Below are positions 1-64,000 of a stretch of DNA of 64,000 bases, in pieces. A program made the position numbers and the translations under genes. The notes beneath the pieces are model-generated. The model had not been told where the DNA came from, made no database searches, and worked only from the letters and a program-made list of their open reading frames with translations. Source of the DNA: a virus; the IMG/VR virus record IMGVR_UViG_3300044801_000208, positions 33,809 to 97,808 of that record; one strand, written 5' to 3'. Position 1 is the stretch's first letter, and each line of letters begins with the position of its first letter.

Positions 1-1744
1 CTGTCGAGGCGACCGCGAACGGGCTGTAGGTGTAGCGGTTGCCGAGCCTCGGCGACTGGTACGTGGTGTCGTTCAGGATGTTCACGGACGCCGCCTGGAT
101 GACCGCCGCCATGACCGCCGCGTAGGCGCTCGGGAAAGTGATTGGCACGGGGAACTCCGCCGTGCCCTCGCCGAGGGTCACCGTGGTCGTGCCGCTGCCC
201 GCAGGGGTAGGGACGTAGTCGAGGTCGGAGCCCGTGGGGCCGGAGAGGTAGTTCGAGTCCTGGTAGCCGTCCCACGTCTTGTTGCGCGTGTACCCGAGCA
301 GGGACGCCTCGACGTAGGAGAGCTTCCACAGCAGCGTGAAGAGCTTCTGGCCGCTCAGAGAGTTGAGCAGGGTGTACAGCGGCAGCACCGGGGCGTTCTG
401 GTAGACGACCCCCTGGGGGCTGACCGCCCACGTGGACGGGTTCGCGCCCGGCTCCAGGTTCGTGTTCCCGGAGTTGGCGATGTAGAGGTTCCCGCCGAAG
501 GTCACCACGTCATTCTGCTGGTACTGGACCGTGGGGTCCCAGATGCTCATGTACTCCGGCCCGTCGCCGCTCGCGTCGTTGTACGGCACGGGGACGGTGT
601 TCAGGTAGGTCACGGACGGCTGTATGTATGCCAGGAACGCCGCCTCGAAGTTCGGTATCCAGTTGCCGCCGCGCCCGGCCCTGGCGGCGGCTAGGTAGAG
701 GAGCCACGCGGACATGATGAACGGGTCGTAGTTGTTCGCGACGATCTCTCCGAGGTTGATGTAGTGGACCAGGTCCTTGCGGAGCTGCGGCTGGCGCACG
801 GCGAGGTTCGGGCTCGCGTAGTCCGGGTCGCTCGGCTCCACGGTGTCGCCGCGCAGGGACGGCACGATGGACACGATGTTCGCCGTGTACGTGGACGCGG
901 GCAGGCTGTAGGCGTCGACGATGGTGTGCGGGTCGGGGACCGCGCCGTCCATAGAGGAGTTCGGGTTGAAGTCCGGGCCGAACACGGGGGAGCTCGTCGG
1001 GTCCACGGACGGGGAGCCGCCGAGCGGCGGGATGTACTGCGCGGTGCCGAGCGACAGCCCGCTGTTCGTCAGGACCATCTGCGGGATGCTCGGGCCGAGC
1101 ACGCCGGAGCCGTTCAGGCCGGGGATCGTGAGCGAGCACTGGCTGAACGAGAAGTTGAAGTTGAAGACGGGCGGCTTCGTGAACGCCTTGGCGAAGTTCG
1201 CGAGCGGCGCGAAGTTGAACCCGTTCCAGTTCCACATGCCCTCGGGCAGGAGGTTCGGGATGGACGGGAGCGCGGGGAGCCCCCAGTTGCAGATGTTGTT
1301 CAGCAGGTTGGCCAGGGCGTTCAGGCTCGACTGCACCATCTGGACCATGGACTGCTCTATCGCCAGGAGCGTGTTGAGGTTGGTCGTCACCGCCATCACC
1401 AGCCCCAGAATCTCCTGCTGGAACTTGTTCGCCGTCTGGATGATGCTGATGCCGTCCGCGATGTACTTGGGGACGCGGGCGTGGTGCCCGAGCTGGCCGT
1501 CGACCGCCAGCTGGTTCATGTGCGTGTACGTCTCGATCTGGTTGACGAGGAGCTGCTTCTTCTGGAGGATTATGTTGTTCGCGTCCGTGATGCTGGACTC
1601 AAGGACGCGGCCCTGCTCCATCGCCTGCTGGTAGTAGTGCGAGATGGTCGGGTCGTTGAGCGGGTTGACGCGGTTCACCGCGCCCTTGGCCTTGATGGGC
1701 CACAGCAGCGCGTTCTGCTCGGCTTGTGTTAGATTATCCGCCAT
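1..1744 (-). CDS. Large virion protein with carbohydrate-binding-like module (3' end outside window)
   Basis: The first 581 codons are visible and the gene runs off the left edge. Start ATG is at 1742-1744, overlapping the TAA of the upstream endonuclease gene. An early helical region is followed by Pro/Gly/Asn-rich beta-type sequence. Residues about 400-440 (IWDPTVQYQQNDVVTFGGNL, then YIANSGN, then P..W) resemble a CBM5/12 or chitin-binding type 3 module, with spaced aromatics and a W-x-Y-x-x-x-D-x-V core. By position after spike and hub this is probably a baseplate or tail-surface protein that binds glycans, which is inference. The first codons (GCG GAT AAT CTA ACA CAA) are AT-richer than the body. 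Confidence 0.6.
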   Translation of the reverse strand, partial: MADNLTQAEQNALLWPIKAKGAVNRVNPLNDPTISHYYQQAMEQGRVLESSITDANNIILQKKQLLVNQIETYTHMNQLAVDGQLGHHARVPKYIADGISIIQTANKFQQEILGLVMAVTTNLNTLLAIEQSMVQMVQSSLNALANLLNNICNWGLPALPSIPNLLPEGMWNWNGFNFAPLANFAKAFTKPPVFNFNFSFSQCSLTIPGLNGSGVLGPSIPQMVLTNSGLSLGTAQYIPPLGGSPSVDPTSSPVFGPDFNPNSSMDGAVPDPHTIVDAYSLPASTYTANIVSIVPSLRGDTVEPSDPDYASPNLAVRQPQLRKDLVHYINLGEIVANNYDPFIMSAWLLYLAAARAGRGGNWIPNFEAAFLAYIQPSVTYLNTVPVPYNDASGDGPEYMSIWDPTVQYQQNDVVTFGGNLYIANSGNTNLEPGANPSTWAVSPQGVVYQNAPVLPLYTLLNSLSGQKLFTLLWKLSYVEASLLGYTRNKTWDGYQDSNYLSGPTGSDLDYVPTPAGSGTTTVTLGEGTAEFPVPITFPSAYAAVMAAVIQAASVNILNDTTYQSPRLGNRYTYSPFAVAST

Positions 1745-2475
1745 TAGCTATACCTGCCGTTAGCGCCCCTTTTCCGATGTGCGGCTGTGTCAATCCCTTT
1801 TTTACTTTGACTTATACGTTCTGCACGCAGCCGCCTTTTTTCGGCGTTCGCCGGGTCTGCATGCCAATGATGAGATCGTTTAGACTGCCCCTGTTTCCAC
1901 TCTTCAGAGTGTTTCAAAGGATGTATTTTCTGCCATTGTCTTGTTGATTCAGCATGACGGTTTCTTGTTTCTTCGGTGTTGTGGGCTTGCTTGAAAGCCG
2001 CTTTTTTCACGGGGTCGGAGAAACGTGCTAACTGAGCTTCAGACACAGCTTTTTTGACCGTAGAACTGGTCATAGCCTGTTTCGTAATAGCGCTTTGTCG
2101 TTCTCTGTTTGCTGAATCGGTGTAAAACCGTGCTAAAGACTCCTTCTGTCGCCTTAAAATTTCAGGGTTCTTGTCATCAGATGGGGTCCATGCGCACGAG
2201 ATGTTGAACTGAGAGGCTGCTGTGCGGGAAATCCAAGCCTGCTCGCGGGCTCGTAACCAAATCTTGTCCTCAACCTTTTCCAAAATCCCGCACACGAACT
2301 CATTTTCCCCATACTTGTTCCAAGCTTTCTGGAGATAGGGATTATCGTGGGTACCTCTGCGCAAATTTCTTTGGTGGTATTGCAAGCGCTTTTCACACTG
2401 CACGGAGCTGCCGACGTACACCCGTCCATCCAGCAACAACGTTATCCCGTACACGCCTTGTGTGTTCGTTTTCAT
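1744..2475 (-). CDS. GIY-YIG homing endonuclease, free-standing
   Basis: This is a 243-residue protein. The N-terminus carries the GIY-YIG signature (GVYGITLLLDGRVYVGSS), then a conserved Arg region and YGENEF, followed by a basic Lys/Arg/Gln-rich C-terminal DNA-binding region with repeated short helices, as in T4 Seg-type enzymes. It sits between the spike gene (6-nt gap) and the large virion gene (TAATG overlap). Its base composition is clearly AT-richer than both neighbours. Both flanking genes have AT-rich, synonymously altered ends next to it. It presumably cuts alleles of the spike/virion junction that lack the insertion. Confidence 0.85.
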   Translation of the reverse strand: MKTNTQGVYGITLLLDGRVYVGSSVQCEKRLQYHQRNLRRGTHDNPYLQKAWNKYGENEFVCGILEKVEDKIWLRAREQAWISRTAASQFNISCAWTPSDDKNPEILRRQKESLARFYTDSANRERQSAITKQAMTSSTVKKAVSEAQLARFSDPVKKAAFKQAHNTEETRNRHAESTRQWQKIHPLKHSEEWKQGQSKRSHHWHADPANAEKRRLRAERISQSKKGIDTAAHRKRGANGRYS

Positions 2476-2481
2476 TTGTTT

Positions 2482-4812
2482 TTACGAGTTTTCGTCACTT
2501 TGGTATAAGCCTTGTGAATTCACGATGTCGGGTGCCTCGGTCGTGTCCCTAGCAAGGGAGGCGCTTATCGCCTTTTGCTGAGTTTCGATGCGGTCGGTCT
2601 TCACGATGGAGCGCAGGGTCGTGGCCTCCGTGACCATGTCGCCCGTGCAGTGGTACTGGAGGTTGCCCTGGTGCGTGACATCCACGTCCCCTATGATGTT
2701 GAGGCGCATGGCCTTGCCCTGCGCGTTCGGGAGGATCGTGATCTCGATGCCGCCGTCCAGCGCGGCGGTGACGGAGCGCCCCATCAGGTCCTTGCCGAGG
2801 GCCATGACGACGCCGCCCGCGAGGTCCAGCAGGAGGGACTGCCCCGTCGCCGGGTTGGAGCCGAGGCGGAGCAGGAAGTCCATGACCGCGTGCAGGTCCA
2901 GCGAGCGGCCGGAGGAGTCCATGCTCATGACGGGCGGCCCGCTCCAGCTGTAGGGCGGGTAGTCGTTGGCGGACGGGGGCGAGCCCGCCTGCGTGAGGTC
3001 GTGGAACTGGTAAATGCTGTCCCCCGCGCCGTAGGTCGGCCTGCCGGGGCTCTTGGAGTCCACGCGGGAGGAGTCGCCGACCGCGTAGGCCGTCTTGCCC
3101 GGCCCGTCCGCGTAGCCGTTGATGAGGTGCCTGCGGAGGGACTGCGCGTTCTTCGCGCCGAGGCGCAGCACGACGCCGCCGTCCGCCGCCGCCCTGACGG
3201 AGATGTTCTCCCCGCCCACCTTGTTCGTGAGGCTCACGGCGTCGCCGGGGATGAGCCTGGACTTCGCCCAGTACTGCACGGGCTTGCCGTCCGCGTAACG
3301 CTTGGCGGGCGTGTCGCCCTTGCTCCTGATCTGCGTGAGGACGGAGCGCCGCGAGTCCGGCAGAGACGTGTCGTCCGCGCCGAGGCGGAGGACCGACTGC
3401 CCGAGGACCTGCGCGTCTAGCGCGTCCTCCTCGTCGCGGTTCTTGCCGACGACGAGCTTGGCGGAGCCTACGAGGTGCGCCTCAAGGGAGCGCCCGGCCC
3501 CGTGCGGGTGCTCGTAGCCGCCCTGGAGCGGGATGTTCTCCTTCGGCAGAGTGGAGCCGATCTCAAGGCTGGTGAAGCCCTCCTTAGTGACGTCGAGGCG
3601 CGTCGTGTTCTGCTCGTACGGGAACCTGACCGCCAGGCAGGAAGCGGCGAGCCTGGCCTCCTCGTGGTCCGGGGAGTCGACGACCGGGAGGTAGCCCGAC
3701 TCCACGTCCGCGCCGAAGCGCCCGTTGTAGTTGTACGGGAACAGGACGGGCTTGAGCACGTAGCCGTAGGTGGACTTGTCGTAGATGTTGTAGCCGACGA
3801 GCGTGCCCTGCGCCCGCTCCAGGATGTAGGCGCGTCGCGCGGGGGTCGAGCCCTCGTTGAGCGTCGGCCCGACGGCGCTGACCCTGTCGTCGTACGGGTC
3901 GTCCCAGCCCTGGTTGACCGTGAAGGTCTCGTTGTCGTACGCGGGGACGTTCCCGGCCGCCGGGGTGACGGTGGTCCTGCCCCACGGGTCCGCCGTGGTG
4001 CCGAGGATCGTGTCGAGCAGGCTGGTCTGAAGCACCTCGTAGGGCACGGGGTAGTCCAGCGAGTACTCCTGGATCAGCTCCGTGTTCTCGGAGAACGGGA
4101 TCACGTCCTGCTTGCCGCCGACGTAGCGATCGCTGGGCTGCGAGCCGGGCTGGAGGTAGACGATGTAGTCCGACGTGCCGTCCGGCAGGACGACGGGGAC
4201 GACCGTAGGGGCCGTCGTGTTCGGGCGGTTGACGGAACCGACGTACGAGACCCCGGCGTCGTCGTACCCGACCCTGCGCCCGGCGATCTGCGTCCACTGG
4301 CGCTTGTCTGAGTCCGCCTTGTCGCGGTCCATCGCCGCCGACTGCCTGTCCCAGGACGTGTCGACCTTCTCCGAGAAGCCGCCCGTGTAGGAGGACGTTT
4401 TCTGGCCTGGGGTCGCCTTCCGCCACGTGGCGCGGAGGCGGTCGGAGTAGCCCTGAATGCGGTCGCCGGAAATCTGCCTGCTAGCGATGGCGTCCACGCT
4501 GGGGTACTGCTGTGCGTTGACCCAGCCGAGGATCATCACCTGGCGGTAGCCGCGCTCGTAGGAATAGTTCGCGGCCAGGCCGATGGAGCCCTGCTCCGGC
4601 ATGTTCGTGTCGCCGCCGGTGAGCCCGGAGTAGTTCGCCGGAAAAACGCTAATCTCCGAGTAGACAAGCCCGTCCTTGACATCCTCCACGGTCAGGACCT
4701 TCCGCTCGTAGTCCACCGTCAGCACCTCGACGATGAATATCTCGTAGGCGAGCCTGTCGTTGGTGCGGTTGAACGTCGGCCTGTAGTTGCTGTTTTCCCT
4801 TACTGGGGGCAT
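2482..4812 (-). CDS. Baseplate central spike-like protein (OB fold plus beta-helical tail)
   Basis: This is a 776-residue protein. Residues about 25-105 (VLTVDYERKVLTVEDV ... GSIGLAANYSYERGYRQVMI) read like the OB-fold entry domain of phage spike proteins (gpV/gp5 type). The C-terminal third contains repeated short beta segments such as LRLGADD, LRLGAKN, LLDLAGG and EITILP, consistent with a trimeric beta-helix. It would plug the hub and puncture the outer membrane. It lies 7 nt after the hub gene with a clear AGGAAG ribosome site. Its last about 30 codons (for example AAT TCA CAA GGC TTA TAC CAA AGT) are AT-rich, unlike the rest, next to the GIY-YIG gene. Family assignment is from fold-level resemblance only. 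Confidence 0.6.
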   Translation of the reverse strand: MPPVRENSNYRPTFNRTNDRLAYEIFIVEVLTVDYERKVLTVEDVKDGLVYSEISVFPANYSGLTGGDTNMPEQGSIGLAANYSYERGYRQVMILGWVNAQQYPSVDAIASRQISGDRIQGYSDRLRATWRKATPGQKTSSYTGGFSEKVDTSWDRQSAAMDRDKADSDKRQWTQIAGRRVGYDDAGVSYVGSVNRPNTTAPTVVPVVLPDGTSDYIVYLQPGSQPSDRYVGGKQDVIPFSENTELIQEYSLDYPVPYEVLQTSLLDTILGTTADPWGRTTVTPAAGNVPAYDNETFTVNQGWDDPYDDRVSAVGPTLNEGSTPARRAYILERAQGTLVGYNIYDKSTYGYVLKPVLFPYNYNGRFGADVESGYLPVVDSPDHEEARLAASCLAVRFPYEQNTTRLDVTKEGFTSLEIGSTLPKENIPLQGGYEHPHGAGRSLEAHLVGSAKLVVGKNRDEEDALDAQVLGQSVLRLGADDTSLPDSRRSVLTQIRSKGDTPAKRYADGKPVQYWAKSRLIPGDAVSLTNKVGGENISVRAAADGGVVLRLGAKNAQSLRRHLINGYADGPGKTAYAVGDSSRVDSKSPGRPTYGAGDSIYQFHDLTQAGSPPSANDYPPYSWSGPPVMSMDSSGRSLDLHAVMDFLLRLGSNPATGQSLLLDLAGGVVMALGKDLMGRSVTAALDGGIEITILPNAQGKAMRLNIIGDVDVTHQGNLQYHCTGDMVTEATTLRSIVKTDRIETQQKAISASLARDTTEAPDIVNSQGLYQSDENS

Positions 4813-4819
4813 GTCTTCC

Positions 4820-7741
4820 TTATGACTGCTGCGCCTTGTTCGGCTGCGACATCTTGAACGCCGCTATCTCGGCCAGCGTGTTCAGCTTGGGCGCGATGCC
4901 CTGCGCGGACGTGCCGAACTTCGCGGACTGCGGGAGCGGAGTCAGCGGGTAGGACGGCGGCTTGTTCTGGCTCGCGATCAGGGTCTCCTGGACGGCCGGG
5001 ATCGGCGCGGCGTACCCAGAGACTAATACGTCGACGAGCTGCTGGTCGGCGTTTTGCGCCCCGGCGATGAGGGCAGCGGCGATGGTGTCCTCGGGCTGCG
5101 CGGTGTTGAGGAGGCTCTGGTCGGAGTACACGCCCGGCTGGTCGTACTTCAGCACGATGACCGTGGCGTCGGGCTGGAACGCGGGGTTCTGCTGCTGGCC
5201 GCCCTTCGGGTTGCTGGTGGACGGCGGGATCGCCGTGCTGCTGAGGCCGCCGACCGTGGACTGCAAGGAGGACATGGCGGTGAGGAGCTGGTTGGACGCG
5301 TCGCCGGAGGCGCTGGGCGTGCCGAGCCCGGCGAACAGCAGGGCGTCCGTGCTCTGGAGCACGACCACGTCGTTGAGCGTGAGCGGGGCGTTGGTGCCGA
5401 CCCAGCCAGCCTCCGTGAACTCGTGGATCGCCGCGTTGAGGTTCTGCCACCTGCCCCACGGGAACGGCGCGACGAGCTCGTAGCCCTTGTCGTCCGTGTA
5501 CGGGATGGTCGAGTGCGTGGTCAGGCTGCCGCTCTTGCTCCCTACCAGCTTCTCCATGTACTTGTAGTCCGCCGGGATGAACTGGCCCGCGTTGAAGTAG
5601 CCCTGGTTCGTGCCCGGCGCGATGGTGCCCTGGGCCTGGCTCCCGTCGTTCTTGACCACGTACACGGCCGTCGGCGAGGAGAACGCGTTCTCGTAGGTCT
5701 GCTTGACGACGTTGGATTTGTAGGAGTGAATCTTGACCTGGTCGTTCGACGGGGCGAGCTTCGTGCCGTCCGTGTTCGTGTCCGGGACGGGCAGGGTGGT
5801 CGACGAGCCGACGATGCTGCTGGGGCTCGATCCGCTCTGGCTCACTTGCTGCGGCCCGCCTGCGATGTTGTTGGCGTTGGCCGTGAACACCCCGACGCTG
5901 TTCCCCGGCGACTGGCCCGGGTCGATCGAGGTCGGCTGCTTCGGGTTGTCCGTCCACTGGAGCACGAGGTTCGGGGCGGAGGTGTATGCAGCGTACGACT
6001 TCTGGGTGGTGCCGCCCGTGGACACGGTCTGCCAGGTGTTGACTAGGACCCTGCGGCGCACTGAGTCGCACGTCACCGTCATGGTCGCGGTGCCGCCGAC
6101 CTGGTACTGGATGTTGACGGACTTCACGTACGCGTACATGTCCTTGTGCGGGATGAACACTGGGAACCCGAGCTTGATCTCAGGGCGCAGCGGGATCGTG
6201 ACCGTGTAGGTGCGGTAGCCACGGTTGGCCCTGGCCGTCTCCGCGCAGGCGTGGGCGAACAGGGAAATCTTGTCAAACGGCAGCCACGGCACCATGTAGG
6301 CTGGCTCCTCGCGGAGGCCGAACTTCGCCATTTTAGCGACGTCGGTCCACTCCACGGTCGGCGAGATGTTCGCCGGGTAGTTGATGTTGAGGTCGCGGTC
6401 CTTGTTCCCCGTGAGCGTCGTGCGCGTCCTGCGGATGGCGCTCTGGTCCTCCGTCTCCTGCTCCGTCAGAATCTCCGACAGGTAGATGACGAACGGGTTG
6501 TTGTTCTCGTAAATCTGCGTCAGCGGGTTCGTCAGGCTGTTCGAGCGGGTTCCGCTCGACGGGCTGCTCTGGATCGCGTCCGGCCCGAGGTTCCTGAGCG
6601 TGGACTGCTGGTTGGCCTGCGCCTGCTGGTCCGTGACCACGGGGTCGGAGGTCGTCTGCTGCGAACGCGACCCGAGGTCCGTCACGTCCAGGTTGTAGAG
6701 CGGCGGCTTGATGATGATCTTACCGTCGATGTCCTGGTACCCCTCGAAGTCGATCATGTTCACGACCTGGCGGATCATGTCCAGGCGGTTCACGATGACG
6801 TTGTCTGTGAGGTTCTGCTGGGTGATGGTCTTGAACGGAGCGTACTTCTGGATGTTCTGGTAGTAGGTCTGGTTCGCGTTCTCCTTGACCGACTCCTTCT
6901 GTGCCGTGTGCCTCTGGACGGACGCCGCCTTCGTGTCCTTGCCCGCCTCCTTGTACGCCTTGCTCCTCTGCATCAGCGTCGACTGGCCGAGGTTGTCCTT
7001 GTTCGGGCCGTAGATGTGGACGTCCTTCACCATCTGGAACAGGATCGCCTGCCACTTGGCCATGTAGCCGCGCTGCACGGCGTCAAAGAACGGGTTGCCT
7101 TTTACGAGAGCGTCCTGCTCAAGCGAGGAAAACTGAAAGCCGTCCGACTGGAAACCCTCCGTGAAAATGGCCGCGAGCGTCTCGAAGCAGTCGCAGTTCG
7201 CCAGGATAGACTGCCAGATCGTCAGGTTCGACCCGGTGTTCACGGCAGTGTTCACGGCCGGGTGGATGTTGATCATCATCTTCTCCAGCATGTACATCGC
7301 GCCGTGGCACTGGACGTCGATCTGGAGGGTCTTGCCGTTGTCGTTGTAGCTGATGTGCGAGGTGACGCCCTTGAACACGCGGCGGTAGATCGTGTCGCCC
7401 TGCGAGGACATGTAGTACGCCTTCGCGTAGACCTGTACCTGCGCCATAGTCTGTAGCAGGTTGTTGCCGCCCGGCGTCTGGTACAGGTACTTCTGGAAGT
7501 TCGGCACCTGGAGCCCGATGGAGCAGTTCGGAACGAGCATGTCAGTATCGTACCCTGCGCTGAAGGACGCCACGTGATCGTTGAAGTTGACGAGCGTGTA
7601 CGCCTTCCCGGTGGTCTGGTCGTTCAGGAAGTAGTTAGTCAGGTACGGGAGCCCGTCAATGTAGACGACGACATCGGGTGCCGTCTTGATGATTTCCCTC
7701 TCCTGGCAGGTTTGGGAAATGTTTCTAATCATGCTAGTCAT
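4820..7741 (-). CDS. Baseplate hub / tail protein
   Basis: This is a 973-residue protein encoded between a tail protein and the spike. The N-terminal 140 residues (ascribed to a gp27/gpD-like hub domain: VQVYAKAYYMSSQGDTIYRR, FKGVTSHISYNDNGKTLQI) suggest the torus that holds the spike. The middle is helical and the C-terminal half is rich in Gln, Ser, Thr and Asn. Start ATG is at 7739-7741, overlapping the stop of a 25-codon mini-ORF (ATGA) and preceded by GGAG. The first 11 residues, MTSMIRNISQT, are repeated in that mini-ORF in different codons. The first codons of the present gene (ATT AGA AAC ATT TCC CAA) are AT-rich compared with the body. Confidence 0.6.
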   Translation of the reverse strand: MTSMIRNISQTCQEREIIKTAPDVVVYIDGLPYLTNYFLNDQTTGKAYTLVNFNDHVASFSAGYDTDMLVPNCSIGLQVPNFQKYLYQTPGGNNLLQTMAQVQVYAKAYYMSSQGDTIYRRVFKGVTSHISYNDNGKTLQIDVQCHGAMYMLEKMMINIHPAVNTAVNTGSNLTIWQSILANCDCFETLAAIFTEGFQSDGFQFSSLEQDALVKGNPFFDAVQRGYMAKWQAILFQMVKDVHIYGPNKDNLGQSTLMQRSKAYKEAGKDTKAASVQRHTAQKESVKENANQTYYQNIQKYAPFKTITQQNLTDNVIVNRLDMIRQVVNMIDFEGYQDIDGKIIIKPPLYNLDVTDLGSRSQQTTSDPVVTDQQAQANQQSTLRNLGPDAIQSSPSSGTRSNSLTNPLTQIYENNNPFVIYLSEILTEQETEDQSAIRRTRTTLTGNKDRDLNINYPANISPTVEWTDVAKMAKFGLREEPAYMVPWLPFDKISLFAHACAETARANRGYRTYTVTIPLRPEIKLGFPVFIPHKDMYAYVKSVNIQYQVGGTATMTVTCDSVRRRVLVNTWQTVSTGGTTQKSYAAYTSAPNLVLQWTDNPKQPTSIDPGQSPGNSVGVFTANANNIAGGPQQVSQSGSSPSSIVGSSTTLPVPDTNTDGTKLAPSNDQVKIHSYKSNVVKQTYENAFSSPTAVYVVKNDGSQAQGTIAPGTNQGYFNAGQFIPADYKYMEKLVGSKSGSLTTHSTIPYTDDKGYELVAPFPWGRWQNLNAAIHEFTEAGWVGTNAPLTLNDVVVLQSTDALLFAGLGTPSASGDASNQLLTAMSSLQSTVGGLSSTAIPPSTSNPKGGQQQNPAFQPDATVIVLKYDQPGVYSDQSLLNTAQPEDTIAAALIAGAQNADQQLVDVLVSGYAAPIPAVQETLIASQNKPPSYPLTPLPQSAKFGTSAQGIAPKLNTLAEIAAFKMSQPNKAQQS

Positions 7742-7812
7742 GAGTTGAGCTCTCCAACGCCGCAGTCATGGACTACAACAGTCTGCGAGATGTTGCGGAT
7801 CATGCTCGTCAC
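7738..7812 (-). pseudogene. Mini-ORF: remnant of the original hub 5' end
   Basis: A 25-codon ORF begins with GTG overlapping the stop of the upstream tail gene (GTGA) and ends TGA overlapping the hub ATG. It reads MTSMIRNISQTVVVHDCGVG and then stops shortly after. The first 11 residues are identical to those of the hub gene that follows, but nearly every degenerate codon differs (ACG/ACT, ATC/ATT, CGC/AGA, TCG/TCC, CAG/CAA, ACT/ACC). The GC-rich copy has the phage's usual codon style and so looks like the original start, displaced by a recoded copy. No endonuclease remains between them. Confidence 0.75.
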
Positions 7813-8954
7813 GGCTTGCCTCCCAGCGTGTCAGTGAAGGGCCCGCCCGGCAGGGTCGGGTCGATCAGCCAGGGCGTGTAGGGCAGGAAATCCGAAGAGG
7901 TCGGGTCGTTCTCTGGGAACGTGTTGGACGCCGTCGACGAGTCCACGGACGGCGACTGGAGCGCGGGCTGCGACTGCGGCGCGACGGGCGGCGGCGGCCC
8001 GTAGGTGACATTGGTCGCGGAGGAGTTCTGCGTCGTGCCCTGCTGCGTCGTCAGGGCGGTCGGCTTCCACGCGCCGTAGGTGTGCCCGCGCTGGACGTTG
8101 TTCGGGATCAGGTTCGCGTACGGGGAGCTCCTGCGGAAACGCTCCTTCCAGGCGACGAAGGTGATGCTGAAGTTCATGAGGTACGGCGCGTTCGCGTCCT
8201 GGGACACGGTCAGGGAGTCGAACATCCCGTACCAAATGAAGTTCCCGACCCAAAGCTCCACGTCCTGGTGCATCTTGATGCGGCGGCGTGTGAAATCGGC
8301 GGCCAGCGGGCCCTCGTTGAGCTGCTCGCCCTCAAACCAGTAGCCGTTGTTCTCGAACACCACTAGGAGCTGCTCAAGGTTACGCCACGACTCCGTGTAC
8401 GGCTGGAGCGCGTCCGTGAGGCCGAAAGAGAAGTACTGCCCCGCCGTCTTGCCGGACATGGTGATGCTGAGGGAGTCCTCGCCCCACACGCCGATCTGCC
8501 AGCCTGCGCGGGTCATGGCCTGTCCGTCAAGCGTGGTGCGGCTGACCTGCACCGTCGCGGGGTTGATCAGGAAGCGGAACACGGCGGGCGGGCCGTTCCC
8601 GGCCGGGGTCCCGGTGGAGGTCAAACCACGGCCGGGGATACGCACGATGACGTAGTCCACGAACGGCTCCATGGCGGCCGTGACGTAGAAGTCACTGCCG
8701 GAGGAGAGCACCGTCCTCCCGGTCGGCCCGTTCGGGGTCGGGGGCGCGTTCCCGGTCTTGAGGAAGGCGTCCGTGACCCCGTCGTTCAGGTCGATCGGAC
8801 TGATCGGGCAGGGGATGATCCTCTTCTCGCCGCGTATCGGGAGCTGGGTCGGCGAGACGCCGGAGGCCTGGGCCCCGTCCGGCCGAACGTCGCTGAGGTC
8901 CGGGCTGTTCGCGTTCGTGTTCACCTGCGCGTTGTTGGCGTTGCTGCTGGGCAT
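7809..8954 (-). CDS. Tail/baseplate protein A (paralogue of the neighbouring 478-residue protein)
   Basis: This 381-residue protein has a low-complexity N-terminus rich in Asn, Pro and Thr, then a beta-rich core. The core parallels the C-terminal domain of the upstream gene product. Matched elements are an FRFLINPATVQVSRT segment, a GWQIGVWGEDSLSITMSGKT segment, a helical LEQLLVVFENNGYWF segment and a final WYGMFDSLTVSQDANAPYLM strand pair. The C-terminus is Gln/Ser/Pro-rich. Probably a tail-tube-end or baseplate wedge component, inferred from context. Start is ATG at 8954, 4 nt after an in-frame TAA that looks like the ancestral stop of the upstream gene. Confidence 0.55.
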   Translation of the reverse strand: MPSSNANNAQVNTNANSPDLSDVRPDGAQASGVSPTQLPIRGEKRIIPCPISPIDLNDGVTDAFLKTGNAPPTPNGPTGRTVLSSGSDFYVTAAMEPFVDYVIVRIPGRGLTSTGTPAGNGPPAVFRFLINPATVQVSRTTLDGQAMTRAGWQIGVWGEDSLSITMSGKTAGQYFSFGLTDALQPYTESWRNLEQLLVVFENNGYWFEGEQLNEGPLAADFTRRRIKMHQDVELWVGNFIWYGMFDSLTVSQDANAPYLMNFSITFVAWKERFRRSSPYANLIPNNVQRGHTYGAWKPTALTTQQGTTQNSSATNVTYGPPPPVAPQSQPALQSPSVDSSTASNTFPENDPTSSDFLPYTPWLIDPTLPGGPFTDTLGGKP

Positions 8955-9029
8955 AATTTACTCGATCTGGTCCGGCACGGAGGACGTCGACGTCGGCACT
9001 GGGCCCGCGTTGGCCGCCTCGCTTAGCGC

Positions 9030-10466
9030 CTAGGCCAGCGTGGCGGCCGGGCTCGGTGTGAACAGAGACGTATAGGTCCTCTCTACTTGAAAGATAAAAT
9101 TGAACTTCCATTGATACGGACTGTCCGCTGTCATTTCCCACGACAAACTTTTGAAGTACCCCAGATACACAGAATTCCTGTACTTCATGGCCACGTAGCC
9201 GCGAGTCATCACGTCGTTGTTGCGGGCGGCCTGCTGGAAGGAACTAGCGCCCGTCGACGGCGACCACGCGTTCGGCGCGGCCTGGTCCTGGCCCGTGAAC
9301 ACGCCCTGGTAGTTCTGGCTGTAGAACCACACGTTGCCGTTCATCTGGAACAGCTTCATGAACTCCACGAACGCGTCCTGGGCGGCGACGCGGAACGCCT
9401 CGGGGTTGGCGGCGATCGCCATCTCCACGTCCGGGCTGTCCGGGTACGCCGCGCCGATCAGCCGGGCGATGGTGTCATTGATCGACGCCGTGCTGTAGTA
9501 GTCGGTCAGCCCCGCCTGGTTCATGAACACGCCCGTGGTGCCGCTGCCGCTGATGAGGTCGGGCTGCATGCCCCAGAGCGTGACGTGCATCCCCGTGCGG
9601 GACGGCTGGCGGTTGAAGACGTGCTTGCTGGTGAGCTCGAACGTCTGAATCGAGGTGTTGAGCTGCACCTGGATCGGCTCGTACGTCTGCGGGTTATACA
9701 TCAGCCCGTTAGTGGCGTCGGGGACGTAGCCCCCGGAGCTGGTCCGGGTGAAATACACCAGGAAGGACACGGGCTGGACGGCGGCCCTGACGCGCCTGTT
9801 CCCGGTCGTGAGGTTCTCGTCGTCGTACCACGGCGTGGCGTCCAGCCCGGCGTCTATCTGGAGGTCCGGGTTCATGGAGGCCTGTAGCGCGGCCACCTGC
9901 TGGTTGGCCACGTCGGGGTCCGAGCCGCTGCCGTAGTTGAGGCCGGAGGTGCCCGGGTCTATGAGGTTCCCCACCTCGGTGGACGCCGTGCCCGTGTCGT
10001 CTAGCGCCTGGCTCTTGAGCATGAGCAGCCTGGACACGGAGCGGCTGCCCGCCTGGGCGGCGAGGCCGGACACGCTGTACACGAAGCTCTGCGCGAGGGG
10101 CAGCGCCGGGATTCCGTGCTGGACCTGGACCGCGTTGACGGAGGTGACGTAGGCGGCGAGGGCGAACGGGTAGCTGCCGACGAAGACCTGCAAGAGCGCG
10201 GCCATGTACTCGATCCCCGCCTGGATGTTCCCCGCTGTGTTGTAGACGTCCAGCCCGAGCTGCGCGACGGAGCTCGGGAGCACGCCCATCACCCCGACGA
10301 ACTGCCCGTTCTCGGTGACGTTCTGCTCCGCGTCGTATTGCTGGCCCCCGGACATGTACTGCGCGATCGCGGAGCAGACCAGCGGGTCCACGCCGTACTG
10401 CGAGGCGTAGCTGTTGATCTGGTCCTGCACGGCCTGCGGGAGCGAGATGAATAGGGGGGTCGACAT
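9030..10466 (-). CDS. Tail protein with degenerate lytic-transglycosylase domain; in-frame TAG near 3' end
   Basis: This is a 478-residue protein. Residues 15-135 follow the SLT-type goose-lysozyme layout: YGVDPLVCSAIAQ, GVMGVLPSSVAQLG, NIQAGIEYMAALLQVF, YPFALAAYVTS. The catalytic Glu normally found in the AIAxxESGG motif is Met here (AIAQYMSGG), so activity is probably lost. The C-terminal domain is paralogous to the downstream gene product. Translation stops at TAG (9030-9032), but the same frame stays open for 23 more codons (ALSEAANAGPVPTSTSSVPD...) to a TAA at 8958-8960, just before the next ATG. The simplest reading is a recent GAG-to-TAG change, or amber readthrough. Codons in about 9045-9150 are AT-rich. 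Confidence 0.6.
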   Translation of the reverse strand: MSTPLFISLPQAVQDQINSYASQYGVDPLVCSAIAQYMSGGQQYDAEQNVTENGQFVGVMGVLPSSVAQLGLDVYNTAGNIQAGIEYMAALLQVFVGSYPFALAAYVTSVNAVQVQHGIPALPLAQSFVYSVSGLAAQAGSRSVSRLLMLKSQALDDTGTASTEVGNLIDPGTSGLNYGSGSDPDVANQQVAALQASMNPDLQIDAGLDATPWYDDENLTTGNRRVRAAVQPVSFLVYFTRTSSGGYVPDATNGLMYNPQTYEPIQVQLNTSIQTFELTSKHVFNRQPSRTGMHVTLWGMQPDLISGSGTTGVFMNQAGLTDYYSTASINDTIARLIGAAYPDSPDVEMAIAANPEAFRVAAQDAFVEFMKLFQMNGNVWFYSQNYQGVFTGQDQAAPNAWSPSTGASSFQQAARNNDVMTRGYVAMKYRNSVYLGYFKSLSWEMTADSPYQWKFNFIFQVERTYTSLFTPSPAATLA

Positions 10467-10473
10467 AGGTTAT

Positions 10474-13400
10474 TTATTTCTGCGCCGGGGACGAGCCGTG
10501 CTCCGACGGCGCTGCGCCCGTGCTGCCCGGCGGCGGGACGATCGTGCTGGCGTCAGTGGTGAAAATGTTCCAGACGGTGGTGGCGGCAGACTTGGTCTCG
10601 GCCCCCGCTCTGCTGGCCAGGTTGCCCCAGTAGTCGGCCGCTATGTCGAGCTTCTTCTGCTCCCACTTCTGGAGGTCGTTCTGCGGCATGCCTCCGGCGG
10701 CCAGGCCCTTGCCCGTCGCCGCCTCGATCAGCTTCGACGTCGCCTCCTCCTGGTCGCTGCTCCTGTACATCCCCTGGCCCTTGGTGTCCGTAAGCTTGGC
10801 GAGGAGCTCGTGGTCGTTCTTCAGCCCCTCCTCCAGGGTCTTCCCCTGCTCCTGTAGCGCCTTCTTCTGCTCGTCGGAGCCCGGGGGGAGCTTCGCTATC
10901 TGGTTGGCGATGTCCTGGAGGTGGGCCCCCGACTCCTGTATGCGGTCCTTGACCGCCTTGACCGAGTCGTCGATCTGCCCCGACGTCTCCGCGAAATCCT
11001 TCTTGAGGTCCTCCGTGTCGCTGCCGCCCGAGAGCCACTGCACGGCGTCCACGATCTTGCCCACGCCGGTGAGGAGCTCGGTGAACCACGGCTTGAACAC
11101 ATTGGTGAGGATGTCACCTATCGTCTGGGTCTTCTCGGCGATGTCCGTCTTGGCCACGGAGAGAGTGGCGGCGAGCTGCTCGTCGCCGACCTTGCTGGAG
11201 TCGCCAGCGTGCTTCACCAGCGACAGACCCCAGTCGTTGGCGGCCTGGAGCTCCTTCACGTTCAGCTTGCTGAGGTCGCCCTCCTTGACGGTCGCGTCCA
11301 GGAGGTCGGACAGCTGGTCCTCCGACATCTTGTTGAGGTCCTCGAACGTCCCCTTGCCCTTCTGGGACAGGAACATCGGGATGCCGCCCTTGTCCTTGGA
11401 CATGTAGAGCGCCTTGACCATCTCCTTGATGTTCTGCCGCCTGTCGGCCGTGCCGGGGGCCGCCTGCTCGATGTCCTGCATGCGGGTCGTCATCGCCCTA
11501 GACGTAAGCTGGTTGAGGGCGTCCTGCGTCTCCTTCAGGGACTTGGTGCCGAGCATGGGCATGAGCTGGCCCATCATGATGTTCTGTGACATCCCCACTT
11601 TGCCCGGCTTGGGGTAGAGGAGGTCGCCCATGCTCACGTGCGAGAGCTTGAGCACCTTGTCGATGTTCCTGATCGACTCCTCGGTGGCCTGTATTGGGCT
11701 GGCCCCGAACCTGAGCTTAGCCGACTCCCTGAGCCCCGGCGTCGCCTCCATCTGTCCGGAGAGCTGCTGAATCTGCGCGATCAGCTTGTCGTACTGGTCC
11801 ATGAGCGGTGCCGCGACGGTCGCGTCCTTGCCCCTGAGCCCGGCGAGCCCGATCTTGCCCTTCTGCGCCGCCACGAGCGCGGCCGAGTAGTCACCGGCCG
11901 CCATCGCCGCCTTAATCTCCGGGGCCGAACTGGGCACCTTCCCGGTGAGCTGCGACTTCGAGATGCTGTCGGCGATCTGGTCACTGGTGTCCAGCACCGT
12001 GTTCGCCATCGCCTTGCGCGTCGCCGCCAGGAGGTCCTTGTTCTCATCCGTGGCCGCGAATATCTTGGTCGCGATGTTGTCCGGCGACACCTTCTCCCCC
12101 TTCAGGAGGAACTCCATCATGTCCTTGAGAGACTCGGAGCTGATGGCCCCGTAGCGGCTGAGCTCTCGCATCATGTTGGTAGTCTGCTCCAGCGACTTGT
12201 TCATGCGGTCAAAGTGGCTGCTTACCTCGTCGATGACTTTGAGGTACTTCGTGGTCGAGATGCCCGCCGCCTGCGTGTCCTTGTTCAGCTTGTTGAAGAA
12301 CTGCTCCGAGCTGGTCAGCGTCTCGCCGTACTGCTCCAGCAGCTTGATGAGCTGGTCCGCGCCCTCCGTGTCCGTCAGCCCGGCCACGCGGGCCGCGCCG
12401 AACACCGTCCTCTGCGCGAGGCCGAGGCCGCCGCCCATGAACTCGCCCTGCGCTCCCGGCATCATGTTGGCCGACATGGGCGCTCCTGGAGCCATGGCCC
12501 CGCTGATGCCGAAGCCGCCCTGCGCCATCGCGCCCGCGAGCTCGAGGTTGCGCTGGAAGGTCGCGCCGAGGGCGACGCCCCCGCCGCCGAGGAGCCCCTG
12601 GTTGAGCGCCTGCCGCGCCTGGTTGAACGGGTCCTGAAAGCCAGCCGTGAAGATGCCGCCCTTGCCGAGCTTGGCCTCCATGTCCTTGTTCTGCTTGACG
12701 TAGGAGTTGAAGATTTCGTAGAGCGCCCAGATCGCGCCCACCACGAGCTCGAGCGGCAGCATGATGCCCTCAAGCGCGGTGACCGCCGTGAGGACCCCGT
12801 CCTCAAGCGCACCCATCGCCGTCGCGATGGCCCCGCCGCCCGCCTCCATGACCCCGCCGTACGCCGCCCCGACCTCGCCGCCCGTGGCCATTGCCTCCTC
12901 GCCCGCCTCGCCCGCCTCGAACGCCTCGGCCCCGGGAAGCGCCTCCCCGGCCTTCGACCTGAAGCCCATCTTCCTAGAGAGGAGCTTCCTGGCGTCCTCC
13001 TTCTTCAGGTCGATCTTGGCCATTGCCTCCTCGCCCGCCTCGAACGCCTCGGCCCCGGGAAGCGCCTCCCCGGCCTTCGACCTGAAGCCCATCTTCCTAG
13101 AGAGGAGCTTCCTGGCGTCCTCCTTCTTCAGGTCGATCTTGCCCGTCTCGGGGTCAAGGTGGGCTGCGTTGCCCAAGGACTCGATATCCTTGATGGACCT
13201 CTCGCGCTTCTCCTCCATGTGCTTCTTGGTGGCCTTGGCCCGCATGTCCTTGGACGCGGCGACCGCCGCCTTGATCTCCTGCGCCTGCTCCAGGCGGCGC
13301 TCCATCCGCGTCGCGAACCCCTTCCCTATGCCTAGTGAGCTGAGGATGCCGGACGCGCCCTTGATGGCCGCGCCCGTCTTGGTGAGGTTGGCCATGGCGG

Positions 13401-13935
13401 TGACGAGGTACTTGACGTTCTTGGCGGCGTTCTCGAAGTGCTTCGACATCTCCTCCATTTCCTTGTTCGTCAGCTCGCCGTGCTTCGTCATCTTCGCCCA
13501 GAACTCCTCGGCGAGGTGCAGCCTCTTCCCGAGCTCCGCCGCCTCGGCGGAGGTGGTCTTGGCGGACGCCATGGCCGCCTTGTACATGTCGACGAGGTCC
13601 TTCATCGTCTTGTTGGCTTTGTCGGCGTTCTTGAGCTTGGATACGTCCTTGTCGAGGAGTTTCTTGGCGAAGGAGTTGAGCTGCTCCTGGAGGTTGAGGA
13701 GATGCTTCATCTTCTTGCCCTCGTTCTCCCGGCTCTTGACGGTCGCGTCGAGGTCCTTCAGGCCCTCCCTCACCGCATCGTTGGTCTTCTCCGTCTTGTC
13801 CAGGACGTCGGAGGTAACGGACGAGACCTGGTTCAGGTTGTTCAGGTGGTCGTTGAGCGCGGCGGGGTCCATACCCTGGTTGGGGTTCTGGTTAGATGCG
13901 TTTGGGTCGTTCGGGGTGCCTGGTCCGTTTGCCAT
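10474..13935 (-). CDS. Tail tape measure protein
   Basis: This 1153-residue protein, the longest structural gene in the window, is mostly alpha-helical with long Lys/Glu/Ala coiled-coil stretches at the N-terminus. A Gly/Ala hydrophobic central part (about residues 350-410, including LPLELVVGAIWALYEI) could be membrane-inserting, as in tape measures. It determines tail length and is expelled into the cell. It follows the 224-residue gene on the minus strand, the usual place after tail-assembly chaperones. A stretch of about 41 residues (IDLKKEDARKLLSRKMGFRS...) is duplicated in tandem. Confidence 0.75.
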   Translation of the reverse strand: MANGPGTPNDPNASNQNPNQGMDPAALNDHLNNLNQVSSVTSDVLDKTEKTNDAVREGLKDLDATVKSRENEGKKMKHLLNLQEQLNSFAKKLLDKDVSKLKNADKANKTMKDLVDMYKAAMASAKTTSAEAAELGKRLHLAEEFWAKMTKHGELTNKEMEEMSKHFENAAKNVKYLVTAMANLTKTGAAIKGASGILSSLGIGKGFATRMERRLEQAQEIKAAVAASKDMRAKATKKHMEEKRERSIKDIESLGNAAHLDPETGKIDLKKEDARKLLSRKMGFRSKAGEALPGAEAFEAGEEAMAKIDLKKEDARKLLSRKMGFRSKAGEALPGAEAFEAGEAGEEAMATGGEVGAAYGGVMEAGGGAIATAMGALEDGVLTAVTALEGIMLPLELVVGAIWALYEIFNSYVKQNKDMEAKLGKGGIFTAGFQDPFNQARQALNQGLLGGGGVALGATFQRNLELAGAMAQGGFGISGAMAPGAPMSANMMPGAQGEFMGGGLGLAQRTVFGAARVAGLTDTEGADQLIKLLEQYGETLTSSEQFFNKLNKDTQAAGISTTKYLKVIDEVSSHFDRMNKSLEQTTNMMRELSRYGAISSESLKDMMEFLLKGEKVSPDNIATKIFAATDENKDLLAATRKAMANTVLDTSDQIADSISKSQLTGKVPSSAPEIKAAMAAGDYSAALVAAQKGKIGLAGLRGKDATVAAPLMDQYDKLIAQIQQLSGQMEATPGLRESAKLRFGASPIQATEESIRNIDKVLKLSHVSMGDLLYPKPGKVGMSQNIMMGQLMPMLGTKSLKETQDALNQLTSRAMTTRMQDIEQAAPGTADRRQNIKEMVKALYMSKDKGGIPMFLSQKGKGTFEDLNKMSEDQLSDLLDATVKEGDLSKLNVKELQAANDWGLSLVKHAGDSSKVGDEQLAATLSVAKTDIAEKTQTIGDILTNVFKPWFTELLTGVGKIVDAVQWLSGGSDTEDLKKDFAETSGQIDDSVKAVKDRIQESGAHLQDIANQIAKLPPGSDEQKKALQEQGKTLEEGLKNDHELLAKLTDTKGQGMYRSSDQEEATSKLIEAATGKGLAAGGMPQNDLQKWEQKKLDIAADYWGNLASRAGAETKSAATTVWNIFTTDASTIVPPPGSTGAAPSEHGSSPAQK
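12888..13141. repeat. Tandem duplication of about 125 bp inside the tape measure gene
   Basis: Two nearly identical DNA copies lie end to end (about 12888-13019 and 13020-13141), each encoding IDLKKEDARKLLSRKMGF followed by RSKAGEALPGAEAFEAGE. The only visible difference is a 9-base addition (one extra AGE) in the lower-coordinate copy. The unit is in frame, so it lengthens the protein without breaking it. The near-perfect identity at DNA level points to a recent slippage or recombination event. Confidence 0.85.
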
Positions 13936-13939
13936 CTAC

Positions 13940-14614
13940 TTAGCTCTTCTTGGCGTCCTCCGCGCCCACTGGCTCTGGCGTGGTGTCGTACAGCGCGGAC
14001 ACCTGCTGCTCCAGGATGGTTTGGGTCTGCTCCTCCATTTGCTTGCGGGCGCGGTCGAAGAGGCGCTGCTCGACCTCGGTGAACTTCGCGTCGTTCGGGA
14101 AGTCCTCCCTCAGCCTGTCCTCAATGTTCTGGGAGTGGTTCATCAGGACCTTCCACAGGACCTCGACGACCTCCTGGCCCCAGCCCATGATGATGTTGCG
14201 CAGCGCCGCCTGTACGTCCTTCAGTGCGCCGCCGTCCGTCGGGTCTTGCACGAACCGCTTGTCGCCCGTGAGCTCGCGGAGGTTGATCCCGTCGATCCAG
14301 GAGATGGAGCGCGACAGCAGCTCCACTTTGACTCTCTTCATCCAGAGGTATCCCTTGAACTCGTCCGCCGCCTGGACGGAGAGCATCTCGTCGGTGGTCG
14401 GGACGTTTGCGATCTTGAGCCGCAAGGTCCTCCCCGCCTTGGTCCTGACTGTTAGCACCTCTTCGAATTCTTCAATTCCAAATCCGCGAAGCCCCGCGAT
14501 CACTTCGTCGACAGACTTAGGTGCTTCTTTATCCGGGACCGCTGGGGCTATGATATTGAGCTCGTCTTGCACGTGCTTTAGGTCTTCAATGGGCATTTGC
14601 TCCCTCTTTCTCAA
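13940..14614 (-). CDS. Protein upstream of tape measure, possible tail-assembly chaperone
   Basis: This 224-residue protein ends 4 nt before the tape measure start. It has an acidic, helical C-terminus (VEQRLFDRARKQMEEQTQTI) and a mixed N-terminal half (TVRTKAGRTLRLKIANVPTT). Position suggests tail assembly, but no family signature is recognised. The first about 45 codons (ATT GAA GAC CTA AAG; GGA TTT GGA ATT GAA GAA TTC GAA) are markedly AT-richer than the remaining codons. That is the same pattern as other genes that adjoin a HEG, here the HNH gene immediately upstream. Confidence 0.45.
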   Translation of the reverse strand: MRKREQMPIEDLKHVQDELNIIAPAVPDKEAPKSVDEVIAGLRGFGIEEFEEVLTVRTKAGRTLRLKIANVPTTDEMLSVQAADEFKGYLWMKRVKVELLSRSISWIDGINLRELTGDKRFVQDPTDGGALKDVQAALRNIIMGWGQEVVEVLWKVLMNHSQNIEDRLREDFPNDAKFTEVEQRLFDRARKQMEEQTQTILEQQVSALYDTTPEPVGAEDAKKS

Positions 14615-15124
14615 TCAAACTTTGTGCGGGCAGTTCACACCGGAACTTTTCGCTAGATGGCAATTGGCGCAGAGAATCTGGAACCCAGGCGGAAATCCAT
14701 GACGTATGAGCCATCGGTGAAGGGCGCTTCCGGACCCTTGAGCCTGGCGATGTGTCTTGCCGTCTCCGTTGATGTGGTCCACAGTCAGCCAGACAATTTC
14801 CGTCTCACGGCAACAGGCGCAGAACCCCCCATACTGATCAACTACGATTTTCTTATTCTTAATTCCGTTGTCGCGGGTCTTTTTCCGGGCTTTTTCAGCG
14901 TTGCGCTTATACCACAGCCTTGCTTTCTCTCTGTACGCCTCTGGGTTCTTCGCATAAAACGCCCTGTTCCTGGCGCGGACGCAGGCCTTGCACCAGCCGA
15001 ACGACCCTCCGGTTTTAGCCGTTCCCGATCTTCCTGGAAAGGGGGCTAGGGAGGCGTGGAAACCCCCCTCCGTGAATTCGCCTCCGCACTTCTTGCACTG
15101 TAAGACGGCTATAGGATCATCCAT
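14615..15124 (-). CDS. HNH homing endonuclease
   Basis: This 169-residue protein begins MDDPIAVLQCKKCGGEF, with a first Cys pair followed by WCKACVRARNR. The C-terminal HNH module reads GGFCACCRETEIVWLTVDHI, then NGDGKTHR, then HGFPPGFQILCANCHLAKSS, with paired zinc cysteines and the DH catalytic core. It is closely similar in plan to the HNH protein at 55326. The frame is open a further 42 codons upstream, but those overlap the promoter region of the divergent gene, so the ATG at 15124 behind TTAGGT is preferred. It abuts the recoded 5' end of the tail-assembly gene. Confidence 0.8.
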   Translation of the reverse strand: MDDPIAVLQCKKCGGEFTEGGFHASLAPFPGRSGTAKTGGSFGWCKACVRARNRAFYAKNPEAYREKARLWYKRNAEKARKKTRDNGIKNKKIVVDQYGGFCACCRETEIVWLTVDHINGDGKTHRQAQGSGSALHRWLIRHGFPPGFQILCANCHLAKSSGVNCPHKV

Positions 15125-15224
15125 ACCTAAGAACGTATAGTCATTTGACAACGTATGAATATCAACCTCGTTTAATACCTGTGTTTTCAACGCCTTGCGG
15201 ATGGACGAAATGGCGGAGTCCGGG

Positions 15225-15233
15225 GTATACTGT
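15225..15233 (+). promoter_or_regulatory. GTATACTGT promoter-like motif
   Basis: The 9-mer GTATACTGT lies 17 nt ahead of the start codon of the membrane protein gene. The same 9-mer occurs at 43882 (plus), and at 21142 and 22301 (minus), each just upstream of a gene or operon. It contains a TATACT -10-like core. No good -35 is visible, so it may be an extended -10 or a phage-specific promoter. Confidence 0.5.
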
Positions 15234-15250
15234 AGGCGGAGGGACACCAA

Positions 15251-15826
15251 ATGAAAATCTTGGGAGCGATGATAGGTTTAATCATGAGACTGTTGGCGAT
15301 CCTGGGCCTTTTGCTTTTCGCCCCGGCGATCTTCCTCGTCGTCCCGATCGTCCTTGCCTGCGGGGCGAGAGTGAACGTGGGCGGGCTGGCCTTCGCGTAC
15401 ATGCTGCTCGGCCCCTTCGTCTGCGGCGTCTGGACCATGTCCTTGTGCCACGCCCGCAGGATTCTGCGCGTGACGGGCGGCAACCCGCGCCTGTACAAGA
15501 AGAGTTTCGCCCGCGACACGGCCATGTGCTTCGGCTGGCTGTTCTTCGGCTTCTTCGGCGCGGTCGCCTCCGAGGTTCTGTTCCGCCTCGCCTACGTGCG
15601 CCACGGCGCTGACATCTTCTGGTTCTCCGCCGCGCCGATCGTGATCTTCGCCCCGACGCTTCTCGCCCTGATCTTCGGGGAGATAGACGTGATCGGAAGG
15701 CTCAAGTACCGCGATGAGATGGCGATACATGTGGCGATCCTCGGGCGCTTGCCCCCGGACTTCCCGACCTTCAAGGACTGGCGACGCCGCATGGCCGCGA
15801 TCTACCCAGGCGGCGGGGTGCCCTAG
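15251..15826 (+). CDS. Small multi-pass membrane protein
   Basis: This 191-residue protein has about four strongly hydrophobic segments: residues 3-35, 42-65, 92-112 and 122-142 (for example LLAILGLLLFAPAIFLVVPI). Short basic loops and a cytosolic-looking C-terminus (DWRRRMAAIYPGGG) complete it. No family is recognised. It could act in lysis or superinfection control, but nothing in the sequence decides. It is preceded by GGAGGGA and the GTATACTGT motif, and it overlaps the convergent phosphoesterase gene by 4 nt at the CTAG stop pair. Confidence 0.6.
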   Translation: MKILGAMIGLIMRLLAILGLLLFAPAIFLVVPIVLACGARVNVGGLAFAYMLLGPFVCGVWTMSLCHARRILRVTGGNPRLYKKSFARDTAMCFGWLFFGFFGAVASEVLFRLAYVRHGADIFWFSAAPIVIFAPTLLALIFGEIDVIGRLKYRDEMAIHVAILGRLPPDFPTFKDWRRRMAAIYPGGGVP

Positions 15827-16338
15827 CCGTTGGCGCGGAGCCACTTCAGGATGTGGGTGTCCAGCGGGATGACCTGCTGGTCGGGGCGGGTGTAGAGCGC
15901 GTACATTCGGGCGGTCTTCGCCCCCACGCTGTGGACGCCCTCAAGCTCCTCGATCGTGGCGGTCTTCGGGTCGACGGAGATGACCTCGCGGAACGCCTTG
16001 CCGATCCGCTTGCCGTAGATGCGTAGCCCCATGACCTCGACGCCGCCGTCCTGGAGGTACATGAGCTTGCCGCCCCCGCCGATGACGCCCTGGTTCATCA
16101 GGCTCATGGCGAGCGTGCGGTTCTTCTCGAACATCCAGTCGTGGTTGCCCGCGATGACCACGACACCGGCGGGGAACTTCTCCCCTTGTTTGCGAAGCCA
16201 CGCGCCGACCGCTGCGATCTCAGACATGCGCCCGAGCATGGTGAGGTCGCCAGCGTGGACCAGGATGTCGCCGTCGGGGACGGCGGGAATCCTGTCCTGC
16301 AAGTCGTGCGTGTCGGAGATGAGTACGATCCTGGGCAT
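15823..16338 (-). CDS. Metallophosphoesterase fused to a truncated HhH DNA glycosylase segment
   Basis: This is a 171-residue protein. Residues 1-105 carry calcineurin-like phosphoesterase motifs: ISDTHD (metal), HAGDL (metal), AGNHDW (metal/catalytic). After MGLRIYG the remaining phosphoesterase motifs (the second GH/H block) are missing. Residues about 127-171 instead look like the helix-hairpin-helix/GPD core of endonuclease III: EELEGVHSVGAKTARMYALY followed by VIPLDTHILKWLRANG, keeping the Lys and Asp at the catalytic positions. The chain then stops short of any Fe-S domain. It therefore appears to be an in-frame chimera of two partial enzymes; function uncertain. Confidence 0.65.
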   Translation of the reverse strand: MPRIVLISDTHDLQDRIPAVPDGDILVHAGDLTMLGRMSEIAAVGAWLRKQGEKFPAGVVVIAGNHDWMFEKNRTLAMSLMNQGVIGGGGKLMYLQDGGVEVMGLRIYGKRIGKAFREVISVDPKTATIEELEGVHSVGAKTARMYALYTRPDQQVIPLDTHILKWLRANG

Positions 16339-16339
16339 G

Positions 16340-16879
16340 TCAGTCCCGCGTCTTGTAGCCCTTCTTCAGCTTCTCGTTGAGGACCCTGTCGTAGAGCGCC
16401 TTCGCGTCCTCGTACTCCAGGCCCTCGCCCTTGAAGTCGCGCTTGAGCTTCCTACCTACCCTGCCGTAGTCGGCGAACACCAGCCAGACGGAGTTGTCCT
16501 TGTCGTTGGAGGTCAGGGACAGGTGGTACTCCTTGTCGGAGGTGCCCTCCTGGAAGTACAGGTCCGCTACTAGGGACTCGTTCTCGATCAGCGGCTCCTC
16601 GTCCTCCTTGGGCTCGTAGTCGAGGCCGAACGCCTCCGCGTAGAGCTTCGCCCCCAGGTCTCGGTACTTCTCGGGGAGCTGCTTGACCTCCGCGCCGAGG
16701 TGCGCGAGGATGCCGCTCATGTACTCGCCGCGCCAGTGGGCGTCGTTGCAGTCCCAGCCGTCTATGTAGACGAGCTCGCCGTCGGGGTCGAACTTGAAGA
16801 AGGCGTCGCCCTCCCCGAGGTCGTCGCCGCAGATGAACTGGTGGTAGATGACGCGCTGTTGAGCCTTTGCCTTAGCCAT
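16340..16879 (-). CDS. WGR-domain-like protein
   Basis: This 179-residue protein starts at MAKAKAQQRVIYHQF; the longer upstream frame has no support. The C-terminal 85 residues fit the WGR fold: YHLSLTSNDKDNSVWLVFAD, then YGRVGRK, then an Ala-Lys-rich helix ending EKLKKGYKTRD, close to the typical eK-kkGY ending. WGR domains bind nucleic acid in PARPs and in several phage and bacterial proteins. Position next to the phosphoesterase suggests a small nucleic-acid maintenance or anti-host pair, which is inference. Stop and next start nearly abut. Confidence 0.6.
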   Translation of the reverse strand: MAKAKAQQRVIYHQFICGDDLGEGDAFFKFDPDGELVYIDGWDCNDAHWRGEYMSGILAHLGAEVKQLPEKYRDLGAKLYAEAFGLDYEPKEDEEPLIENESLVADLYFQEGTSDKEYHLSLTSNDKDNSVWLVFADYGRVGRKLKRDFKGEGLEYEDAKALYDRVLNEKLKKGYKTRD

Positions 16880-16904
16880 GACACTCAATACCGGAACCAT
16901 CAGT

Positions 16905-17171
16905 ATGAGCAAAGATTTCCAGACGGCATTCCCAGAGGACTTCGAGCAGGAGCCGGACCCGAACGTCATCATGTGCAGATGGGGGTGCGGGCAGCCAGCG
17001 AAGTACGGGAACCTGAGGCCGGGCTTGCAGGGCGGCGACCCGCCGTGCTGCTCGGGCGACCCGAAGACCGGGCGCGTAAGCAAGGGGGAGTGCCCCGCAA
17101 TCAAAGGGGCCGCCTTGAGGGCGGCCCGGAGGGCTGGGCGGCTAGGCCGAAGGTGGCAGAGCCGCTTCTGA
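16905..17171 (+). CDS. Small Cys-rich putative zinc-binding protein
   Basis: This 88-residue ORF starts at MSKDFQTAFPEDF, divergent from the WGR gene. It has MCRWGCGQPAKYGNL, then DPPCCSGDP, then GECPAIKG. The C-x3-C ... CC ... C-P pattern resembles the N-terminal zinc-binding domain found on some phage HNH endonucleases, but no HNH core follows. The Arg/Ala/Gly-rich C-terminus overlaps the hairpin that ends the tRNA operon on the other strand. It may be a HEG remnant or an independent small protein. Confidence 0.45.
   Translation: MSKDFQTAFPEDFEQEPDPNVIMCRWGCGQPAKYGNLRPGLQGGDPPCCSGDPKTGRVSKGECPAIKGAALRAARRAGRLGRRWQSRF
17106..17128 (-). terminator. Putative terminator of the tRNA operon
   Basis: On the minus strand an 8-bp perfect stem GGGCCGCC/GGCGGCCC with a 5-nt loop is followed by CTTTGATTG. 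It lies about 50 nt beyond the last tRNA. The T-tract is weak, so termination efficiency is uncertain. Confidence 0.45.
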
Positions 17172-17180
17172 TCTGAAATT

Positions 17181-17255
17181 TGGTAGCCCTGAGCGGTATC
17201 GATCCGCCTTCCGCGCCTTGAGAGGGTGCTGTCCTAGCCAGTAGACGACAGGGCC
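17181..17255 (-). tRNA. tRNA-Glu (CTC)
   Basis: Acceptor stem GGCCCTG pairs with CAGGGCT. The anticodon loop CTCTCAA gives CTC and CCA is encoded. The trailer begins AAATTT, like most units in the array. Confidence 0.8.
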
Positions 17256-17266
17256 ACTTTCTGCTG

Positions 17267-17377
17267 GTACAGCTCGCGCCCGCCCAGGCGCGGTTGCTTG
17301 CGCCAGCGGAGCGGCGGGCGGGGAACCCACTCCGGCGCTGAAAGTCGCACTCTGGCCTCTGAGTTAACAGCGCGAAC
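17267..17377 (-). tRNA. Highly derived tRNA-like structure (Glu TTC-like, low certainty)
   Basis: The 5' end has a recognisable D-arm (AACTCAGAGGCCAGAGT) and a CTTTCAG loop. Ends GTTCGCGC and GCGCGAGC pair over 8 bp. The anticodon stem is poor, there is a long hairpin insertion (CGGAG ... CTCCG), and the T-loop is not canonical. Either a decayed tRNA or a tRNA-derived RNA. Confidence 0.3.
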
Positions 17378-17378
17378 T

Positions 17379-17454
17379 TGGTAGGGTATAGGAGAATCGA
17401 ACTCCTCATCATCTGATTGAAAGTCAGAGGTCCAAACCGATAGACGGATACCCC
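17379..17454 (-). tRNA. tRNA-Glu (TTC)
   Basis: Acceptor GGGGTAT/ATACCCT, anticodon stem TCTGA/TCAGA with loop CTTTCAA, a canonical T-arm (GAGTTCGATTC) and encoded CCA. Confidence 0.85.
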
Positions 17455-17487
17455 ATCTCTAAATTTACTCCCGCGTGCTCCTAAATT

Positions 17488-17563
17488 TGGTGGACCTAGT
17501 CGGGATCGAACCGACGACCTCTTCCATGCCATGGAAGCGCGCTCCCAGCTGCGCTATAGGCCC
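17488..17563 (-). tRNA. tRNA-Ala (GGC)
   Basis: Acceptor GGGCCTA/TAGGTCC, anticodon stem CTTCC/GGAAG with loop ATGGCAT, a canonical GGTTCGATCC T-arm and encoded CCA. Confidence 0.85.
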
Positions 17564-17576
17564 AGCGAACGGCTTT

Positions 17577-17650
17577 CGGCAGGTACAGGATTCGAACCCG
17601 CGTCTCCGGCTGCCCGGAATCCTAAGCCACTAGACGAACCCCTACTCGCC
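17577..17650 (-). pseudogene. Decayed tRNA
   Basis: The T-arm (GCGGGTTCGAATCCTGT) and D-arm (GTCTAGTGGCTTAGGA) are tRNA-like. The anticodon arm is collapsed to TCCGG-GCAG-CCGGA with a 4-nt loop, and the top of the acceptor stem does not pair. No functional anticodon can be read. Confidence 0.5.
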
Positions 17651-17679
17651 GTTCTTTGCGTCGTGCACGGACGCAATCT

Positions 17680-17755
17680 TGGTAGCGCACGAGGGACTCG
17701 AACCCTCATTTCACACGCTGAGAACGTGGTTGCCTAGCCGTTAGCAGAGTGCGCC
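17680..17755 (-). tRNA. tRNA-Glu (CTC), second copy
   Basis: Acceptor GGCGCAC/GTGCGCT, anticodon stem CACG/CGTG with loop TTCTCAG, a canonical T-arm (GGGTTCGAGTCCC) and encoded CCA. Confidence 0.7.
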
Positions 17756-17761
17756 GAAACT

Positions 17762-17837
17762 TGGTGGACCTAAGGGGGCTCGAACCCCTGACCTCATCGT
17801 TGCGAACGATGCGCTCTCCCAACTGAGCTACAGGCCC
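17762..17837 (-). tRNA. tRNA-Ala (CGC)
   Basis: Acceptor GGGCCTG/TAGGTCC, anticodon stem ATCGT/ACGAT region with loop TTCGCAA, D-arm AGCTCAGTTGGGAGAGC, encoded CCA. Confidence 0.85.
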
Positions 17838-17847
17838 AACTTCAAAC

Positions 17848-17924
17848 TGGAGCGGCTGGCGGGATTTGAACCCGCGATCTCTTCCATGGCAAGGAAGCAT
17901 TCTACCAGGCTGAACTACAACCGC
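17848..17924 (-). tRNA. tRNA-Gly (GCC)
   Basis: Acceptor GCGGTTG/CAGCCGC, anticodon stem CTTCC/GGAAG with loop TTGCCAT, T-arm GCGGGTTCAAATCCCGC, encoded CCA. Confidence 0.85.
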
Positions 17925-17934
17925 GTATTTCCAA

Positions 17935-18006
17935 TCTTTGGAGCGAGAGACCGGACTCGAACCGGCAGTCTGAGCACACTGTCGTTGTAATCCATTCCAC
18001 ACCGCT
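17935..18006 (-). pseudogene. tRNA-like unit, decayed or D-arm-poor
   Basis: A good T-arm (CCGGTTCGAGTCCGG) and a 3' end GCTCCA are present. The 5' half is short, has no proper D-arm, and pairs only partly with the acceptor 3' strand. A CAGT/ACTG stem with a loop containing GCT is a possible Ser-type anticodon, but this is uncertain. Confidence 0.35.
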
Positions 18007-18009
18007 CAT

Positions 18010-18184
18010 AGTCAAAATTTTTGCTGCGTTTACGTCCCAGTCGGTCGATGGCTTTTACCCCATCGCGTCAGTCGGGGCATTCGCCGAGGCTGACGGACAT
18101 TCCGTGGTCGTCGAATCTCGTAGCCGAAGCTACGGCGTTTTTCTACCCACTTAAGGGAGTCCACGCGGATGCCACGCAGCAAAC
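18010..18184 (-). ncRNA. Structured RNA of unknown function in the tRNA array
   Basis: The region is closed by a perfect 10-bp stem (TTTGCTGCGT with ACGCAGCAAA, 18020-18029 and 18174-18183). Inside are a GTAGC-TTCG-GCTAC tetraloop hairpin, a CGATGG/CCATCG hairpin, and a GTCAG/CTGAC-closed element. It lies between two tRNA units, has no convincing ORF, and its 5' flank has the same TTTAGAGG/AAGTTT-type spacer as the tRNAs. It matches no RNA family I recognise. Confidence 0.5.
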
Positions 18185-18193
18185 CTCTAAACT

Positions 18194-18268
18194 TGGAGCG
18201 GGTTACCGAAATCGAATCGGTCTCTGTGGCTTGGAGGGCCACGGCACCGCCAGTTATACCTAACCCGC
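18194..18268 (-). tRNA. tRNA-Gly (TCC)
   Basis: Perfect acceptor GCGGGTT/AACCCGC, anticodon stem GTGGC/GCCAC with loop CCTCCAA, encoded CCA. Its first 9 nt overlap the last codons of the HNH gene upstream. Confidence 0.85.
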
Positions 18269-18754
18269 TAAACGATAAAACTTTCCACACTGACTACTTT
18301 CTCGCGTTTGTTTATTGGTAGCGATCAGCCCCTTGTTCCTGTCCTCCGCTGTCTTTACTGCGTGACAGTTCGCACAACGTACGTCACATTTGGCTATTTC
18401 GTCCAAAACTCGCTGCCGACCTTTAGTCCAACCTTGGGCCAAATTGAACTTCTTTTCCTTTGGATCGCGATGGTCGAAGTGCAGGGCTGCTGCGTATTCC
18501 TTGTACCCACAATCCTTGCACCCCAGTTCCAGCTTTACAGAGTCAATCCATTTTCTGCGAGCGGCATACCGGTAATCTCTTGCACGACGGTTGCAGATAG
18601 TTTTTGTTTCTTTACGCTCTTCCGGCGTTTTTACCTGCGTTGAATCTTTGCAGACCCGTGTACAGAAAAATATTTTGTGCTTACACAGCTTGTACCGCGA
18701 CGGGTATATGTCAAAGTCATTTTTGCAAACCCAACATTGAACCGTTATCATCAC
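18260..18754 (-). CDS. HNH homing endonuclease in the tRNA array
   Basis: This is a 164-residue protein. The N-terminal zinc ribbon (VQCWVCKNDF ... FFCTRVC) precedes a basic linker and the HNH core (GCKDCGYKEYAAALHFDHRD, then CDVRCANCHAVKTAEDRN). It lies between the RNase P RNA gene and tRNA-Gly (TCC). Its stop codon is inside the tRNA 5' acceptor strand, so the two genes overlap by 9 nt. The ribosome-binding site GGGGGAG lies in the arm of a long hairpin (18754-18797). AT-rich composition unlike phage genes. Confidence 0.8.
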   Translation of the reverse strand: MMITVQCWVCKNDFDIYPSRYKLCKHKIFFCTRVCKDSTQVKTPEERKETKTICNRRARDYRYAARRKWIDSVKLELGCKDCGYKEYAAALHFDHRDPKEKKFNLAQGWTKGRQRVLDEIAKCDVRCANCHAVKTAEDRNKGLIATNKQTRESSQCGKFYRLAG

Positions 18755-18797
18755 TATTTGCTCCCCCTACTTTGAATACTGTAGAAGGAGCAAATAG
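18754..18797 (-). promoter_or_regulatory. Hairpin sequestering the HNH ribosome-binding site
   Basis: Arms CTATTTGCTCC (18754-18764) and GGAGCAAATAG (18787-18797) are perfect inverted repeats, extended by a CTAC/GTAG pair around a 10-nt loop. On the minus-strand transcript the SD GGGGGAG is in the 3' arm, just before the ATG. It also separates the RNase P RNA 3' end from the HNH message and may serve as a processing site. Confidence 0.6.
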
Positions 18798-18798
18798 T

Positions 18799-19160
18799 TA
18801 ATTTACGCGACCTATAAGCGGGGTTCTGTAAGCACCGAAGTGCCCGACAGCCATTCGTCTAATCCACCTATTACTAGGCGGCTCAAGCCCCTAACCCGCA
18901 GATTGATAACGAACCGAGCAAGCTCTCTCTGCCTATTTAGGGTTGCTTCACGCAAGGTTTGCCATGCAACGACTGTTACCAGCCGCCCGGTGGTCTCTTA
19001 AACCGCCTTTTCACCCTTACCGTCTTGCGACGGCGGTATATTCTCTGTGGCACTGTCTATCACGGTTACCCGTGTCCGGGTGTTACCCGGTGCGCTGCTC
19101 TATGTAGCCCCGACTTTCCTCCCCCGTAAAATCACAGCGGCGACTGTCCGGTCAACGTAA
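18799..19160 (-). ncRNA. rnpB: Bacterial-type RNase P RNA
   Basis: The catalytic RNA of RNase P, which trims tRNA 5' leaders. The minus strand shows the conserved regions in order: GACCGGACAGTCGCCGC at the 5' end, GGGGGAGGAAAGTCGGGGC (CR-I, P4 5' strand), ACAGTGCCACAGAGAATATA then CCGCC (CR-II), GACGGTAAGGGTGAAA then TAAGAGACCACC (CR-III region), GGCTGGTAACAG, GACGAATGGCTGTC, and ACAGAACCCCGCTTATAGGTC (CR-V, P4 3' strand). P1 pairs the two ends. About 360 nt, close to normal bacterial length. It sits inside the tRNA operon, 5 nt from tRNA-Cys. The pattern matches type A RNase P RNA, and function is likely intact. Confidence 0.92.
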
Positions 19161-19164
19161 AATT

Positions 19165-19241
19165 TGGAGGTCCGGGGGAGAATCGAACTCCCGCATTTTC
19201 ACGTTTGCAGCGTGACGCCTTACCGTCTTGGCTACCGAACC
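19165..19241 (-). tRNA. tRNA-Cys (GCA)
   Basis: Acceptor GGTTCGG/CCGGACC, anticodon stem TCACG/CGTGA with loop CTGCAAA, T-arm GGGAGTTCGATTCTCCC, encoded CCA. Confidence 0.85.
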
Positions 19242-19247
19242 AAACTA

Positions 19248-19354
19248 ATTGGATCAAGTGCTCTACTACTGAGCTACACCCGCCATCTGTCGATAGCCGA
19301 AGCGTGACAGTGGGCGGGAGGGCGGGTACGAGACCGCCGACCTCCTGATCCAAA
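19248..19354 (-). tRNA. Candidate circularly permuted tRNA (3' half before 5' half)
   Basis: Transcript order is: anticodon 3' strand, variable loop, T-arm (GGCGG ... CCGCC) and acceptor 3' strand CTCCCGC (about 19354-19312); a 25-nt linker folding as CTGTC ... GACAG; then acceptor 5' strand GCGGGTG, a perfect D-arm (GCTCAGTAGTAGAGC) and anticodon 5' strand (19283-19250). GCGGGTG/CTCCCGC pair at 6 of 7 positions. The outer ends pair over about 10 bp (CTTGATCCAA with TTGGATCAGG), extending the anticodon stem. The anticodon depends on the splice point: TTG (Gln) if the loop is U plus UUUGGA, CCA (Trp) otherwise. The T-loop is non-standard, so it may be decaying. Confidence 0.5.
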
Positions 19355-19356
19355 CT

Positions 19357-19430
19357 TGGCGGGGCGTACGGGAGTCGAACCCGTGTGTCTCGGTAGACAG
19401 CCGAGTAAATTGCCGTCATTCTCACGCCCC
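19357..19430 (-). tRNA. tRNA-Asp (GTC)
   Basis: Perfect acceptor GGGGCGT/ACGCCCC, discriminator G, anticodon stem CTCGG/CCGAG with loop CTGTCTA, T-arm ACGGGTTCGACTCCCGT, encoded CCA. The D-arm is weak. Confidence 0.85.
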
Positions 19431-19432
19431 GG

Positions 19433-19504
19433 ACGCCGAGACGGGAATCGAACCCGTGAATAAACGTTTTGCAGACGTTCGCCTTACCACTTGGCTACTC
19501 AGCT
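19433..19504 (-). tRNA. tRNA-Cys (GCA), second, without encoded CCA
   Basis: D-arm GCCAAGTGGTAAGGC, anticodon stem AACGT/ACGTT with loop CTGCAAA, T-arm ACGGGTTCGATTCCCGT. Acceptor GCTGAG/CTCGGC has 6 pairs and a mismatched first pair. Only 2 nt separate it from tRNA-Asp, so there is no encoded CCA. Confidence 0.65.
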
Positions 19505-19517
19505 TACACAAAAATTA

Positions 19518-19592
19518 TGCCGCGATGATTAAGGGGCTGATCCCCATCCCGGCGCTCCGAAGAGCCTTCCGGTATCTATCGCCGTCGCGGAC
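19518..19592 (-). ncRNA. Structured RNA B (unassigned)
   Basis: Outer stem CCGCGA/TCGCGG (19585-19590 with 19520-19525). Inside, CCGG-GCTC-TTCG-GAGC-CCGG forms a capped hairpin and GGGG-ATCAG-CCCC a second one. Three-way-junction layout, no ORF, tRNA-sized. Family unknown. Confidence 0.4.
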
Positions 19593-19601
19593 GACACACT
19601 C

Positions 19602-19671
19602 TGAGCGCTGTATCCACGTCTTAGGTGGGTGTTCTTCACAGACCGCTAAGTCTGGTACTGGACAGCGCTCA
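19602..19671 (-). ncRNA. Structured RNA A (unassigned, tRNA-sized)
   Basis: Closed by a perfect 10-bp stem TGAGCGCTGT/ACAGCGCTCA (19602-19611 with 19662-19671). It contains a CAGAC/GTCTG hairpin and a CCAC/GTGG hairpin. It could be an armless tRNA-like RNA: a 7-bp acceptor GAGCGCT/AGCGCTC and an anticodon-like CTTAGCG loop, but no D-arm or normal T-loop. Confidence 0.4.
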
Positions 19672-19675
19672 AACT

Positions 19676-19750
19676 TGGTGGACACAGGGAGATTCGAACT
19701 CCATAGTTCTCATTGCAAGTGAGACGCATTCCCAATTATGCTACTGGCCC
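19676..19750 (-). tRNA. tRNA-Ala (TGC)
   Basis: D-arm GCATAATTGGGAATGC, anticodon stem TCTCA/TGAGA with loop CTTGCAA, T-arm GGAGTTCGAATCTCC, encoded CCA. Two mismatches low in the acceptor stem. Confidence 0.75.
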
Positions 19751-19762
19751 ACATTCAAAACT

Positions 19763-19838
19763 TGGTGCGCTGGAAGGGACTCGAACCCCCGATGAGTGTC
19801 TTGTAAGGGCACCGCTTTAGCCGCTAAGCTACCCGCGC
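19763..19838 (-). tRNA. tRNA-Val (TAC)
   Basis: Acceptor GCGCGGG/CCAGCGC with one mismatch, anticodon loop CTTACAA, T-arm GGGGGTTCGAGTCCCTT, encoded CCA. The first 15 nt overlap the 3' end of the endonuclease VII-like gene. Confidence 0.8.
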
Positions 19839-20231
19839 AAATCTCTCTACGTACTCTGCCGCAAGCCTCAATAGGTTCGCTCGGTCGCGAAAATGACCAA
19901 GCCCTAAATTACACCCGCGACACAAAAACCCACGAGCTATATCCGTCTCGTGATTATGATCTAAGTGGGCCTTCCTGAACCCACCCTCGATTATTTCAGT
20001 ACACACGGCGCAATGCCCTTGCTGTCCCGTCCACAAAGTTTGAAGCTCTTCTTCGCTCAAACCTAATCGAGTTCTCTTCCTCTGACTTCGATTTGTGCGT
20101 TCACATCCCGCACAGAACGGGCGGCGTCCGCTCTTCCGGCTGACATCTGGATAAAATTCTCCCAGCTTCAACCATGCTTCACATCTTGGACACCACTTCT
20201 CGTGTTCATTAAACTTTTTGTTTCGTCCCAT
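19824..20231 (-). CDS. Endonuclease VII-family homing endonuclease
   Basis: This 135-residue protein starts at ATG 20231 (MGRNKKFNEHEKW). The N-terminal Cys pairs (CPRCEAWLKLGEFY, FCAGCERTNRSQ) precede the recombination endonuclease VII core: GQQGHCAVCTEIIEGG, then AHLDHNHETDIARGFLCRGC, then NLGLGHFRDR. The D-H/N-H residues and the final Cys pair match the His-Me superfamily pattern of T4 gp49. As a free-standing copy in a tRNA array it is most likely a homing enzyme rather than a packaging nuclease. Its stop codon is inside tRNA-Val, paralleling the HNH/tRNA-Gly overlap. Confidence 0.8.
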   Translation of the reverse strand: MGRNKKFNEHEKWCPRCEAWLKLGEFYPDVSRKSGRRPFCAGCERTNRSQRKRTRLGLSEEELQTLWTGQQGHCAVCTEIIEGGFRKAHLDHNHETDIARGFLCRGCNLGLGHFRDRANLLRLAAEYVERFARVA

Positions 20232-20247
20232 TCTGGACAATACTCGG

Positions 20248-20284
20248 AAAATAAAAAAGGACGCTCACTTTTCAGTGGCGTCCT
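20248..20284 (-). terminator. Rho-independent terminator
   Basis: On the minus strand a 9-bp stem (GGACGCCAC with GTGaGCGTCC, one bulged base) and a TGAAAA loop precede a T-run (TTTTTTATTTT). It ends the first transcript unit of the RNA array, just after the small ORF. Confidence 0.85.
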
Positions 20285-20307
20285 CGGAATCTCTGTTGGG
20301 TGGCTAT

Positions 20308-20427
20308 TTAGCCGACTCGACCCTCCGAGGACATGGTATCTCCCTCCGCCGCTTCGGCGGCGACCGTACCTGCACACACGACGACTGCGGCGGATACGAC
20401 GGTCGAGTTGGAGTTGAAGGAGTTCAT
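20308..20427 (-). CDS. Small hydrophobic peptide ahead of the terminator
   Basis: A 39-codon ORF beginning MNSFNSNSTVVSAAVVVCAG, preceded by AGGA at a good distance and followed within 25 nt by the terminator. It has one short hydrophobic Ala/Val stretch and an acidic tail. No family is recognised. Its place as the last gene before a strong terminator supports expression. Confidence 0.45.
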   Translation of the reverse strand: MNSFNSNSTVVSAAVVVCAGTVAAEAAEGDTMSSEGRVG

Positions 20428-20489
20428 GTCTCTATCCTGATACTGCATATTCGCAAAATCTGCGGAAACTGTCAAGCGAAAAATCGCGA

Positions 20490-20611
20490 TGGCGCGGGAG
20501 GGGCCGGTTGCCAGTCCGACATCAGGCCCTGGTCGGGGATTCCCGGCCGTTGCTTTCGGCGGGTGCTCTTTGGGCTGCCGCCCTAGCGTTTGAGCTACAC
20601 CTTCCCGCGCC
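20490..20611 (-). ncRNA. Long tRNA-like structured RNA
   Basis: A 9-bp acceptor-like stem (GGCGCGGGA with TCCCGCGCC) ends in encoded CA/CCA. After it comes a D-arm-like GTAGCTC ... GAGC element with an inner GGGC-GGCA-GCCC hairpin. Then a large nested hairpin (GGCCGG/CCGGCC outside, CCGAC/GTCGG inside) stands where anticodon and T-arms would be. At about 122 nt it is too long for a plain tRNA, and no tmRNA-like T-arm is visible. Confidence 0.4.
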
Positions 20612-21141
20612 AAACTTGCCGGGTGCCCGCTGTGGCTCCCCGCGCTGCACCCTGACTCCGTGTTGCCAAAGTGTTTCCCCCAGCATCTCTTGGCCCGGTG
20701 AATACAGGGTCGGAGTCGGGGGCTGCGGCGCGGCTCAGTGGGCTATTCACGCCCTTTGTCCCTCTGGGCTGTTTATCCTCTGGGGACGAGCGGCGGTTTC
20801 CCGCAGGCTAAAATCAATCTCTCATGTATAGTACTGCAAAGTCAAGGTTTTTCTTCGCGAAGCGGACTTTTTGGGAACCTACCCCTTCGGTGGGCCCCCT
20901 ACCACGGCTTGCGCCGGGGTACTTTTTGCGGGCCTTGGTACTTGCTGACGCTTTCCCTGCCCAGACCGTCTAAAGGTTTTGGGGCGGTGGATGCCGCCCC
21001 GTTGAGAGTGGTTTCCTAGGCCGTAGAAGGCGCGGAACGACAGCGTGGCCACGCTGAGGCCGCCGGAGCGCCAAAACTTGCTGGACGGATTGTGTACCGT
21101 CGCCAGGGAACCCGACCCCTGTCCGTTGCCTTCGCTCCCTC
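20612..21141 (-). ncRNA. Hairpin-rich non-coding stretch, at least two or three RNA units
   Basis: About 530 nt with no credible ORF. Minus-strand units end in GCA followed by AAGTTT (near 20618 and 21075), like the tRNA 3' ends of this array. Visible stems include GACTCCG/CGGAGTC (around 20650-20730), GGGC-GTGAATA-GCCC, GGGGCGG-CATCCA-CCGCCCC (near 20985), the palindrome CAGCGTGGCCACGCTG (near 21048), and CAGGG/CCCTG plus GACGG/CCGTC (21085-21125). Probably transcribed from the motif at 21142-21150. Family unknown. Confidence 0.4.
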
Positions 21142-21826
21142 ACAGTATACGCTGGGCGCGGCAGGATCGTCCGGAACCCTCCTGTATCTGCTGAATCAGT
21201 ATCTTGCGACCCCTCAGGAGCCTGGACTTGAGCGCCGCCATGGGGATCAGGACGGGGGTGCCGTCCTTCTTGCGGTGGACGGGGCCGAGGACGCGGCGGA
21301 TGTCCTTGTTCCGCATGCCCTCCCAGAAGCGGAGGCGGAGTATCTCGCGGTACGCCGTCGGCACGCGGGTGATCGCACGCCTCAGAACCTCCCGGTCGGC
21401 CACGCCCTCCAGGCACAGGTCGCGGACGGAGAGCCTCACGGCTACCTTCCTGCCGTACGTCTCGCCGCTGAGCTCCTGGTCCAGGGAGACCTCGTTGCGG
21501 CACGCCTGCGTGTTCTCGTGCCTCAGGTGTTGCAGCCCCTCGTTGATTGCGATGCGGGTGACCCAGGTGGAGAACTTGGACTGCTCGTCGAACGTCCCGA
21601 GCTTCTGCCAGACCTTCGTGAGCGCGACGTTCGCCAGCCACTCGGCCTGGTCCTCGTCGTGCACGATGCGGCTGATGACGATCCGCAGGCGGTTGTGGTG
21701 GTGGGCGTAGAGCGCGGTGAACGCCGCCTCTTCGCCGCCCTTGGCGCGGCGGACCAGCTCAAGCTCCTCCGGCGAGTCGTAGACCTTGCGCTTCAGCGCG
21801 GGTGCTGCGGCTGCTGATGCTCCCAT
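21140..21826 (-). CDS. ECF-like RNA polymerase sigma factor
   Basis: This 228-residue protein directs host RNA polymerase to specific promoters. Region 2 spans residues about 20-105: ELVRRAKGGEEAAFTALYAH, then HNRLRIVISRIVHDEDQAEW, then FSTWVTRIAINEGLQHLR. Region 4 follows: LRRAITRVPTAYREILRLRF, then KDIRRVLG, then MAALKSRLLRGRKIL, with about 20 extra residues inside the helix-turn-helix. Start chosen at MGASAAAAPALKRK behind AGAGAGGAACG. The longer upstream frame is the tail of a broken gene. A natural candidate to recognise the repeated GTATACTGT or GTATTAG motifs, which is inference. Confidence 0.8.
   Translation of the reverse strand: MGASAAAAPALKRKVYDSPEELELVRRAKGGEEAAFTALYAHHHNRLRIVISRIVHDEDQAEWLANVALTKVWQKLGTFDEQSKFSTWVTRIAINEGLQHLRHENTQACRNEVSLDQELSGETYGRKVAVRLSVRDLCLEGVADREVLRRAITRVPTAYREILRLRFWEGMRNKDIRRVLGPVHRKKDGTPVLIPMAALKSRLLRGRKILIQQIQEGSGRSCRAQRIL
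21142..21150 (-). promoter_or_regulatory. GTATACTGT motif heading the RNA array, inside the sigma gene end
   Basis: The motif (minus strand) overlaps the last three codons and stop of the sigma factor gene and lies directly upstream of the structured RNA units. Same 9-mer as at 15225, 22301 and 43882. Confidence 0.45.
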
Positions 21827-21854
21827 TCTTGTCGTTCCTCTCTCGCAGTGTACG

Positions 21855-22228
21855 TTATACCTCGCGCAAACGTCCGGCCCAGCCGTCCGGCCCAGCCGTC
21901 CGGCCCAGCCGTCCGGCGTCACGGCCGTCGAGGCGGGGCGGTACTCCGCCGTGTACTTGAACTCCGGCTTCTCCGTGAACGGCGTGGTGAACCTCCAGCG
22001 GGGTCGGGCGTGGTGAACCTCCAGCGGGGTCGGGCGTGATGACGAACGTCTGGTTATTGATCTCGTCGTACCCGGCGGCGGGGTCGAAGCGGTCTTCCTG
22101 GACTTTGAGGGTGAGGCCCGAGGCGGAGAAGCCGACCACGGTGTACGGATAGCGGTCGCTGCCGACGTACAGGGTGCCGCCGATGCCCTTGACGAGCTCG
22201 TGCTGTCCGTCGGGGTCTTCATTTGGCC
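21855..22228 (-). pseudogene. Small phage gene broken by tandem-repeat frameshifts
   Basis: Protein-like sequence is split between frames. GIGGTLYVGSDRYPYTVVGF ... DEINNQTFVITPDP in one frame continues as WRFTTPFTEKPEFKYTAEYR in another, and the natural ending appears to be PDGWAGRLREV. The breaks coincide with a 26-bp unit present twice (about 21988-22039) and a 13-bp unit (GGACGGCTGGGCC) present three times (about 21868-21910). Neither length is a multiple of three. The product would be about 110 residues of unknown function. Could be decay or a phase-variable switch upstream of the sigma gene. Confidence 0.6.
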
Positions 22229-22296
22229 GCCTTCCTGGCGAGCGCGGCCTGTAGCTCGTACCACGCCCTGACCTGCGCCTTCGTTGGCTTGTCCAT
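22219..22296 (-). CDS. Short leader ORF
   Basis: A 25-codon ORF MDKPTKAQVRAWYELQAALA(RKAAK) overlaps the following coding region with ATGA. It begins only 4 nt after the GTATACTGT motif, so the transcript would have little or no leader. It may be the intact N-terminus of the broken gene that follows, or a coupling peptide. Confidence 0.4.
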   Translation of the reverse strand: MDKPTKAQVRAWYELQAALARKAAK

Positions 22297-22300
22297 GAGA

Positions 22301-22309
22301 ACAGTATAC
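22301..22309 (-). promoter_or_regulatory. GTATACTGT promoter-like motif
   Basis: Minus-strand copy of the 9-mer, immediately ahead of the leader ORF and the sigma factor gene. Confidence 0.4.
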
Positions 22310-22356
22310 GGGCGGGCGGGCGGAAACGGCTATGGCACCGAAGTGCCTGAGTTTTG

Positions 22357-22596
22357 CTAGGGTTGGGGCAGGTCCTCGGGCAGGTTCAGGCTCACGTCGC
22401 CCTCTTCGTCCTCGTAGGCGAGCCTGATCACGACGTAGTCCCTGGTGAGGTGGCGGCCGACGACGGGCGCGTCCTGGTACGCCTCGAAGTCTGCGCGGCT
22501 GATGACCACTTCCCCGCCGAGCCTGTCGAGCAGGCAGGCGAGAATCTGGAGGAGGGTCTCGATCTGGGCCTCGTGGGGGGTGACGATCTCGTCCAT
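22357..22596 (-). CDS. Small acidic protein of unknown function
   Basis: A 79-residue ORF: MDEIVTPHEAQIETLLQILA, then CLLDRLGGEVVISRADFEAY, then an acidic tail. Start supported by TAGGAGGATTTTCTCCCATG. High GC at third positions agrees with real coding. No family is recognised. Confidence 0.55.
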   Translation of the reverse strand: MDEIVTPHEAQIETLLQILACLLDRLGGEVVISRADFEAYQDAPVVGRHLTRDYVVIRLAYEDEEGDVSLNLPEDLPQP

Positions 22597-22625
22597 GGGA
22601 GAAAATCCTCCTATTGAGGAGGCCC

Positions 22626-22907
22626 CTAGTCCGGTTCCTTCTCCTGCTCCTGGGTGTCGCCCTCGCCGAAGATGGCGCGGAGAAGTTTCTCCTCGGGCGA
22701 GAGGCCGATCGTCTTGTCCTCGGGGTAGAAGAAGGCCCTCATCATGCAGCACAACAGCGCGGGCTCGCCGTCGATCATGACTACCGCGAGCTCGTACTGC
22801 GAGAGCCCGTCCTCGTGGCAGATGTCGCAGCAGCGCACCCCGGTGTAGTCGAAGTCGCGGCACGATTTGTTGTACTCGAACTGGCGATCGCCGTTGTCGA
22901 AGATCAT
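22626..22907 (-). CDS. Small Cys-rich protein of unknown function
   Basis: A 93-residue ORF, start ATG at 22905-22907 overlapping the previous stop. It contains GVRCCDICHEDGLSQ and a later CCMM pair, so a metal-binding or disulphide role is possible. The C-terminus is acidic (GEGDTQEQEKEPD). Part of a tightly packed minus-strand operon with the neighbouring small genes. Confidence 0.5.
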   Translation of the reverse strand: MIFDNGDRQFEYNKSCRDFDYTGVRCCDICHEDGLSQYELAVVMIDGEPALLCCMMRAFFYPEDKTIGLSPEEKLLRAIFGEGDTQEQEKEPD

Positions 22908-23077
22908 TTCTCGTCCCAGATGGCCGGTCGTCCGGCTCCATCTACTGGCGGAAAGTCGGGGAATGCGATCTTGGTTGGCGGGGGCGGGGTCTTGCGGTTG
23001 ACGATCTGCGGGGCGTACGACGCGGCCATGAGGAGGCCGAGCAGGATGAGGAGGCCGATTTGGCTGTCTTTAGTCAA
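22904..23077 (-). CDS. Small single-pass membrane protein (TTG start)
   Basis: A 57-residue ORF starting TTG, overlapping the stop of the upstream gene. It reads MTKDSQIGLLILLGLLMAAS, then a Pro-rich segment. One N-terminal transmembrane helix. Its stop overlaps the next ATG (ATGA). No family is recognised. Confidence 0.45.
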   Translation of the reverse strand: MTKDSQIGLLILLGLLMAASYAPQIVNRKTPPPPTKIAFPDFPPVDGAGRPAIWDEK

Positions 23078-23369
23078 GCGTGAGCTTTGGGACCTCGTTC
23101 GCCCCGGCGAGGATTATGCTGGGCAGTTCGCATTCTACCATGGCGAGCTGGCTGGGGCAAAGGAGCATGTACTTGTTGGGGATCAGTCGGCCGTCGTCGT
23201 CGGTCGCCTGGCGGATCATGCCGACGGAGGCGTACTGGATGAACATCCGGTTCATCAGGGCCTTCATCTGCTCGTCGACGTGGTGGCGCGGGTCGGCCTG
23301 GGCCGTGATGTCCTGTATGGTCTGCTCGCCGGAGGTGAAGGTGATCCGGAACGACAGCTTGATGTCCAT
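23070..23369 (-). CDS. Conserved-looking small protein downstream of ribonucleotide reductase
   Basis: A 99-residue protein starting MDIKLSFRITFTSGEQTIQD, 4 nt after the reductase stop, so probably co-translated with it. Mixed alpha/beta composition, no motif recognised. A role linked to nucleotide metabolism is only contextual. Confidence 0.5.
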   Translation of the reverse strand: MDIKLSFRITFTSGEQTIQDITAQADPRHHVDEQMKALMNRMFIQYASVGMIRQATDDDGRLIPNKYMLLCPSQLAMVECELPSIILAGANEVPKLTLD

Positions 23370-23373
23370 CTGG

Positions 23374-26300
23374 CTACATTTCGCACGCGCCTGCGGAACA
23401 GGCAAGCTCCTTGGCGGCCGTGGTCATGTCCTCTTTTTCAAAGTCGGGGAGGCGGGCCCAGTCTATGGACGGCTCCCTCCCCCTGAGGCTTAAATACTCG
23501 GCCTGGGTGATTTCCGTGTAGGGTGCCTGGCGGTATATCCCGTTGTCGTGGGGCTGGAAGCTGATCCCGCCGATCAGGTCGAAGTGCTTGAAGCACCAGG
23601 CCAGCACGTCGGTCCACTCGGCCTCGCGGACGTAGATCGTGCAGTTGTGAGTCAAGATGTTTCCCTCTAGCACAAAATGCCCTTCCTCTGGTTCCTCGAC
23701 GCAAAACACAGGCTCTATTTTGTCTGTCTTGCGTACCGCGACAATCTTCCAGAATTTGTCATGCTTAGCCGGTGAGAACCGGGACCGTTTGTCCTCCAGC
23801 ACAAAGAAGTTTTCATCAAGCGTGCCTTTATGTATCCCGACGACATAGCCCGTGTGACCGCCAAAATTCTTGGACCAGCGCTCCCCGATCTGGGTAGATA
23901 CAGCCAGCCCAGCTTTTGGGGCTGCTTCCTGGAGCCAAAGTAAGCTGTCACGAACACTGGACGCCAATGTACATTGCCCGTCCTGCGCTATGTGCCCGTC
24001 TGCGGCAAACCAGCCGCTGATAAACCCCCGCAGGTATTCTGGACTGCTTGTTGTGATGCCGGGCAGGGTCTTCCAGTTGTTTGGGAGCCCATAAAATCTG
24101 ACTTGCCCCACATCTTCCCTTGGGGTCGGCTTATATCCGGCTTGCTCAAACAGCACCGACAGCTTGCGGCTATCACAGCCGTTCGGGTCGTTGCAGAGAT
24201 ATATTTGGCAGGCTTTCGGCTGGCTGGTGCCGTCAGCGGAGGCCGCCACGCGGGCAGCCCCGTCCCCGTACGTGATCCCGTGGAGGACGGCTTGCTTGTC
24301 AAGGCTAACCCGGAAAGCGGGATTAACGGTGACAAACTGCCGCTTGCCGACAAAGCCGTGAATCTTGTCCGTAGGAACCAGCTTTTCCTTGTACCCAGCC
24401 CAGCGCCCGAAAGCGTAAGTCAACGGCCAGAGATGCGAAGCTGTAGTTTCTATCGTATGTTTTGCCCCACATCTCTCCAACTCAACCTCCCAAATGGGCT
24501 GTTTACCGAAACGACGCACAGTGGCATCCTTCCATACGCCTCGTTTGCCGAGCACGCGCACCTTCTCCCCGTCTGAGAATTGGGAGAAGCTTGCCAGCCC
24601 CCGGTCTGTGATAAACCGCGTTTTTCCAGAAAAGCAACTCGGGTTGTGCTCCGTCCAGTGCATCTTGTACGTCTTGTATGTCTCCAGCTGCTCCATGGCC
24701 GTGCGGTCGTTGCGGCACACGCTCGTGTCCGGCGACTCCAGGGCGAAGAAGAACACGTCGGAGTCGTTCGGCTTGTTGAGCTCCGGCTCGGACAGCCAGC
24801 CGATCGCCTTCATGAACTCGTTGACCGGGCTCTTGCGGTCCTCCTGCGTGCCGCGCATGATCCAGCGGGCGTAGCGGGCGTGGATGCCGGGCGAGCAGTT
24901 GACCAGCTGGGACACGGTGCCCGAGGGCTTGATGCAGGTGATGGCGGCGGGGACGGGGATGCCCAGCTTCCCGGCCCACTCCGTGGCGACCTCGATGGTG
25001 TACTCGCGCAGCTCGTCCAGGAACTTCGCCAGCTCGGGGCCGTTCGTGGACATCATGACGTTGTCCATGATGCCCGTGAGGGAGACGCCCAGCAGGCGCT
25101 CCTCCTCCGCGTTCTTCTGCCACTCCTTGCGGAGGTAGCGGAACTCGGTCAGCGTGGACTGGAGGCAGCCGATGATCGTCGCGATGCGGACCTTGCGCCT
25201 GATGGTCGCCTTGGTGTCGTGCGGCCTGATGACGCACTCGGAGAGGTTACAAAATCCTTGAGGACGGAGATTTATCTCACCGCAGTTATGAACATACAAC
25301 CCGTTGGCATCAAAGGCATTGATGCCGGGAATCGAGCAGTCGAATACTTCTTTATCGCCGATGTAGGTAACTGTTTCAACTTTAGAGAAAAACCGCTCAC
25401 GGTTGATTTCCCGTTGGTAGTTCGTCAACGCTGACATCAATTTCTCTTGCTTAGATTCATCCTCAAAGCCTACTACGCTAGCAAATTCTACGAGATTGTC
25501 ATTAGCTATAATAAGTTCATGTTGTGCTTGACAAAAATATTCCTTCGAACCCCCACTGCCATCAGGCAACAAACGCAAACCCGCTTCTCGACGGTCTCTA
25601 TAAATTGCAGAAACTACCCCCAGCCTAGCCAGCATCCGTTGGGCGACTTGCAACCCCGGCAAATCAATTGAAGAAAGGCGAACACTCACTCCCTTAGCTT
25701 GCGTTCCCTGTACAGAACCATCAGCGTCAAACCAACCCCGTAAAAATCCTCGATGAAAGTCGCTGCTAGTGGCCTCGATGTTTGGGGTCAGTTGTTTTGC
25801 TTGCGTAAAGCCGTACTCAGACGCTAAGGTACCCAGTTTTACAGAACCTACTCTGGTTCGATTGCACTGTGGTTGATCATTCCCTTTAAGATCAGAACGT
25901 GCCCCTACGGCTGCATAAACGCGAGCTATAGCGACCTCAACCAGCTCAGAGCGGCTGTCGCCCCAATAATCAAGGTTGGCTTTACCGCTAGACTCTATAT
26001 TGCCATCCCCTTTCAAATTACCTAGAAGCCAACCTTCGTCAAAGGTCCCAACCCCCTTGAACTGGTAATTACGGTGGTTATTCAAAACCACCCGATCCCC
26101 CACCTGTAGATCACTTACACGCTTCCATGAAGTACGCTGAGTCTTTTGGCTTAGGTAATCCATAACCAAAACAAGGTGGTCACCTGTTGCCTCCAACAAA
26201 TAGCCGTGAGTAGTTACCAATTGGTACACGGGTTTTACGCCTGTGAAGAAAAATCCGTCCTCAGTGGATTCATGCTCTTCGCCGTCCACCACGGCGGTAA

Positions 26301-28314
26301 ACTTTTTACCTAATAAATTACCGACTTGATTCGGTCCGTTCGCAGTTGTAATCCACACAGTTTTAGTTAAGCACGGGTTGGTGCCGAACTCGATGCCCTC
26401 CCACTTGCGCCTGCCCGTGCGCTTCGCGGAGTTGATGGCCGCGACGCGGTTGAAGATGCCGCGCTCGCCGGACTTGGACTCGATGAGGGTGAGGAACTCC
26501 TTGATGAAAATCTCCGGCTCGGGCTTCTCCGTGTAGGCCACGGAGTTGTTGGCCAGCCTGCGCCAGGGCGTGGCGCTCGGCTTGTACCACTCGCCCGTCT
26601 TCGCGCCGCGCATGCGGTCGTCGGACAGGTTGGACAGCGACAGCATCGCGCTGCGGCGCACGCCGCCCACGACGACCACGTCGCCGACCATGCACATGAG
26701 GTCGTGGCACTCCAGCGAGCTGAGCCTGCGCCCGGCCGCCTCCTTGAAGAGGCCGACGGTGAACTTGAAGAGGCGCTCCAAGGGCTCGGGGCCGGAGGCG
26801 CGGCCGCCCATGGTCTTGAGAACGGAGCCCGCTGGCCTGACGGCGCTGAGGTCCCAGGTCGGGACGGAGCCGCTGTAGAGGAGGCTGATCAGCTGGCGGA
26901 ACGCGTTGGACCAGCCGATCTTGGAATCCCTTACTTTGATGCAGGTCTCGACGGGATAGAACTTCTCGGCGATCGTGGGGAGGAGGTTGGTGTACTGGCG
27001 CTCGACGGAGAAGCCCACGCCCGTGCCGCACATGCTGAGGTACATCGCCTCGTCGAACGCCCTCGGGTCGTTGACCGCGATGTAGGAGCAGTTTCCGGTG
27101 ACTATCCCCCCGGCGAGCACAAATGTGCTGGTGTCGGGTACCTCAGCGCAAAAGACCTCCTTTTGGTCTCCCGTCTCCTCGACGGCGTCTATCGTGAAAT
27201 AAGACACCAATGGTTTGAAGTTTTCGCGTTTCCGGCTGCACAGGAAATCCTCCTCCACCATGGAGCTCCGGCTGAATCGCACCACGTATGAGTCTTTTTT
27301 GCGTTTTCCGTAGTTTGTTTCCGCCTTCTGCTTATGAAACCCCTGGACGACGCATCCGAGTCTTTCGGAGTTCAGCAGCAGCCACTCCAGCCCCTCGGCG
27401 GCGGTGCAAAGAGACACTGAGCCGCTCCCTCTGTTCACCGAACCGTCGGCGGCCATCCATCCGCGAATAAACCCCAGTAGGTACGACTCTGTTTCGGACA
27501 TCGGGGGGAGTTCTTTCAGCGCGTGGGTTGCCGCAAAATCGTCGTACAGCATAACTACCGGATCGCCGCCGAACGACGGTGGGTAGCACACGGGGTACCC
27601 CTCGAAATGCACCAGCAGCTCCCGGCTATCCCCGCAGAGGCGGATGTGCCAGCCCTTTACGCGTTTGCACGATTTGGTCGCGGTGCCGTCTCCGTATATG
27701 AGCCCGTGCCTCACCCCGAGCGGGTAGTCGTCGTCAATTTCCGGTTTTAGGGCGCGCGTGAACGGCACCCTGTCTTTTCGCTGAAGGCCGCTTGTGGGGA
27801 CGACTCTGCCGTCCGTCAGCAGCCAGCGGTGGTTGGCTGAGCATTCGACTGTTTTTTCCGTGTTTGAGTTGAGTTTCAGCTTGACGTTAAACGTGGGCTG
27901 TTTTCCGTAACCGTGAATCGCGGCCTCCGCCCACGCCCCGTTGGAGTTAACCACGGTGACGGATTCGCCCGCGACGGCTTGTATCTCCACGTTCCCGTGC
28001 TCGCGGGTGACGATTCTCGTCTCCCCCACGACAGGGTTGTACCCGGCGGCGTTGTCCTTCTCCAGCGCGGGGCCCGCCGTCATCATCGCCCGCATGGAGG
28101 GCATGACCTCCATGTGGTAGATCGCCTTCTCAAGCTCGGAGGCCGTCGCCTCGCGGTCGGCCTTGGGGATGCGCGGCGAAAAGAAGGACACGTAACGGCT
28201 TACCGTCTCGTCCCAGTGCTCCCTCCTGCCCTTTTCTTCCACCCAGCGTGCGTATCTCGACTTGTGTATGAAGGCGGAGTAGGTAGACATCTCGAACGGA
28301 GATTTGGACACCAT
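23374..28314 (-). CDS. nrdJ: Class II (B12-dependent) ribonucleotide reductase with three inteins
   Basis: Makes deoxyribonucleotides using adenosylcobalamin. Exteins carry the monomeric class II signatures: CGTGVGFSVE, GDVVVVGGVRRSAMLS, FGTNPC, CGEINLRPQGFCNLSE, ITCIKPSGTVSQLVNCSPGI, HWTEHNPSC, and C-terminal redox cysteines CSAGACEM. The 1646-residue precursor would splice to about 637 residues. Inteins sit after AAGYN, after GTNP and after HNPS, each immediately before a Cys of the reductase. Start chosen at MVSKSPFEM (28314), overlapping the stop of the GIY-YIG gene. The longer upstream frame is a shadow of that gene. Confidence 0.9.
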   Translation of the reverse strand: MVSKSPFEMSTYSAFIHKSRYARWVEEKGRREHWDETVSRYVSFFSPRIPKADREATASELEKAIYHMEVMPSMRAMMTAGPALEKDNAAGYNPVVGETRIVTREHGNVEIQAVAGESVTVVNSNGAWAEAAIHGYGKQPTFNVKLKLNSNTEKTVECSANHRWLLTDGRVVPTSGLQRKDRVPFTRALKPEIDDDYPLGVRHGLIYGDGTATKSCKRVKGWHIRLCGDSRELLVHFEGYPVCYPPSFGGDPVVMLYDDFAATHALKELPPMSETESYLLGFIRGWMAADGSVNRGSGSVSLCTAAEGLEWLLLNSERLGCVVQGFHKQKAETNYGKRKKDSYVVRFSRSSMVEEDFLCSRKRENFKPLVSYFTIDAVEETGDQKEVFCAEVPDTSTFVLAGGIVTGNCSYIAVNDPRAFDEAMYLSMCGTGVGFSVERQYTNLLPTIAEKFYPVETCIKVRDSKIGWSNAFRQLISLLYSGSVPTWDLSAVRPAGSVLKTMGGRASGPEPLERLFKFTVGLFKEAAGRRLSSLECHDLMCMVGDVVVVGGVRRSAMLSLSNLSDDRMRGAKTGEWYKPSATPWRRLANNSVAYTEKPEPEIFIKEFLTLIESKSGERGIFNRVAAINSAKRTGRRKWEGIEFGTNPCLTKTVWITTANGPNQVGNLLGKKFTAVVDGEEHESTEDGFFFTGVKPVYQLVTTHGYLLEATGDHLVLVMDYLSQKTQRTSWKRVSDLQVGDRVVLNNHRNYQFKGVGTFDEGWLLGNLKGDGNIESSGKANLDYWGDSRSELVEVAIARVYAAVGARSDLKGNDQPQCNRTRVGSVKLGTLASEYGFTQAKQLTPNIEATSSDFHRGFLRGWFDADGSVQGTQAKGVSVRLSSIDLPGLQVAQRMLARLGVVSAIYRDRREAGLRLLPDGSGGSKEYFCQAQHELIIANDNLVEFASVVGFEDESKQEKLMSALTNYQREINRERFFSKVETVTYIGDKEVFDCSIPGINAFDANGLYVHNCGEINLRPQGFCNLSECVIRPHDTKATIRRKVRIATIIGCLQSTLTEFRYLRKEWQKNAEEERLLGVSLTGIMDNVMMSTNGPELAKFLDELREYTIEVATEWAGKLGIPVPAAITCIKPSGTVSQLVNCSPGIHARYARWIMRGTQEDRKSPVNEFMKAIGWLSEPELNKPNDSDVFFFALESPDTSVCRNDRTAMEQLETYKTYKMHWTEHNPSCFSGKTRFITDRGLASFSQFSDGEKVRVLGKRGVWKDATVRRFGKQPIWEVELERCGAKHTIETTASHLWPLTYAFGRWAGYKEKLVPTDKIHGFVGKRQFVTVNPAFRVSLDKQAVLHGITYGDGAARVAASADGTSQPKACQIYLCNDPNGCDSRKLSVLFEQAGYKPTPREDVGQVRFYGLPNNWKTLPGITTSSPEYLRGFISGWFAADGHIAQDGQCTLASSVRDSLLWLQEAAPKAGLAVSTQIGERWSKNFGGHTGYVVGIHKGTLDENFFVLEDKRSRFSPAKHDKFWKIVAVRKTDKIEPVFCVEEPEEGHFVLEGNILTHNCTIYVREAEWTDVLAWCFKHFDLIGGISFQPHDNGIYRQAPYTEITQAEYLSLRGREPSIDWARLPDFEKEDMTTAAKELACSAGACEM
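23644..24636 (-). mobile_element. Intein 3 of ribonucleotide reductase, class 3-like with Cys1
   Basis: This 331-residue insertion runs from CFSGKTRFIT to NILTHN before Cys+1. Block B ASHLW, block F PVFCVEEPEEGHFV and block G ILTHN give the class 3 W-C-T set, although residue 1 is Cys. Endonuclease motifs GITYGDG and FISGWFAADG resemble intein 1, so the two are probably related. Confidence 0.7.
25285..26373 (-). mobile_element. Intein 2 of ribonucleotide reductase, class 1
   Basis: This 363-residue insertion runs from CLTKTVWITT to GLYVHN before Cys+1, a standard class 1 layout. LAGLIDADG motifs are LLGNLKGDGNIE and FLRGWFDADGS. Block F is VFDCSIPGINAFDANG. Markedly AT-richer than the exteins and the other two inteins, so probably the most recent arrival. 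Confidence 0.85.
27091..28035 (-). mobile_element. Intein 1 of ribonucleotide reductase, class 3, Pro1
   Basis: This 315-residue insertion begins PVVGETRIV and ends GGIVTGN before Cys+1. The first residue is Pro, not a nucleophile. Block B has NHRW, block F has VFCAEVPD with Cys at the F:4 position, block G has IVTGN with Thr. This is the W-C-T signature of class 3 inteins. A LAGLIDADG-type endonuclease is present (LIYGDG, FIRGWMAADGS). Confidence 0.75.
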
Positions 28315-28799
28315 TAGGCGGCCTTCCCGTACGATTTCGTCTTGCCGTTCAGGGCCCGCCAGGTCGTCATCGTAGCCGTGTTCATCCGCTCCGCTATCGT
28401 CGAGTACGTAAGGCCTTGAGCACGCATGGCGAAGACCGAATCGATTTGTTGGGGGCTCAAAACTGTGTGCTGAGGGACGCCATAGCACTGAATGTTGAAG
28501 AGCTTTGCGCCGCTGTTCTTGTTTTCTTCGGTCAGCTCAGCCTCAATTTTCCGCGCTGACCTGTTGTCAAGGCTTTGAGCGGCGATGACGACGTAGTCAG
28601 CCGGGGTGTACCCGGCGTTGAGTAAGCCTTGAATCCAGGTCTGGTGTTCTTTCGTGCGGTTTCCTCGTCCGCTGGGGCTAGACGAGCTTCCGATAGCCCA
28701 AGCGCGTCCGCCTGTGCCTTTGCCGACGTACACAACTTCTTTTGTTTCAGGGTGAATGTGAAGGTAGACGTAGAATCTATTGCCTGACCTGCTGACCAT
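28314..28799 (-). CDS. GIY-YIG homing endonuclease with HTH tail
   Basis: This is a 161-residue protein. The N-terminus FYVYLHIHPETKEVVYVGKG is a GIY-YIG variant. The C-terminus LSPQQIDSVFAMRAQGLTYS followed by TIAERMN looks like a resolvase-type helix-turn-helix for DNA recognition. It lies directly ahead of the reductase with a TAATG overlap and presumably targets the reductase 5' end. Confidence 0.75.
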   Translation of the reverse strand: MVSRSGNRFYVYLHIHPETKEVVYVGKGTGGRAWAIGSSSSPSGRGNRTKEHQTWIQGLLNAGYTPADYVVIAAQSLDNRSARKIEAELTEENKNSGAKLFNIQCYGVPQHTVLSPQQIDSVFAMRAQGLTYSTIAERMNTATMTTWRALNGKTKSYGKAA

Positions 28800-28819
28800 G
28801 GGGGAATCTCTTTCCTATG

Positions 28820-28861
28820 AGGGGACAACGTTTGATGCTCCCAGAGCAAGCTCTGGGATTC
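28820..28861 (-). ncRNA. Likely 3' part of the TnpB omega RNA with guide-proximal end
   Basis: A perfect 9-bp hairpin follows the TnpB stop, where IS605 right ends and omega RNA 3' ends usually lie. In such elements the guide is the sequence just outside the right end, here beginning around 28835 and running towards 28815. The precise boundary is inferred. Confidence 0.45.
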
Positions 28862-30035
28862 TTAGGCTACGCATAGCACAGTTCTGCTTACGTTGACGCC
28901 CAAGGGCTCCATCCGAGCCCACTTTGTTTTAGCCCTCGCCAGTATGCGTTTGGAGGCGTTGGTATCGCTGTGATCTTCGTGGTTACAGAAGATGCACTTG
29001 AACTTCTCACCCTTCCGATTATCTGGATGTGATCTCTCACATTTGTCGCATTCCTGGCTTGTGTACTGCGGTGGAACGATTCCTATAGTCCTGCCAGCGC
29101 TTTCAGCCTTGTAGGACGTGAACCATCTCCACATGCTCCAACCTGCGTCCAGAATCTGTTTCGGCAAATACCCGGCCATGTTTTGGACCCGCAAGTTTTC
29201 CATCGCTATGAACCCAAATTTTTTGACGATCTTCGTCGTCTCTTTATGCAAAAAGTCCAGGCGTTTGCTCCTGATCTTTTCGTGCAGTTTCCGAAGCAGG
29301 ATTACAGCTTTGGCTCGACTATGAGACTTCTTGTTCTTGCGTCTCGCAAGCCTACGTTGAGCAATCCTTAACTCGGGTTGGGCGTTCTCGTAGATTCTTG
29401 GGTTCTCCACAAAAGTCCCGTCGCTCAGGGCGGCGAACTTCGTGATCCCAAGATCAATGCCGGCCTCAAAGTCAGACACTGGCAATGGCGTGGGCTCGTG
29501 CTCAAAAGTGAGGATGGCGAACAGTCCGTTGACCGTGTTCAGGATGGTGCATGTTTTTATCTCGGCATCCTTCGGAAGTTCCCTGCTCAACCTGAGTTTG
29601 ACGTTCCCGATCTTGGACAAACTCAAGATATTGCCGTTGAGCGAAAATCCACTTTGGGGGTAGGTGAACGAGTTGTAGCGTCTCGCCGACTTGTATCTGG
29701 GGAATCCAAACCCCCGCCTGAAGAAGCCATTGAATGTCTTGTCCAACCTGTCCAAGACATTCTGTAGGACTTGGGAATACACATTCTTGAGGACTGGAAA
29801 AGTTGCCTTGAGTCCTGGGAGTTCCTTGTCCTGGTCAAATCTACGGCACGTGTTTCCACTCCTGTGGTTGAGGTTCCGTTGGAACAACGAGTCGTTGTAG
29901 AGGTCTCGGCACACATCTAGGGTTCTGGCAATGGCGTATCTCTTCGCCTTGTTCGCCACAATTTTGTATTTGTGTGCTTTTAGCATCATTGTCTAATACT
30001 CCAAACGACGCCCCTGGGCTTTCGGGGCTAAAATG
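28826..30035 (-). mobile_element. IS200/IS605-like element carrying only tnpB
   Basis: The element comprises a TnpB gene with a left-end hairpin GCCCC/GGGGC (30010-30028) and a right-end perfect hairpin TCCCAGAGC/GCTCTGGGA (28839-28858) directly after the TnpB stop. No TnpA transposase is present, so it would need TnpA in trans. Exact ends cannot be fixed from the sequence alone. Confidence 0.65.
28862..29989 (-). CDS. tnpB: TnpB RNA-guided nuclease
   Basis: This is a 375-residue protein. RuvC-I GIDLGITKFAALSDG (about residue 180), RuvC-II Glu in FIAMENLRVQNM, a zinc ribbon QECDKCERSHPDN ... FKCIFCNHEDHSD, and the RuvC-III Asp in HSDTNASKRI are all present, so it looks active. TnpB cuts DNA guided by an omega RNA transcribed over the right end. 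AT-richer than the phage genes. Confidence 0.9.
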   Translation of the reverse strand: MMLKAHKYKIVANKAKRYAIARTLDVCRDLYNDSLFQRNLNHRSGNTCRRFDQDKELPGLKATFPVLKNVYSQVLQNVLDRLDKTFNGFFRRGFGFPRYKSARRYNSFTYPQSGFSLNGNILSLSKIGNVKLRLSRELPKDAEIKTCTILNTVNGLFAILTFEHEPTPLPVSDFEAGIDLGITKFAALSDGTFVENPRIYENAQPELRIAQRRLARRKNKKSHSRAKAVILLRKLHEKIRSKRLDFLHKETTKIVKKFGFIAMENLRVQNMAGYLPKQILDAGWSMWRWFTSYKAESAGRTIGIVPPQYTSQECDKCERSHPDNRKGEKFKCIFCNHEDHSDTNASKRILARAKTKWARMEPLGVNVSRTVLCVA

Positions 30036-30194
30036 GTAATACTGATTTGGGCGACATCTACGGGCTGGCTAGCGAGGAAAAATCTCGTTGGCGATCAGAA
30101 CTTCGATGTGCGGGAAACCAGCGTGTTTACAGGCTTTTTCGCAGATTGGTCCGGGAGGGCTAAAACGAAATTGCAAGTGCTGGTGCGTTTTTCG

Positions 30195-30620
30195 CTACGC
30201 GGATTTCTTCATCGACGTCCGCACTCCCTGCTTGATCCCATCCTCGACGTTCTTCTTTCGGGCCGAGAGCCAGGCGGCCTTGCGTTGCGCGGGCGTGAGC
30301 TCTTCGTATGCTCTAACCTCTTCGGTGTACTGCTTTATGTCTGTCGCGTTGAACTGAAACCACTCGCCGCGAAGATGCTTCGCCTTGAACCTGGTGTGGA
30401 GGAACGCCTCAAGCTCGCTGTAGTGCGCCGCCTCGGTCAGGGAGATAACCTCTAATTCAACGGGGCAATTTATGGAAATCGATCGTATGCGAAAAGTGGG
30501 GTCAGCGGACTTGCCGATCTTAAACCAGCCGTGCTCTCGGTTGCCAACTAAGTAGACGAATCCCATATCACTCGTAGCTGCATCTGCACTCGACAGCCTC
30601 TTGGGGAAATTATTTTTCAC
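30195..30620 (-). CDS. T5orf172/GIY-YIG superfamily endonuclease-like protein
   Basis: This is a 141-residue protein with a GTG start. GFVYLVGNREHGWFKIGKSA, then DPTFRIRSI and LEAFLHTRFKAKHLRGEWFQ, match the T5orf172/MUG113 version of the GIY-YIG fold, with Arg and Glu catalytic positions. The basic C-terminal region should bind DNA. It sits right after the 227-residue gene and is likely another homing enzyme. The minus-strand frame just downstream (30060-30190) contains CEKACKHAGFPHIEVLI and a stop, perhaps a relic of another gene end. Confidence 0.7.
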   Translation of the reverse strand: MKNNFPKRLSSADAATSDMGFVYLVGNREHGWFKIGKSADPTFRIRSISINCPVELEVISLTEAAHYSELEAFLHTRFKAKHLRGEWFQFNATDIKQYTEEVRAYEELTPAQRKAAWLSARKKNVEDGIKQGVRTSMKKSA

Positions 30621-30635
30621 AGTGCCCCTGCGTTT

Positions 30636-31319
30636 TTACTCTTTCACGCAGTCGCAGACGACGGAGAGCTCTAGCCTCTCGTTGACCGGGTCGCCCGGGT
30701 ACTGCGACACGTAGCGGTAGCCGTCGCCCTTGCACTTCTGGCAGTCGTCCTTGGCGAGCCACTTGACGACGTACGGGTTCGTCTCGGGGTCGCCGATCTC
30801 CTCGCGGATGCGCTTCCTCTCCGCCTCGTTCGCGGGCTTCCTTGCGATGATCCTCTGCACGACCGGGTGCTGCTCCCCGTCGATGTGGCGCGTGTGGGTC
30901 TTCAGGAGCGTGTCGCGGTAGTCGAAGTTCTCGGGCGTGGAGGCGTCCATCTTGTCCGCGTTGCGCCGGACGAAGGCGCGGTTGCTGCAATTCGCCCTGT
31001 ACCAGGGGTCCTTCTGCACGTCGAGGAGGAAGATGATACAGTTGCGCATCCTCTCGGCCGAGTGCGGGGGCACGTCCTCGTTCCAGTTGCGGATGCCGAC
31101 GAAGACGTCTAGTTTCGCGTTGGCGGCGGGCACGTACTGCGTGGCGGCGTCCGGGTTGTAGGCCTCGTTCCTGACGATCGCCAGGCAGCGGGCGGCCATC
31201 GTGTCCCTCGACGCGGCGGGGAGGTTCGCCATCTCGACGCGGTCCTGCTGCGGGATCGCGTTCCACTCGCCCCGCGTCCCCTTGAACCAGCCCGGCGCTG
31301 CTTTCTGTTTCTCTGGCAT
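30636..31319 (-). CDS. Protein of unknown function with C-terminal zinc-binding motif
   Basis: This 227-residue protein starts MPEKQKAAPGWFKGTRGEWN and is mainly helical. The end has KDDCQKCKGDGYRYVSQ and VVCDCVKE, paired Cys suited to zinc. It sits 2 nt downstream of the replication-organiser-like gene, so a role in helicase loading or primosome assembly is plausible but unproven. Confidence 0.5.
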   Translation of the reverse strand: MPEKQKAAPGWFKGTRGEWNAIPQQDRVEMANLPAASRDTMAARCLAIVRNEAYNPDAATQYVPAANAKLDVFVGIRNWNEDVPPHSAERMRNCIIFLLDVQKDPWYRANCSNRAFVRRNADKMDASTPENFDYRDTLLKTHTRHIDGEQHPVVQRIIARKPANEAERKRIREEIGDPETNPYVVKWLAKDDCQKCKGDGYRYVSQYPGDPVNERLELSVVCDCVKE

Positions 31320-31321
31320 GC

Positions 31322-32149
31322 TCACCTTTTGCCCCCCGACACCGCGCTCTTGCACTTCGCAAGGACGTAGCGATTGTACTGCGCGGGCAGCTTGTTGTCC
31401 GCGTCCTCGCCCTCGAAGCCGTGGACCAGGTGCTTGGCGAACGCCCTGGAGCCCGGCGTGCGGTTCTTCCAGAACCCGTTGGTGAGGGCGAACTGGACGC
31501 AGCCCCGCATCCACGCGACGTCGAGGCCCCTCTGCTTCAATACCGTGTGGATGTCCCTGACGACCTCCTCCGGGAGCTGCGTCCCCGCCCCGAACTCCTC
31601 GTGCAGCGGCGTCCAGCAGGGAAGGTCGAAGGCGGGGACCTCGGCGTCCTCCCATAGAATCTCCGTCCGCCCCCCGCACGCGCCCCCGGCGACAGCCGGG
31701 GTCTCTGTTGACTGACTAACTAGCCCGCTAACTGACAAGTCTCTCTCGTTCTCGTTCTCAAGCGGTAGCGGCTCTCCCTCTCCCTCTCCGCCCGTTTTTT
31801 CACCTATCTCATTTTTAAGTTGCTCATTGCAGGGGATTAAAAACCCGAGTGATGTAAGCGTGCTGACTGCGAGAGGTAGGTGTGCCCTCTCCCTGGGTAG
31901 TATGTGAAGTGCGCCTGCTATGTATGTGATGTCGTTCTGTATGAGGCGTGCGCGAGTCCGGCCCACCAGTCGGCACAGCCCTTGGAGCACCTCGCGCTGG
32001 TACATGGTGAGCGAGCGGAACTCCGCGTCGTCCTCGCGGTCGCAGTAGTCCCTGATCCACGGGAGGACCGCGTCCTTGCTCCTCAGTCTGTTGTCCGGCT
32101 GGTACCTGTGCCAGTTCTTGATCGCCAGGTACTTGTGCTTCTCGCTCAT
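31322..32149 (-). CDS. Phage replication-organiser-like protein
   Basis: This is a 275-residue protein. The N-terminal 100 residues (LAIKNWHRYQPDNRL, VLPWIRDYCDREDDAEFRSL, YQREVLQGLCRL) resemble the winged-helix start of phage replisome organisers and DnaD-like proteins. A low-complexity Gly/Glu linker and a C-terminal helical domain follow. It overlaps the primase-helicase stop by ATGA, indicating translational coupling. Confidence 0.55.
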   Translation of the reverse strand: MSEKHKYLAIKNWHRYQPDNRLRSKDAVLPWIRDYCDREDDAEFRSLTMYQREVLQGLCRLVGRTRARLIQNDITYIAGALHILPRERAHLPLAVSTLTSLGFLIPCNEQLKNEIGEKTGGEGEGEPLPLENENERDLSVSGLVSQSTETPAVAGGACGGRTEILWEDAEVPAFDLPCWTPLHEEFGAGTQLPEEVVRDIHTVLKQRGLDVAWMRGCVQFALTNGFWKNRTPGSRAFAKHLVHGFEGEDADNKLPAQYNRYVLAKCKSAVSGGKR

Positions 32150-35061
32150 AGCTCCTCGTCGAATGAGTTGACGGCCGCCGCCATGGTCCTCTCGCCCACG
32201 GGGGTCTCCACGACCTGGTACTGCTTCGGCTTCTCGGTCATGTAGTTCGTCTCCCGGTTGATGCGGAAGTTCAGCGAGGTGAAGGAGCCGCCCTCCCTGT
32301 CGCGCCCGCGAACGATCATCCCGTCCTCGCCGTCCTTCGTGCGCGTCGCCACGCCCAGGCACAGGTCGAACCGCTGGCCGATCGTGGTGAAGTACTGGAT
32401 GAGGCCGTCGCGCTTCAGGATGGACTCAAGCTCGTCGTCGTAGTTCTCCGCGCCCGCGTTCTTCTCCTGGATGCGCTCTATGTCGCGCCTCGCGTCGGAG
32501 CCGAACTGCGCGGTGACGATCACCATGCAGCCCCGCCCGCCGAACGCGTCGCGGCTGAAGGCGAACAGCCTGTCCACGATCGAGGAGCAGACCTTCCAGT
32601 TGCTCGCGCCGCCCCGGGTCTTCCCGTCCTCGGGCGGCATGATCGTGTCTAGGGGGTCGATGATGATGAAGTCCCACTGGTACTTCATGAAGGTCGCCTC
32701 GGCGTAGGCCATGAGCGCCCCCACCTTGTCCTCGTCGCCCTTCGTCACGGCGTCTATGTTCTGCGGCTCGATGAAGCCCGGCACGATCTCGCCCGCCTTC
32801 AGCTTGAGCAGCAGGCTCTTCATCTTCGCGAGGTCGTCCGCCGTCGCGGTGCGGTTCAGCCCCTCCCACCCGCTGAGGCCGGGGAGCGCCCCGATCTCCA
32901 CGTCGTTCTTGAAGAAGTGGGACAGCTGGAGCGTCAGCCGCTTCATCACCTTCATGCACTGGTGCTCGCCCGCGAAGAACAGGCCGTTCTTGCCTGTGAT
33001 GGCGAAGTTCATGGCCAAGGACAGGGCGGCCGTAGTCTTGCGGTTGCTCGCGGGGCCGCACAGGCAGATGGCGCAGTCGCCGTCCAGCCCGATGTTCATG
33101 CCCGAGTTGTCGATGGTCGGGAAGCCGAGCTTGAACTTCCGCGTGTCCCCGACGCCCAGGACGTTCTTCTCGAAGTCCGCGTAGATGGCGTCCGTGCGCT
33201 CCTGCCACGCGCCCTGTTCGAACCGCGAGTCCTGCGCCGTGCTGGAGTTCCAGTGCTTGCGCATGCCCCTGCGGTAGGCGAGGACGTCCTCCTCCCGGAG
33301 GAGGAAGAAGTTGAACGCCTCGCGGGCCGACCTGATTTCCTGCCTCAGGTCCAGGGTGTGCATGAACGCGTTGGCCGTGTCGTCGAACGTGCTCGCCGGG
33401 GCGTCCTCCAGGGCGTCCACGAACGCCTTGACCTCGTCCTTGTAGTCGTGCTTCCGGACCTCGGGGTCGGGGCTGACGTCGATGAAGTGCTTGAGCGTGA
33501 CCTTGTCGGGCAGCCTCTTGTTCGCCTCCGTGAACTTGATCAGCAGCCGCATCGTCTCCTGCGCGGCCAGCCTGAGCGTCTGCGTCCCGACCTCGCCCCG
33601 CGCGACCTTGATGGCCTTCGCGTTCGGGGCGAAGCCGAGCTTCTCCTTAATGCGCTTCGCGTAGTGGAGGAACCCGTCCTGCCACACCTCCTCGGGGTGG
33701 TGGACGACGACGCGCAGGATGTGGGCGGCCAGGTCGTTCGCCCGTATGTCTAGCCCGTCCAGGGCCTCGCTCCCCGTCTTCCAGGGGTCCTTGCCCGGCT
33801 CAGGCTCGGGCGGCTCCGCCATCGCCTCGTCCTTCTTGGTCTCCTCGACCTTCTCCTGCTCGGCCTCCGCCTCGTCCGCGACCTCGGCGAACTCAAGCAC
33901 GGCCTCGAGCCCGTCGTTCTTGAAGATCGGGTCCGGGTACTCCTCGTACTTCGGCTTGCCGTGCTCGTCGACGGCCTCCCTGAGGAGCTGGAAGATGGTG
34001 CCGATCGTCACGCCCTCGCAGTCGTCCGAGAAGCAATGGTAGCCGAAGGAGTCGCCGACGATGAAGCCCGTCAGGCCGGAGCCGGAGTGCTTGTGCCCCG
34101 CGTTCAGGCAGATGTCCGTGACCTTGACCGTCTTGCCGTTCGCCTCGCGCTCGCCCTCGATGCGGAACGCGCCCTGGCTCTCGTACCACTCAAGCCAGTC
34201 CTCGGGGTCGAAGTTCTCGTCTAGCTCCGGCATGTCGTCGCTGCGGCGGCTGGAGAGCGGCACCTCGCTGCCGAGGGCGAGAATCTGGTCCAGGGCGACG
34301 GCCGAGACGGGGGACTTCGGCGGGATCAGGCGGTTGTGGCGGTAGGGGCGCTCCGGGGCGTCCGTGCCCTTCCTCGTGGTCGTGCCGTAGGCTCGGGTCA
34401 GTCGCGCGGCGTTGAACACGGCGCAGTCGACCTCGGCGGCGGGGCCGTTGAACCTCGCGGCCAGGGCCTTCAGGCAGTCGACGAGCAGGTGGATGTTGTC
34501 CACCGTGTTCATCATCTTGATGGACTGGAGGATGTGGAAGCCGTTGCCCGAGTCGCCGAGTAGCGGCTGCGGCCAGCCTTTCTCCGCCAGGAACGCGAGC
34601 ATCTGCTGGGCCGTGGCCTTGCAGGCGGCCTTCTCCTCGCCCGTGGAGCTCTCGTGCTCGAACCCGGCGGCGCGGAGCGTGTCGCAGTCGATGAACATCC
34701 AGTTCAGGCTGTCAACGTCGTCGTTGCCCGTGAGGTGCTGGGTCGGGCCGGAGAGAATCTGCTCGACCTGCTCGTCGGTCGGGTTGGCCGTGAGGAGGCC
34801 GCTGCCCTTCGAGCATATCTTGCACGCGCACTTCGCCCGCTCCCTCATGAGGCTGGCCTTGCAGGGGTTGATGACGTAGTAGAGGGAGACCACCCTCGGG
34901 TCGCGGTCCAGGCGCTCGACGACCTCGGCCAGGCGGTCGCGGTCGGTGAAGTAGAAGCCGCGCCAGAACCCCTCGGAGTTCTTGATCCTGAACTCGACGA
35001 GCTGCCCCGGCTTGAACAGCAGGCTGACGCCGAGTTTTATGTTTTCCAGCGGCAAAGGCAC
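32146..35061 (-). CDS. Primase-helicase: AEP-like primase domain plus DnaB-like RecA-fold helicase
   Basis: About 971 residues. An N-terminal Cys cluster (KCACKICSKG) precedes an archaeo-eukaryotic primase-like core: WMFIDCDTL (D-x-D, about residue 125), GDSGNGFHIL (about 170) and VDCAVFNAARLTRAYGT (about 212). The C-terminal helicase has an unusual Walker A (GPASNRKTT, about 666), Walker B WDFIIIDPLDT and an Arg-rich end. Start is GTG at 35061, or TTG at 35055 with better SD spacing (AAGGGGA). The ATG at 35121 would place the strong hairpin at 35076-35103 inside the coding region. Confidence 0.75.
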   Translation of the reverse strand: MPLPLENIKLGVSLLFKPGQLVEFRIKNSEGFWRGFYFTDRDRLAEVVERLDRDPRVVSLYYVINPCKASLMRERAKCACKICSKGSGLLTANPTDEQVEQILSGPTQHLTGNDDVDSLNWMFIDCDTLRAAGFEHESSTGEEKAACKATAQQMLAFLAEKGWPQPLLGDSGNGFHILQSIKMMNTVDNIHLLVDCLKALAARFNGPAAEVDCAVFNAARLTRAYGTTTRKGTDAPERPYRHNRLIPPKSPVSAVALDQILALGSEVPLSSRRSDDMPELDENFDPEDWLEWYESQGAFRIEGEREANGKTVKVTDICLNAGHKHSGSGLTGFIVGDSFGYHCFSDDCEGVTIGTIFQLLREAVDEHGKPKYEEYPDPIFKNDGLEAVLEFAEVADEAEAEQEKVEETKKDEAMAEPPEPEPGKDPWKTGSEALDGLDIRANDLAAHILRVVVHHPEEVWQDGFLHYAKRIKEKLGFAPNAKAIKVARGEVGTQTLRLAAQETMRLLIKFTEANKRLPDKVTLKHFIDVSPDPEVRKHDYKDEVKAFVDALEDAPASTFDDTANAFMHTLDLRQEIRSAREAFNFFLLREEDVLAYRRGMRKHWNSSTAQDSRFEQGAWQERTDAIYADFEKNVLGVGDTRKFKLGFPTIDNSGMNIGLDGDCAICLCGPASNRKTTAALSLAMNFAITGKNGLFFAGEHQCMKVMKRLTLQLSHFFKNDVEIGALPGLSGWEGLNRTATADDLAKMKSLLLKLKAGEIVPGFIEPQNIDAVTKGDEDKVGALMAYAEATFMKYQWDFIIIDPLDTIMPPEDGKTRGGASNWKVCSSIVDRLFAFSRDAFGGRGCMVIVTAQFGSDARRDIERIQEKNAGAENYDDELESILKRDGLIQYFTTIGQRFDLCLGVATRTKDGEDGMIVRGRDREGGSFTSLNFRINRETNYMTEKPKQYQVVETPVGERTMAAAVNSFDEEL

Positions 35062-35075
35062 TCCCCTTGATCGGC

Positions 35076-35103
35076 GGGACCGCAGCAAAGGGTCTGCGGT
35101 CCC
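35076..35103 (-). promoter_or_regulatory. Leader hairpin of the primase-helicase gene
   Basis: A perfect 10-bp stem GGGACCGCAG/CTGCGGTCCC with an 8-nt loop lies just before the probable GTG/TTG start. It could control translation or act as an attenuator; no T-run follows. Confidence 0.45.
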
Positions 35104-35288
35104 CGCCTCGGACGTTCTCACGGAGCTACCGGGAGACGTTGGTTACAACAACGTAAATACTGCCCGCCCAGGGCCGTGGCGGTATTTGACTGTGTAGGCG
35201 GTGCACGGCGGTGGCAAAACCCCGCTGCCGGTAAAACAACAACTAAAACTAGATACTGATTATGGGAGCCTATGTATGAGGTGATATT
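35104..35288. promoter_or_regulatory. Divergent intergenic region
   Basis: Transcription diverges here: primase-helicase to the left, HNH and assembly genes to the right. It holds an inverted repeat AAATACTGCC/GGCGGTATTT (35155-35187, 9 of 10 pairs) and AT-rich sequence at 35225-35285. Promoters for both directions, or an origin, are plausible. No consensus -35/-10 pair was found. Confidence 0.35.
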
Positions 35289-36026
35289 GTGCCTGTTATC
35301 GTTGGGCAAAAACTGGGGTTTCTCACAATCATCGAACTCCCGTACGGCGGCTTAACAAAAGAAAAGGCTGTTGTCCGATGCGACTGCGGCAAAGAAAAAA
35401 CAGTCGCCATCCACAACATGCTTACGCAAAGAACAGTCAGTTGCGGTTGTTTCCAGAAGCGGCGATCTAGGGAGCTGCACATGAGCAATCTCCACGGCCG
35501 CAGGTTTGGTCGCCTGGTGGCGTTGTCCCCAACGAAGCGGCGGGCCAGGGACGGCGCTATTTTTTGGGCGGTGCGCTGCGACTGCGGGGCGGAAAAGGAG
35601 GTCGGCAGCTCGAACCTAACAAGCGGCAACACGCAAAGCTGCGGCTGCCTTATGCGCGAAAAAGCAAGGAGAGGCTGTCTTCCGGGGGACGCCGCCAGGC
35701 ATTACTATTTGGACAAGTACCAAAGGGACGCTTCGCGAAGGGGTTTTTCGTGGGGATTGTCGGACGATCAATTTTACGCCCTGATTTCTGGGCTATGTTA
35801 CTACTGCGGCGTGAAGCCCACGCTCAACAGCAAGGACAAGGATGGAGTCCTGCTGAGTAACGGCGTGGACCGCAAGGACAACGGGCTCGGCTATAGCCCC
35901 GAGAACTGCGTCCCATGCTGCAAGTTCTGCCAGTACGCCAAGCGCGACCTGCCCTACGCGGAGTTTCTCGATCATTTAGAGCGGGCATCCAAGTTCAAAA
36001 TATGGGAAAAGACGGCGTTAAAATAA
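35289..36026 (+). CDS. HNH homing endonuclease with two N-terminal zinc domains
   Basis: This 245-residue protein has a GTG start after GAGGTGA. Two similar zinc modules (VVRCDCGKEKTVAIHNM ... VSCGCF and AVRCDCGAEKEVGSSNL ... QSCGCL) precede an HNH-type core (GLCYYCGVKPTLNSKDKDG, NGVDRKDNGLGYSPENCVPC, then CKFCQYAKRD). Its last 25 nt overlap the start of the next gene, whose first codons are AT-rich. The same zinc module appears in the HEGs at 39116, 47196 and 60301. Confidence 0.8.
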   Translation: MPVIVGQKLGFLTIIELPYGGLTKEKAVVRCDCGKEKTVAIHNMLTQRTVSCGCFQKRRSRELHMSNLHGRRFGRLVALSPTKRRARDGAIFWAVRCDCGAEKEVGSSNLTSGNTQSCGCLMREKARRGCLPGDAARHYYLDKYQRDASRRGFSWGLSDDQFYALISGLCYYCGVKPTLNSKDKDGVLLSNGVDRKDNGLGYSPENCVPCCKFCQYAKRDLPYAEFLDHLERASKFKIWEKTALK

Positions 36027-36565
36027 AACTTCTCCAGTATGAATTTGTTTTCCGAGAACTAGCGTGGCGGGAGGAGCTCGGGATGTCGTTCCCCCCGAAG
36101 GCCGACCGCAGGCGGGTGATGCTGGGCCACGCCCTCTCTGAGGTCTCGGGCCTGAAGGTGAATACTGCGGCGGAGGGCTTGAAGGTCATGGAAGCTTTGC
36201 CGCTTACCGTGGTCCACAGGGTTTTCATTCTCTACCGCGCCGCGTTTCCGGAACCCCGCGTTTTTACCACCATCGGTCTGTACAAGGCCGAGGAGCCGAA
36301 CATGTTCTCGTCTAGGATAGTCAGGTCCGAGGAGGAGACCGAGCGTGCCCTGGATCGCGTGGAGCAAGAGATGGCCGCGAAGTTCGGGCGCAAGGAGCTT
36401 GAGGAGCAGATGGCCCAGGAGCGCGAGATGCTCAAGAACTCTAAGGGCATAGGTCTGACTAGGGCTACGCCGGACCGCCCGACGCCTGAGCCCGGCGCTG
36501 CCCCGGTGCCCGTGAAGATCGACAAGCCGATGAGGAAGGACAGGCCGTGGACGAACAGAAAGTAG
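36002..36565 (+). CDS. Protein of unknown function, possibly tail assembly
   Basis: This 187-residue protein starts MGKDGVKIKLLQYEFVFREL. Helical, with a charged C-terminal half and a Pro-rich tail. It overlaps the next gene by 19 nt, typical of co-translated assembly factors. The first about 20 codons (GGA AAA GAC GGC GTT AAA ATA AAA CTT) are AT-rich; from CGG GAG GAG CTC GGG the normal GC-rich style starts. That switch lies right beside the HNH gene. Confidence 0.5.
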   Translation: MGKDGVKIKLLQYEFVFRELAWREELGMSFPPKADRRRVMLGHALSEVSGLKVNTAAEGLKVMEALPLTVVHRVFILYRAAFPEPRVFTTIGLYKAEEPNMFSSRIVRSEEETERALDRVEQEMAAKFGRKELEEQMAQEREMLKNSKGIGLTRATPDRPTPEPGAAPVPVKIDKPMRKDRPWTNRK

Positions 36566-37833
36566 CGCCCAAGATCGCGCCTACCAGGTTTACGCAGGGC
36601 AGGACCGCCTCGCTCGGCCTGGACATCATGGGCCGCCTCTCCTCGGGCACCCTGAGAAAGGCCCCCGTTGAGACGATCGAGAGGGTCAAGACGGAGATCA
36701 CCGCGAACTGTGAGGAGATCATAGAGATCGGCGCGAGGATCAGGCCGCTCATGGTTGGGGACAAGCAGGTCGGGTGGGTGCGCGGGCTCCACTCCCAGGA
36801 GCGCAAGATGCTCAAGCGGTGGATCAGGGACCCCAACGACTTTATCGCGCTCACCTTGCAGCACGCCACCTCGTTCTCTAAGGAGGAGATTGAGGGGTTG
36901 CAGGCGTTCGAGATTCGTAGCCTCGTGGAGGTCGTGCGCCGGATGAGCGACTATGACGTGTCGCTGTACCCGTACCTTCCGGCCTACGTCACCACCCAAT
37001 CCTCTGAGGCGCTGTGGTACGGCAAGGGCGACTCCCTGACGTCTTTCGAGAACAAGGTGATCCGCATGCCCGACGGCAAGACCGTGACGATCGTGGCCCC
37101 GCCCGACCACTCCCGCATGTGGGCGACCCTGTGCAACTACCGTGAGCAGAGCAAGAAGAGGCTAGAGGAGAACATGAACGCCCTGTTCATCGTCCGCCCC
37201 TGGGCGGGCAGGCAGGCCGACCCGGTCGCTAACGAGCTGAGGTCAGTAGCGCGGCAGCTGGAGACGGGGTCCGACTACCAGTGGGAGCGGCTCGTGCGGT
37301 CGCCGTCTGCGGTCAACAAGAATGACGGCTGGGGCCACCCGGGCGATAGCGTGGAGGACCTGCGGCGCGAGCTCAAGGGCATGATGGAGGGCGACAAGCA
37401 CGAGCGCCTGATGGACGCCTGGGCCCGTCAGATGGAGCACGAGGCCAAGCAGAAGCAGAAGGACATAGAGGAGTTCCGCAAGAAGCGCGGCATCGACAAG
37501 GCGGGCGTCACGGAGACGCCGATGACGGTACTGACGGCGGACGAAGTCAGGAAGCGGCAGAAGGCGTTGAGGGAGGGCACGCCGCAGCCCGGGCTGGTGC
37601 AGAGGCGCGAGGAGTTCGAGATCGACTCGTCCTCCGCGCAGGTGGACAAGTTCAACAAGTACCGTACATCCTGAAGTGGCTCCGCGCCAACGGCTACGAC
37701 GCCCCCAAGGGCACCCCGCCGCCTGGGAAGAAGTACCGCGAGCTTGAGGCGGCGTTCATCGCCGAGGGCAGGAGGCGCGGGCTGACGCCCAAGGCCTGGG
37801 ACACCGAGGTGTGGCAGTTCTACGCGAATAAAT
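36547..37833 (+). pseudogene. Assembly-type gene with a 5-base frameshifting insertion near its 3' end
   Basis: The GTG-started frame reads 375 residues and stops at 37672-37674 with KFNKYRTS. A different frame then continues smoothly for 51 residues (LKWLRANGYDAPKGTPPPGK ... WDTEVWQFYANK) to a TAG at 37831-37833. Removing five bases (CGTAC, about 37663-37668, a local repeat of GTAC) joins them as NKYILKWLRANGYD. So the gene was probably about 426 residues and is truncated here, by mutation or sequence error. The product is helical, charged and of unknown function. Confidence 0.6.
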
Positions 37834-37842
37834 AGACTTTGT

Positions 37843-37870
37843 AACGCTTATGTTAGGAGACATAAGCGTT
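37843..37870 (+). promoter_or_regulatory. Hairpin presenting the SD of the following HEG in its loop
   Basis: A perfect 11-bp inverted repeat AACGCTTATGT/ACATAAGCGTT encloses TAGGAG and ends directly at the ATG (37871). When folded it should limit ribosome access. Similar hairpins precede the HNH genes at 18260 and 55326. Confidence 0.65.
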
Positions 37871-38443
37871 ATGGACAGAGAACAAGTTCAGCGTCAACGT
37901 GTAGAGCAACTAAAAACAGGGGCACCCATTGCGCGGCATCGACGCTGGCACGTAAATCGCGGAATAATTGACCCTGCCTGTGACTTGTGCCCCAAATCAA
38001 GAGAGACGACCACTCGCTCCTGCTTGACCTGCAACCAACCCAAGGAACTAACCGTTGACAATTTCCGGCCGAGTCCTACGGGACTCCGCTGGCATTGCAA
38101 GAAGTGTGACGGCAAGCGCGTCCTCCTGTGGTTCAAGGACCACCCTGAGAAGGAGATGCTCCAATCCGCCCGCCGCCGCGCCAAGCAGGTAGGCGTTCCC
38201 TTCAGCATCACCACCGCAGACATCAAAATCCCAGAGACATGCCCCGTGTTCGGGCAAGAGCTGAAAAAGGGCAGTCGGGAATCACATGAGTGGGCACCCA
38301 GCCTGGACCGGAAGAAACCGGAATTGGGGTACGTCCCCGGCAACGTGCAAGTCCTGTCCAACAAGGCTAACCGCTTGAAAAGCAACGCCACCCTGCATGA
38401 GCTCCAGCAACTCGTTGCCTTCCTTGAGGAATCAGGACTTTAG
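37871..38443 (+). CDS. HNH-like homing endonuclease
   Basis: This is a 190-residue protein. A Cys-rich N-terminus (DLCPKSRETTTRSCLTCNQP, LRWHCKKCDGKR) precedes a basic stretch and the C-terminal nuclease-like motif WAPSLDRKKPELGYVPGNVQ, then VLSNKANRLKSN. The same SLDR...GYV.GNV...AN..K motif occurs in the HEGs at 39116 and 60301. It separates the frameshifted gene from the next assembly gene. Confidence 0.75.
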   Translation: MDREQVQRQRVEQLKTGAPIARHRRWHVNRGIIDPACDLCPKSRETTTRSCLTCNQPKELTVDNFRPSPTGLRWHCKKCDGKRVLLWFKDHPEKEMLQSARRRAKQVGVPFSITTADIKIPETCPVFGQELKKGSRESHEWAPSLDRKKPELGYVPGNVQVLSNKANRLKSNATLHELQQLVAFLEESGL

Positions 38444-38461
38444 GGTTCTTTCAGTAGAACC

Positions 38462-39109
38462 ATGCGCCCACCTATTCCCAAACTCGCCGCTTCGGCGGTC
38501 GCGCCCTTGCAGACGGTCCCAAGATTTCAGAGTGAACTCCTGCGGTCGGGCGCGACGTGGCCGCAAGAAGTGAACTATCTCCGCGACACATACGGGGAAA
38601 TTTTCGCGCTTTGGGAAAGCCTGAAGGCCCCAGGCGATGACAAGCGGCTTTATGAGCAAACAGAGCCGCTGCTGAGAGAGCTTTTGCTGGGCATCTCCAA
38701 GCAGCTCTCCACTCGCATCGACATCTACAAGGCGACGCAGCAGGCCCAATACAATTTCGAGACCGCTTCATCCTACGCCAGAGCAGGGGACTACGCCGTG
38801 GCGCTGATCTACGACAGCTACTCGCTGATGAAGCTGCACAGGCTGCTCGACGGTCTGACGGCCGAGGCGAACAGGAAGCAGGGCTCCAGGAAGCTCGGCT
38901 ACGGCTACGACAGCTCCGGCGAGCAGGGCGAGAGCGGCGGGACGAGCGGGAACGACAGGCACCTGTGGGACTCCAGCGGCTCCCCGAAGCATGACCACAC
39001 CTCCATGAACCCGGCGAACATGCTGTTCGACGTCGAAGCGGAGGCGGACTATAAAGAACTTGCAGAATTTAAGCACAAAAGGGTGTATTGGCCGCCACGA
39101 ACCAGGTGA
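38462..39109 (+). CDS. Protein of unknown function, 215 residues
   Basis: Helical N-terminal two-thirds (YLRDTYGEIFALWESLKAPG, YALIYDSYSLMKLH-type segments) are followed by a Gly/Ser linker. The last about 20 codons (GAC TAT AAA GAA CTT GCA GAA TTT) are AT-rich, and so are the first few (CCA CCT ATT CCC AAA), matching HEGs on both sides. Probably a virion or assembly factor by context. Confidence 0.45.
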   Translation: MRPPIPKLAASAVAPLQTVPRFQSELLRSGATWPQEVNYLRDTYGEIFALWESLKAPGDDKRLYEQTEPLLRELLLGISKQLSTRIDIYKATQQAQYNFETASSYARAGDYAVALIYDSYSLMKLHRLLDGLTAEANRKQGSRKLGYGYDSSGEQGESGGTSGNDRHLWDSSGSPKHDHTSMNPANMLFDVEAEADYKELAEFKHKRVYWPPRTR

Positions 39110-39115
39110 TGACAA

Positions 39116-39685
39116 ATGACAAAGAACGAGAAGATTAGCGCGGCGCTGCGAGATGACATTACCGGACAAAGGTTCGGTCGGTTGGTCGTGCTGTCATACG
39201 CCGATAGCCGATATGAAAAACCGCGCTAGTTGTGCCAGTGCGACTGCGGAGCACAGAAGGTGATCTGCGGGGCCAGCCTCAAGCGGAAACGGACGAAAAG
39301 TTGCGGCTGCTTGAATAAGGAAACCTCAATAGTGAGGTTCACAACGCACGGGAAGTGTAGGACGCCTCAGTACAGCATGTGGTACTCAGCCAAGGCGCGG
39401 GCAAAGAAGTCTGGGCTGGAGTTTGACCTACGTGCGGAGGACATCCAGGTTCCGGAACACTGCCCGCTGCTAGGAATCAAGCTAGAGCCGGGGAACGAGA
39501 AGAAACCGGCATGGAACAGTCCCTCACTGGACAGGTATGACTCCATGAAGGGGTACGTGCGGGGCAAGGCCGCGTTCCAGGCAGCCTCGCAGGCGCACCT
39601 CGCCTACCTGCGCACCGCCGCCGGGCTCCCAGCCACGGCGCGGGTGCAGCTCTCGGACGACGGGACGACGGTCATCTCCAGCTAA
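39116..39685 (+). pseudogene. HNH homing endonuclease with nonsense codon and replaced C-terminus
   Basis: The frame from ATG 39116 (MTKNEKISAALRDDITGQRF) meets TAG at 39227-39229 where relatives have Trp (KPR-stop-LCQCDCG), then continues through the zinc module (CQCDCGAQKVICGASLKRKR, SCGCL) and PSLDRYDSMKGYVRG. At that point the family's GNV.VIS..AN motif is replaced by a GC-rich Ala-rich tail (KAAFQAASQAHLAYLRTAAG...) in phage codon style. So this HEG is both truncated by a stop and fused to a fragment of another gene. Confidence 0.7.
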
Positions 39686-39722
39686 TTGGACGCCGCCGCC
39701 CTTTTCCCGTATTTTATAGGGA

Positions 39723-42700
39723 ATGGACGAGTTCTTCGACGACAGCCTGGTCGACATAGCGCCCGCCGCCAAGGACCTCACCCTTGAGCGGTCCGGCCTC
39801 CTCCGCGACCACTTCCCGTTCGACGAGGTCCGCGCCAACCAGGAGCACACCCTGGACAGGCTCGCGGCCTGGAACCAGTCCCCCAAGAAGTTCTTCGTCC
39901 TTGAGGGCCCGACTGGCTTCGGCAAATGCTTCGCCCCCGGTACTCCCGTTTTGATGCACGACGGTACGGTTAGGACGATCCAAGACGTGCGAGTCGGAGA
40001 CTCGTTGATGGGGGACGACTCCACCCCTCGCCGAGTGCTTTTGCTGTCGCACGGCTTTGACCAGATGTTTGACGTAGTCCCTGTTAAAGGTGACAGCTAT
40101 AGGGTCAACAGCCGCCACATTCTCAGCCTGAAGTTCACGAAAGGCATCGGGACAAAGGGAACCTACTCCAACAACCAAAAATCCCAAGTCCCGCAGTACC
40201 GTAGGCTGGGAATCAAAGCCGGTCCAGGTGCAACGATCGACATCCCCCTCAGCGACTATCTTGATTTGTCAAAGAGCCAAAAACACATCCTCAAAGGCTA
40301 CCGCGTAGGCGTTGAATTCCCCGCGCAAGACGTGCCCATTGACCCGTACTTCCTCGGCCTCTGGCTGGGCGACGGAGACAAGGACAGGCCTGCGGTGACA
40401 ACCGCTGATCCTGAAATCGGTGGGTTTTTGTGCGGTTACGCGAAAGAACTTGGGCTTTCTGTCAACTCTCAGTTTCACAACGGCGCATACACGAGAGACT
40501 TGAACACCGGGAAGCGCGGAGGAAACCCGAAAAGTCGGGAGAAAAACCCGCTACTTGAGGGGTTCCGCGGCCTCTCCGTGCTGAATAACAAGCACATTCC
40601 TCTGCTGTACAAGCGCAACTCTAGGGAAGTCCGGATGAAGGTGCTGGCGGGCGTCGTGGACTCCGACGGGAGCAGGGTCAAAGGCGGGTATGAGTTCACT
40701 CTGGAAATAAAGCGCCTAGCCGAGGACCTGACGTACCTTTGTCGCTCCCTTGGGTTCGCGGCGTACATGAAGCCCTGCGAGAAGACCTGCACCAACGGCA
40801 AGAATGGCCCCGCGACGGGGCGGTACTACCAAGTCCTGATGTCCGGCTTCGGCGTTGAAAAAATCCCGTCTACATTGATACGCAAACAGGGCCTCCCAAG
40901 AAAGCAGAAAAAAGACCCGCTTGTCACAGGGATAAAAGTCCTGCTAGCGGGTTACGGGGAGTTCTTTGGATTCTCCGTGGACGGAAACGAACGGTTTCTG
41001 CTTGGTGACTTTACGGTAGTGCACAACTCCCCCGTCGCGATCGCCGAGGCCTCCTTCGCCAAGACCATGCCCGGCTTCGGGGAGTTCTCCCCCGGCGCAC
41101 ACATCCTCACCCCGCAGAAGACCCTCGCCGCGCAGTACATGGACGACTTCGCCCGCTTCGGCCTCAAGGAGCTCAAGGGGCGGGCCAACTACCACTGCGA
41201 CAAGTGGACGGACATTAACGGGGAGGACATCGACTGCGAGATCGGCGCGATGCTCAACGACTCGGGCGGCCTGGACGAGCGGTGCGACCACTGCCCGTAC
41301 CGCGCCGACAAGGACCGCTACATCGCCTGCCCGCTCGGCACCACGAACTTCTCCTACTACCTGAACGAGGCCCGCTTCGCCGGGGAGCTCCCGAGGCGCA
41401 ACATGCTGATCCTCGACGAGGGCCACAACACCGAGGAATGTCATCCGCCGGAGACGGAAATAGATATTTGTGTCGGTTTCGAGAAGCAGGGACGGCAAAG
41501 GACAGCCAAGACCCGATCTTTTCCAATCGCCTCACTGACAGACGGGCAGAAGGCAGTTTCGTGGAACCGCGCCTCTGACAGTCTCCATCTCTCCGGCAGG
41601 CAAATTCGCGTAGGTCAACGTCAGTACACAGGCACTATGCTGACGGTGGAATCCGGGGGCAAGAAAACCCGTGTCACACCTAACCACTGGTTTTGGGTGA
41701 GGTTCAATTCAACAGCACGCAAGAAGTATATTTTGTACCTGATGCACAAGGAGGGTTATGGATACCGCATTGGGGTTACAAGATTCCGCTCCGCCAGCCA
41801 GCATGGACTCGGTCTGGTGTCCAGAATGCGGCAGGAGGGAGCGGATAAGGGCTGGGTGTTGGCGCTGTACGATTCTTATTCCGAAGCTGCGAAGTGGGAA
41901 AAGACTTATTCGCTGAAACACGGAATCGCCGATACCTGTTTTCGCGCTAGGAAAAACGTTCTTCAGTCAGACATCAAAGACATTTTCCTCTCCACGCGCG
42001 AGAGGGGTGCTCTCGCCTGTTTAAGGGACCACGGGCGGTACGCGGAGTACCCGATCTGGGAAACTTCCCCGCGTGCGGGGCACAAAGGATACTTCAAGGT
42101 GCGTGCCTGTAATCTCTTGCCGGAAGTCATGGACCTGCCCGCCAGAAAAACAAAAACCAGAGGCGAAAGGCGGCGGCTTATTTTAGACAAAAGCACGACT
42201 GTGACCAGCGCGACCTCAAATCAGTACACGGGAATGGTCTATTCATTAGACGTAGCTGAAGACCACACGTATGTCGCCGATGGGATGATCGTCGGCAACT
42301 GCATTCTCTCCCTGACGGACACGGTCATAGACAAGGACAGGTGCGAGAAGTACGGGGTCCAGGGCAGGCTCCCGGAGTTCGACGAGGGGGACAACGAGGC
42401 GGTGCTCGCGTGGCTCGACGCCGCGTTCATACCAGCGGCGCAGCAGCACGCCGTCGCCCTCGGCAGGAGGATGAGGGAGGCGCGGGACAGCGACAGGGCC
42501 TCCGTCGTGAAGAAGGTCAACGCCCTGGAGCGGTTCCTCCTGCGGGTCAACATGTTCCGCAACTCCGAGGACCCGGCGGAGTGGTTCGCGTGGACGGACG
42601 CGCAGACCAAGGCCCTGACGATCAAGCCGCTCACGGGCCGCCTGTTCGCCGACGACTTCCTGTTCTCCAAGGCGCAGAAGGTCCTGATCTTGTCCGCCAC

Positions 42701-43364
42701 GATCCTGGACTTCGACACCTTCATGCGGAACCTCGGGATCAGGCGCTCGGACGCGGAGACGCTCGCCGTCGACTCGGACTTCCCCGTCGAGAACAGGCCG
42801 CTGTTCTACCGACCGGTCGGGGACATGCGGTACGCGGACATCGACCGCACGCTGCCGCTGATGGCCCCCGTAGTCGGCCAGCTGATGGACCGCTACGCCA
42901 CGAAGAAGGGCATCGTCCACACGAACTCGTACAAGGTCAACCGCTACATGGTGGACTACCTCCGCAGCCACGGCTACGGCGAGCGGGTCGTCACGCACGA
43001 CAGCTCGCGGGGCGCGAGGGAGCAGGCGCTCCAGCGCCACCTGAACAGCCCCGGCAAGCCGACCGTCCTGTTCTCCCCGTCCATGTTCGAGGGGCTGGAC
43101 CTCAAGGAGGACCTCAGCCGCTTCCAGATCATGTGCAAGGTCCCGTATCCCGCGCTGGACCCCTACGTCCGCGCGAGGATGCGCCGCGACCCCGAGTGGT
43201 ACCAGTGGTGTACAGCATTGAAACTTGTGCAGGCTTCTGGGCGTTCAATAAGGTCTAAGACTGACCGCGCCCACACGCACATGCTTGATGCCGGGTTCGC
43301 GAAGTTCATTCAGATGAACAATCGTAGGATGCCTAAGTGGTGGCTGGACTCGATTGTTTGGTAG
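39723..43364 (+). CDS. DinG/XPD-like DNA helicase with two inteins
   Basis: The 1213-residue precursor splices to about 559. Superfamily 2 motifs: GPTGFGK/S (Walker A, split by intein 1), DEGHN (Walker B, DEAH-like, intein 2 just after), then SATILDF, VHTNSYK, LFSPSMFEGLDLKED and QASGRSIRSKTDR (motif VI Arg fingers). A Cys cluster (CDHCPYRADKDRYIACP) between Walker A and B suggests an Fe-S domain as in XPD/DinG. The last about 50 codons (43205-43364) are AT-rich relative to the body, next to the GIY-YIG gene. Preceded by TATAGGGA and ATG. Confidence 0.85.
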   Translation: MDEFFDDSLVDIAPAAKDLTLERSGLLRDHFPFDEVRANQEHTLDRLAAWNQSPKKFFVLEGPTGFGKCFAPGTPVLMHDGTVRTIQDVRVGDSLMGDDSTPRRVLLLSHGFDQMFDVVPVKGDSYRVNSRHILSLKFTKGIGTKGTYSNNQKSQVPQYRRLGIKAGPGATIDIPLSDYLDLSKSQKHILKGYRVGVEFPAQDVPIDPYFLGLWLGDGDKDRPAVTTADPEIGGFLCGYAKELGLSVNSQFHNGAYTRDLNTGKRGGNPKSREKNPLLEGFRGLSVLNNKHIPLLYKRNSREVRMKVLAGVVDSDGSRVKGGYEFTLEIKRLAEDLTYLCRSLGFAAYMKPCEKTCTNGKNGPATGRYYQVLMSGFGVEKIPSTLIRKQGLPRKQKKDPLVTGIKVLLAGYGEFFGFSVDGNERFLLGDFTVVHNSPVAIAEASFAKTMPGFGEFSPGAHILTPQKTLAAQYMDDFARFGLKELKGRANYHCDKWTDINGEDIDCEIGAMLNDSGGLDERCDHCPYRADKDRYIACPLGTTNFSYYLNEARFAGELPRRNMLILDEGHNTEECHPPETEIDICVGFEKQGRQRTAKTRSFPIASLTDGQKAVSWNRASDSLHLSGRQIRVGQRQYTGTMLTVESGGKKTRVTPNHWFWVRFNSTARKKYILYLMHKEGYGYRIGVTRFRSASQHGLGLVSRMRQEGADKGWVLALYDSYSEAAKWEKTYSLKHGIADTCFRARKNVLQSDIKDIFLSTRERGALACLRDHGRYAEYPIWETSPRAGHKGYFKVRACNLLPEVMDLPARKTKTRGERRRLILDKSTTVTSATSNQYTGMVYSLDVAEDHTYVADGMIVGNCILSLTDTVIDKDRCEKYGVQGRLPEFDEGDNEAVLAWLDAAFIPAAQQHAVALGRRMREARDSDRASVVKKVNALERFLLRVNMFRNSEDPAEWFAWTDAQTKALTIKPLTGRLFADDFLFSKAQKVLILSATILDFDTFMRNLGIRRSDAETLAVDSDFPVENRPLFYRPVGDMRYADIDRTLPLMAPVVGQLMDRYATKKGIVHTNSYKVNRYMVDYLRSHGYGERVVTHDSSRGAREQALQRHLNSPGKPTVLFSPSMFEGLDLKEDLSRFQIMCKVPYPALDPYVRARMRRDPEWYQWCTALKLVQASGRSIRSKTDRAHTHMLDAGFAKFIQMNNRRMPKWWLDSIVW
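39927..41027 (+). mobile_element. Helicase intein 1, inserted in the P-loop (GK/S)
   Basis: A 367-residue class 1 intein: starts CFAPGTPVLMHDG, ends DFTVVHN before Ser+1. LAGLIDADG motifs LGLWLGDGDKD and LAGVVDSDGS. Paralogous to the intein at 60905, which sits at the same GK/S position of a different ATPase. The two share an identical 67-nt stretch. Confidence 0.9.
41439..42299 (+). mobile_element. Helicase intein 2, with GIY-YIG-like domain
   Basis: A 287-residue intein: starts CHPPETEIDICVGF, ends GMIVGN before Cys+1 (penultimate Gly rather than His). Splicing blocks include VTPNHWFWV and MVYSLDVAEDHTYVADG. The insert between them reads KKYILYLMHKEGYGYRIGVT ... EAAKWEKTYSLKHGI, a GIY-YIG-like layout rather than LAGLIDADG. 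It sits beside the Walker B motif. Confidence 0.75.
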
Positions 43365-43408
43365 CTTGTTTTCCCGCCGCCAGGCGTATCTGAGAGGCGC
43401 GTCTCTGT

Positions 43409-43819
43409 TCAGGCGTCCACACTCGCTTGCGGTTGGCTTCGGCGACGGAGTTCTCTTATGTTCTTGACGCTTCGCCGCTTTGTGATTTCTGGTTGGGCAT
43501 TTATCCAGTCAAAGCCTCCGTTGCCGCCTTGTCTCAGGTTGTAACAGAGCGGGTCGGTCTTCGCCGCATCCACCAGTTCAAGCTCTTTGGCGAACGCCTC
43601 CGCGCCCGTGTTAAAGATGAAGAGAACATCTTTTCTGAAATTGACTTTGCCGTGTTTGGCTACCGCACGCATAAATACTTTGCCCGGCCCAAGGTAAGAG
43701 TCATTAGGATTGTTCGTTTTATGGACGCCGATGTAGTAGCGACCGTTGGTGAAATCCACTGTTTTGTAGACGGTATAAAGCATTGTGCCCTCTAGGGGCT
43801 GAAAGTCATAAAGTACCAA
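43409..43819 (-). CDS. GIY-YIG homing endonuclease downstream of helicase
   Basis: This is a 136-residue protein. MLYTVYKTVDFTNGRYYIGV and HKTNNPNDSYLGPGKVFM give the GIY-YIG core, with a Glu in AFAKELELVDA and a basic C-terminus. It is convergent with the helicase and lies between the helicase's AT-recoded 3' end and a leftover copy of the helicase C-terminus at 43819-43848. It is flanked by a 13-bp direct repeat. Confidence 0.8.
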   Translation of the reverse strand: MVLYDFQPLEGTMLYTVYKTVDFTNGRYYIGVHKTNNPNDSYLGPGKVFMRAVAKHGKVNFRKDVLFIFNTGAEAFAKELELVDAAKTDPLCYNLRQGGNGGFDWINAQPEITKRRSVKNIRELRRRSQPQASVDA

Positions 43820-43849
43820 TGGCAGACCTCAAGTCCATTGTTTGGTAGC
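43819..43849 (+). repeat. Remnant of the helicase 3' end and 13-bp direct repeat
   Basis: The sequence ATGGCAGACCTCAAGTCC continues into ATTGTTTGGTAGC, reading ...LKSIVW and a stop. The helicase ends ...WLDSIVW and a stop. The 13-mer ATTGTTTGGTAGC is identical at 43353-43365 and 43837-43849. Upstream codons (CTC/CTG, TCC/TCG) differ synonymously. This is what remains of the original helicase end beyond the inserted HEG. Confidence 0.7.
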
Positions 43850-43881
43850 GTTTGGAAGTAGCCAAAACCCCCCTTCCCGGC

Positions 43882-43890
43882 GTATACTGT
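43882..43890 (+). promoter_or_regulatory. GTATACTGT promoter-like motif
   Basis: This copy lies 18 nt ahead of the 35-residue ORF start and is followed by GGGGAGGG as ribosome site. Same spacing as the copy at 15225. Confidence 0.5.
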
Positions 43891-43908
43891 ATGGGGAGGG
43901 AACACCTG

Positions 43909-44016
43909 ATGAAGATCACCACGATTGACCGTAATGCCCTGAGAACCCTGCGAACGGAGATTGACGCCGCCCTTGAGTCCGTTGGCAAGCAGTACGGCGT
44001 GAAACTGACCGCCTGA
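43909..44016 (+). CDS. 35-residue protein, likely a truncated family member
   Basis: MKITTIDRNALRTLRTEIDA, then ALESVGKQYGVKLTA and stop. The opening resembles the N-terminus of a longer phage protein type (LR.EIDAAL..V..KYGV), so this may be a shortened remnant. It has its own promoter-like motif and a strong SD, so a product is likely. Function unknown. Confidence 0.5.
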   Translation: MKITTIDRNALRTLRTEIDAALESVGKQYGVKLTA

Positions 44017-44067
44017 AATAGTAGAAAGTTTAGAAGACCACGAGTAACAATCTCTGGGAGGAGATCA

Positions 44068-44754
44068 ATGAAGAAAACGCTGATCGCAGTTGTAATCCTT
44101 TTGGGCGCGCTGGCTTTCGCACAGGTTCCGGCCTGCAAGAAGCCGACAAATCCCAAGCAGCCGACAAATCCCAAGCAGCCAGTGACAGTCACCGTCACTG
44201 ACACAAACAAGAACAACAACTCCAACAAAAACACCAACACTAACACCAGCGCCTCGTCGAGTAACGCGAGCAGCAACCAGTCGCAGGGTCAACAGCAAAC
44301 AGCGACGGGCGGTAGCGCATCTGCATCCAACGGAGCGCAGAGCAACAGCCAGACTACCAATGAAAACGAAGTGCGGCAGGCTCCTACAGTCATCGCGCCG
44401 GAAGCATTCTCTACAGCGCCGTGTCGTATTGCAGGAGGTTTTGGGGGGTCTCTGCCCGCTGGCAGTCTGAGTTTGGGGGGATCGAAGAAAGACAAGGAGT
44501 GCGACCAGTTTCACATGGCGGCGTTTCTGTCCAGCATCGGGCGCAATGACCTTGCGCTTGAGTTGCTGTGCAGCATGAAGCCTGCTAAGGGTCTGAAGGG
44601 TTGCAGCACACCCCCGGCCCCGCCAGCGCCCCCTGTGGCTTCCCCGGCCCCAGCTAAGGCTGAGGTAGCGGTCGTACAGGCTCCAAAGACGTGCATTGCG
44701 GTCATCACCGCCGAGGACGGCAGCACAAGTTGCGCTCAGTATGCCGGAGAGTAA
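44068..44754 (+). CDS. Exported Asn/Ser/Thr-rich protein
   Basis: This 228-residue protein begins with a Sec signal peptide (MKKTLIAVVILLGALAFAQV). Next come an imperfect KQPTNP repeat, a long Asn/Ser/Thr/Gln low-complexity region, a Cys-containing domain (CDQFHMAAFLSSIGRNDLAL), a Pro-rich stretch and a final CIAVITAEDGSTSCAQY. Probably periplasmic or surface-exposed. No enzyme motif seen. Confidence 0.6.
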   Translation: MKKTLIAVVILLGALAFAQVPACKKPTNPKQPTNPKQPVTVTVTDTNKNNNSNKNTNTNTSASSSNASSNQSQGQQQTATGGSASASNGAQSNSQTTNENEVRQAPTVIAPEAFSTAPCRIAGGFGGSLPAGSLSLGGSKKDKECDQFHMAAFLSSIGRNDLALELLCSMKPAKGLKGCSTPPAPPAPPVASPAPAKAEVAVVQAPKTCIAVITAEDGSTSCAQYAGE

Positions 44755-44783
44755 CCAAAGTAACCAGCCCTCCCCTTCCCATG

Positions 44784-44819
44784 CTGGGGGTTGACAAAAG
44801 CGTCAATCCCCAGTATAAT
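44784..44819 (+). promoter_or_regulatory. Consensus sigma-70 promoter inside an inverted repeat (operator)
   Basis: TTGACA (44791-44796), 17-nt spacer, TATAAT (44814-44819). The -35 and spacer lie in an inverted repeat CTGGGGGTTGAC/GTCAATCCCCAG (44784-44795 and 44802-44813, 11 of 12 positions), a typical repressor-operator arrangement. Confidence 0.8.
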
Positions 44820-44825
44820 ACTTTA

Positions 44826-44910
44826 TACTGTCACCTGCGTGGAGGTACTGTCAACCGCCCCCGCCCTCCCCACTGACACGAACCCCGCCGCGAGGCGGGG
44901 TTTTCCTTTT
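44826..44910 (+). ncRNA. Candidate small RNA
   Basis: The roughly 85-nt stretch between the consensus promoter and a strong terminator holds no ORF with a ribosome site. Start is inferred 6-7 nt past TATAAT. The 3' end is the terminator hairpin. Function unknown; may be a regulatory RNA acting early on host or phage. Confidence 0.6.
44880..44910 (+). terminator. Rho-independent terminator
   Basis: AACCCCGCC-GCGA-GGCGGGGTT, a 9-bp GC-rich stem, followed by TTCCTTTT. Confidence 0.85.
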
Positions 44911-44955
44911 ACGGTATTATCCTACGTGCCCCCCTCCCGCAGACAGCGCCGCCGC

Positions 44956-45222
44956 ATGCCGAAGGCCAAGGACATCGCCACGATGCTCCGCGCCCTGACC
45001 GCCGCCGTCCCGATGCACCTGCCGCCGGAGCACGGCCTGAGGGAGTCCCTCAAGGGCGTCGTCAACTACCGCGTCAAGTCGGCCACCGACGGAAGGGAGT
45101 GGACGGTGGACGTCTACCACGGCGACTGGATCGTCGTGACCGTGCGCGACTTCGCGGTGCCCTGCCCGTCCGTGCCGTCCGCGATCGGGCACCTTAGGCG
45201 CATGCTAGGATTGAGGTCATGA
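44956..45222 (+). CDS. Small protein of unknown function
   Basis: 88 residues: MPKAKDIATMLRALTAAVPM, then a region with alternating strands (NYRVKSATDGREWTVDVYHG, DWIVVTVRDF). High-GC third positions. Its stop overlaps an ATG (ATGA). No family recognised. Confidence 0.5.
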   Translation: MPKAKDIATMLRALTAAVPMHLPPEHGLRESLKGVVNYRVKSATDGREWTVDVYHGDWIVVTVRDFAVPCPSVPSAIGHLRRMLGLRS

Positions 45223-45276
45223 CCGAGCACCGCTGCACACGGACGATCCTCTCCATCAGGGAGGGGAGGTTCTGTG

Positions 45277-45348
45277 ATGCCGCCGGACAACCGTCGGCTC
45301 TGCGCGGAGTGCTACGACGACTGGATGAGGGGGGACTGCCTCGCATGA
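45277..45348 (+). CDS. Tiny Cys-rich ORF
   Basis: 23 residues, MPPDNRRLCAECYDDWMRGD followed by CLA, after GGGAGGGGAGG. Every codon ends in G or C until the last, as in real phage genes. The C-x2-C pair suggests metal binding. ATGA overlap with the next start suggests coupling. Confidence 0.45.
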   Translation: MPPDNRRLCAECYDDWMRGDCLA

Positions 45349-45584
45349 TGGACAGGAAGGGGATACAGGCCGCGGTCATCAACCGCCTCGACGCGATGGA
45401 GGGCTCCTGCAACTCCGCGCACCTGGACCACAACGACGGCGTGCTGCGCGGCCTGCTGTGGGCGCTCACGGGTGCGGACCCCGGCACCTACCTCACCCGC
45501 GACACTCGGCGCGTGCTCGACCTGGCGGGGTTCGACGCCCGCATGGGCGAGGACGGCCTCGTGCACTGGACGGAGAGGGACTGA
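45345..45584 (+). CDS. Small protein of unknown function
   Basis: 79 residues from MMDRKGIQAAVINRLDAMEG. An upstream ATG at 45219 in the same frame also overlaps the previous stop, but the 45219-45345 part has poorer codon style and overlaps the tiny ORF. Contains a DHNDGVLRGLLWALTGADPG segment. Stop overlaps the next ATG. Confidence 0.5.
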   Translation: MMDRKGIQAAVINRLDAMEGSCNSAHLDHNDGVLRGLLWALTGADPGTYLTRDTRRVLDLAGFDARMGEDGLVHWTERD

Positions 45585-46150
45585 TGCTCGCCCAGGTCAA
45601 CTCGAAGGAGCAGCTCCTCAAGGTGCTCGCCATACAGGCCGCGATCACGGAGCGGGCACGCAAGGAGATGCTCGCCGCCGGGACCCTCACGGGGCAGCCC
45701 AAGTCCGCCGGGCACTACGTCGTGGCGGAGCGGAACCTCCTGGAGAAGTACGCCCGCTACCCTACCCTGACCGAGTTCGAGAGGATGCCTCATACGATGG
45801 ACAGCGTGAAGTGGGGCGCGACCTTCGGCGTGGCCGCGCTAGTCGGGGCGCTGATCCTGGACTTCTGCAAGTCCTTCCTGGAGCTGGACGAAGACCCGAG
45901 GGAGGCGCTGATGCTGTTCCTGATACAGCTCGACGACCCGAAGGTCAAGGCCGTGGAGATGGACAGGACGACCAAGGTCCTGGCCCAGCTCACGGAGCAC
46001 TACGGGATCACCTGGACCAAGAGGCACTCGATACAGCTCACCGTCGTGGGCCGCCGGGTCGTCCTGCACATGATGGACGCCCACATGTTCGCCAAGGAGA
46101 CCGGCGAGGCCCAGGCCAAATTCGGGGACAAAAAGCCCGCCGAATCTTAA
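45584..46150 (+). CDS. Protein of unknown function, 188 residues
   Basis: Starts MLAQVNSKEQLLKVLAIQAA; helical, with a hydrophobic middle (WGATFGVAALVGALILDFCK) that could be a membrane segment or core helix. Tightly packed with its upstream neighbours in one operon. Confidence 0.5.
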   Translation: MLAQVNSKEQLLKVLAIQAAITERARKEMLAAGTLTGQPKSAGHYVVAERNLLEKYARYPTLTEFERMPHTMDSVKWGATFGVAALVGALILDFCKSFLELDEDPREALMLFLIQLDDPKVKAVEMDRTTKVLAQLTEHYGITWTKRHSIQLTVVGRRVVLHMMDAHMFAKETGEAQAKFGDKKPAES

Positions 46151-46158
46151 AAAATTCG

Positions 46159-46165
46159 GTATTAG
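46159..46165 (+). promoter_or_regulatory. GTATTAG promoter-like motif
   Basis: 7 nt ahead of the next start codon. The same heptamer lies shortly upstream of genes at 49324, 56601 and 60301. A CCGAAT/ATTCGG hairpin (46139-46158) precedes it. Confidence 0.35.
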
Positions 46166-46171
46166 CCCACG

Positions 46172-46690
46172 ATGAACCGTATCTACCTAGCCGCGCCGTT
46201 CGAGTGGATAGACAAGATGAAGGGGTACGCGGAACAGCTCCGCGCCCTCGGGTACGAGGTCACGTCCCGCTGGCTCGACGAGCAGGACAAGGGCGGCGAC
46301 ACGGACATGACGGACGCCGACGGCGGCACCCAGCTAGACAAGATGGACCAGGTGATCGGCTTCGCCGTGCGCGACGTCCGCAACATCCTCTCCTCCGACA
46401 CGCTCATAGAGTTCAACCCAGGCAAGGCGCTCGTCAGGAACACCAGGCTCGCGGAGTTCGGCGGGGCGCTGTTCCTCGGCAAGCAGTGCATCGTCATCGG
46501 CCCCGAGAACCCCAAGCACAAGAACCGCATCGACTCCATCTTCGCCCTTCTGGACGAGGGCCACATCCCGGCGGACCTCGCCCAGGCGGGGATCAAGCCC
46601 GTGAAGCACTTCGACACGTGGGGAGACTTCCTGGAGACGGCCGTGCTGGAGGCGGGGAAAAAGAGTGGGACTGCACTTACTGCCGCATGA
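46172..46690 (+). CDS. Nucleoside 2-deoxyribosyltransferase-like protein
   Basis: 172 residues. MNRIYLAAPFEWIDKMKGYA, then EQLRALGYEVTSRWLDEQDK, follow the opening of the deoxyribosyltransferase/YtoQ-like fold. A later FAVRDVRNILSSDTLIEFNP segment and GGALFLGKQCIVIGP resemble the catalytic acidic and substrate loops. It would exchange bases on deoxynucleosides, fitting a phage nucleotide-salvage role. Confidence 0.6.
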   Translation: MNRIYLAAPFEWIDKMKGYAEQLRALGYEVTSRWLDEQDKGGDTDMTDADGGTQLDKMDQVIGFAVRDVRNILSSDTLIEFNPGKALVRNTRLAEFGGALFLGKQCIVIGPENPKHKNRIDSIFALLDEGHIPADLAQAGIKPVKHFDTWGDFLETAVLEAGKKSGTALTAA

Positions 46691-46964
46691 CCTAACCACC
46701 AAGACGATCTGCGTCACGCTGAGCATGGCCATGGCGGTCGGTATGTACGTCCCCCTGTTCCGCAGGCTCCTGCGCCGCAAGCACACCCGCGACTTCTCCA
46801 AGGCCTACCAGTGGCTAGTCTTCCTCGTCCAGATCAACAACCTCGTCCTGGCCTACGCCGAAAGGGCCCCGTTCCTCATGGCCTGGTACGTCTCGCAGGC
46901 GCTCTGCACGGGCGCGTTCCTCTGGCTGGTGCTCCATTACTGGGAGCGCCCCCAGCCCAAATAA
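46665..46964 (+). CDS. SemiSWEET/PQ-loop-like membrane protein
   Basis: 99 residues, GTG start after GGAGGCGGGG. Three hydrophobic helices (ICVTLSMAMAVGMYVPLFRR, WLVFLVQINNLVLAYAERAP, YVSQALCTGAFLWLVLHYWE) match the three-helix layout of a single SWEET repeat. Sugar or small-solute passage is possible but not shown. Overlaps the preceding gene by 26 nt. Confidence 0.5.
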   Translation: MGLHLLPHDLTTKTICVTLSMAMAVGMYVPLFRRLLRRKHTRDFSKAYQWLVFLVQINNLVLAYAERAPFLMAWYVSQALCTGAFLWLVLHYWERPQPK

Positions 46965-47001
46965 CCCGACTTCCCCGCCCCCTGTAGGGAGGGACTTTCC
47001 T

Positions 47002-47193
47002 ATGTCCGTCAACTACGCAGCAATCCTGAAGGACCTCGCGACCTGGGCCTCCGCAGCCAAGCTGGCTGGCGGGGCGTTCCTGCACCACGTCTACACCTGG
47101 CTCAAGGCCAAGTGGGCGAAGGCCGAGGCGGACGCCAAGGCGGTCGCAGCCAAGGTCGAGGCAGACGCCAAGGCCGCAGCCAAAAAGCTGTAA
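47002..47193 (+). CDS. Small Ala/Lys-rich helical protein
   Basis: 63 residues. MSVNYAAILKDLATWASAAK is followed by a repetitive K-A-E-A-D-A-K helix. SD AGGGAGGGA. Could be a DNA-binding tail-like or membrane-surface peptide; no family. Confidence 0.5.
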   Translation: MSVNYAAILKDLATWASAAKLAGGAFLHHVYTWLKAKWAKAEADAKAVAAKVEADAKAAAKKL

Positions 47194-47195
47194 CG

Positions 47196-47738
47196 TCACA
47201 AGTTAAGCCTACGCTTGAGGAACTCCTCCCGTATGTCTGAGTCGGAGAAGTTCCTCAGCACCCGCATTTTGTACGGGCGGCGGTTTAGCGTTTGTGTCCT
47301 CCTCGTGCTCCAGCGCACGTTCCCTGGCTCGTAGTCTCCGTTGTTTTCTTCGCGATCTAATGAGTGTTTGGGCGATGGTTTGCGGCCCACGTCAGCCAAG
47401 AACGACTCAAAGCTGGACGCCCACCTCTCGCACACCTTTATTCCGCGCCCCCCGTAGTTGTGGTAGCTGTTGTTCTTCGGGTTGCCGCATCTAGCCCTCA
47501 TCATGCACCAAGCGTTGTACTCTGGCGTGTTCGTCATTCCGTGCGTGGTGACCTGTTCATGTCTGGCACACCCGCAACTTCTTGTTTTGCCCCGTGTGAG
47601 GCAGTAGCTCCTGACGGGGACTAAACGGCCGCACTCACAGGAGCACTCCCACAGCACGGCTCCGTGCCTATCCAATCCGGCGCGTCTCAGGACCTTCAAT
47701 TTCCCAAACGTCTGTCCAGTCAAGTACAACTTCGTCAC
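47196..47738 (-). CDS. Homing endonuclease (zinc module plus SLDR.NG.YEPGN motif)
   Basis: 180 residues on the opposite strand to its neighbours. Zinc module LWECSCECGRLVPVRSYCLT ... SCGCA, then YNAWCMMRARCGNPKN, GGRGIKVCERW, and SLDREENNGDYEPGNVRWST, a catalytic pattern common in phage homing enzymes. It lies beside the 47792 gene, whose first about 70 codons are AT-recoded. Confidence 0.8.
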   Translation of the reverse strand: MTKLYLTGQTFGKLKVLRRAGLDRHGAVLWECSCECGRLVPVRSYCLTRGKTRSCGCARHEQVTTHGMTNTPEYNAWCMMRARCGNPKNNSYHNYGGRGIKVCERWASSFESFLADVGRKPSPKHSLDREENNGDYEPGNVRWSTRRTQTLNRRPYKMRVLRNFSDSDIREEFLKRRLNL

Positions 47739-47791
47739 ATAGACCTCCTACCTGTGCGGGTGAAAGTCTAGTTTTCAAGTAACATGTCTAT

Positions 47792-48574
47792 ATGGGAACG
47801 ATGCTAGACACGGAATATCCAAGCGTAGTCCTGCTCCTAGAGAAGAAATCCCCGCCTAAGAACAATGTTCTTGTGGGGGACGATCCCGCCCAGATCAGAT
47901 TTGCTGAGCAGTTTCTTAGCGCGACGCACATGCGCAGGATTGAGTGCCAGGCGGTCAAGTCTGTCTCTGACATTGACCTTCAGGGACAAGAGGAGCCTTT
48001 GCTTTACCAGGTAGACTACAGCAGCCTCCTTGACCTATCGCCGAGGACGGCGAGGAAGACCGGAATCTGGTCGCTGGACCTGATCAAGCCCGGCAGCGCG
48101 GGCATGAACGCGATCGTGCGGTTCGCCGCCGAGCTACTCGGGATGGAGAAGCCCGACAAGGCGACGGTGCAGCGCGTGGCCGACGAGGTCGCGGACGGAA
48201 TGTACGACATCAGGGCGGGGATATGGGACGCGGCGTGGATGCTGTCCGGCCCGCTCCCGGAGAAGGCGAAGTGGATGCGCCCGTGGGAGAACTGGCTGCT
48301 GTGGCTGCCGAAGGGCGTCGACCCGCGCTACAGGCTGAACGCCCTGTACTGGGAGATGGTCGAGTGGGTGTTCGCCCAGACGGGCGACGACAGGGGCTTC
48401 AAGAGGGCGAAGGGTGCCTCCAAGTTCAACCCGAGGACCTTCCAGAAGCTCTCCGCCCTCCAACTGCCTAAGGACAAGGTTTTCAACAGCTTGCTGGAGC
48501 TGTCCGCGTGGCGGGAGAGGCACTACGACCCCTACGTCTGCGCCCTCAAAATCACGAAAATCTGGCAACCGTAG
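47792..48574 (+). CDS. Protein of unknown function with recoded 5' third
   Basis: 260 residues, MGTMLDTEYPSVVLLLEKKS and so on; mostly helical C-terminal part. Codons up to about 48010 are AT-rich (GTT CTT GTG; AGA TTT GCT GAG CAG TTT CTT) and then change abruptly to the GC-rich style (AGG ACG GCG AGG AAG ACC). This is the longest recoded tract in the window. Function unknown. Confidence 0.55.
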   Translation: MGTMLDTEYPSVVLLLEKKSPPKNNVLVGDDPAQIRFAEQFLSATHMRRIECQAVKSVSDIDLQGQEEPLLYQVDYSSLLDLSPRTARKTGIWSLDLIKPGSAGMNAIVRFAAELLGMEKPDKATVQRVADEVADGMYDIRAGIWDAAWMLSGPLPEKAKWMRPWENWLLWLPKGVDPRYRLNALYWEMVEWVFAQTGDDRGFKRAKGASKFNPRTFQKLSALQLPKDKVFNSLLELSAWRERHYDPYVCALKITKIWQP

Positions 48575-48615
48575 TATCATAGAACTCACGGGGACACATC
48601 CCCGAGGAGAAAACA

Positions 48616-49215
48616 ATGAAACTAAGCCTCATCACTTCGACACTCGTGGCGATCGTCCTCATGGTCGGTTCCGCGTTTGCTCAGAACGGCGCGATCGCCC
48701 CTTACGTCCAGGGAACGATCACGACCGCACCCGGCAGCGCGGCTACTGGCGCTAGCTACTCAATCGGCGCTGGCGTGGAGTCCAGCACCAAGCACCTGCT
48801 GCTCGACGCCAACGGCCTGTTCAACACGGCCAAGGTCACGTCCGGCACGGGCAACGGATACAACGGCACCATCACGGCGCAGGGCTACTACAAGCTCTTC
48901 GGCCACGTCCTCGCGGGCGGCGGCGCTGACGTCGTGATCAACACCAACGGCTTCACGTTCGGAAACTTCGTCTCGACGGCTCGCACCTCCGCGAACCCGT
49001 TCGTCGGCGGCGGTGTCCAGGCGGGGCGTCTGCGCTCCATCCTGACCTACCAGCTCCCCGGCAAGGACGCGGTCCCGGGCCAGAGGCTCTTCGTCCTCAG
49101 CAACGAGCTCCAGGTCACCAAGCACGTCCGCGTCACGGTGCCCGTCCAGGCCAACTCCCTGGCGGGGAAGTACACCGCGACCTCGGTCGGCGGCGGCCTC
49201 AAGTTCGTGTTCTAA
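48616..49215 (+). CDS. Outer-membrane beta-barrel-like protein
   Basis: 199 residues with a Sec signal peptide (MKLSLITSTLVAIVLMVGSA/FAQ). Alternating Gly/aromatic strands (APYVQGTITTAPGSAATGAS, YYKLFGHVLAGGGADVVINT) lead to a C-terminal GGGLKFVF ending in Phe, as in barrel proteins recognised by BAM. May alter host surface or block receptors, which is inference. Followed by a strong terminator. Confidence 0.65.
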   Translation: MKLSLITSTLVAIVLMVGSAFAQNGAIAPYVQGTITTAPGSAATGASYSIGAGVESSTKHLLLDANGLFNTAKVTSGTGNGYNGTITAQGYYKLFGHVLAGGGADVVINTNGFTFGNFVSTARTSANPFVGGGVQAGRLRSILTYQLPGKDAVPGQRLFVLSNELQVTKHVRVTVPVQANSLAGKYTATSVGGGLKFVF

Positions 49216-49240
49216 CAGAAAGCCAGCGGTTCCCCACAGA

Positions 49241-49268
49241 AGCCCCGATCGCTCGGGGCTTTTGCTTT
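49241..49268 (+). terminator. Rho-independent terminator
   Basis: AGCCCCGA/TCGGGGCT stem with a short loop, then TTTTGCTTTT. Confidence 0.85.
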
Positions 49269-49292
49269 TGCCTACGTTTCCGCCCAAACGGA

Positions 49293-49299
49293 GTATTAG
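49293..49299 (+). promoter_or_regulatory. GTATTAG promoter-like motif
   Basis: Lies between the terminator and the HU-like gene, where a new promoter is required. Confidence 0.4.
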
Positions 49300-49323
49300 G
49301 GAGAGCAGAGGGAACAGCAGACA

Positions 49324-49662
49324 ATGTCCACAGGCAAATCCAAGGCTGGCCGCGAGGAGCTAACGCAGCGCGTCCAGCAAGCTCTCGCCCTGACCACGAA
49401 GAAGGAAGCCGAGCACGTCATCGACACGGTGATCAAGGCCCTCGAAGAGACCCTCCTCAACAACCTCCCGACCGACAAGTTCTCGCTCAAGCTCAACTCG
49501 TTCGGGAAATTCACGGTGCGCCACAAACCGGGTATTTATAGGAAGATTCCCTTCACGGGAGAGACGAAGATGACAAGCGCCAAGCGCAAGGTCAAGTTCG
49601 TGACCCTCGGGGGACTAAGGCAGGCTGAAGTAGTCAAGGCTCAGGCCCAGGAGAAAAAGTAA
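49324..49662 (+). CDS. HU/IHF-family DNA-bending protein
   Basis: 112 residues. TQRVQQALALTTKKEAEHVI is the helical dimer part; FSLKLNSFGKFTVRHKPGIY and RKIPFTGET are the HU core and arm start, with KRKVKFV at the end of the arm. Organises DNA for replication or packaging. First gene of a new transcription unit with the ssDNA-binding-like gene. Confidence 0.85.
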   Translation: MSTGKSKAGREELTQRVQQALALTTKKEAEHVIDTVIKALEETLLNNLPTDKFSLKLNSFGKFTVRHKPGIYRKIPFTGETKMTSAKRKVKFVTLGGLRQAEVVKAQAQEKK

Positions 49663-49664
49663 AC

Positions 49665-50576
49665 ATGGCAAACGCAGGATTCCAGACGTTCGACGACGAG
49701 CTCGACGCGGTACCGACCCCGGCGGCGCAGCCGCAGCAGCAGGCACGCCCGGCGCAGACCGCGACGGCCGCAGCCCCAGCCCAGCACGCGGCTCACGCTG
49801 CACACAGCGCCAAGGCCACGACCGCAGCGGCGGCAGTGGCGGAGGAGGACGAGGCCCCGGCGGCGAAGGTGGCCGACAACGAGAACCTCGACACCGACTT
49901 CGACGACAAGCGGGTGTACGACCGCCCAGGGCAGCTCAACCAGTGCCGCCCCGAGAAGGGCAAGGCCGCACGCTTCAGCTTCATCCCCAAGGAGTGGATC
50001 GCGCCCCAGACGGCCAAGTCCCATTTCCTTGAGACGGGCACCGGGAAGGACGCCAAGAAGATCAGGGCACGCTGCCTGACGCCGATGGGCGCGGACGCGG
50101 ACCCGCAGTACTGCTGCGTATCCCTTGACGAGGACGGAGAGGTGAGCGTCGTCGGGCTGGTAGTCCGCTACACGAACGCCGACCCCGTGACGGGCAAGTA
50201 CGAGAAGGACGCCCAGGGCAACTTCCCCCCGATCGAGTTCGCCATCGAGTTCGTCCGCCTGTCCCAGTTCAACATGCGCCAGATCAAGAAGCTGCCGGAC
50301 GAGGACAAGACCCCGTTCGACATCGACCTGGTCATGACGCACGCGGACAGGGCCTTCGGCTACGAGTTCAACAGGAAGTCCAACGTGCCGCGCTGGACGC
50401 TGGACCCGGCGGTCGCGGCGGCGGTCAAGGCGGCAGCCCAGAGGTTCATCAAGGACGGCGGCAAGGTCCTTCGCGCGAAGCTCGGCCAGAAGCTCAACGA
50501 GATCGAGTGGAAGGCGCTGCTCTCCGGCAAGAAGGTCGGCGGAGAAAGTAAAATTGAAAATGTAGATGAGCTGTAG
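49665..50576 (+). CDS. Probable ssDNA-binding protein
   Basis: 303 residues. A Gln/Ala-rich N-terminal tail (about 65 residues) precedes a mixed beta core (KGKAARFSFIPKEWIAPQTA, RARCLTPMGADADPQYCCVS, VGLVVRYTNADPVTGKY) and an acidic C-terminus ending IENVDEL. The 3-nt gap to HU suggests co-expression. The last codons (GGA GAA AGT AAA ATT GAA AAT GTA GAT) are AT-rich beside the HEG. Assignment is by composition and context. Confidence 0.5.
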   Translation: MANAGFQTFDDELDAVPTPAAQPQQQARPAQTATAAAPAQHAAHAAHSAKATTAAAAVAEEDEAPAAKVADNENLDTDFDDKRVYDRPGQLNQCRPEKGKAARFSFIPKEWIAPQTAKSHFLETGTGKDAKKIRARCLTPMGADADPQYCCVSLDEDGEVSVVGLVVRYTNADPVTGKYEKDAQGNFPPIEFAIEFVRLSQFNMRQIKKLPDEDKTPFDIDLVMTHADRAFGYEFNRKSNVPRWTLDPAVAAAVKAAAQRFIKDGGKVLRAKLGQKLNEIEWKALLSGKKVGGESKIENVDEL

Positions 50577-50622
50577 CATCGAGTTGTGTTTCAAAATACA
50601 GTTCAGTAAATATCTTAACTAC

Positions 50623-50649
50623 AGACCCCCTGAAATAGGGGGTCTTTTT
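50623..50649 (+). terminator. Terminator whose 3' arm contains the SD of the next HEG
   Basis: A 9-bp perfect stem AGACCCCCT/AGGGGGTCT plus TTTTT. The AGGGGG of the 3' arm lies 8-13 nt before the HEG ATG at 50650, so folding both terminates and hides the ribosome site. Confidence 0.75.
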
Positions 50650-51309
50650 ATGGGCAGAGGGAGTTATGAAAGAACCGAAAAAGTTAGGAAAAAACAACGC
50701 AAAGCAATGCTTCAACGCAAACAGCAAGGACTTCAACCTAGGGGGTGGAAGTGGTCTGACGAGTCTAAGCTGAAGGCGTCAACCGCACAGAAAAAACGGC
50801 TAAAAAACCCAGAAGCTAATCCATTTTATGGCAAACATCATTCTGAAATTTCCAAAACCAAAATCAGTAAAGCGAGAACAGGGCTAGATTTGACCCCAGT
50901 AGAAAGAAAACTGCGAAAAAAGCAACATACGACGGAGTGGGTAGCCTCCCATCCAGAACAGATTAAAGTTTATGATCAAAGAGCATTAAAACCACGAGCT
51001 TTGGCCAATCGTAAACGTCGGCGTGAACTTCGCCACAACGTTATTGTACAATTTGGGGGGAAATGTGCTTCTTCTGGTTGCCGTTGGTTAAACCAAGACG
51101 ATTCGTTGGGTTGTGCTGATGAAAGATTGTTGCAGCTTGACCATGTGAACGGGGGCGGAACAAAAGAACGGAACAGTATGGGTTGGGAAGCTATGTGGAA
51201 AAAGGCCCAGCAGGATATATCCGGGGCATACCAAATTCTTTGTTCCAACTGTAATTGGCTGAAAGCACACAAAGACGGGGCATTTGGTATTAAGTACGGG
51301 GAGGAATGA
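50650..51309 (+). CDS. HNH homing endonuclease with NUMOD3-like repeat
   Basis: 219 residues from MGRGSYERTEKVRKKQRKAM. NPFYGKHHSEISKTKISKAR is a NUMOD3 DNA-binding motif. The nuclease core reads GGKCASSGCRWLNQ, LLQLDHVNGGGTKE, then YQILCSNCNWLKAH. AT-rich. Flanked by the recoded end of the ssDNA-binding gene and the recoded start of the exonuclease gene, whose frame it overlaps by 26 nt. Confidence 0.85.
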   Translation: MGRGSYERTEKVRKKQRKAMLQRKQQGLQPRGWKWSDESKLKASTAQKKRLKNPEANPFYGKHHSEISKTKISKARTGLDLTPVERKLRKKQHTTEWVASHPEQIKVYDQRALKPRALANRKRRRELRHNVIVQFGGKCASSGCRWLNQDDSLGCADERLLQLDHVNGGGTKERNSMGWEAMWKKAQQDISGAYQILCSNCNWLKAHKDGAFGIKYGEE

Positions 51310-52054
51310 TTTTACGCTTATACTCGGAATTGATCTGGAGACGACTGGCCTCCAGATTGAGACCATCGGCGTCACGGAAATAGGGATGGTTGTTTGGGAC
51401 ACGGACCTCCGCGCCCCCATCAAGTTGTTCGGCACCCTCGTGGACCCCGGCCCGGGCGTGATCTGGGAGCCAGGCGTGGAGAAGATCAACCACCTCACCC
51501 CGGAGCTGTGCTCCAAGTGGGGCATGGCCGAGGACAAGGCCCTGCGCTACGTCCTCTCCTGGTACGGCAGCGCCGACGTGGCCTGCGCCCACAACGGCAC
51601 GGTGTTCGACCGCCCCGTCCTGGACGCGTGGGCCGCCAGGCACGGCCTCGACTCCCAGCCCTCCAAGATATGGATCGACACCAAGGCGGACCTGGAGGTG
51701 CCCGAGCGCAACAGCACTAGGCTGACCTACATGGCGGCCGACCACGCCTTCCTCAACCCCTTCCCGCACAGGGCGATGTTCGACGTGATGACGATGCTGA
51801 AGATTCTGGACAACTACGACATCGGCAAGGTCATGGAGCTCGCCAAGAGCCCGACCGTCACGGTCAAGGCCATCGTGTCCTTCGACCAGAAGGACCTGGC
51901 CCGAAACAGGGGCTACCACGCGCAGTACGAGACGAACCGGGACGGCTCGCGGGGCAAGTTCAAGCACTGGTCCATGTCCGTCAAGGCCATCAAGCTGGAC
52001 CAGGTCCGCGAGGCGGCCAAGGCGGCGGGGTTCGACGTCGAGGTCATCGGATAG
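51284..52054 (+). CDS. DnaQ-like DEDD 3'-5' exonuclease
   Basis: 256 residues, probable TTG start at 51284. Exo I ILGIDLETTGL, Exo II VACAHNGTVFDRPVLD, Exo III HRAMFDVMTMLKI with the H-x4-D pattern. A proofreading or end-trimming nuclease. The first about 30 codons (CTT ATA CTC GGA ATT GAT) are AT-rich. No in-frame start follows the GGGGAGGA site, so the start is uncertain. Confidence 0.8.
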   Translation: MVLSTGRNDFTLILGIDLETTGLQIETIGVTEIGMVVWDTDLRAPIKLFGTLVDPGPGVIWEPGVEKINHLTPELCSKWGMAEDKALRYVLSWYGSADVACAHNGTVFDRPVLDAWAARHGLDSQPSKIWIDTKADLEVPERNSTRLTYMAADHAFLNPFPHRAMFDVMTMLKILDNYDIGKVMELAKSPTVTVKAIVSFDQKDLARNRGYHAQYETNRDGSRGKFKHWSMSVKAIKLDQVREAAKAAGFDVEVIG

Positions 52055-52155
52055 TCGAATTTGCGCTATTCGAGGAAAAAATGCGACTACGAGTCCCGGA
52101 AGTAGTATTGTAGATCAATCACTGTCCGCAGTGGCCCGATCCACATGGGGGACTA

Positions 52156-53643
52156 ATGCAGTTCAAACGCCTTCTCGCCGCAGCCCTGCTCGTCATTTCC
52201 GGACTAGCTTCCGGCCAAACACAAGCGCCCGCGAAAGCGCAGACCTTGCCGTTCTTCTTCCCGCCGGGCTTCCACCAGACCTCCGACCCCATCAGGCAGC
52301 GTGAGGAGTACGTCCGTTGGCTCAATAGCACCTGGAACTGCAACCAGGGGAACCCGAACGGCATGGGCGCGACCATCCCAGGCAGCGACTCCATCGCCGT
52401 GCAGACCGACGTCGTGAGCACCGACAGCGTCACCGAGAACCCCGCGAAGATGAAGATGGTCTTCGACCACTACATCCGCGTAAACGGGCGCATCCGCTAC
52501 TCCGACCTCTGCCACACCGAGTTCATCACCGACGAGCAGTTCGCGGTCGTGCAGGCGGGCCTCCAGAAGCAGGCCGTCGACGCCGCGCAGCGGGACTACG
52601 AGTTCTACACCGTCATCTACGAGAAGTCGATAGAGGCCAGGGCGGCCAAACTGGGCATCAAGAAGGAAGAGCTCGTCAAGGAGCTGGACGAGAAGGTCCC
52701 GGGCAGCCCCACGGTCACCTGGCGCGAGGTCCACAGGATACCGAAGCCGATGCACCCCTCTGACTTCGTCCCCCGCGAGCTGCACCTCGGGTTCAACCCG
52801 CCCCTCGGCGGCATCCTGGGCGTCACGTGGCTCAACACGGGCGTCATCTACTACAACCCCGACGCCTGGATCACCGATTACCTCAACGGCATCCCGAAGG
52901 TCATGCAGCACGAGGAGGTACACGGCAACATCAACATCCAGAAGTGGCCCCTGTCCGAGGCGTTCGACGTGGAGCTGATCGCGTCCATCCCGGAGATGCT
53001 GTACCCCGAGAACCAGACGGACTACCCGTCCCACGGCTACGCCGCGCCCATCCGCGAGCTGGCACAGATATACTTCGGCATGGACTGGGACGAGATGCGG
53101 AAGCAGATCGTCAAGTTCGACTACGCCGGGAACATCGTCTACGACGACGAGAAATACCTCTACTACTACAAGCAGATCGACCAGATCAAGGCGGAGATGC
53201 TCCGGTTCTTCATGGACGTGACCATCCCCGAGTTCGAGTCCGACCCGATCGGCTGGGGCGCGATCAACGACATACGCGGCGACAACAACACCGTCTTCCG
53301 CGTCACGATGGCCGACCACTACCAGATATGCTCCCTCGGCGGCTGCGCGAAGTCGCAGCAGTGGCTTGAGGAGAACAAGGACGCCATCAACGAGATCGCC
53401 AAGAAGGCGTTCGAGGCGGGGCTCGGCAAGAACCGCAGCGGCGGAAACTTCAAGGACGTGACGCCGTGGATGCGGGCGCAGTACGACAGGCTGTTCACCT
53501 CCTCGGAGCAGGCGCAGATCGAGAAGTACTTCGCCGCGCACCCGGAGCAGCTGGACAACCTCCGCAAGATGAGCCCGGCCGAGGCCGTGATGTTCATGCA
53601 GAGGTTCAAGACGGGCGCGGCCCAGGGGGTAACGGTACGGTGA
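52156..53643 (+). CDS. Secreted zinc-metallopeptidase-like protein
   Basis: 495 residues with a Sec signal peptide (MQFKRLLAAALLVISGLASG). VMQHEEVHGNINIQKWPLSE contains the HExxH motif, and FDVELIASIPEM offers a third ligand Glu about 20 residues later. The protein is probably periplasmic or released. It overlaps the following lipoprotein gene (GTGA), so the two are likely partners. Unusual cargo for a phage. Confidence 0.65.
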   Translation: MQFKRLLAAALLVISGLASGQTQAPAKAQTLPFFFPPGFHQTSDPIRQREEYVRWLNSTWNCNQGNPNGMGATIPGSDSIAVQTDVVSTDSVTENPAKMKMVFDHYIRVNGRIRYSDLCHTEFITDEQFAVVQAGLQKQAVDAAQRDYEFYTVIYEKSIEARAAKLGIKKEELVKELDEKVPGSPTVTWREVHRIPKPMHPSDFVPRELHLGFNPPLGGILGVTWLNTGVIYYNPDAWITDYLNGIPKVMQHEEVHGNINIQKWPLSEAFDVELIASIPEMLYPENQTDYPSHGYAAPIRELAQIYFGMDWDEMRKQIVKFDYAGNIVYDDEKYLYYYKQIDQIKAEMLRFFMDVTIPEFESDPIGWGAINDIRGDNNTVFRVTMADHYQICSLGGCAKSQQWLEENKDAINEIAKKAFEAGLGKNRSGGNFKDVTPWMRAQYDRLFTSSEQAQIEKYFAAHPEQLDNLRKMSPAEAVMFMQRFKTGAAQGVTVR

Positions 53644-55283
53644 AAAAGTCATTGCAGGCAGCAGCTCTAATTCTCGCGCTCGGTCTTGCGACCGCGTGCG
53701 CACCGCCGTACCGCCAGACCTTCAACGACGAGGGCAAGGCCCGGGGCTGGACGCAGAAGCAGACCGACGCCGCCTTCGCCTACGCCGACCGCACGTTCTG
53801 GTCCCGCGAGGCCGGTGAGAACAAGTACGTCATCAGCTTCGGCAAGGTTCCCACGGCCAAGGTGCGCGAGCAGCTTGAGGGCGTGCTCAAGGACCTGGAC
53901 GCCGGGCTGGACCCGAAGAACGCCGAGATGAAGCAGTACCTCGACACCTTCGGCCTCCGCAAGGACCTGGAGCATGACGAGGAGGTGGCGCAGGCCATCT
54001 ACGACCGCGTCCGCGCCTCCGAGCTACAGGGGCAGTTCTCCCAGATGATGGGCGACACCCCGCAGTACGGCATCGAGGCGGAGCTGTCCCAGGGCTACAA
54101 CATCCGCAAGATTTACGTGAACAAGCAGCTAGCCGACGCGTTCCCCTTCACCTCCGAGCAGGTCGAGGCGGCGAAGAAGAGCGGCACCCTGAAGCAGATC
54201 GCCCAGGTCACCCTGGACGAGTCCGTGCAGTACGACCACAAGGACCCGAACCCCAAGAACCCCGACGACGCGAACGACTTCGTCTGGAAGGGGCGCAGCC
54301 AGAAGGTCATCCTGACGGAGTACAAAATCGTCGACGTGGACAAGCCCCTGGACAACAAGGGCGACTACATCGAGGGCTACCGCGTGATCGACGGCAAGCA
54401 GGAGAGCCGCCCCGCGATCAAGGTGTTCTTCCCGACCAGCGGGAGCATGGCCGTGCTGCTCGTCGACACCGACGAGGAGGGCCAGCCCGGCTTCGGCATC
54501 CCGAACATCATCGAGCAGATCAGCGACACGACCAACGTGCAGGAGCTCATCGCCGACGGCAACCTGCTGAACAGCCTCTTCGACAAGAAGGAGGCCAAGA
54601 AGAACCGCGTGGTCGAGCAGGCGCAGCTCTTCAAGATCGAGATCGTGCCGATCGGCGGCAAGGTCGACGAGTGGCAGAAGTCCCCCGACGCGTCGGGCTG
54701 GATCGTGCCGTTCAAGTACGCCACGGAGCGCGGCGACAACTACAACGTCCGCATCCACTACAAGAAGCCGAGCTTCGACCCGGAGACCGCCTCCACGCAC
54801 CACAGCGAGTACATGGAGATTGAGTACGTCGAGAAGGAGTACACCAAGAGCGGCGAGCGGTACGAGGCGTCCAACGGCAAGGTCATCGGGTACTACCGCC
54901 CGCGCAAGGACTTCTCCGGGCCCGTCAAGGGCATGGTCCAGTTCGAGTCGGACACCAAGGAAGTGCGCTTCGAGTACGCGGACGGCTCCGTCATCGACGG
55001 CTTCGTGACCCCCGGCAAGAACAAGTTCGTGGAGGACGAGCCGTACGCCAAGTCCTACAACGAGGGCCAGAAGCGTTGGTGGATAGAGAGGTCCGAGGGC
55101 AGCAAGGTCTACGACAAGCGCAGGTCCGTCGGGCAGCCCAAGGAAGAGACCGGGGAGTACCGCGAAGAGGACATGAACGACACCGTCCGCTCCGAGGCCG
55201 GGGCCTACAGCAGGAACCCGGAGTACCGCAAACCGCAGGCCAAGCGGGGGCCGGACCAAGCCCCTAACGGCAGCAAGCAGTAA
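53640..55283 (+). CDS. Lipoprotein of unknown function
   Basis: 547 residues, GTG start. Signal peptide with lipobox (LGLATAC/APP). Several beta-rich repeats, for example YVISFGKVPTAKVREQLEGV and GWIVPFKYATERGDNYNVRI, then a charged, disordered tail. Coupled to the metallopeptidase gene, so they may form an envelope complex. Confidence 0.6.
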   Translation: MKKSLQAAALILALGLATACAPPYRQTFNDEGKARGWTQKQTDAAFAYADRTFWSREAGENKYVISFGKVPTAKVREQLEGVLKDLDAGLDPKNAEMKQYLDTFGLRKDLEHDEEVAQAIYDRVRASELQGQFSQMMGDTPQYGIEAELSQGYNIRKIYVNKQLADAFPFTSEQVEAAKKSGTLKQIAQVTLDESVQYDHKDPNPKNPDDANDFVWKGRSQKVILTEYKIVDVDKPLDNKGDYIEGYRVIDGKQESRPAIKVFFPTSGSMAVLLVDTDEEGQPGFGIPNIIEQISDTTNVQELIADGNLLNSLFDKKEAKKNRVVEQAQLFKIEIVPIGGKVDEWQKSPDASGWIVPFKYATERGDNYNVRIHYKKPSFDPETASTHHSEYMEIEYVEKEYTKSGERYEASNGKVIGYYRPRKDFSGPVKGMVQFESDTKEVRFEYADGSVIDGFVTPGKNKFVEDEPYAKSYNEGQKRWWIERSEGSKVYDKRRSVGQPKEETGEYREEDMNDTVRSEAGAYSRNPEYRKPQAKRGPDQAPNGSKQ

Positions 55284-55302
55284 CCAGGCGATAAACTACC
55301 TA

Positions 55303-55334
55303 CGCATCCATAGGTAGAGACAACTATGGATGCG
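55303..55334 (+). promoter_or_regulatory. Hairpin covering the start codon and SD of the next HEG
   Basis: A perfect 11-bp inverted repeat CGCATCCATAG/CTATGGATGCG. The loop holds GTAGAGA and the 3' arm holds the ATG (55326-55328). An alternative CTACCTA/TAGGTAG stem overlaps its left arm, a possible switch. Confidence 0.65.
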
Positions 55335-55799
55335 AAGTGTCGGAACTGTAAGAACCCTCCGGAACCAGGCAGAGTCAGATGCGTCACCTGCGCGACAGCG
55401 AACCGTACGGGCACGCGACGCCTGATCAGAGACCGCAAGCAGAGCGGTCTGTGCATCACCTGTGGCGTTTCAGCTAGTTCAGGGAAAACCCGCTGTGCTG
55501 AGCATCTCAAGCAAGCCGTCGACGCGGCGAAGAAGTACAAGACCCTGTGCTTTAACGCATACGGTATGGTTTGTGCTTGCTGCCTTGTCGAGTTCGAAGA
55601 TACTTTCCTGACGCTCAACCACGTCAACAACGACGGCAGCGCCCACAGGAAAGAGATCAAGAGGGCGTCTATCTACAGGTGGGCGGCGAGCCACGGATTT
55701 CCTTCTACGCTCGAAACGAACTGCTGGAATTGCAACTGCGCGAAGATGGTGAACGGCGGCGTCTGCCCGCATCGAGCTAATCGTTTACCTGTCTCATAG
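55326..55799 (+). CDS. HNH homing endonuclease
   Basis: 157 residues. Three Cys pairs at the N-terminus (MDAKCRNCKNPPEPGRVRCV, LCITCGVS) precede GMVCACCLVEFEDTFLTLNH, then VNNDGSAHR, HGFPSTLETNCWNC. Same design as the HNH at 14615. Inserted between the lipoprotein and serine-protease genes. Confidence 0.8.
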   Translation: MDAKCRNCKNPPEPGRVRCVTCATANRTGTRRLIRDRKQSGLCITCGVSASSGKTRCAEHLKQAVDAAKKYKTLCFNAYGMVCACCLVEFEDTFLTLNHVNNDGSAHRKEIKRASIYRWAASHGFPSTLETNCWNCNCAKMVNGGVCPHRANRLPVS

Positions 55800-55829
55800 G
55801 CAAGGACTTTTCCTTCCCTGTGAGGCGCG

Positions 55830-56588
55830 ATGAAGTTTTTGGCCACGGCAGCCCTGCTCATATCCCTGCTCTTCCCCCTGAGCGCCTGCGCCGACTCCGC
55901 CCGCACCTCCGTTACGCAACAGCCTGACCCCAAGGCGGTTACAAGCACCTTCCTCACCGACTTCTACAAGGCCACGGTCGTCCTCTACCGCCAGAGCGGC
56001 GACGACGGCGCGCTCCAGCCGTCCTGCACCGCTACCTCAATCATGCGGGTCGACGGGGGCTACTTTTTCGTCACCGCCTCGCACTGCATCGACCCGGGGT
56101 ACGACTACTACGTCACCTCCGACGGGCAGACACCCAAGGTCTTCTGGCTGGTCGCCGCCGTGGACAAGGGCGACGCCGCCGAGGGCCTGGACTACGCGGT
56201 CCTGTACGTCCCCACTACGGAGGTGTTCCCCGTGATCCCGCTCGGCGCGGACCCGGAGAACCTCCTGGGTGAGCCCGTGGTGAGCGTGTCCGCCCCGCTA
56301 GGGATGGGCAAGCAGGTGCTAAGGGGCAGCATCACCAACCCGCAGGTGGAGCGTTCCGTGCTCGTGCGGGCCCACGGCAAGGTCGTGGGGAACTGGAAGG
56401 GCGCGATGCTCCTACAGATGCCCGGCGTCAACCCCGCGTCCAGCGGCTCGGCCGTCGGCTGCGCCAACCAGAAGGCCGTCTGCGGCATCATCGTGGGCGT
56501 GATCTCCACCGGCGTAGGGCAGGAGGCCGTCGCCCTCCCGATCAGCCGCCTGGCCGCCGAGCTCAAGTCCCACCTTCCCAAGAAGTAA
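55830..56588 (+). CDS. Trypsin-like serine protease, lipoprotein
   Basis: 252 residues. Lipobox LFPLSAC/AD. Catalytic triad readable: FFVTASHC (His), GLDYAVLYVP (Asp), NPASSGSAVGC (Ser in SGS). Chymotrypsin fold; likely periplasmic-facing or outer-membrane anchored. With the metallopeptidase and barrel protein it forms a set of envelope-directed cargo. Confidence 0.75.
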   Translation: MKFLATAALLISLLFPLSACADSARTSVTQQPDPKAVTSTFLTDFYKATVVLYRQSGDDGALQPSCTATSIMRVDGGYFFVTASHCIDPGYDYYVTSDGQTPKVFWLVAAVDKGDAAEGLDYAVLYVPTTEVFPVIPLGADPENLLGEPVVSVSAPLGMGKQVLRGSITNPQVERSVLVRAHGKVVGNWKGAMLLQMPGVNPASSGSAVGCANQKAVCGIIVGVISTGVGQEAVALPISRLAAELKSHLPKK

Positions 56589-56595
56589 GTATTAG
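56589..56595 (+). promoter_or_regulatory. GTATTAG promoter-like motif
   Basis: Overlaps the end of the protease gene, 6 nt before the next ATG. Confidence 0.3.
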
Positions 56596-56600
56596 ACAGC

Positions 56601-56852
56601 ATGTGCTGCGGTAACATCCCCAGGCTGTGCGAGTGCGGCTGCTCGGAGTACGACCACGACGAACCAGCCATCGAGGACAAGGCCTTCTACGTCCACTTCG
56701 GCGGCACCCAGCCGTCAAGGGGGAAGTGCAACGGCCAGCACCTCGCGGGCCTGATCGAGGGCCACATCCCCGACTTCCAGCCCTGCCCGTGCCAAAAATT
56801 CAAGGACATCTTCGAGCCGGTCGCGATCTCTATGCAGTCCCACCTGAACTAA
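56601..56852 (+). CDS. Small Cys-rich protein
   Basis: 83 residues. MCCGNIPRLCECGCSEYDHD, then GKCNGQH and FQPCPCQKF: nine Cys in pairs suggest one or two zinc sites. Overlaps the 3' end of the convergent GIY-YIG gene by 23 nt. No family recognised. Confidence 0.55.
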   Translation: MCCGNIPRLCECGCSEYDHDEPAIEDKAFYVHFGGTQPSRGKCNGQHLAGLIEGHIPDFQPCPCQKFKDIFEPVAISMQSHLN

Positions 56853-57744
56853 TTGGTGGCGTTCTTGACAAGTGGTCCTGCTTTTGCGGCACAAGACCGA
56901 GAACAGCAAGTTTTTTTTTGCGGTTAGGTAGTTGGAGAGCACGAAACATTTTCCTCGTGCACCGCACCCAGCCGTTAGCCATTAGGATGGCGGCATTCTC
57001 CTGATCGACGAAACGGGTTTCTGAATTTGTAGGGCAGAGAAGCCATATCGTTCCGATTCTTATTTTTCTCAAAATCTCTTTTTGTACTTCGGGCATCGGT
57101 CCACGTTTCGGCATCGGCTTACCCTTCTTTGCCAGACTCATATTTAGTCGGTGCTCCGCACTTTTTGGTCTGTTCTTCAGCCTTGCACGTATCTTCTCTC
57201 CGAATCCGGCTGGCTTTGGTTTACCTGTCTTGCTTTCGGAGAGATGCTTACACCACTCCTTTGAAAACGTTTTTCCCTTGTTCGGTCGATGCCCCATGCG
57301 TCGGCGTGTGTCTACGCCTTGGCGCGTTGCTTCTGGGTTTGCCCGTCTCCCTGTAAGGGTCTGAGCAATTTTTCTTTTCGTATCCTCGGGCAAAGGTACA
57401 CCTTTGCGAGATGATGGCGGTCGTCCAACTTCGCCGGGTCGGCGGATGTTGTAGCCAGCGGTTAGGGCACTGTATTGTTCCGCCAATGAGAGTTCTTTAG
57501 CTACCCGCTCGTTGGGATCGCAGAATTCTAGGACATTTACAGTAAACGCGGATTCTCCGTATTTGTCCCAAGAGTGTTGGAGATGGGGGTTTTCGTGTAG
57601 ACCTCTCTGGAGCATTCTACGATGGTACCGCAGCCTGTTGTAAAGAGAGACGGAGCTTCCCACGTAATACTTCTGGTTGGCAGTATTACGTATACAGTAG
57701 ACGCCACACCGCTGATCAATAAGCTTTTTTGACGGCAATTCCAT
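56830..57744 (-). CDS. GIY-YIG homing endonuclease with NUMOD repeats
   Basis: 304 residues. GVYCIRNTANQKYYVGSSVS is GIY-YIG; YGESAFTVNVLEFC and a Glu (LAEQYSALTAGYNIR) follow. The C-terminus has NUMOD3-like basic repeats (HLSESKTGKPKPAGFGEKIR, HRLNMSLAKKGKPMP) and an HTH-like end. AT-rich. It lies between the Cys-rich gene and the resolvase gene. Confidence 0.85.
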   Translation of the reverse strand: MELPSKKLIDQRCGVYCIRNTANQKYYVGSSVSLYNRLRYHRRMLQRGLHENPHLQHSWDKYGESAFTVNVLEFCDPNERVAKELSLAEQYSALTAGYNIRRPGEVGRPPSSRKGVPLPEDTKRKIAQTLTGRRANPEATRQGVDTRRRMGHRPNKGKTFSKEWCKHLSESKTGKPKPAGFGEKIRARLKNRPKSAEHRLNMSLAKKGKPMPKRGPMPEVQKEILRKIRIGTIWLLCPTNSETRFVDQENAAILMANGWVRCTRKMFRALQLPNRKKKLAVLGLVPQKQDHLSRTPPISSGGTA

Positions 57745-57782
57745 AAGACAACCTCTACTAGATACTAAAGGAAGTCAATTTA

Positions 57783-58595
57783 GTGAGAAAAGAAACTCAA
57801 CAAATTATCCGAAATATCCCGCCCCCTATGCCGGAGATTTCTCAGTGGGTTATATTTGCGCTGGATTTGTCCCTTTCTCGAACAGGATGGGCGGTGTCGC
57901 ATATCAAAAAGGAGCCGGGGCGAACAGAAGCGGTGACCCTTGGGGTTGGGTCAGTCAAGCCCGAGTCGGCAAGTGCTCCCGTGTGGGTTAGGAGTGTGAT
58001 GATCGGTCAAGGTCTCATGGAAGTTATGGTGACACCGGGAGTGAGGTCTCTATTAGAACAGGGGGCCGGTATTATGTTTGCCGTGGAAGCCGCCACGCCA
58101 CGTAACGATTTCCTTACAAGTATTTCACGAGTTACACATTCTATCTTTTTTGCGCAAGGAACCCCTTTTGACAAAAAGAGAGTTTATACACTTTCGGTGA
58201 ACGCAAGCACGCTGCGTTCACTTATGCACCTTTCGCAACGAGGAGCTGGGAACAAAAAAGAGAATATTGAAAAGGCGTTTACCTACGTGAGCAAGCAAGC
58301 CTACCCAAAATTGGATAGTGATGCTTGTGATGCCGTGTTGCTGGCTGCGGTTGGGGAGCACGCATGCCGCATTTTTCTCGGGTACCCCGATGAGGTACCA
58401 GAAAATTTCATCAACACTTTATGTAACGCGGCGCAAGAAGTCAAAGGCAAGGGGCGCAGGCAGCGAGTTGTTACCAAAGGGATTTTGCACCGCCCAGAGT
58501 ACTTCTACACTCACGAAACGCAGACTAGGACTCTCCTTAAAAAGGATGCCAGCAGCCCGTCAAAAAAGCTCAGCCGTTCTGAGTTCAAAATCTAA
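57783..58595 (+). CDS. RuvC-like Holliday junction resolvase
   Basis: 270 residues, GTG start. RNase H-fold motifs: IFALDLSLSRTGWAV (first Asp), IMFAVEAATPRNDF (Glu) and LDSDACDAVLLAAVG (final Asp pair). Resolves recombination or packaging branches. The whole gene is AT-rich in codon choice, unlike its neighbours, so it may have been imported or recoded in full. Confidence 0.7.
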   Translation: MRKETQQIIRNIPPPMPEISQWVIFALDLSLSRTGWAVSHIKKEPGRTEAVTLGVGSVKPESASAPVWVRSVMIGQGLMEVMVTPGVRSLLEQGAGIMFAVEAATPRNDFLTSISRVTHSIFFAQGTPFDKKRVYTLSVNASTLRSLMHLSQRGAGNKKENIEKAFTYVSKQAYPKLDSDACDAVLLAAVGEHACRIFLGYPDEVPENFINTLCNAAQEVKGKGRRQRVVTKGILHRPEYFYTHETQTRTLLKKDASSPSKKLSRSEFKI

Positions 58596-58666
58596 ATTTC
58601 CAGTATTACAGTAGTGAGTCCCGCCTAGACCTCAGGTCGCAAGGGCATCGACTCTAGGAGAGCCAC

Positions 58667-59953
58667 ATGGCGAAGCCGCAGCAGAAGTCTGCCCCGATAG
58701 ACACCCGCAATCTCACAGTTGACCAGCGCCGCGAGCTCTTCCTGAAGGGGCGCAAGGAGGAGAAGCCTGACTACCAGGTCCTCACCAAGGACTACACCGA
58801 CGAGCTCATCCCGTACGGCCTGATCACCTTCGACTACGTTCTCGGCCTCGGCGGCATCTCCAGGCACGGCCGCGTCTCCCAGGTGCACGGCGACGAGGGC
58901 GTCGGCAAGTCCACCCTCACCTACCAGATCGCCAAGAATTACCAGGAGTACACGGGCGAGCCGCTGGGCGTGTTCGACTTCGAGGGCACGGGCACCCCGG
59001 AGTACCTGGCCCGCATCGGCTGCGACATGGACATGGTCACCCTCCGCCAGCCCGACAGCATGGAGAACGCGGTCATAGACACGATCGACCTCATCAAGCA
59101 GGGCTGCCGCTTCTTCATCTACGACTCTATCCCGTGGATCAACACCATGGTGGACGAGAAGGACATCCGCTCCAAGAAGGCGTTCCGCGCCTCCTACGGC
59201 AAGCACGCCCAGATCATGGACAAGTTCTTCAAGACCCTGCACCCCTACGTCAAGCGTGCCGACGGCCACATGTTCATGATCAACCAGACCCGCTCCCGCA
59301 TCGACGACTCCACCGAGGCGAGCTGGGCCAACGACTACAGCTACACGAACAAGACCTACGTCCTCCCGGGCGGGCGCATCTGCCGCTTCACGCCGTCCAC
59401 GATGATCGAGCTCCGCATGATCAAGGAGGTCAAGCCGTTCGACGGCAAGCCGGGCAGCGCGGGCGACCCCGCCAAGGACTGCTTCGTGGTCGAGCCAGCC
59501 ACGCCCGAGACCGAGGGCAAGCCCTGCGTCAACCTCGTCAGGGCGAGGACGCTCAAGAACAAGGTGACGGGCGCGGGCTTCCGCGAGGGCCACATCTGGG
59601 TCCGCCCCGCGACCAGCGCCATGCCGGGCATCGACGACCTGATGTCCGTCCGCGAGCTGGCGAGGGAGTACGGCTACATCACCAACAAGGGCGCGAAGTG
59701 GTGCGTCGGGAGGTCCTTCGACGACGCCATCATCGTGTACCCGAACAAGGACGCGGCGGTCGAGGACCTGACGGTCAACAGGAACCCCGAGGTGCACGCC
59801 AAGCTCAAGGCGCTCCTGGCCGAGGCGATCGTGAAGGACCAGAGCGGACGCCACGCCACCGTGGTCACCGCCGAGGAGATCGGCATGATCGAGGGCGACG
59901 ACGTCCAGGCACCCGTGGGCAAGGGCTTGGTGGCCGAGGAAGACGACGAGTAA
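58667..59953 (+). CDS. RecA/UvsX-like recombinase
   Basis: 428 residues. Walker A GDEGVGKST, Walker B-like FFIYDSIPWI, and the MFMINQTRSRIDDST segment equivalent to RecA motif 3/L1. The acidic C-terminus (GLVAEEDDE) is typical. GC-rich normal phage codon style, strong SD. Works with the nearby SbcC-like ATPase, exonuclease and resolvase in recombination-dependent replication. Confidence 0.9.
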   Translation: MAKPQQKSAPIDTRNLTVDQRRELFLKGRKEEKPDYQVLTKDYTDELIPYGLITFDYVLGLGGISRHGRVSQVHGDEGVGKSTLTYQIAKNYQEYTGEPLGVFDFEGTGTPEYLARIGCDMDMVTLRQPDSMENAVIDTIDLIKQGCRFFIYDSIPWINTMVDEKDIRSKKAFRASYGKHAQIMDKFFKTLHPYVKRADGHMFMINQTRSRIDDSTEASWANDYSYTNKTYVLPGGRICRFTPSTMIELRMIKEVKPFDGKPGSAGDPAKDCFVVEPATPETEGKPCVNLVRARTLKNKVTGAGFREGHIWVRPATSAMPGIDDLMSVRELAREYGYITNKGAKWCVGRSFDDAIIVYPNKDAAVEDLTVNRNPEVHAKLKALLAEAIVKDQSGRHATVVTAEEIGMIEGDDVQAPVGKGLVAEEDDE

Positions 59954-60210
59954 TGATCAGCGACAAGCAGAGGCAGTACCTCTACGACCTGGCGACGTCC
60001 TTCGTCGACGTGAACCACAGGCTGGTGAACGAGCTCCGCGACAAGGCGGAGGACATCGTCGTGCGGAAGGAACTCCCCTGGGACGACTTCTCGTTCGTCT
60101 GGGAAATCCTGCGCGAGGGCGCGATCATGTACAAGCACAGGGAGCTGGTGCACGCCTACGAAGAGGCGAAGGAGGAGGCGGACAATGGCAATGACTGCTA
60201 CTCAGTATAA
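59953..60210 (+). CDS. Small protein coupled to the recombinase
   Basis: 85 residues, start ATG overlapping the recA stop (TAATG). MISDKQRQYLYDLATSFVDV, helical and acidic. Possibly a recombinase accessory factor. The last codons (AAT GGC AAT GAC TGC TAC TCA GTA) are AT-rich, near the next HEG. Confidence 0.55.
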   Translation: MISDKQRQYLYDLATSFVDVNHRLVNELRDKAEDIVVRKELPWDDFSFVWEILREGAIMYKHRELVHAYEEAKEEADNGNDCYSV

Positions 60211-60288
60211 AAAGCACGAGCATGACGGCGAGACTTGGTGGAATCGAGCAAATTAGCCCCCGCCGCCGCGTCAAAATGGGTTGACTGA

Positions 60289-60295
60289 GTATTAG
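60289..60295 (+). promoter_or_regulatory. GTATTAG promoter-like motif
   Basis: 5 nt ahead of the HEG start; TTGACT lies just upstream but too close to act as a -35. Confidence 0.3.
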
Positions 60296-60300
60296 CCTAG

Positions 60301-60825
60301 ATGGGCAAAGTGGGCACCAGTCGAACGATTGATCTTTTGGGTCAGGCCTTCAACCGATTCACCGTCCTCAAGAAAATAGGGCTGAACAAGTCTAGGTCAG
60401 CCGTGTGGGCGTGCAAGTGCGTATGTGGTGCACGTACGAAAGTTGTGGGTTCTGACCTCATCCGTGGTCGAATAAAGAGCTGCGGATGCCTTGCCAGGCA
60501 TGGAAAATGCAAGACAGTAGAATACGCGATTTTCCACTCCGCCAAGCACCGCGCTAAGCTCGGGAAAATTCCCTTCACTCTAAAACTGAGTGACATAGTT
60601 GTCCCTCTGATCTGTCCTGTCCTTGACATCCCGATTCATCGTCACGTCAAAAAACTACGCGAGGACAGCCCGTCCCTTGAGCGTATCTATCCAACAGAAG
60701 GGTACGTTCTCGGCAACGTGGCTGTCATCAGCCACAAAGCCAATCGAATGAAGGGGGAATCAACCCCTGAAGAACTGATAGCCCTTGGTGAGAAGTTCCG
60801 GAGGCTGCATGCGACTCTCCGGTAG
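60301..60825 (+). CDS. HNH-like homing endonuclease
   Basis: 174 residues. Zinc module VWACKCVCGARTKVVGSDLI ... KSCGCLARHGK, then the nuclease motif SPSLERIYPTEGYVLGNVAV, then ISHKANRMKGES. It overlaps the start of the SbcC-like gene by 17 nt; that gene's first codons are AT-rich (GGT AGA AAT TTT CAG). Confidence 0.8.
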   Translation: MGKVGTSRTIDLLGQAFNRFTVLKKIGLNKSRSAVWACKCVCGARTKVVGSDLIRGRIKSCGCLARHGKCKTVEYAIFHSAKHRAKLGKIPFTLKLSDIVVPLICPVLDIPIHRHVKKLREDSPSLERIYPTEGYVLGNVAVISHKANRMKGESTPEELIALGEKFRRLHATLR

Positions 60826-63073
60826 AAATTTTCAGGCCTGGAGCGAGTTCTCTTTGGATATTGAGGGGCTCACGATCCTGACCGGCCCGTCCGACACGGG
60901 CAAGTGCCTAGCCCCCGGCACGCCCGTGCTCATGTATGACGGTTCCATCAAGCTGGCTGATGGCATCCTCCTCGGCGACCTGCTGATGGGGTCTGACTCC
61001 AAGCCGCGTCGTGTTCTGTCCCTGGCACATGGCTGGGGAGAGATGTATGAAGTTATCCCCAAAAAGGGAGACTCTTACAAGGTCAACGGACCTCATGTCC
61101 TGTCCCTGGTCAGAACCGCCGCAGGCGTGCGGTGGAGAAGCGGGAAGCGAACTGACGGCCCGAAAACTAGGCTGGACAACGCCATCGTCAACCTGTCCGT
61201 ACAGGACTACCTCCGCAAAAGTCAGTCATTCAAACGCGTTGCGAAGGGTTATCGGGTGGGGGTGGACTTCCCTGAGCAACCCGTGGCGGTAGACCCATAC
61301 TTCTTTGGCTTGTGGCTAGGCGACGGAAGGTCTAATAGGCCGGAGATAACAAGCGATGATGTAGAGGTCGTTGAGGCGGTTTACGCGACGGCGGCCGCGG
61401 CAGGGCTAGAAGTCTCTATGTACGGCGCTGATAACGACAAAACCGCGTCGTGGCACATTAACACGGGAATTAGAGGGAGCAGACAGAATTCCGTGCTCAC
61501 GGGTCTGCGCGGTCTGGGTGTCATAGGAAACAAGCATATCCCGCTTCCGTACAAGGCAAATAGCCGCAGGAACAGGCTGGAACTTTTAGCGGGCCTCATG
61601 GATTCAGACGGAAGCCTGGACGCTTCTAATAACTATGACTTCGTGTCCAAGGTCGAACGCCTCGCCGCCGACGTCTGTTTTACAGCTCGTTCTCTGGGTT
61701 TAGCCGCCTACATGAAGCCCTGCGAGAAGACCTGCACCAACGGCAAGAATGGCCCCGCGACGGGGCGGTACTACCGGGTCTGCATATCCGGTGACATTAA
61801 GTCCATCCCCGTGCGCGTGGCGCGGAAACTGGCCGCACCAAGGCGGTCCAAAAGGAACGTCTTACGCACCGGGATAACGGTCCGCCCTGCGGGATACGGA
61901 GAATACTTCGGCTTCGAGATAGGCGGCGACGGGCTGTTCCTGCTGGGGGACTTCACCGTGACGCACAACAGCGCCCTGTTCCGCGCCCTCAAGGGCGTCC
62001 TCCGCAACGAGCTACCCGCCGAGTGGGTGCGCGACGGGCAGGACGAGCCGATGGAGGTCACCGTCGAGGCCGGGGGCTACAGGATCGCGGCGTCCCGCTC
62101 CCGCAAGGGCTCCACGAAGTACGAGGTCACGCCGGGGGTCACCGACCCGACCGACAAGTACGCCGCGCTGGCGGGCGGCGTCCCGGACGTCGTCAAGGGG
62201 CTGAAGTACGGCGAGGTCACGATAGGCACGTTCGACGTCGACCCTCTCTTCGGCAGGCAGAACTCCGCGCAGTTCCTCATCGACCCCGAGACCTTCAAGC
62301 CAGCCGAGGTGAACGCCATACTGGGCGCGTTCGGCGGCACCGAGAAGCTGGAGCGCGGCAAGAAGGAGGCCAACCTCCGCAAGACCCAGAAGGACGCCGA
62401 GGCCAGGAGCCTGGCCGAGCAGATACGGGGCGCGGAGGAGCGCAAGGCGTCCCTCGCCGGGATGCAGGCGGAGGGGCAGGCGCTCAGCGCCGCCCTGCAC
62501 GGGCTGGAGGGAGCCATCCGCAGCCTGGAGACCGAGACCTACTGGCTGGGCGCTGCGTCAGGTTATCGTCAGAGGATCGTCCCGTTGCGTCAGATTATGG
62601 ACGCTCTCATTCTGCCGGACACGACCGGGCTGGAGCAGCTCAACAGCCTCTCCCTGTACGCGGAGCAGGCGGCGGACGCGTCAGCCTACGCCAGGTGGCT
62701 CGCCAAGCCCCTGTCGACCGTTTCTAGCGCCATGGAGGACTGGGCGTGGGTCAGGGGCACCTGGAACACGATCGCCGCCCTGGAGGGCGCTGTGGAGGCG
62801 GGAAGGCACGTCGTGGCGACGGACGGGCTCAGGAGCTCGCTCACGGACGCCGAGCGGACGTATTCCGAGGCGGTCAGGCTGTGGAACAGTATTAGCAGGC
62901 TAGAAGTCCTCTCCTCGCTGCTGGGGGAACTCAAGGGTTCGGCCGACAGACTGGCCGGGGTCGAGGCGGAACTCTCAGCGGCGCAGGCGGAGCTCAAGAA
63001 GGGGCTATGCCCCAAGTGCGGTTTTGACGGAGTATGCCCTAATTGCGGAAATCGACTGTCAAACCCCCAGTAG
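60809..63073 (+). CDS. SbcC/Rad50-like ATPase with P-loop intein
   Basis: The 754-residue precursor splices to about 399. Start ATG after GGAGG. N-terminal RLSGRNFQAWSEFSLDIEGL and TILTGPSDTGK/S (Walker A interrupted by the intein), then GTFDVDPLFGRQNSAQFLID, a coiled-coil region (KDAEARSLAEQIRGAEERKA) and a C-terminal CPKCGFDGVCPNCG zinc hook-like or ribbon motif. Likely the gp46-type subunit of a recombination nuclease. Confidence 0.75.
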   Translation: MRLSGRNFQAWSEFSLDIEGLTILTGPSDTGKCLAPGTPVLMYDGSIKLADGILLGDLLMGSDSKPRRVLSLAHGWGEMYEVIPKKGDSYKVNGPHVLSLVRTAAGVRWRSGKRTDGPKTRLDNAIVNLSVQDYLRKSQSFKRVAKGYRVGVDFPEQPVAVDPYFFGLWLGDGRSNRPEITSDDVEVVEAVYATAAAAGLEVSMYGADNDKTASWHINTGIRGSRQNSVLTGLRGLGVIGNKHIPLPYKANSRRNRLELLAGLMDSDGSLDASNNYDFVSKVERLAADVCFTARSLGLAAYMKPCEKTCTNGKNGPATGRYYRVCISGDIKSIPVRVARKLAAPRRSKRNVLRTGITVRPAGYGEYFGFEIGGDGLFLLGDFTVTHNSALFRALKGVLRNELPAEWVRDGQDEPMEVTVEAGGYRIAASRSRKGSTKYEVTPGVTDPTDKYAALAGGVPDVVKGLKYGEVTIGTFDVDPLFGRQNSAQFLIDPETFKPAEVNAILGAFGGTEKLERGKKEANLRKTQKDAEARSLAEQIRGAEERKASLAGMQAEGQALSAALHGLEGAIRSLETETYWLGAASGYRQRIVPLRQIMDALILPDTTGLEQLNSLSLYAEQAADASAYARWLAKPLSTVSSAMEDWAWVRGTWNTIAALEGAVEAGRHVVATDGLRSSLTDAERTYSEAVRLWNSISRLEVLSSLLGELKGSADRLAGVEAELSAAQAELKKGLCPKCGFDGVCPNCGNRLSNPQ
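60905..61969 (+). mobile_element. Intein in the P-loop of the SbcC-like ATPase
   Basis: 355-residue class 1 intein: starts CLAPGTPVLMYDG, ends DFTVTHN before Ser+1. LAGLIDADG motifs FGLWLGDGRSN and LAGLMDSDGS. Paralogue of the helicase P-loop intein at 39927, with an identical 67-nt segment (61709-61775 versus 40764-40830). Confidence 0.9.
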
Positions 63074-63082
63074 AGGTTTGAT

Positions 63083-63850
63083 ATGCCGTACCGAGATTCC
63101 GAGCAAAAAACGCTAACCAAAGAAAGCACGCAAGAGCACGACGAGAACGAAAAATCGAGGCAGGTGAATGTATCCGCTGTAAACGACCTGCCCGGCGGGG
63201 TAAAACTCTATGTGCGAAGCACGCAAAATACGCGCACGAGTATAGGCCAAATGCGCTCTGAAAATCAAATCATTCGGGTGAATGTTTCAATGGTGTCCTT
63301 AAAGTGGGGTGATGTCCTTTCGACTCTTCTCCCCGGTGCATTGGCACTATTTGCCGTCACAGGCTTTTTCCCGCCACTCGATGCTCGGATTCACAACATC
63401 GAACAAGTCGGGACTACCCTTGGAATCATTCTTTTGATGGGTGCTGCCTTGGCTGGCGGAATACTTGAGGCTTTCACCCGTGTCGTTTGGGAGCGATACT
63501 GGCTAATCCCTAACTGTAAGCCGATAGATGCACTGAAAAATCTCAGAGCGGATAATCTTGAACTGTACGAGCGCGGCGTTCAAAGCTCCTATAAATATGT
63601 GACGTTTTATGCTAATTTCGCATGGGCAATTGGAATCCTGATCCTTAGCCGCCTTCATAAAGGCGATAGCCCATGCTCTGCTCTCCTTTGGATTTTAGTA
63701 ATTATCATGTTGATTCTTCTACGGGGATCGCATATACAGTGGACTTATTTTGTAAACTACCTCAACAAAATTTTCGGTGAAAGGAGCGATGATGCTGAAA
63801 AACGATCCACCTCCGGGGACACAAGTCAGATTCACAAGACAGTTTCGTAA
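63083..63850 (+). CDS. Membrane protein of bacterial style
   Basis: 255 residues. A hydrophilic N-terminus, then four hydrophobic segments (LLPGALALFAVTGFFPPL, GIILLMGAALAGGILEAF, FYANFAWAIGILILSRL, LLWILVIIMLILLRG). AT-rich with no phage codon style, so it looks like a recently acquired bacterial gene. No function is recognised; exclusion or defence roles are only speculation. Confidence 0.6.
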   Translation: MPYRDSEQKTLTKESTQEHDENEKSRQVNVSAVNDLPGGVKLYVRSTQNTRTSIGQMRSENQIIRVNVSMVSLKWGDVLSTLLPGALALFAVTGFFPPLDARIHNIEQVGTTLGIILLMGAALAGGILEAFTRVVWERYWLIPNCKPIDALKNLRADNLELYERGVQSSYKYVTFYANFAWAIGILILSRLHKGDSPCSALLWILVIIMLILLRGSHIQWTYFVNYLNKIFGERSDDAEKRSTSGDTSQIHKTVS

Positions 63851-64000
63851 GATCGCAGCTCGTGAGATCGCAACAGTAGTGTCCGGCTAAAATCTCGCCG
63901 TCGTTCATAACCAACACATAATAAACAGGATGCGGAATCGTTTGCATTTTTCGATTTGAATTGTTTTTGCGCCAACTGGCCGCCGAACCGGCACAGCTGT

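Follow-up and report, generated by a model that had tools for sequence, protein, structure and literature searches.

The 64 kb of DNA analysed here (the window, part of a 97.8 kb IMG/VR virus record) contains a DinG/XPD-like helicase gene followed by an antisense GIY-YIG endonuclease gene and, beyond it, by a short second piece of helicase sequence. We propose that this locus is probably the relic of a gene-end-replacing homing element, which would have carried a helicase 3' end together with the GIY-YIG gene and left the displaced resident end downstream (Table 1). We favour this reading because relatives carry native alleles, the remnant is colinear with them and unique, and the composition of the helicase breaks at 43209. 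It is further supported by the matching GC3 of the helicase tail and the endonuclease gene, the altered functional sites, the element boundary shared with a second phage, the purifying selection on the catalytic domain and the precedents of yeast WHO elements and fungal mORFs.

Table 1. Features of the helicase locus (positions in the window)
Feature	Position	Strand	Remarks
DinG/XPD-like helicase gene, target of the proposed element	39723..43364	+	Pfam Helicase_C_2 2.3e-20, Hom_end_hint, Intein_splicing
Two in-frame inteins of the helicase	39927-41027 and 41439-42299	+	Hom_end_hint, Intein_splicing profiles
Putative resident (recipient) part of the last extein	42300..43208	+	GC3 0.98; ends in TACCAGTGG (43200-43208)
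Recoded tract, 17 codons 3' of the putative cut site	43209..43259	+	GC3 0.35; change-point; identity pattern
Remaining putative replacement helicase 3' end, up to the stop codon	43260..43364	+	GC3 ~0.68; unlike upstream gene, closer to L082
GIY-YIG homing endonuclease ORF, 125 aa from ATG	43409..43786 (to 43819 with upstream TTG)	-	phrog_314
Native form of the helicase cut-site region, AAGTACCAATGGCAGAC	43811..43827	+	17/17 identical to L003; right end of shared element
Rest of the probable displaced original helicase 3' end	43828..43849	+	CTCAAG, ~125 bp deletion, then TCCATTGTTTGGTAGC including the old stop
Native intergenic/promoter region	43850..43908	+	Syntenic with L017, L082, L003

The helicase 3' end differs from the rest of the gene

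The helicase has 63 viral relatives and contains two in-frame inteins, the first of which carries a LAGLIDADG-type endonuclease domain (Hom_end). Together with the GIY-YIG element, they make three homing parasites with two tolerance strategies in one gene. In the insert of the second intein, the stretch 'YILYLMHKEGYGYRIGVTRF' resembles a GIY-YIG start by eye, without profile support.

The best GC3 change-point in the helicase exteins fell at codon 43209, with values of 0.97 before and 0.56 after it, and none of 2000 permutations gave a change as strong. This codon comes directly after TACCAGTGG, the codons of the conserved motif WYQWQT (family consensus WYQWQTALKLVQATGRS), and it is the very codon whose site is duplicated in the remnant described below. 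The tail that follows, which reads TGTACAGCATTGAAACTTGTG..., differs from the rest of the helicase in composition and in codons, as the preliminary description had noticed when it called the functional end recoded. Over its first 17 codons it is 53-55% identical in DNA and 76-82% identical in protein to three relatives, L082, L003 and L017, which are 80-88% identical among themselves over the same codons. No upstream helicase window (0 of 268) combined a DNA identity of at most 0.60 with a protein identity of at least 0.7. Several codons of this tract were switched between codon boxes (serine AGC to TCN, arginine CGN to AGG, leucine CTN to TTG), and the conserved Q of WYQWQT is replaced by C, giving the window site WYQWCT. 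The last 51 codons of the helicase look imported and rewritten. Their GC3 (about 0.57) equals that of the endonuclease gene (0.58) and lies below that of most neighbouring non-mobile genes (0.77-0.98, with 0.65-0.71 for the two genes just downstream), so that tail and endonuclease gene look like one unit; other mobile genes of the window come close, with values of 0.64-0.68. By change-point and tail composition, the target is thus a full-length chimeric gene, with a recipient-type 5' part and a donor-type 3' part. No donor with the recoded tail was found among the sequences searched.

The same order of parts, with two copies that are still similar, would also result from a tandem duplication of the helicase's own end, the endonuclease gene being inserted between the copies and the functional copy having drifted or been selected to recode. 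This is very improbable given that the foreign composition is found in the functional copy and not in the relic, that the box-switching synonymous codons are unlike any upstream window and that the composition of the tract matches that of the endonuclease gene.

A helicase remnant beyond the endonuclease gene

Within the 64 kb there are exactly two copies of the 13-mer ATTGTTTGGTAGC, at 43353 and 43837, and none on the opposite strand; with their flanking bases the two copies (TCGATTGTTTGGTAGC and TCCATTGTTTGGTAGC) are 94% identical. The second copy belongs to a longer remnant, since 43811-43849 reads AAGTACCAATGGCAGAC-CTCAAG-TCCATTGTTTGGTAGC and its first part, 43811-43833 (AAGTACCAATGGCAGACCTCAAG), corresponds to the native helicase region that surrounds the WYQWQT codons and stands in the native order relative to the end piece. 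Beyond the endonuclease gene one therefore reads TACCAATGGCAGAC, the uninterrupted form of the motif, then the last helicase codons and then the normal downstream region. AAGTACCAATGGCAGAC matches TATCAATGGCAGAC in L017 and TATCAGTGGCAGAC in L082. Compared with L082, the remnant consists of the site region minus 4 bp and the six next native bases, followed, across a gap of some 125 bp, by the native end and stop codon. Aligned colinearly with the native L082 tail, 43812-43850 scored 39.2, against 15.1 ± 3.6 in shuffled sequences (0 of 3000 reached it), and among the 42,642 39-mers of the window, on both strands, only the functional tail also reached this score. A chance repeat was ruled out by these statistics and by the two-copy 13-mer. 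A common genomic repeat was rejected as well: the 17-mer AAGTACCAATGGCAGAC was found in four unrelated viral contigs, in unrelated genes, at about the chance rate for a collection of this size.

The remnant continues into the native spacer (CAAAA..CCTTCCC..GTATACT..GGAGGGAAC) and then into the next gene, with 60 nt from the old stop to the next ATG in the window and 63 in L017. The right-hand copy is thus joined to native downstream DNA with its spacing kept, which indicates an original gene end in its original place. As the displaced end measures only about 38 nt, its origin rests on short matches plus synteny.

The preliminary description had given the coordinates and letters of the repeat correctly and had seen a GIY-YIG gene between the two helicase ends. 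Its view of the right-hand copy as the leftover of the original end is upheld by the native alleles of L017 and L082, by synteny and by the cut-site half of the remnant (43811-43833), which it had missed and which is the more telling half, so that the observation is larger than first described. Its reading of the remnant as LKSIVW holds for the SIVW and stop, which are the gene end; the LK most likely comes from the QTALK codons by the site, joined to them through the deletion of about 125 bp. The comparison of last codons that it had suggested was too weak a test (15 of 16 bases shared with L082 for the remnant, 14 of 16 for the functional copy), and since these codons alone are not decisive, the leftover reading was decided by the cut-site half, the break at 43209 and synteny. 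Two objections that it had raised fail: relatives do have endings of this type (-SIIW or -AIIW), and the 13-mer is not a common repeat in the 64 kb.

Alternatively, 43811-43848 might not be a helicase relic but the beginning of a very small or disrupted gene downstream (ATG GCA GAC, encoding MADLKSIVW and a stop). Indeed, the window and L003 share ATG-GCA-GAC, and in one contig that is unrelated (L012) the 17-mer coincides with a start codon. However, no ribosome-binding site was seen by eye, the frame ends after 9-10 codons in both phages, the uninterrupted alleles of L017 and L082 have no such gene here, and the stretch matches native helicase sequence up to the stop. We therefore regard a small gene as extremely unlikely.

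Native alleles and the boundary of the element

The endonuclease gene is missing from L017 (on a contig of 170 kb) and L082 (on one of 332 kb), which are fully syntenic with the window and carry the native allele. Their sites read TGG TAT CAA TGG CAG ACG GCG CTC AAG and TGG TAT CAG TGG CAG ACC GCA CTC AAG, respectively, and their helicases end in GACGCAATCATTTGGGGATAA and AACTCCATTATTTGGTAGC. About 60 bp after the helicase comes the same next gene as in the window, which begins MIKAFDKSNLKTLRADIDAA in L017. L003, which shares one contig with L018, L080 and L084, carries the same endonuclease (80% protein identity) in the same place and orientation as in the window. The two DNAs are alike through the endonuclease gene and its 5' flank, and the likeness stops exactly after AAGTACCAATGGCAGAC (GCAGAC), as it should if the DNA of the recipient picks up again at the cut. 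At L003 5614-5627 the antisense endonuclease ORF extends over the helicase stop, with a 14-nt overlap, and its final codons are complementary to those that close the helicase gene.

The functional site of L003 is also altered, to WYSWQT (CAA to TCT and A to G), in the other half from the change in the window, while both remnants keep the consensus TACCAATGGCAGAC. Such a pattern would follow if every functional copy had to withstand the enzyme, and these alterations in two phages are consistent with allele-specific cleavage and a resistant carried allele. The functional tail of L003 has native-looking codons and composition. Recoding is thus not a constant feature of the mobile unit, and the extreme recoding belongs to the lineage of the window or to its donor.

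The native-looking tail of L003 would also suit a free-standing phage endonuclease gene located in the spacer between the helicase and the next gene, whose later homing co-converted part of the helicase, the repeats being coincidence or slippage; the T4 free-standing endonucleases SegG and SegF cut a neighbouring gene and co-convert it in this way (PMC2988022). But insertion into a spacer would leave no helicase sequence past the endonuclease gene, where we found two native helicase pieces, in order and continuous with the native downstream DNA; the window and L003 also have the site piece in common. We consider the spacer origin unlikely and retain the replacement of the gene end. A group I intron around the endonuclease gene was set aside, as the helicase frame is complete before this gene, which is antisense.

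The endonuclease is a truncated GIY-YIG enzyme

The phrog_314 'homing endonuclease' profile matched the window copy at 5.6e-29 and the full-length, 197-aa copy of L003 at 1.7e-32, and the Pfam GIY-YIG score was below the Pfam cut-off. The best solved match to the predicted fold of the L003 homologue was the catalytic domain of I-TevI (1ln0, prob 1.00, E 0.014), in a model of modest confidence overall (mean pLDDT 67) but of high confidence over the first 80 residues. The GIY-YIG catalytic fold and motif residues are present, and the catalytic domain of the window copy is intact in sequence. The C-terminal DNA-binding region, which forms helical segments in the L003 model, is gone from the window copy: in the alignment with L003 a 62-nt frameshifting deletion removes the C-terminal part, and a second deletion takes the end of the gene where it meets the helicase. 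Because of this loss, the window enzyme is probably inactive, a truncated member of the GIY-YIG family, and the element dead or dying. Over the first 107 codons, dN between the window and L003 was about 0.06-0.08 and dS about 0.55-0.97 (dN/dS about 0.06-0.14), which indicates that the catalytic part evolved under purifying selection.

Close relatives of the endonuclease were not found in bacterial genomes. Other endonucleases of the same family (L005-L009) have no helicase nearby, and several of them adjoin tRNA genes, with a tRNA-Met gene directly adjoining those of L006 (5507-5583), L007 (4135-4211) and L009 (3286-3360). L009 also has a 5' half-tRNA-like piece just before the endonuclease (region before 2807), and its tRNA-Met is followed by a 3' half-tRNA-like piece, an arrangement suggestive of a tRNA gene that was split while a second one was brought in.

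Proposed mechanism

In the model that we propose, the mobile unit would comprise the helicase 3' end (43209-43364) and the adjacent antisense GIY-YIG gene, up to 43827, and its sequence around the cut site would differ from that of the target. In an ancestor, the endonuclease would have cut within the conserved WYQWQT/motif VI region of a resident helicase, close to TGG^CAGAC; in helicase DNA of the L017/L082 type this site would lie near TACCARTGGCAGAC. The model thus places the cut no more than a few bases from the positions that correspond to 43208 and 43827. Repair from a donor with the unit would have joined the resident 5' part to the donor 3' end, producing a full-length chimeric helicase presumably resistant to cleavage. 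The endonuclease gene would thereby have been placed behind the helicase, and the recipient's own 3' end stranded downstream. Later, deletions of 4 bp and about 125 bp would have shortened the stranded end, and the endonuclease would have lost its C-terminus.

I-TevI is autorepressing and has an operator. The half-site retained here, just upstream of the endonuclease's own start, may be a putative operator like that of I-TevI, and some of the 17 nt that are identical in L003 may owe this to another constraint, for example an operator or a start region.

Relation to known homing systems

Gene-end-replacing homing is experimentally documented for the yeast WHO elements (Torulaspora/Lachancea, target FBA1; Coughlan et al. 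2020, PMC7282813), whose mobile unit is an endonuclease gene plus an upstream target 3' end that confers resistance, and whose homing pushes the recipient's old 3' end downstream, where it may decay. The phage locus resembles them in its full-length chimeric target with a donor-type 3' end of different sequence, in the endonuclease gene directly downstream, in the displaced original 3' fragment, able to decay, beyond it and in a putative break inside coding sequence (PMC7282813). It differs in residing in a phage instead of a nuclear yeast genome, in targeting a helicase, in its antisense endonuclease gene that overlaps or abuts the target stop, and in its remnant of only about 38 nt; moreover, we infer cleavage and resistance here. 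As the enzyme is of GIY-YIG type and not of the HO/VDE LAGLIDADG type that characterizes the WHO family proper, the phage element is, by analogy, one that works like a WHO element, yet it is not a member of that family.

Fungal mitochondrial mORFs with C-terminal duplications, described by sequence in Allomyces atp6 and in Glomus atp6, atp9, cox2 and nad3 (PMC3630166), likewise join to the resident gene a C-terminal part that is foreign and has diverged at synonymous sites, with an endonuclease ORF and the native C-terminus downstream, and the Glomus atp9 endonuclease is also GIY-YIG (PMC3630166). Unlike the phage case, they belong to organelle genomes, and most of their displaced ends are much longer. 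The T4 free-standing endonucleases (SegF, SegG and others) resemble our locus in their phage host and in being GIY-YIG enzymes of the I-TevI type; they cut a neighbouring gene and co-convert a resistant allele (PMC2988022), as we propose here, but they sit in spacers and no duplicated or displaced target 3' end is described for them (PMC2988022). In the literature searched, including T4 and ICP1 homing endonuclease papers, we found no phage case with a displaced or duplicated target-gene end, which is not proof of absence. Like inteins and endonuclease-bearing group I introns, the element occupies a conserved motif of an important gene and is tolerated there; unlike them, it involves no splicing, and the gene is mended by a new gene end that the element carries.

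In the papers found, gene-end-replacing homing was documented for yeast nuclear genes and fungal mitochondria; here its full anatomy is seen in a phage. Because its endonuclease fold is unrelated, the phage case points to a splicing-free way of inserting into an important gene that arose by convergent evolution. It also offers a concrete mechanism for the patchwork codon usage and chimeric ends of phage genes. Natural unaltered alleles (L017, L082) and altered alleles (window, L003) both exist. As a tentative extension, phages might possess a class of gene-end-replacing homing elements that evolved independently and that, if true, would add to introns and inteins a third means of residing in an important gene. 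Their invasions would each rewrite the target 3' end around the cut, and their half-site might double as an operator.

Neighbouring genes of the window

The gene after the element (43909-44016) is shortened to 35 codons, whereas its counterparts in L017, L003 and L082 have about 216; an unrelated ORF of 228 aa (44068-44754) comes next. Four other ORFs (35289-36026, 37850-38443, 39230-39685 and 47196-47738, the last on the minus strand) appear by eye to be HNH/zinc-ribbon homing endonuclease-like, without Pfam support; they sit between core genes, and two of them have a lower GC3 (0.64-0.68). The window also contains a 23-nt repeat (36414 and 36794, 96% identical) and a 17-nt repeat (46781 and 47566), the latter near the ORF at 47196.
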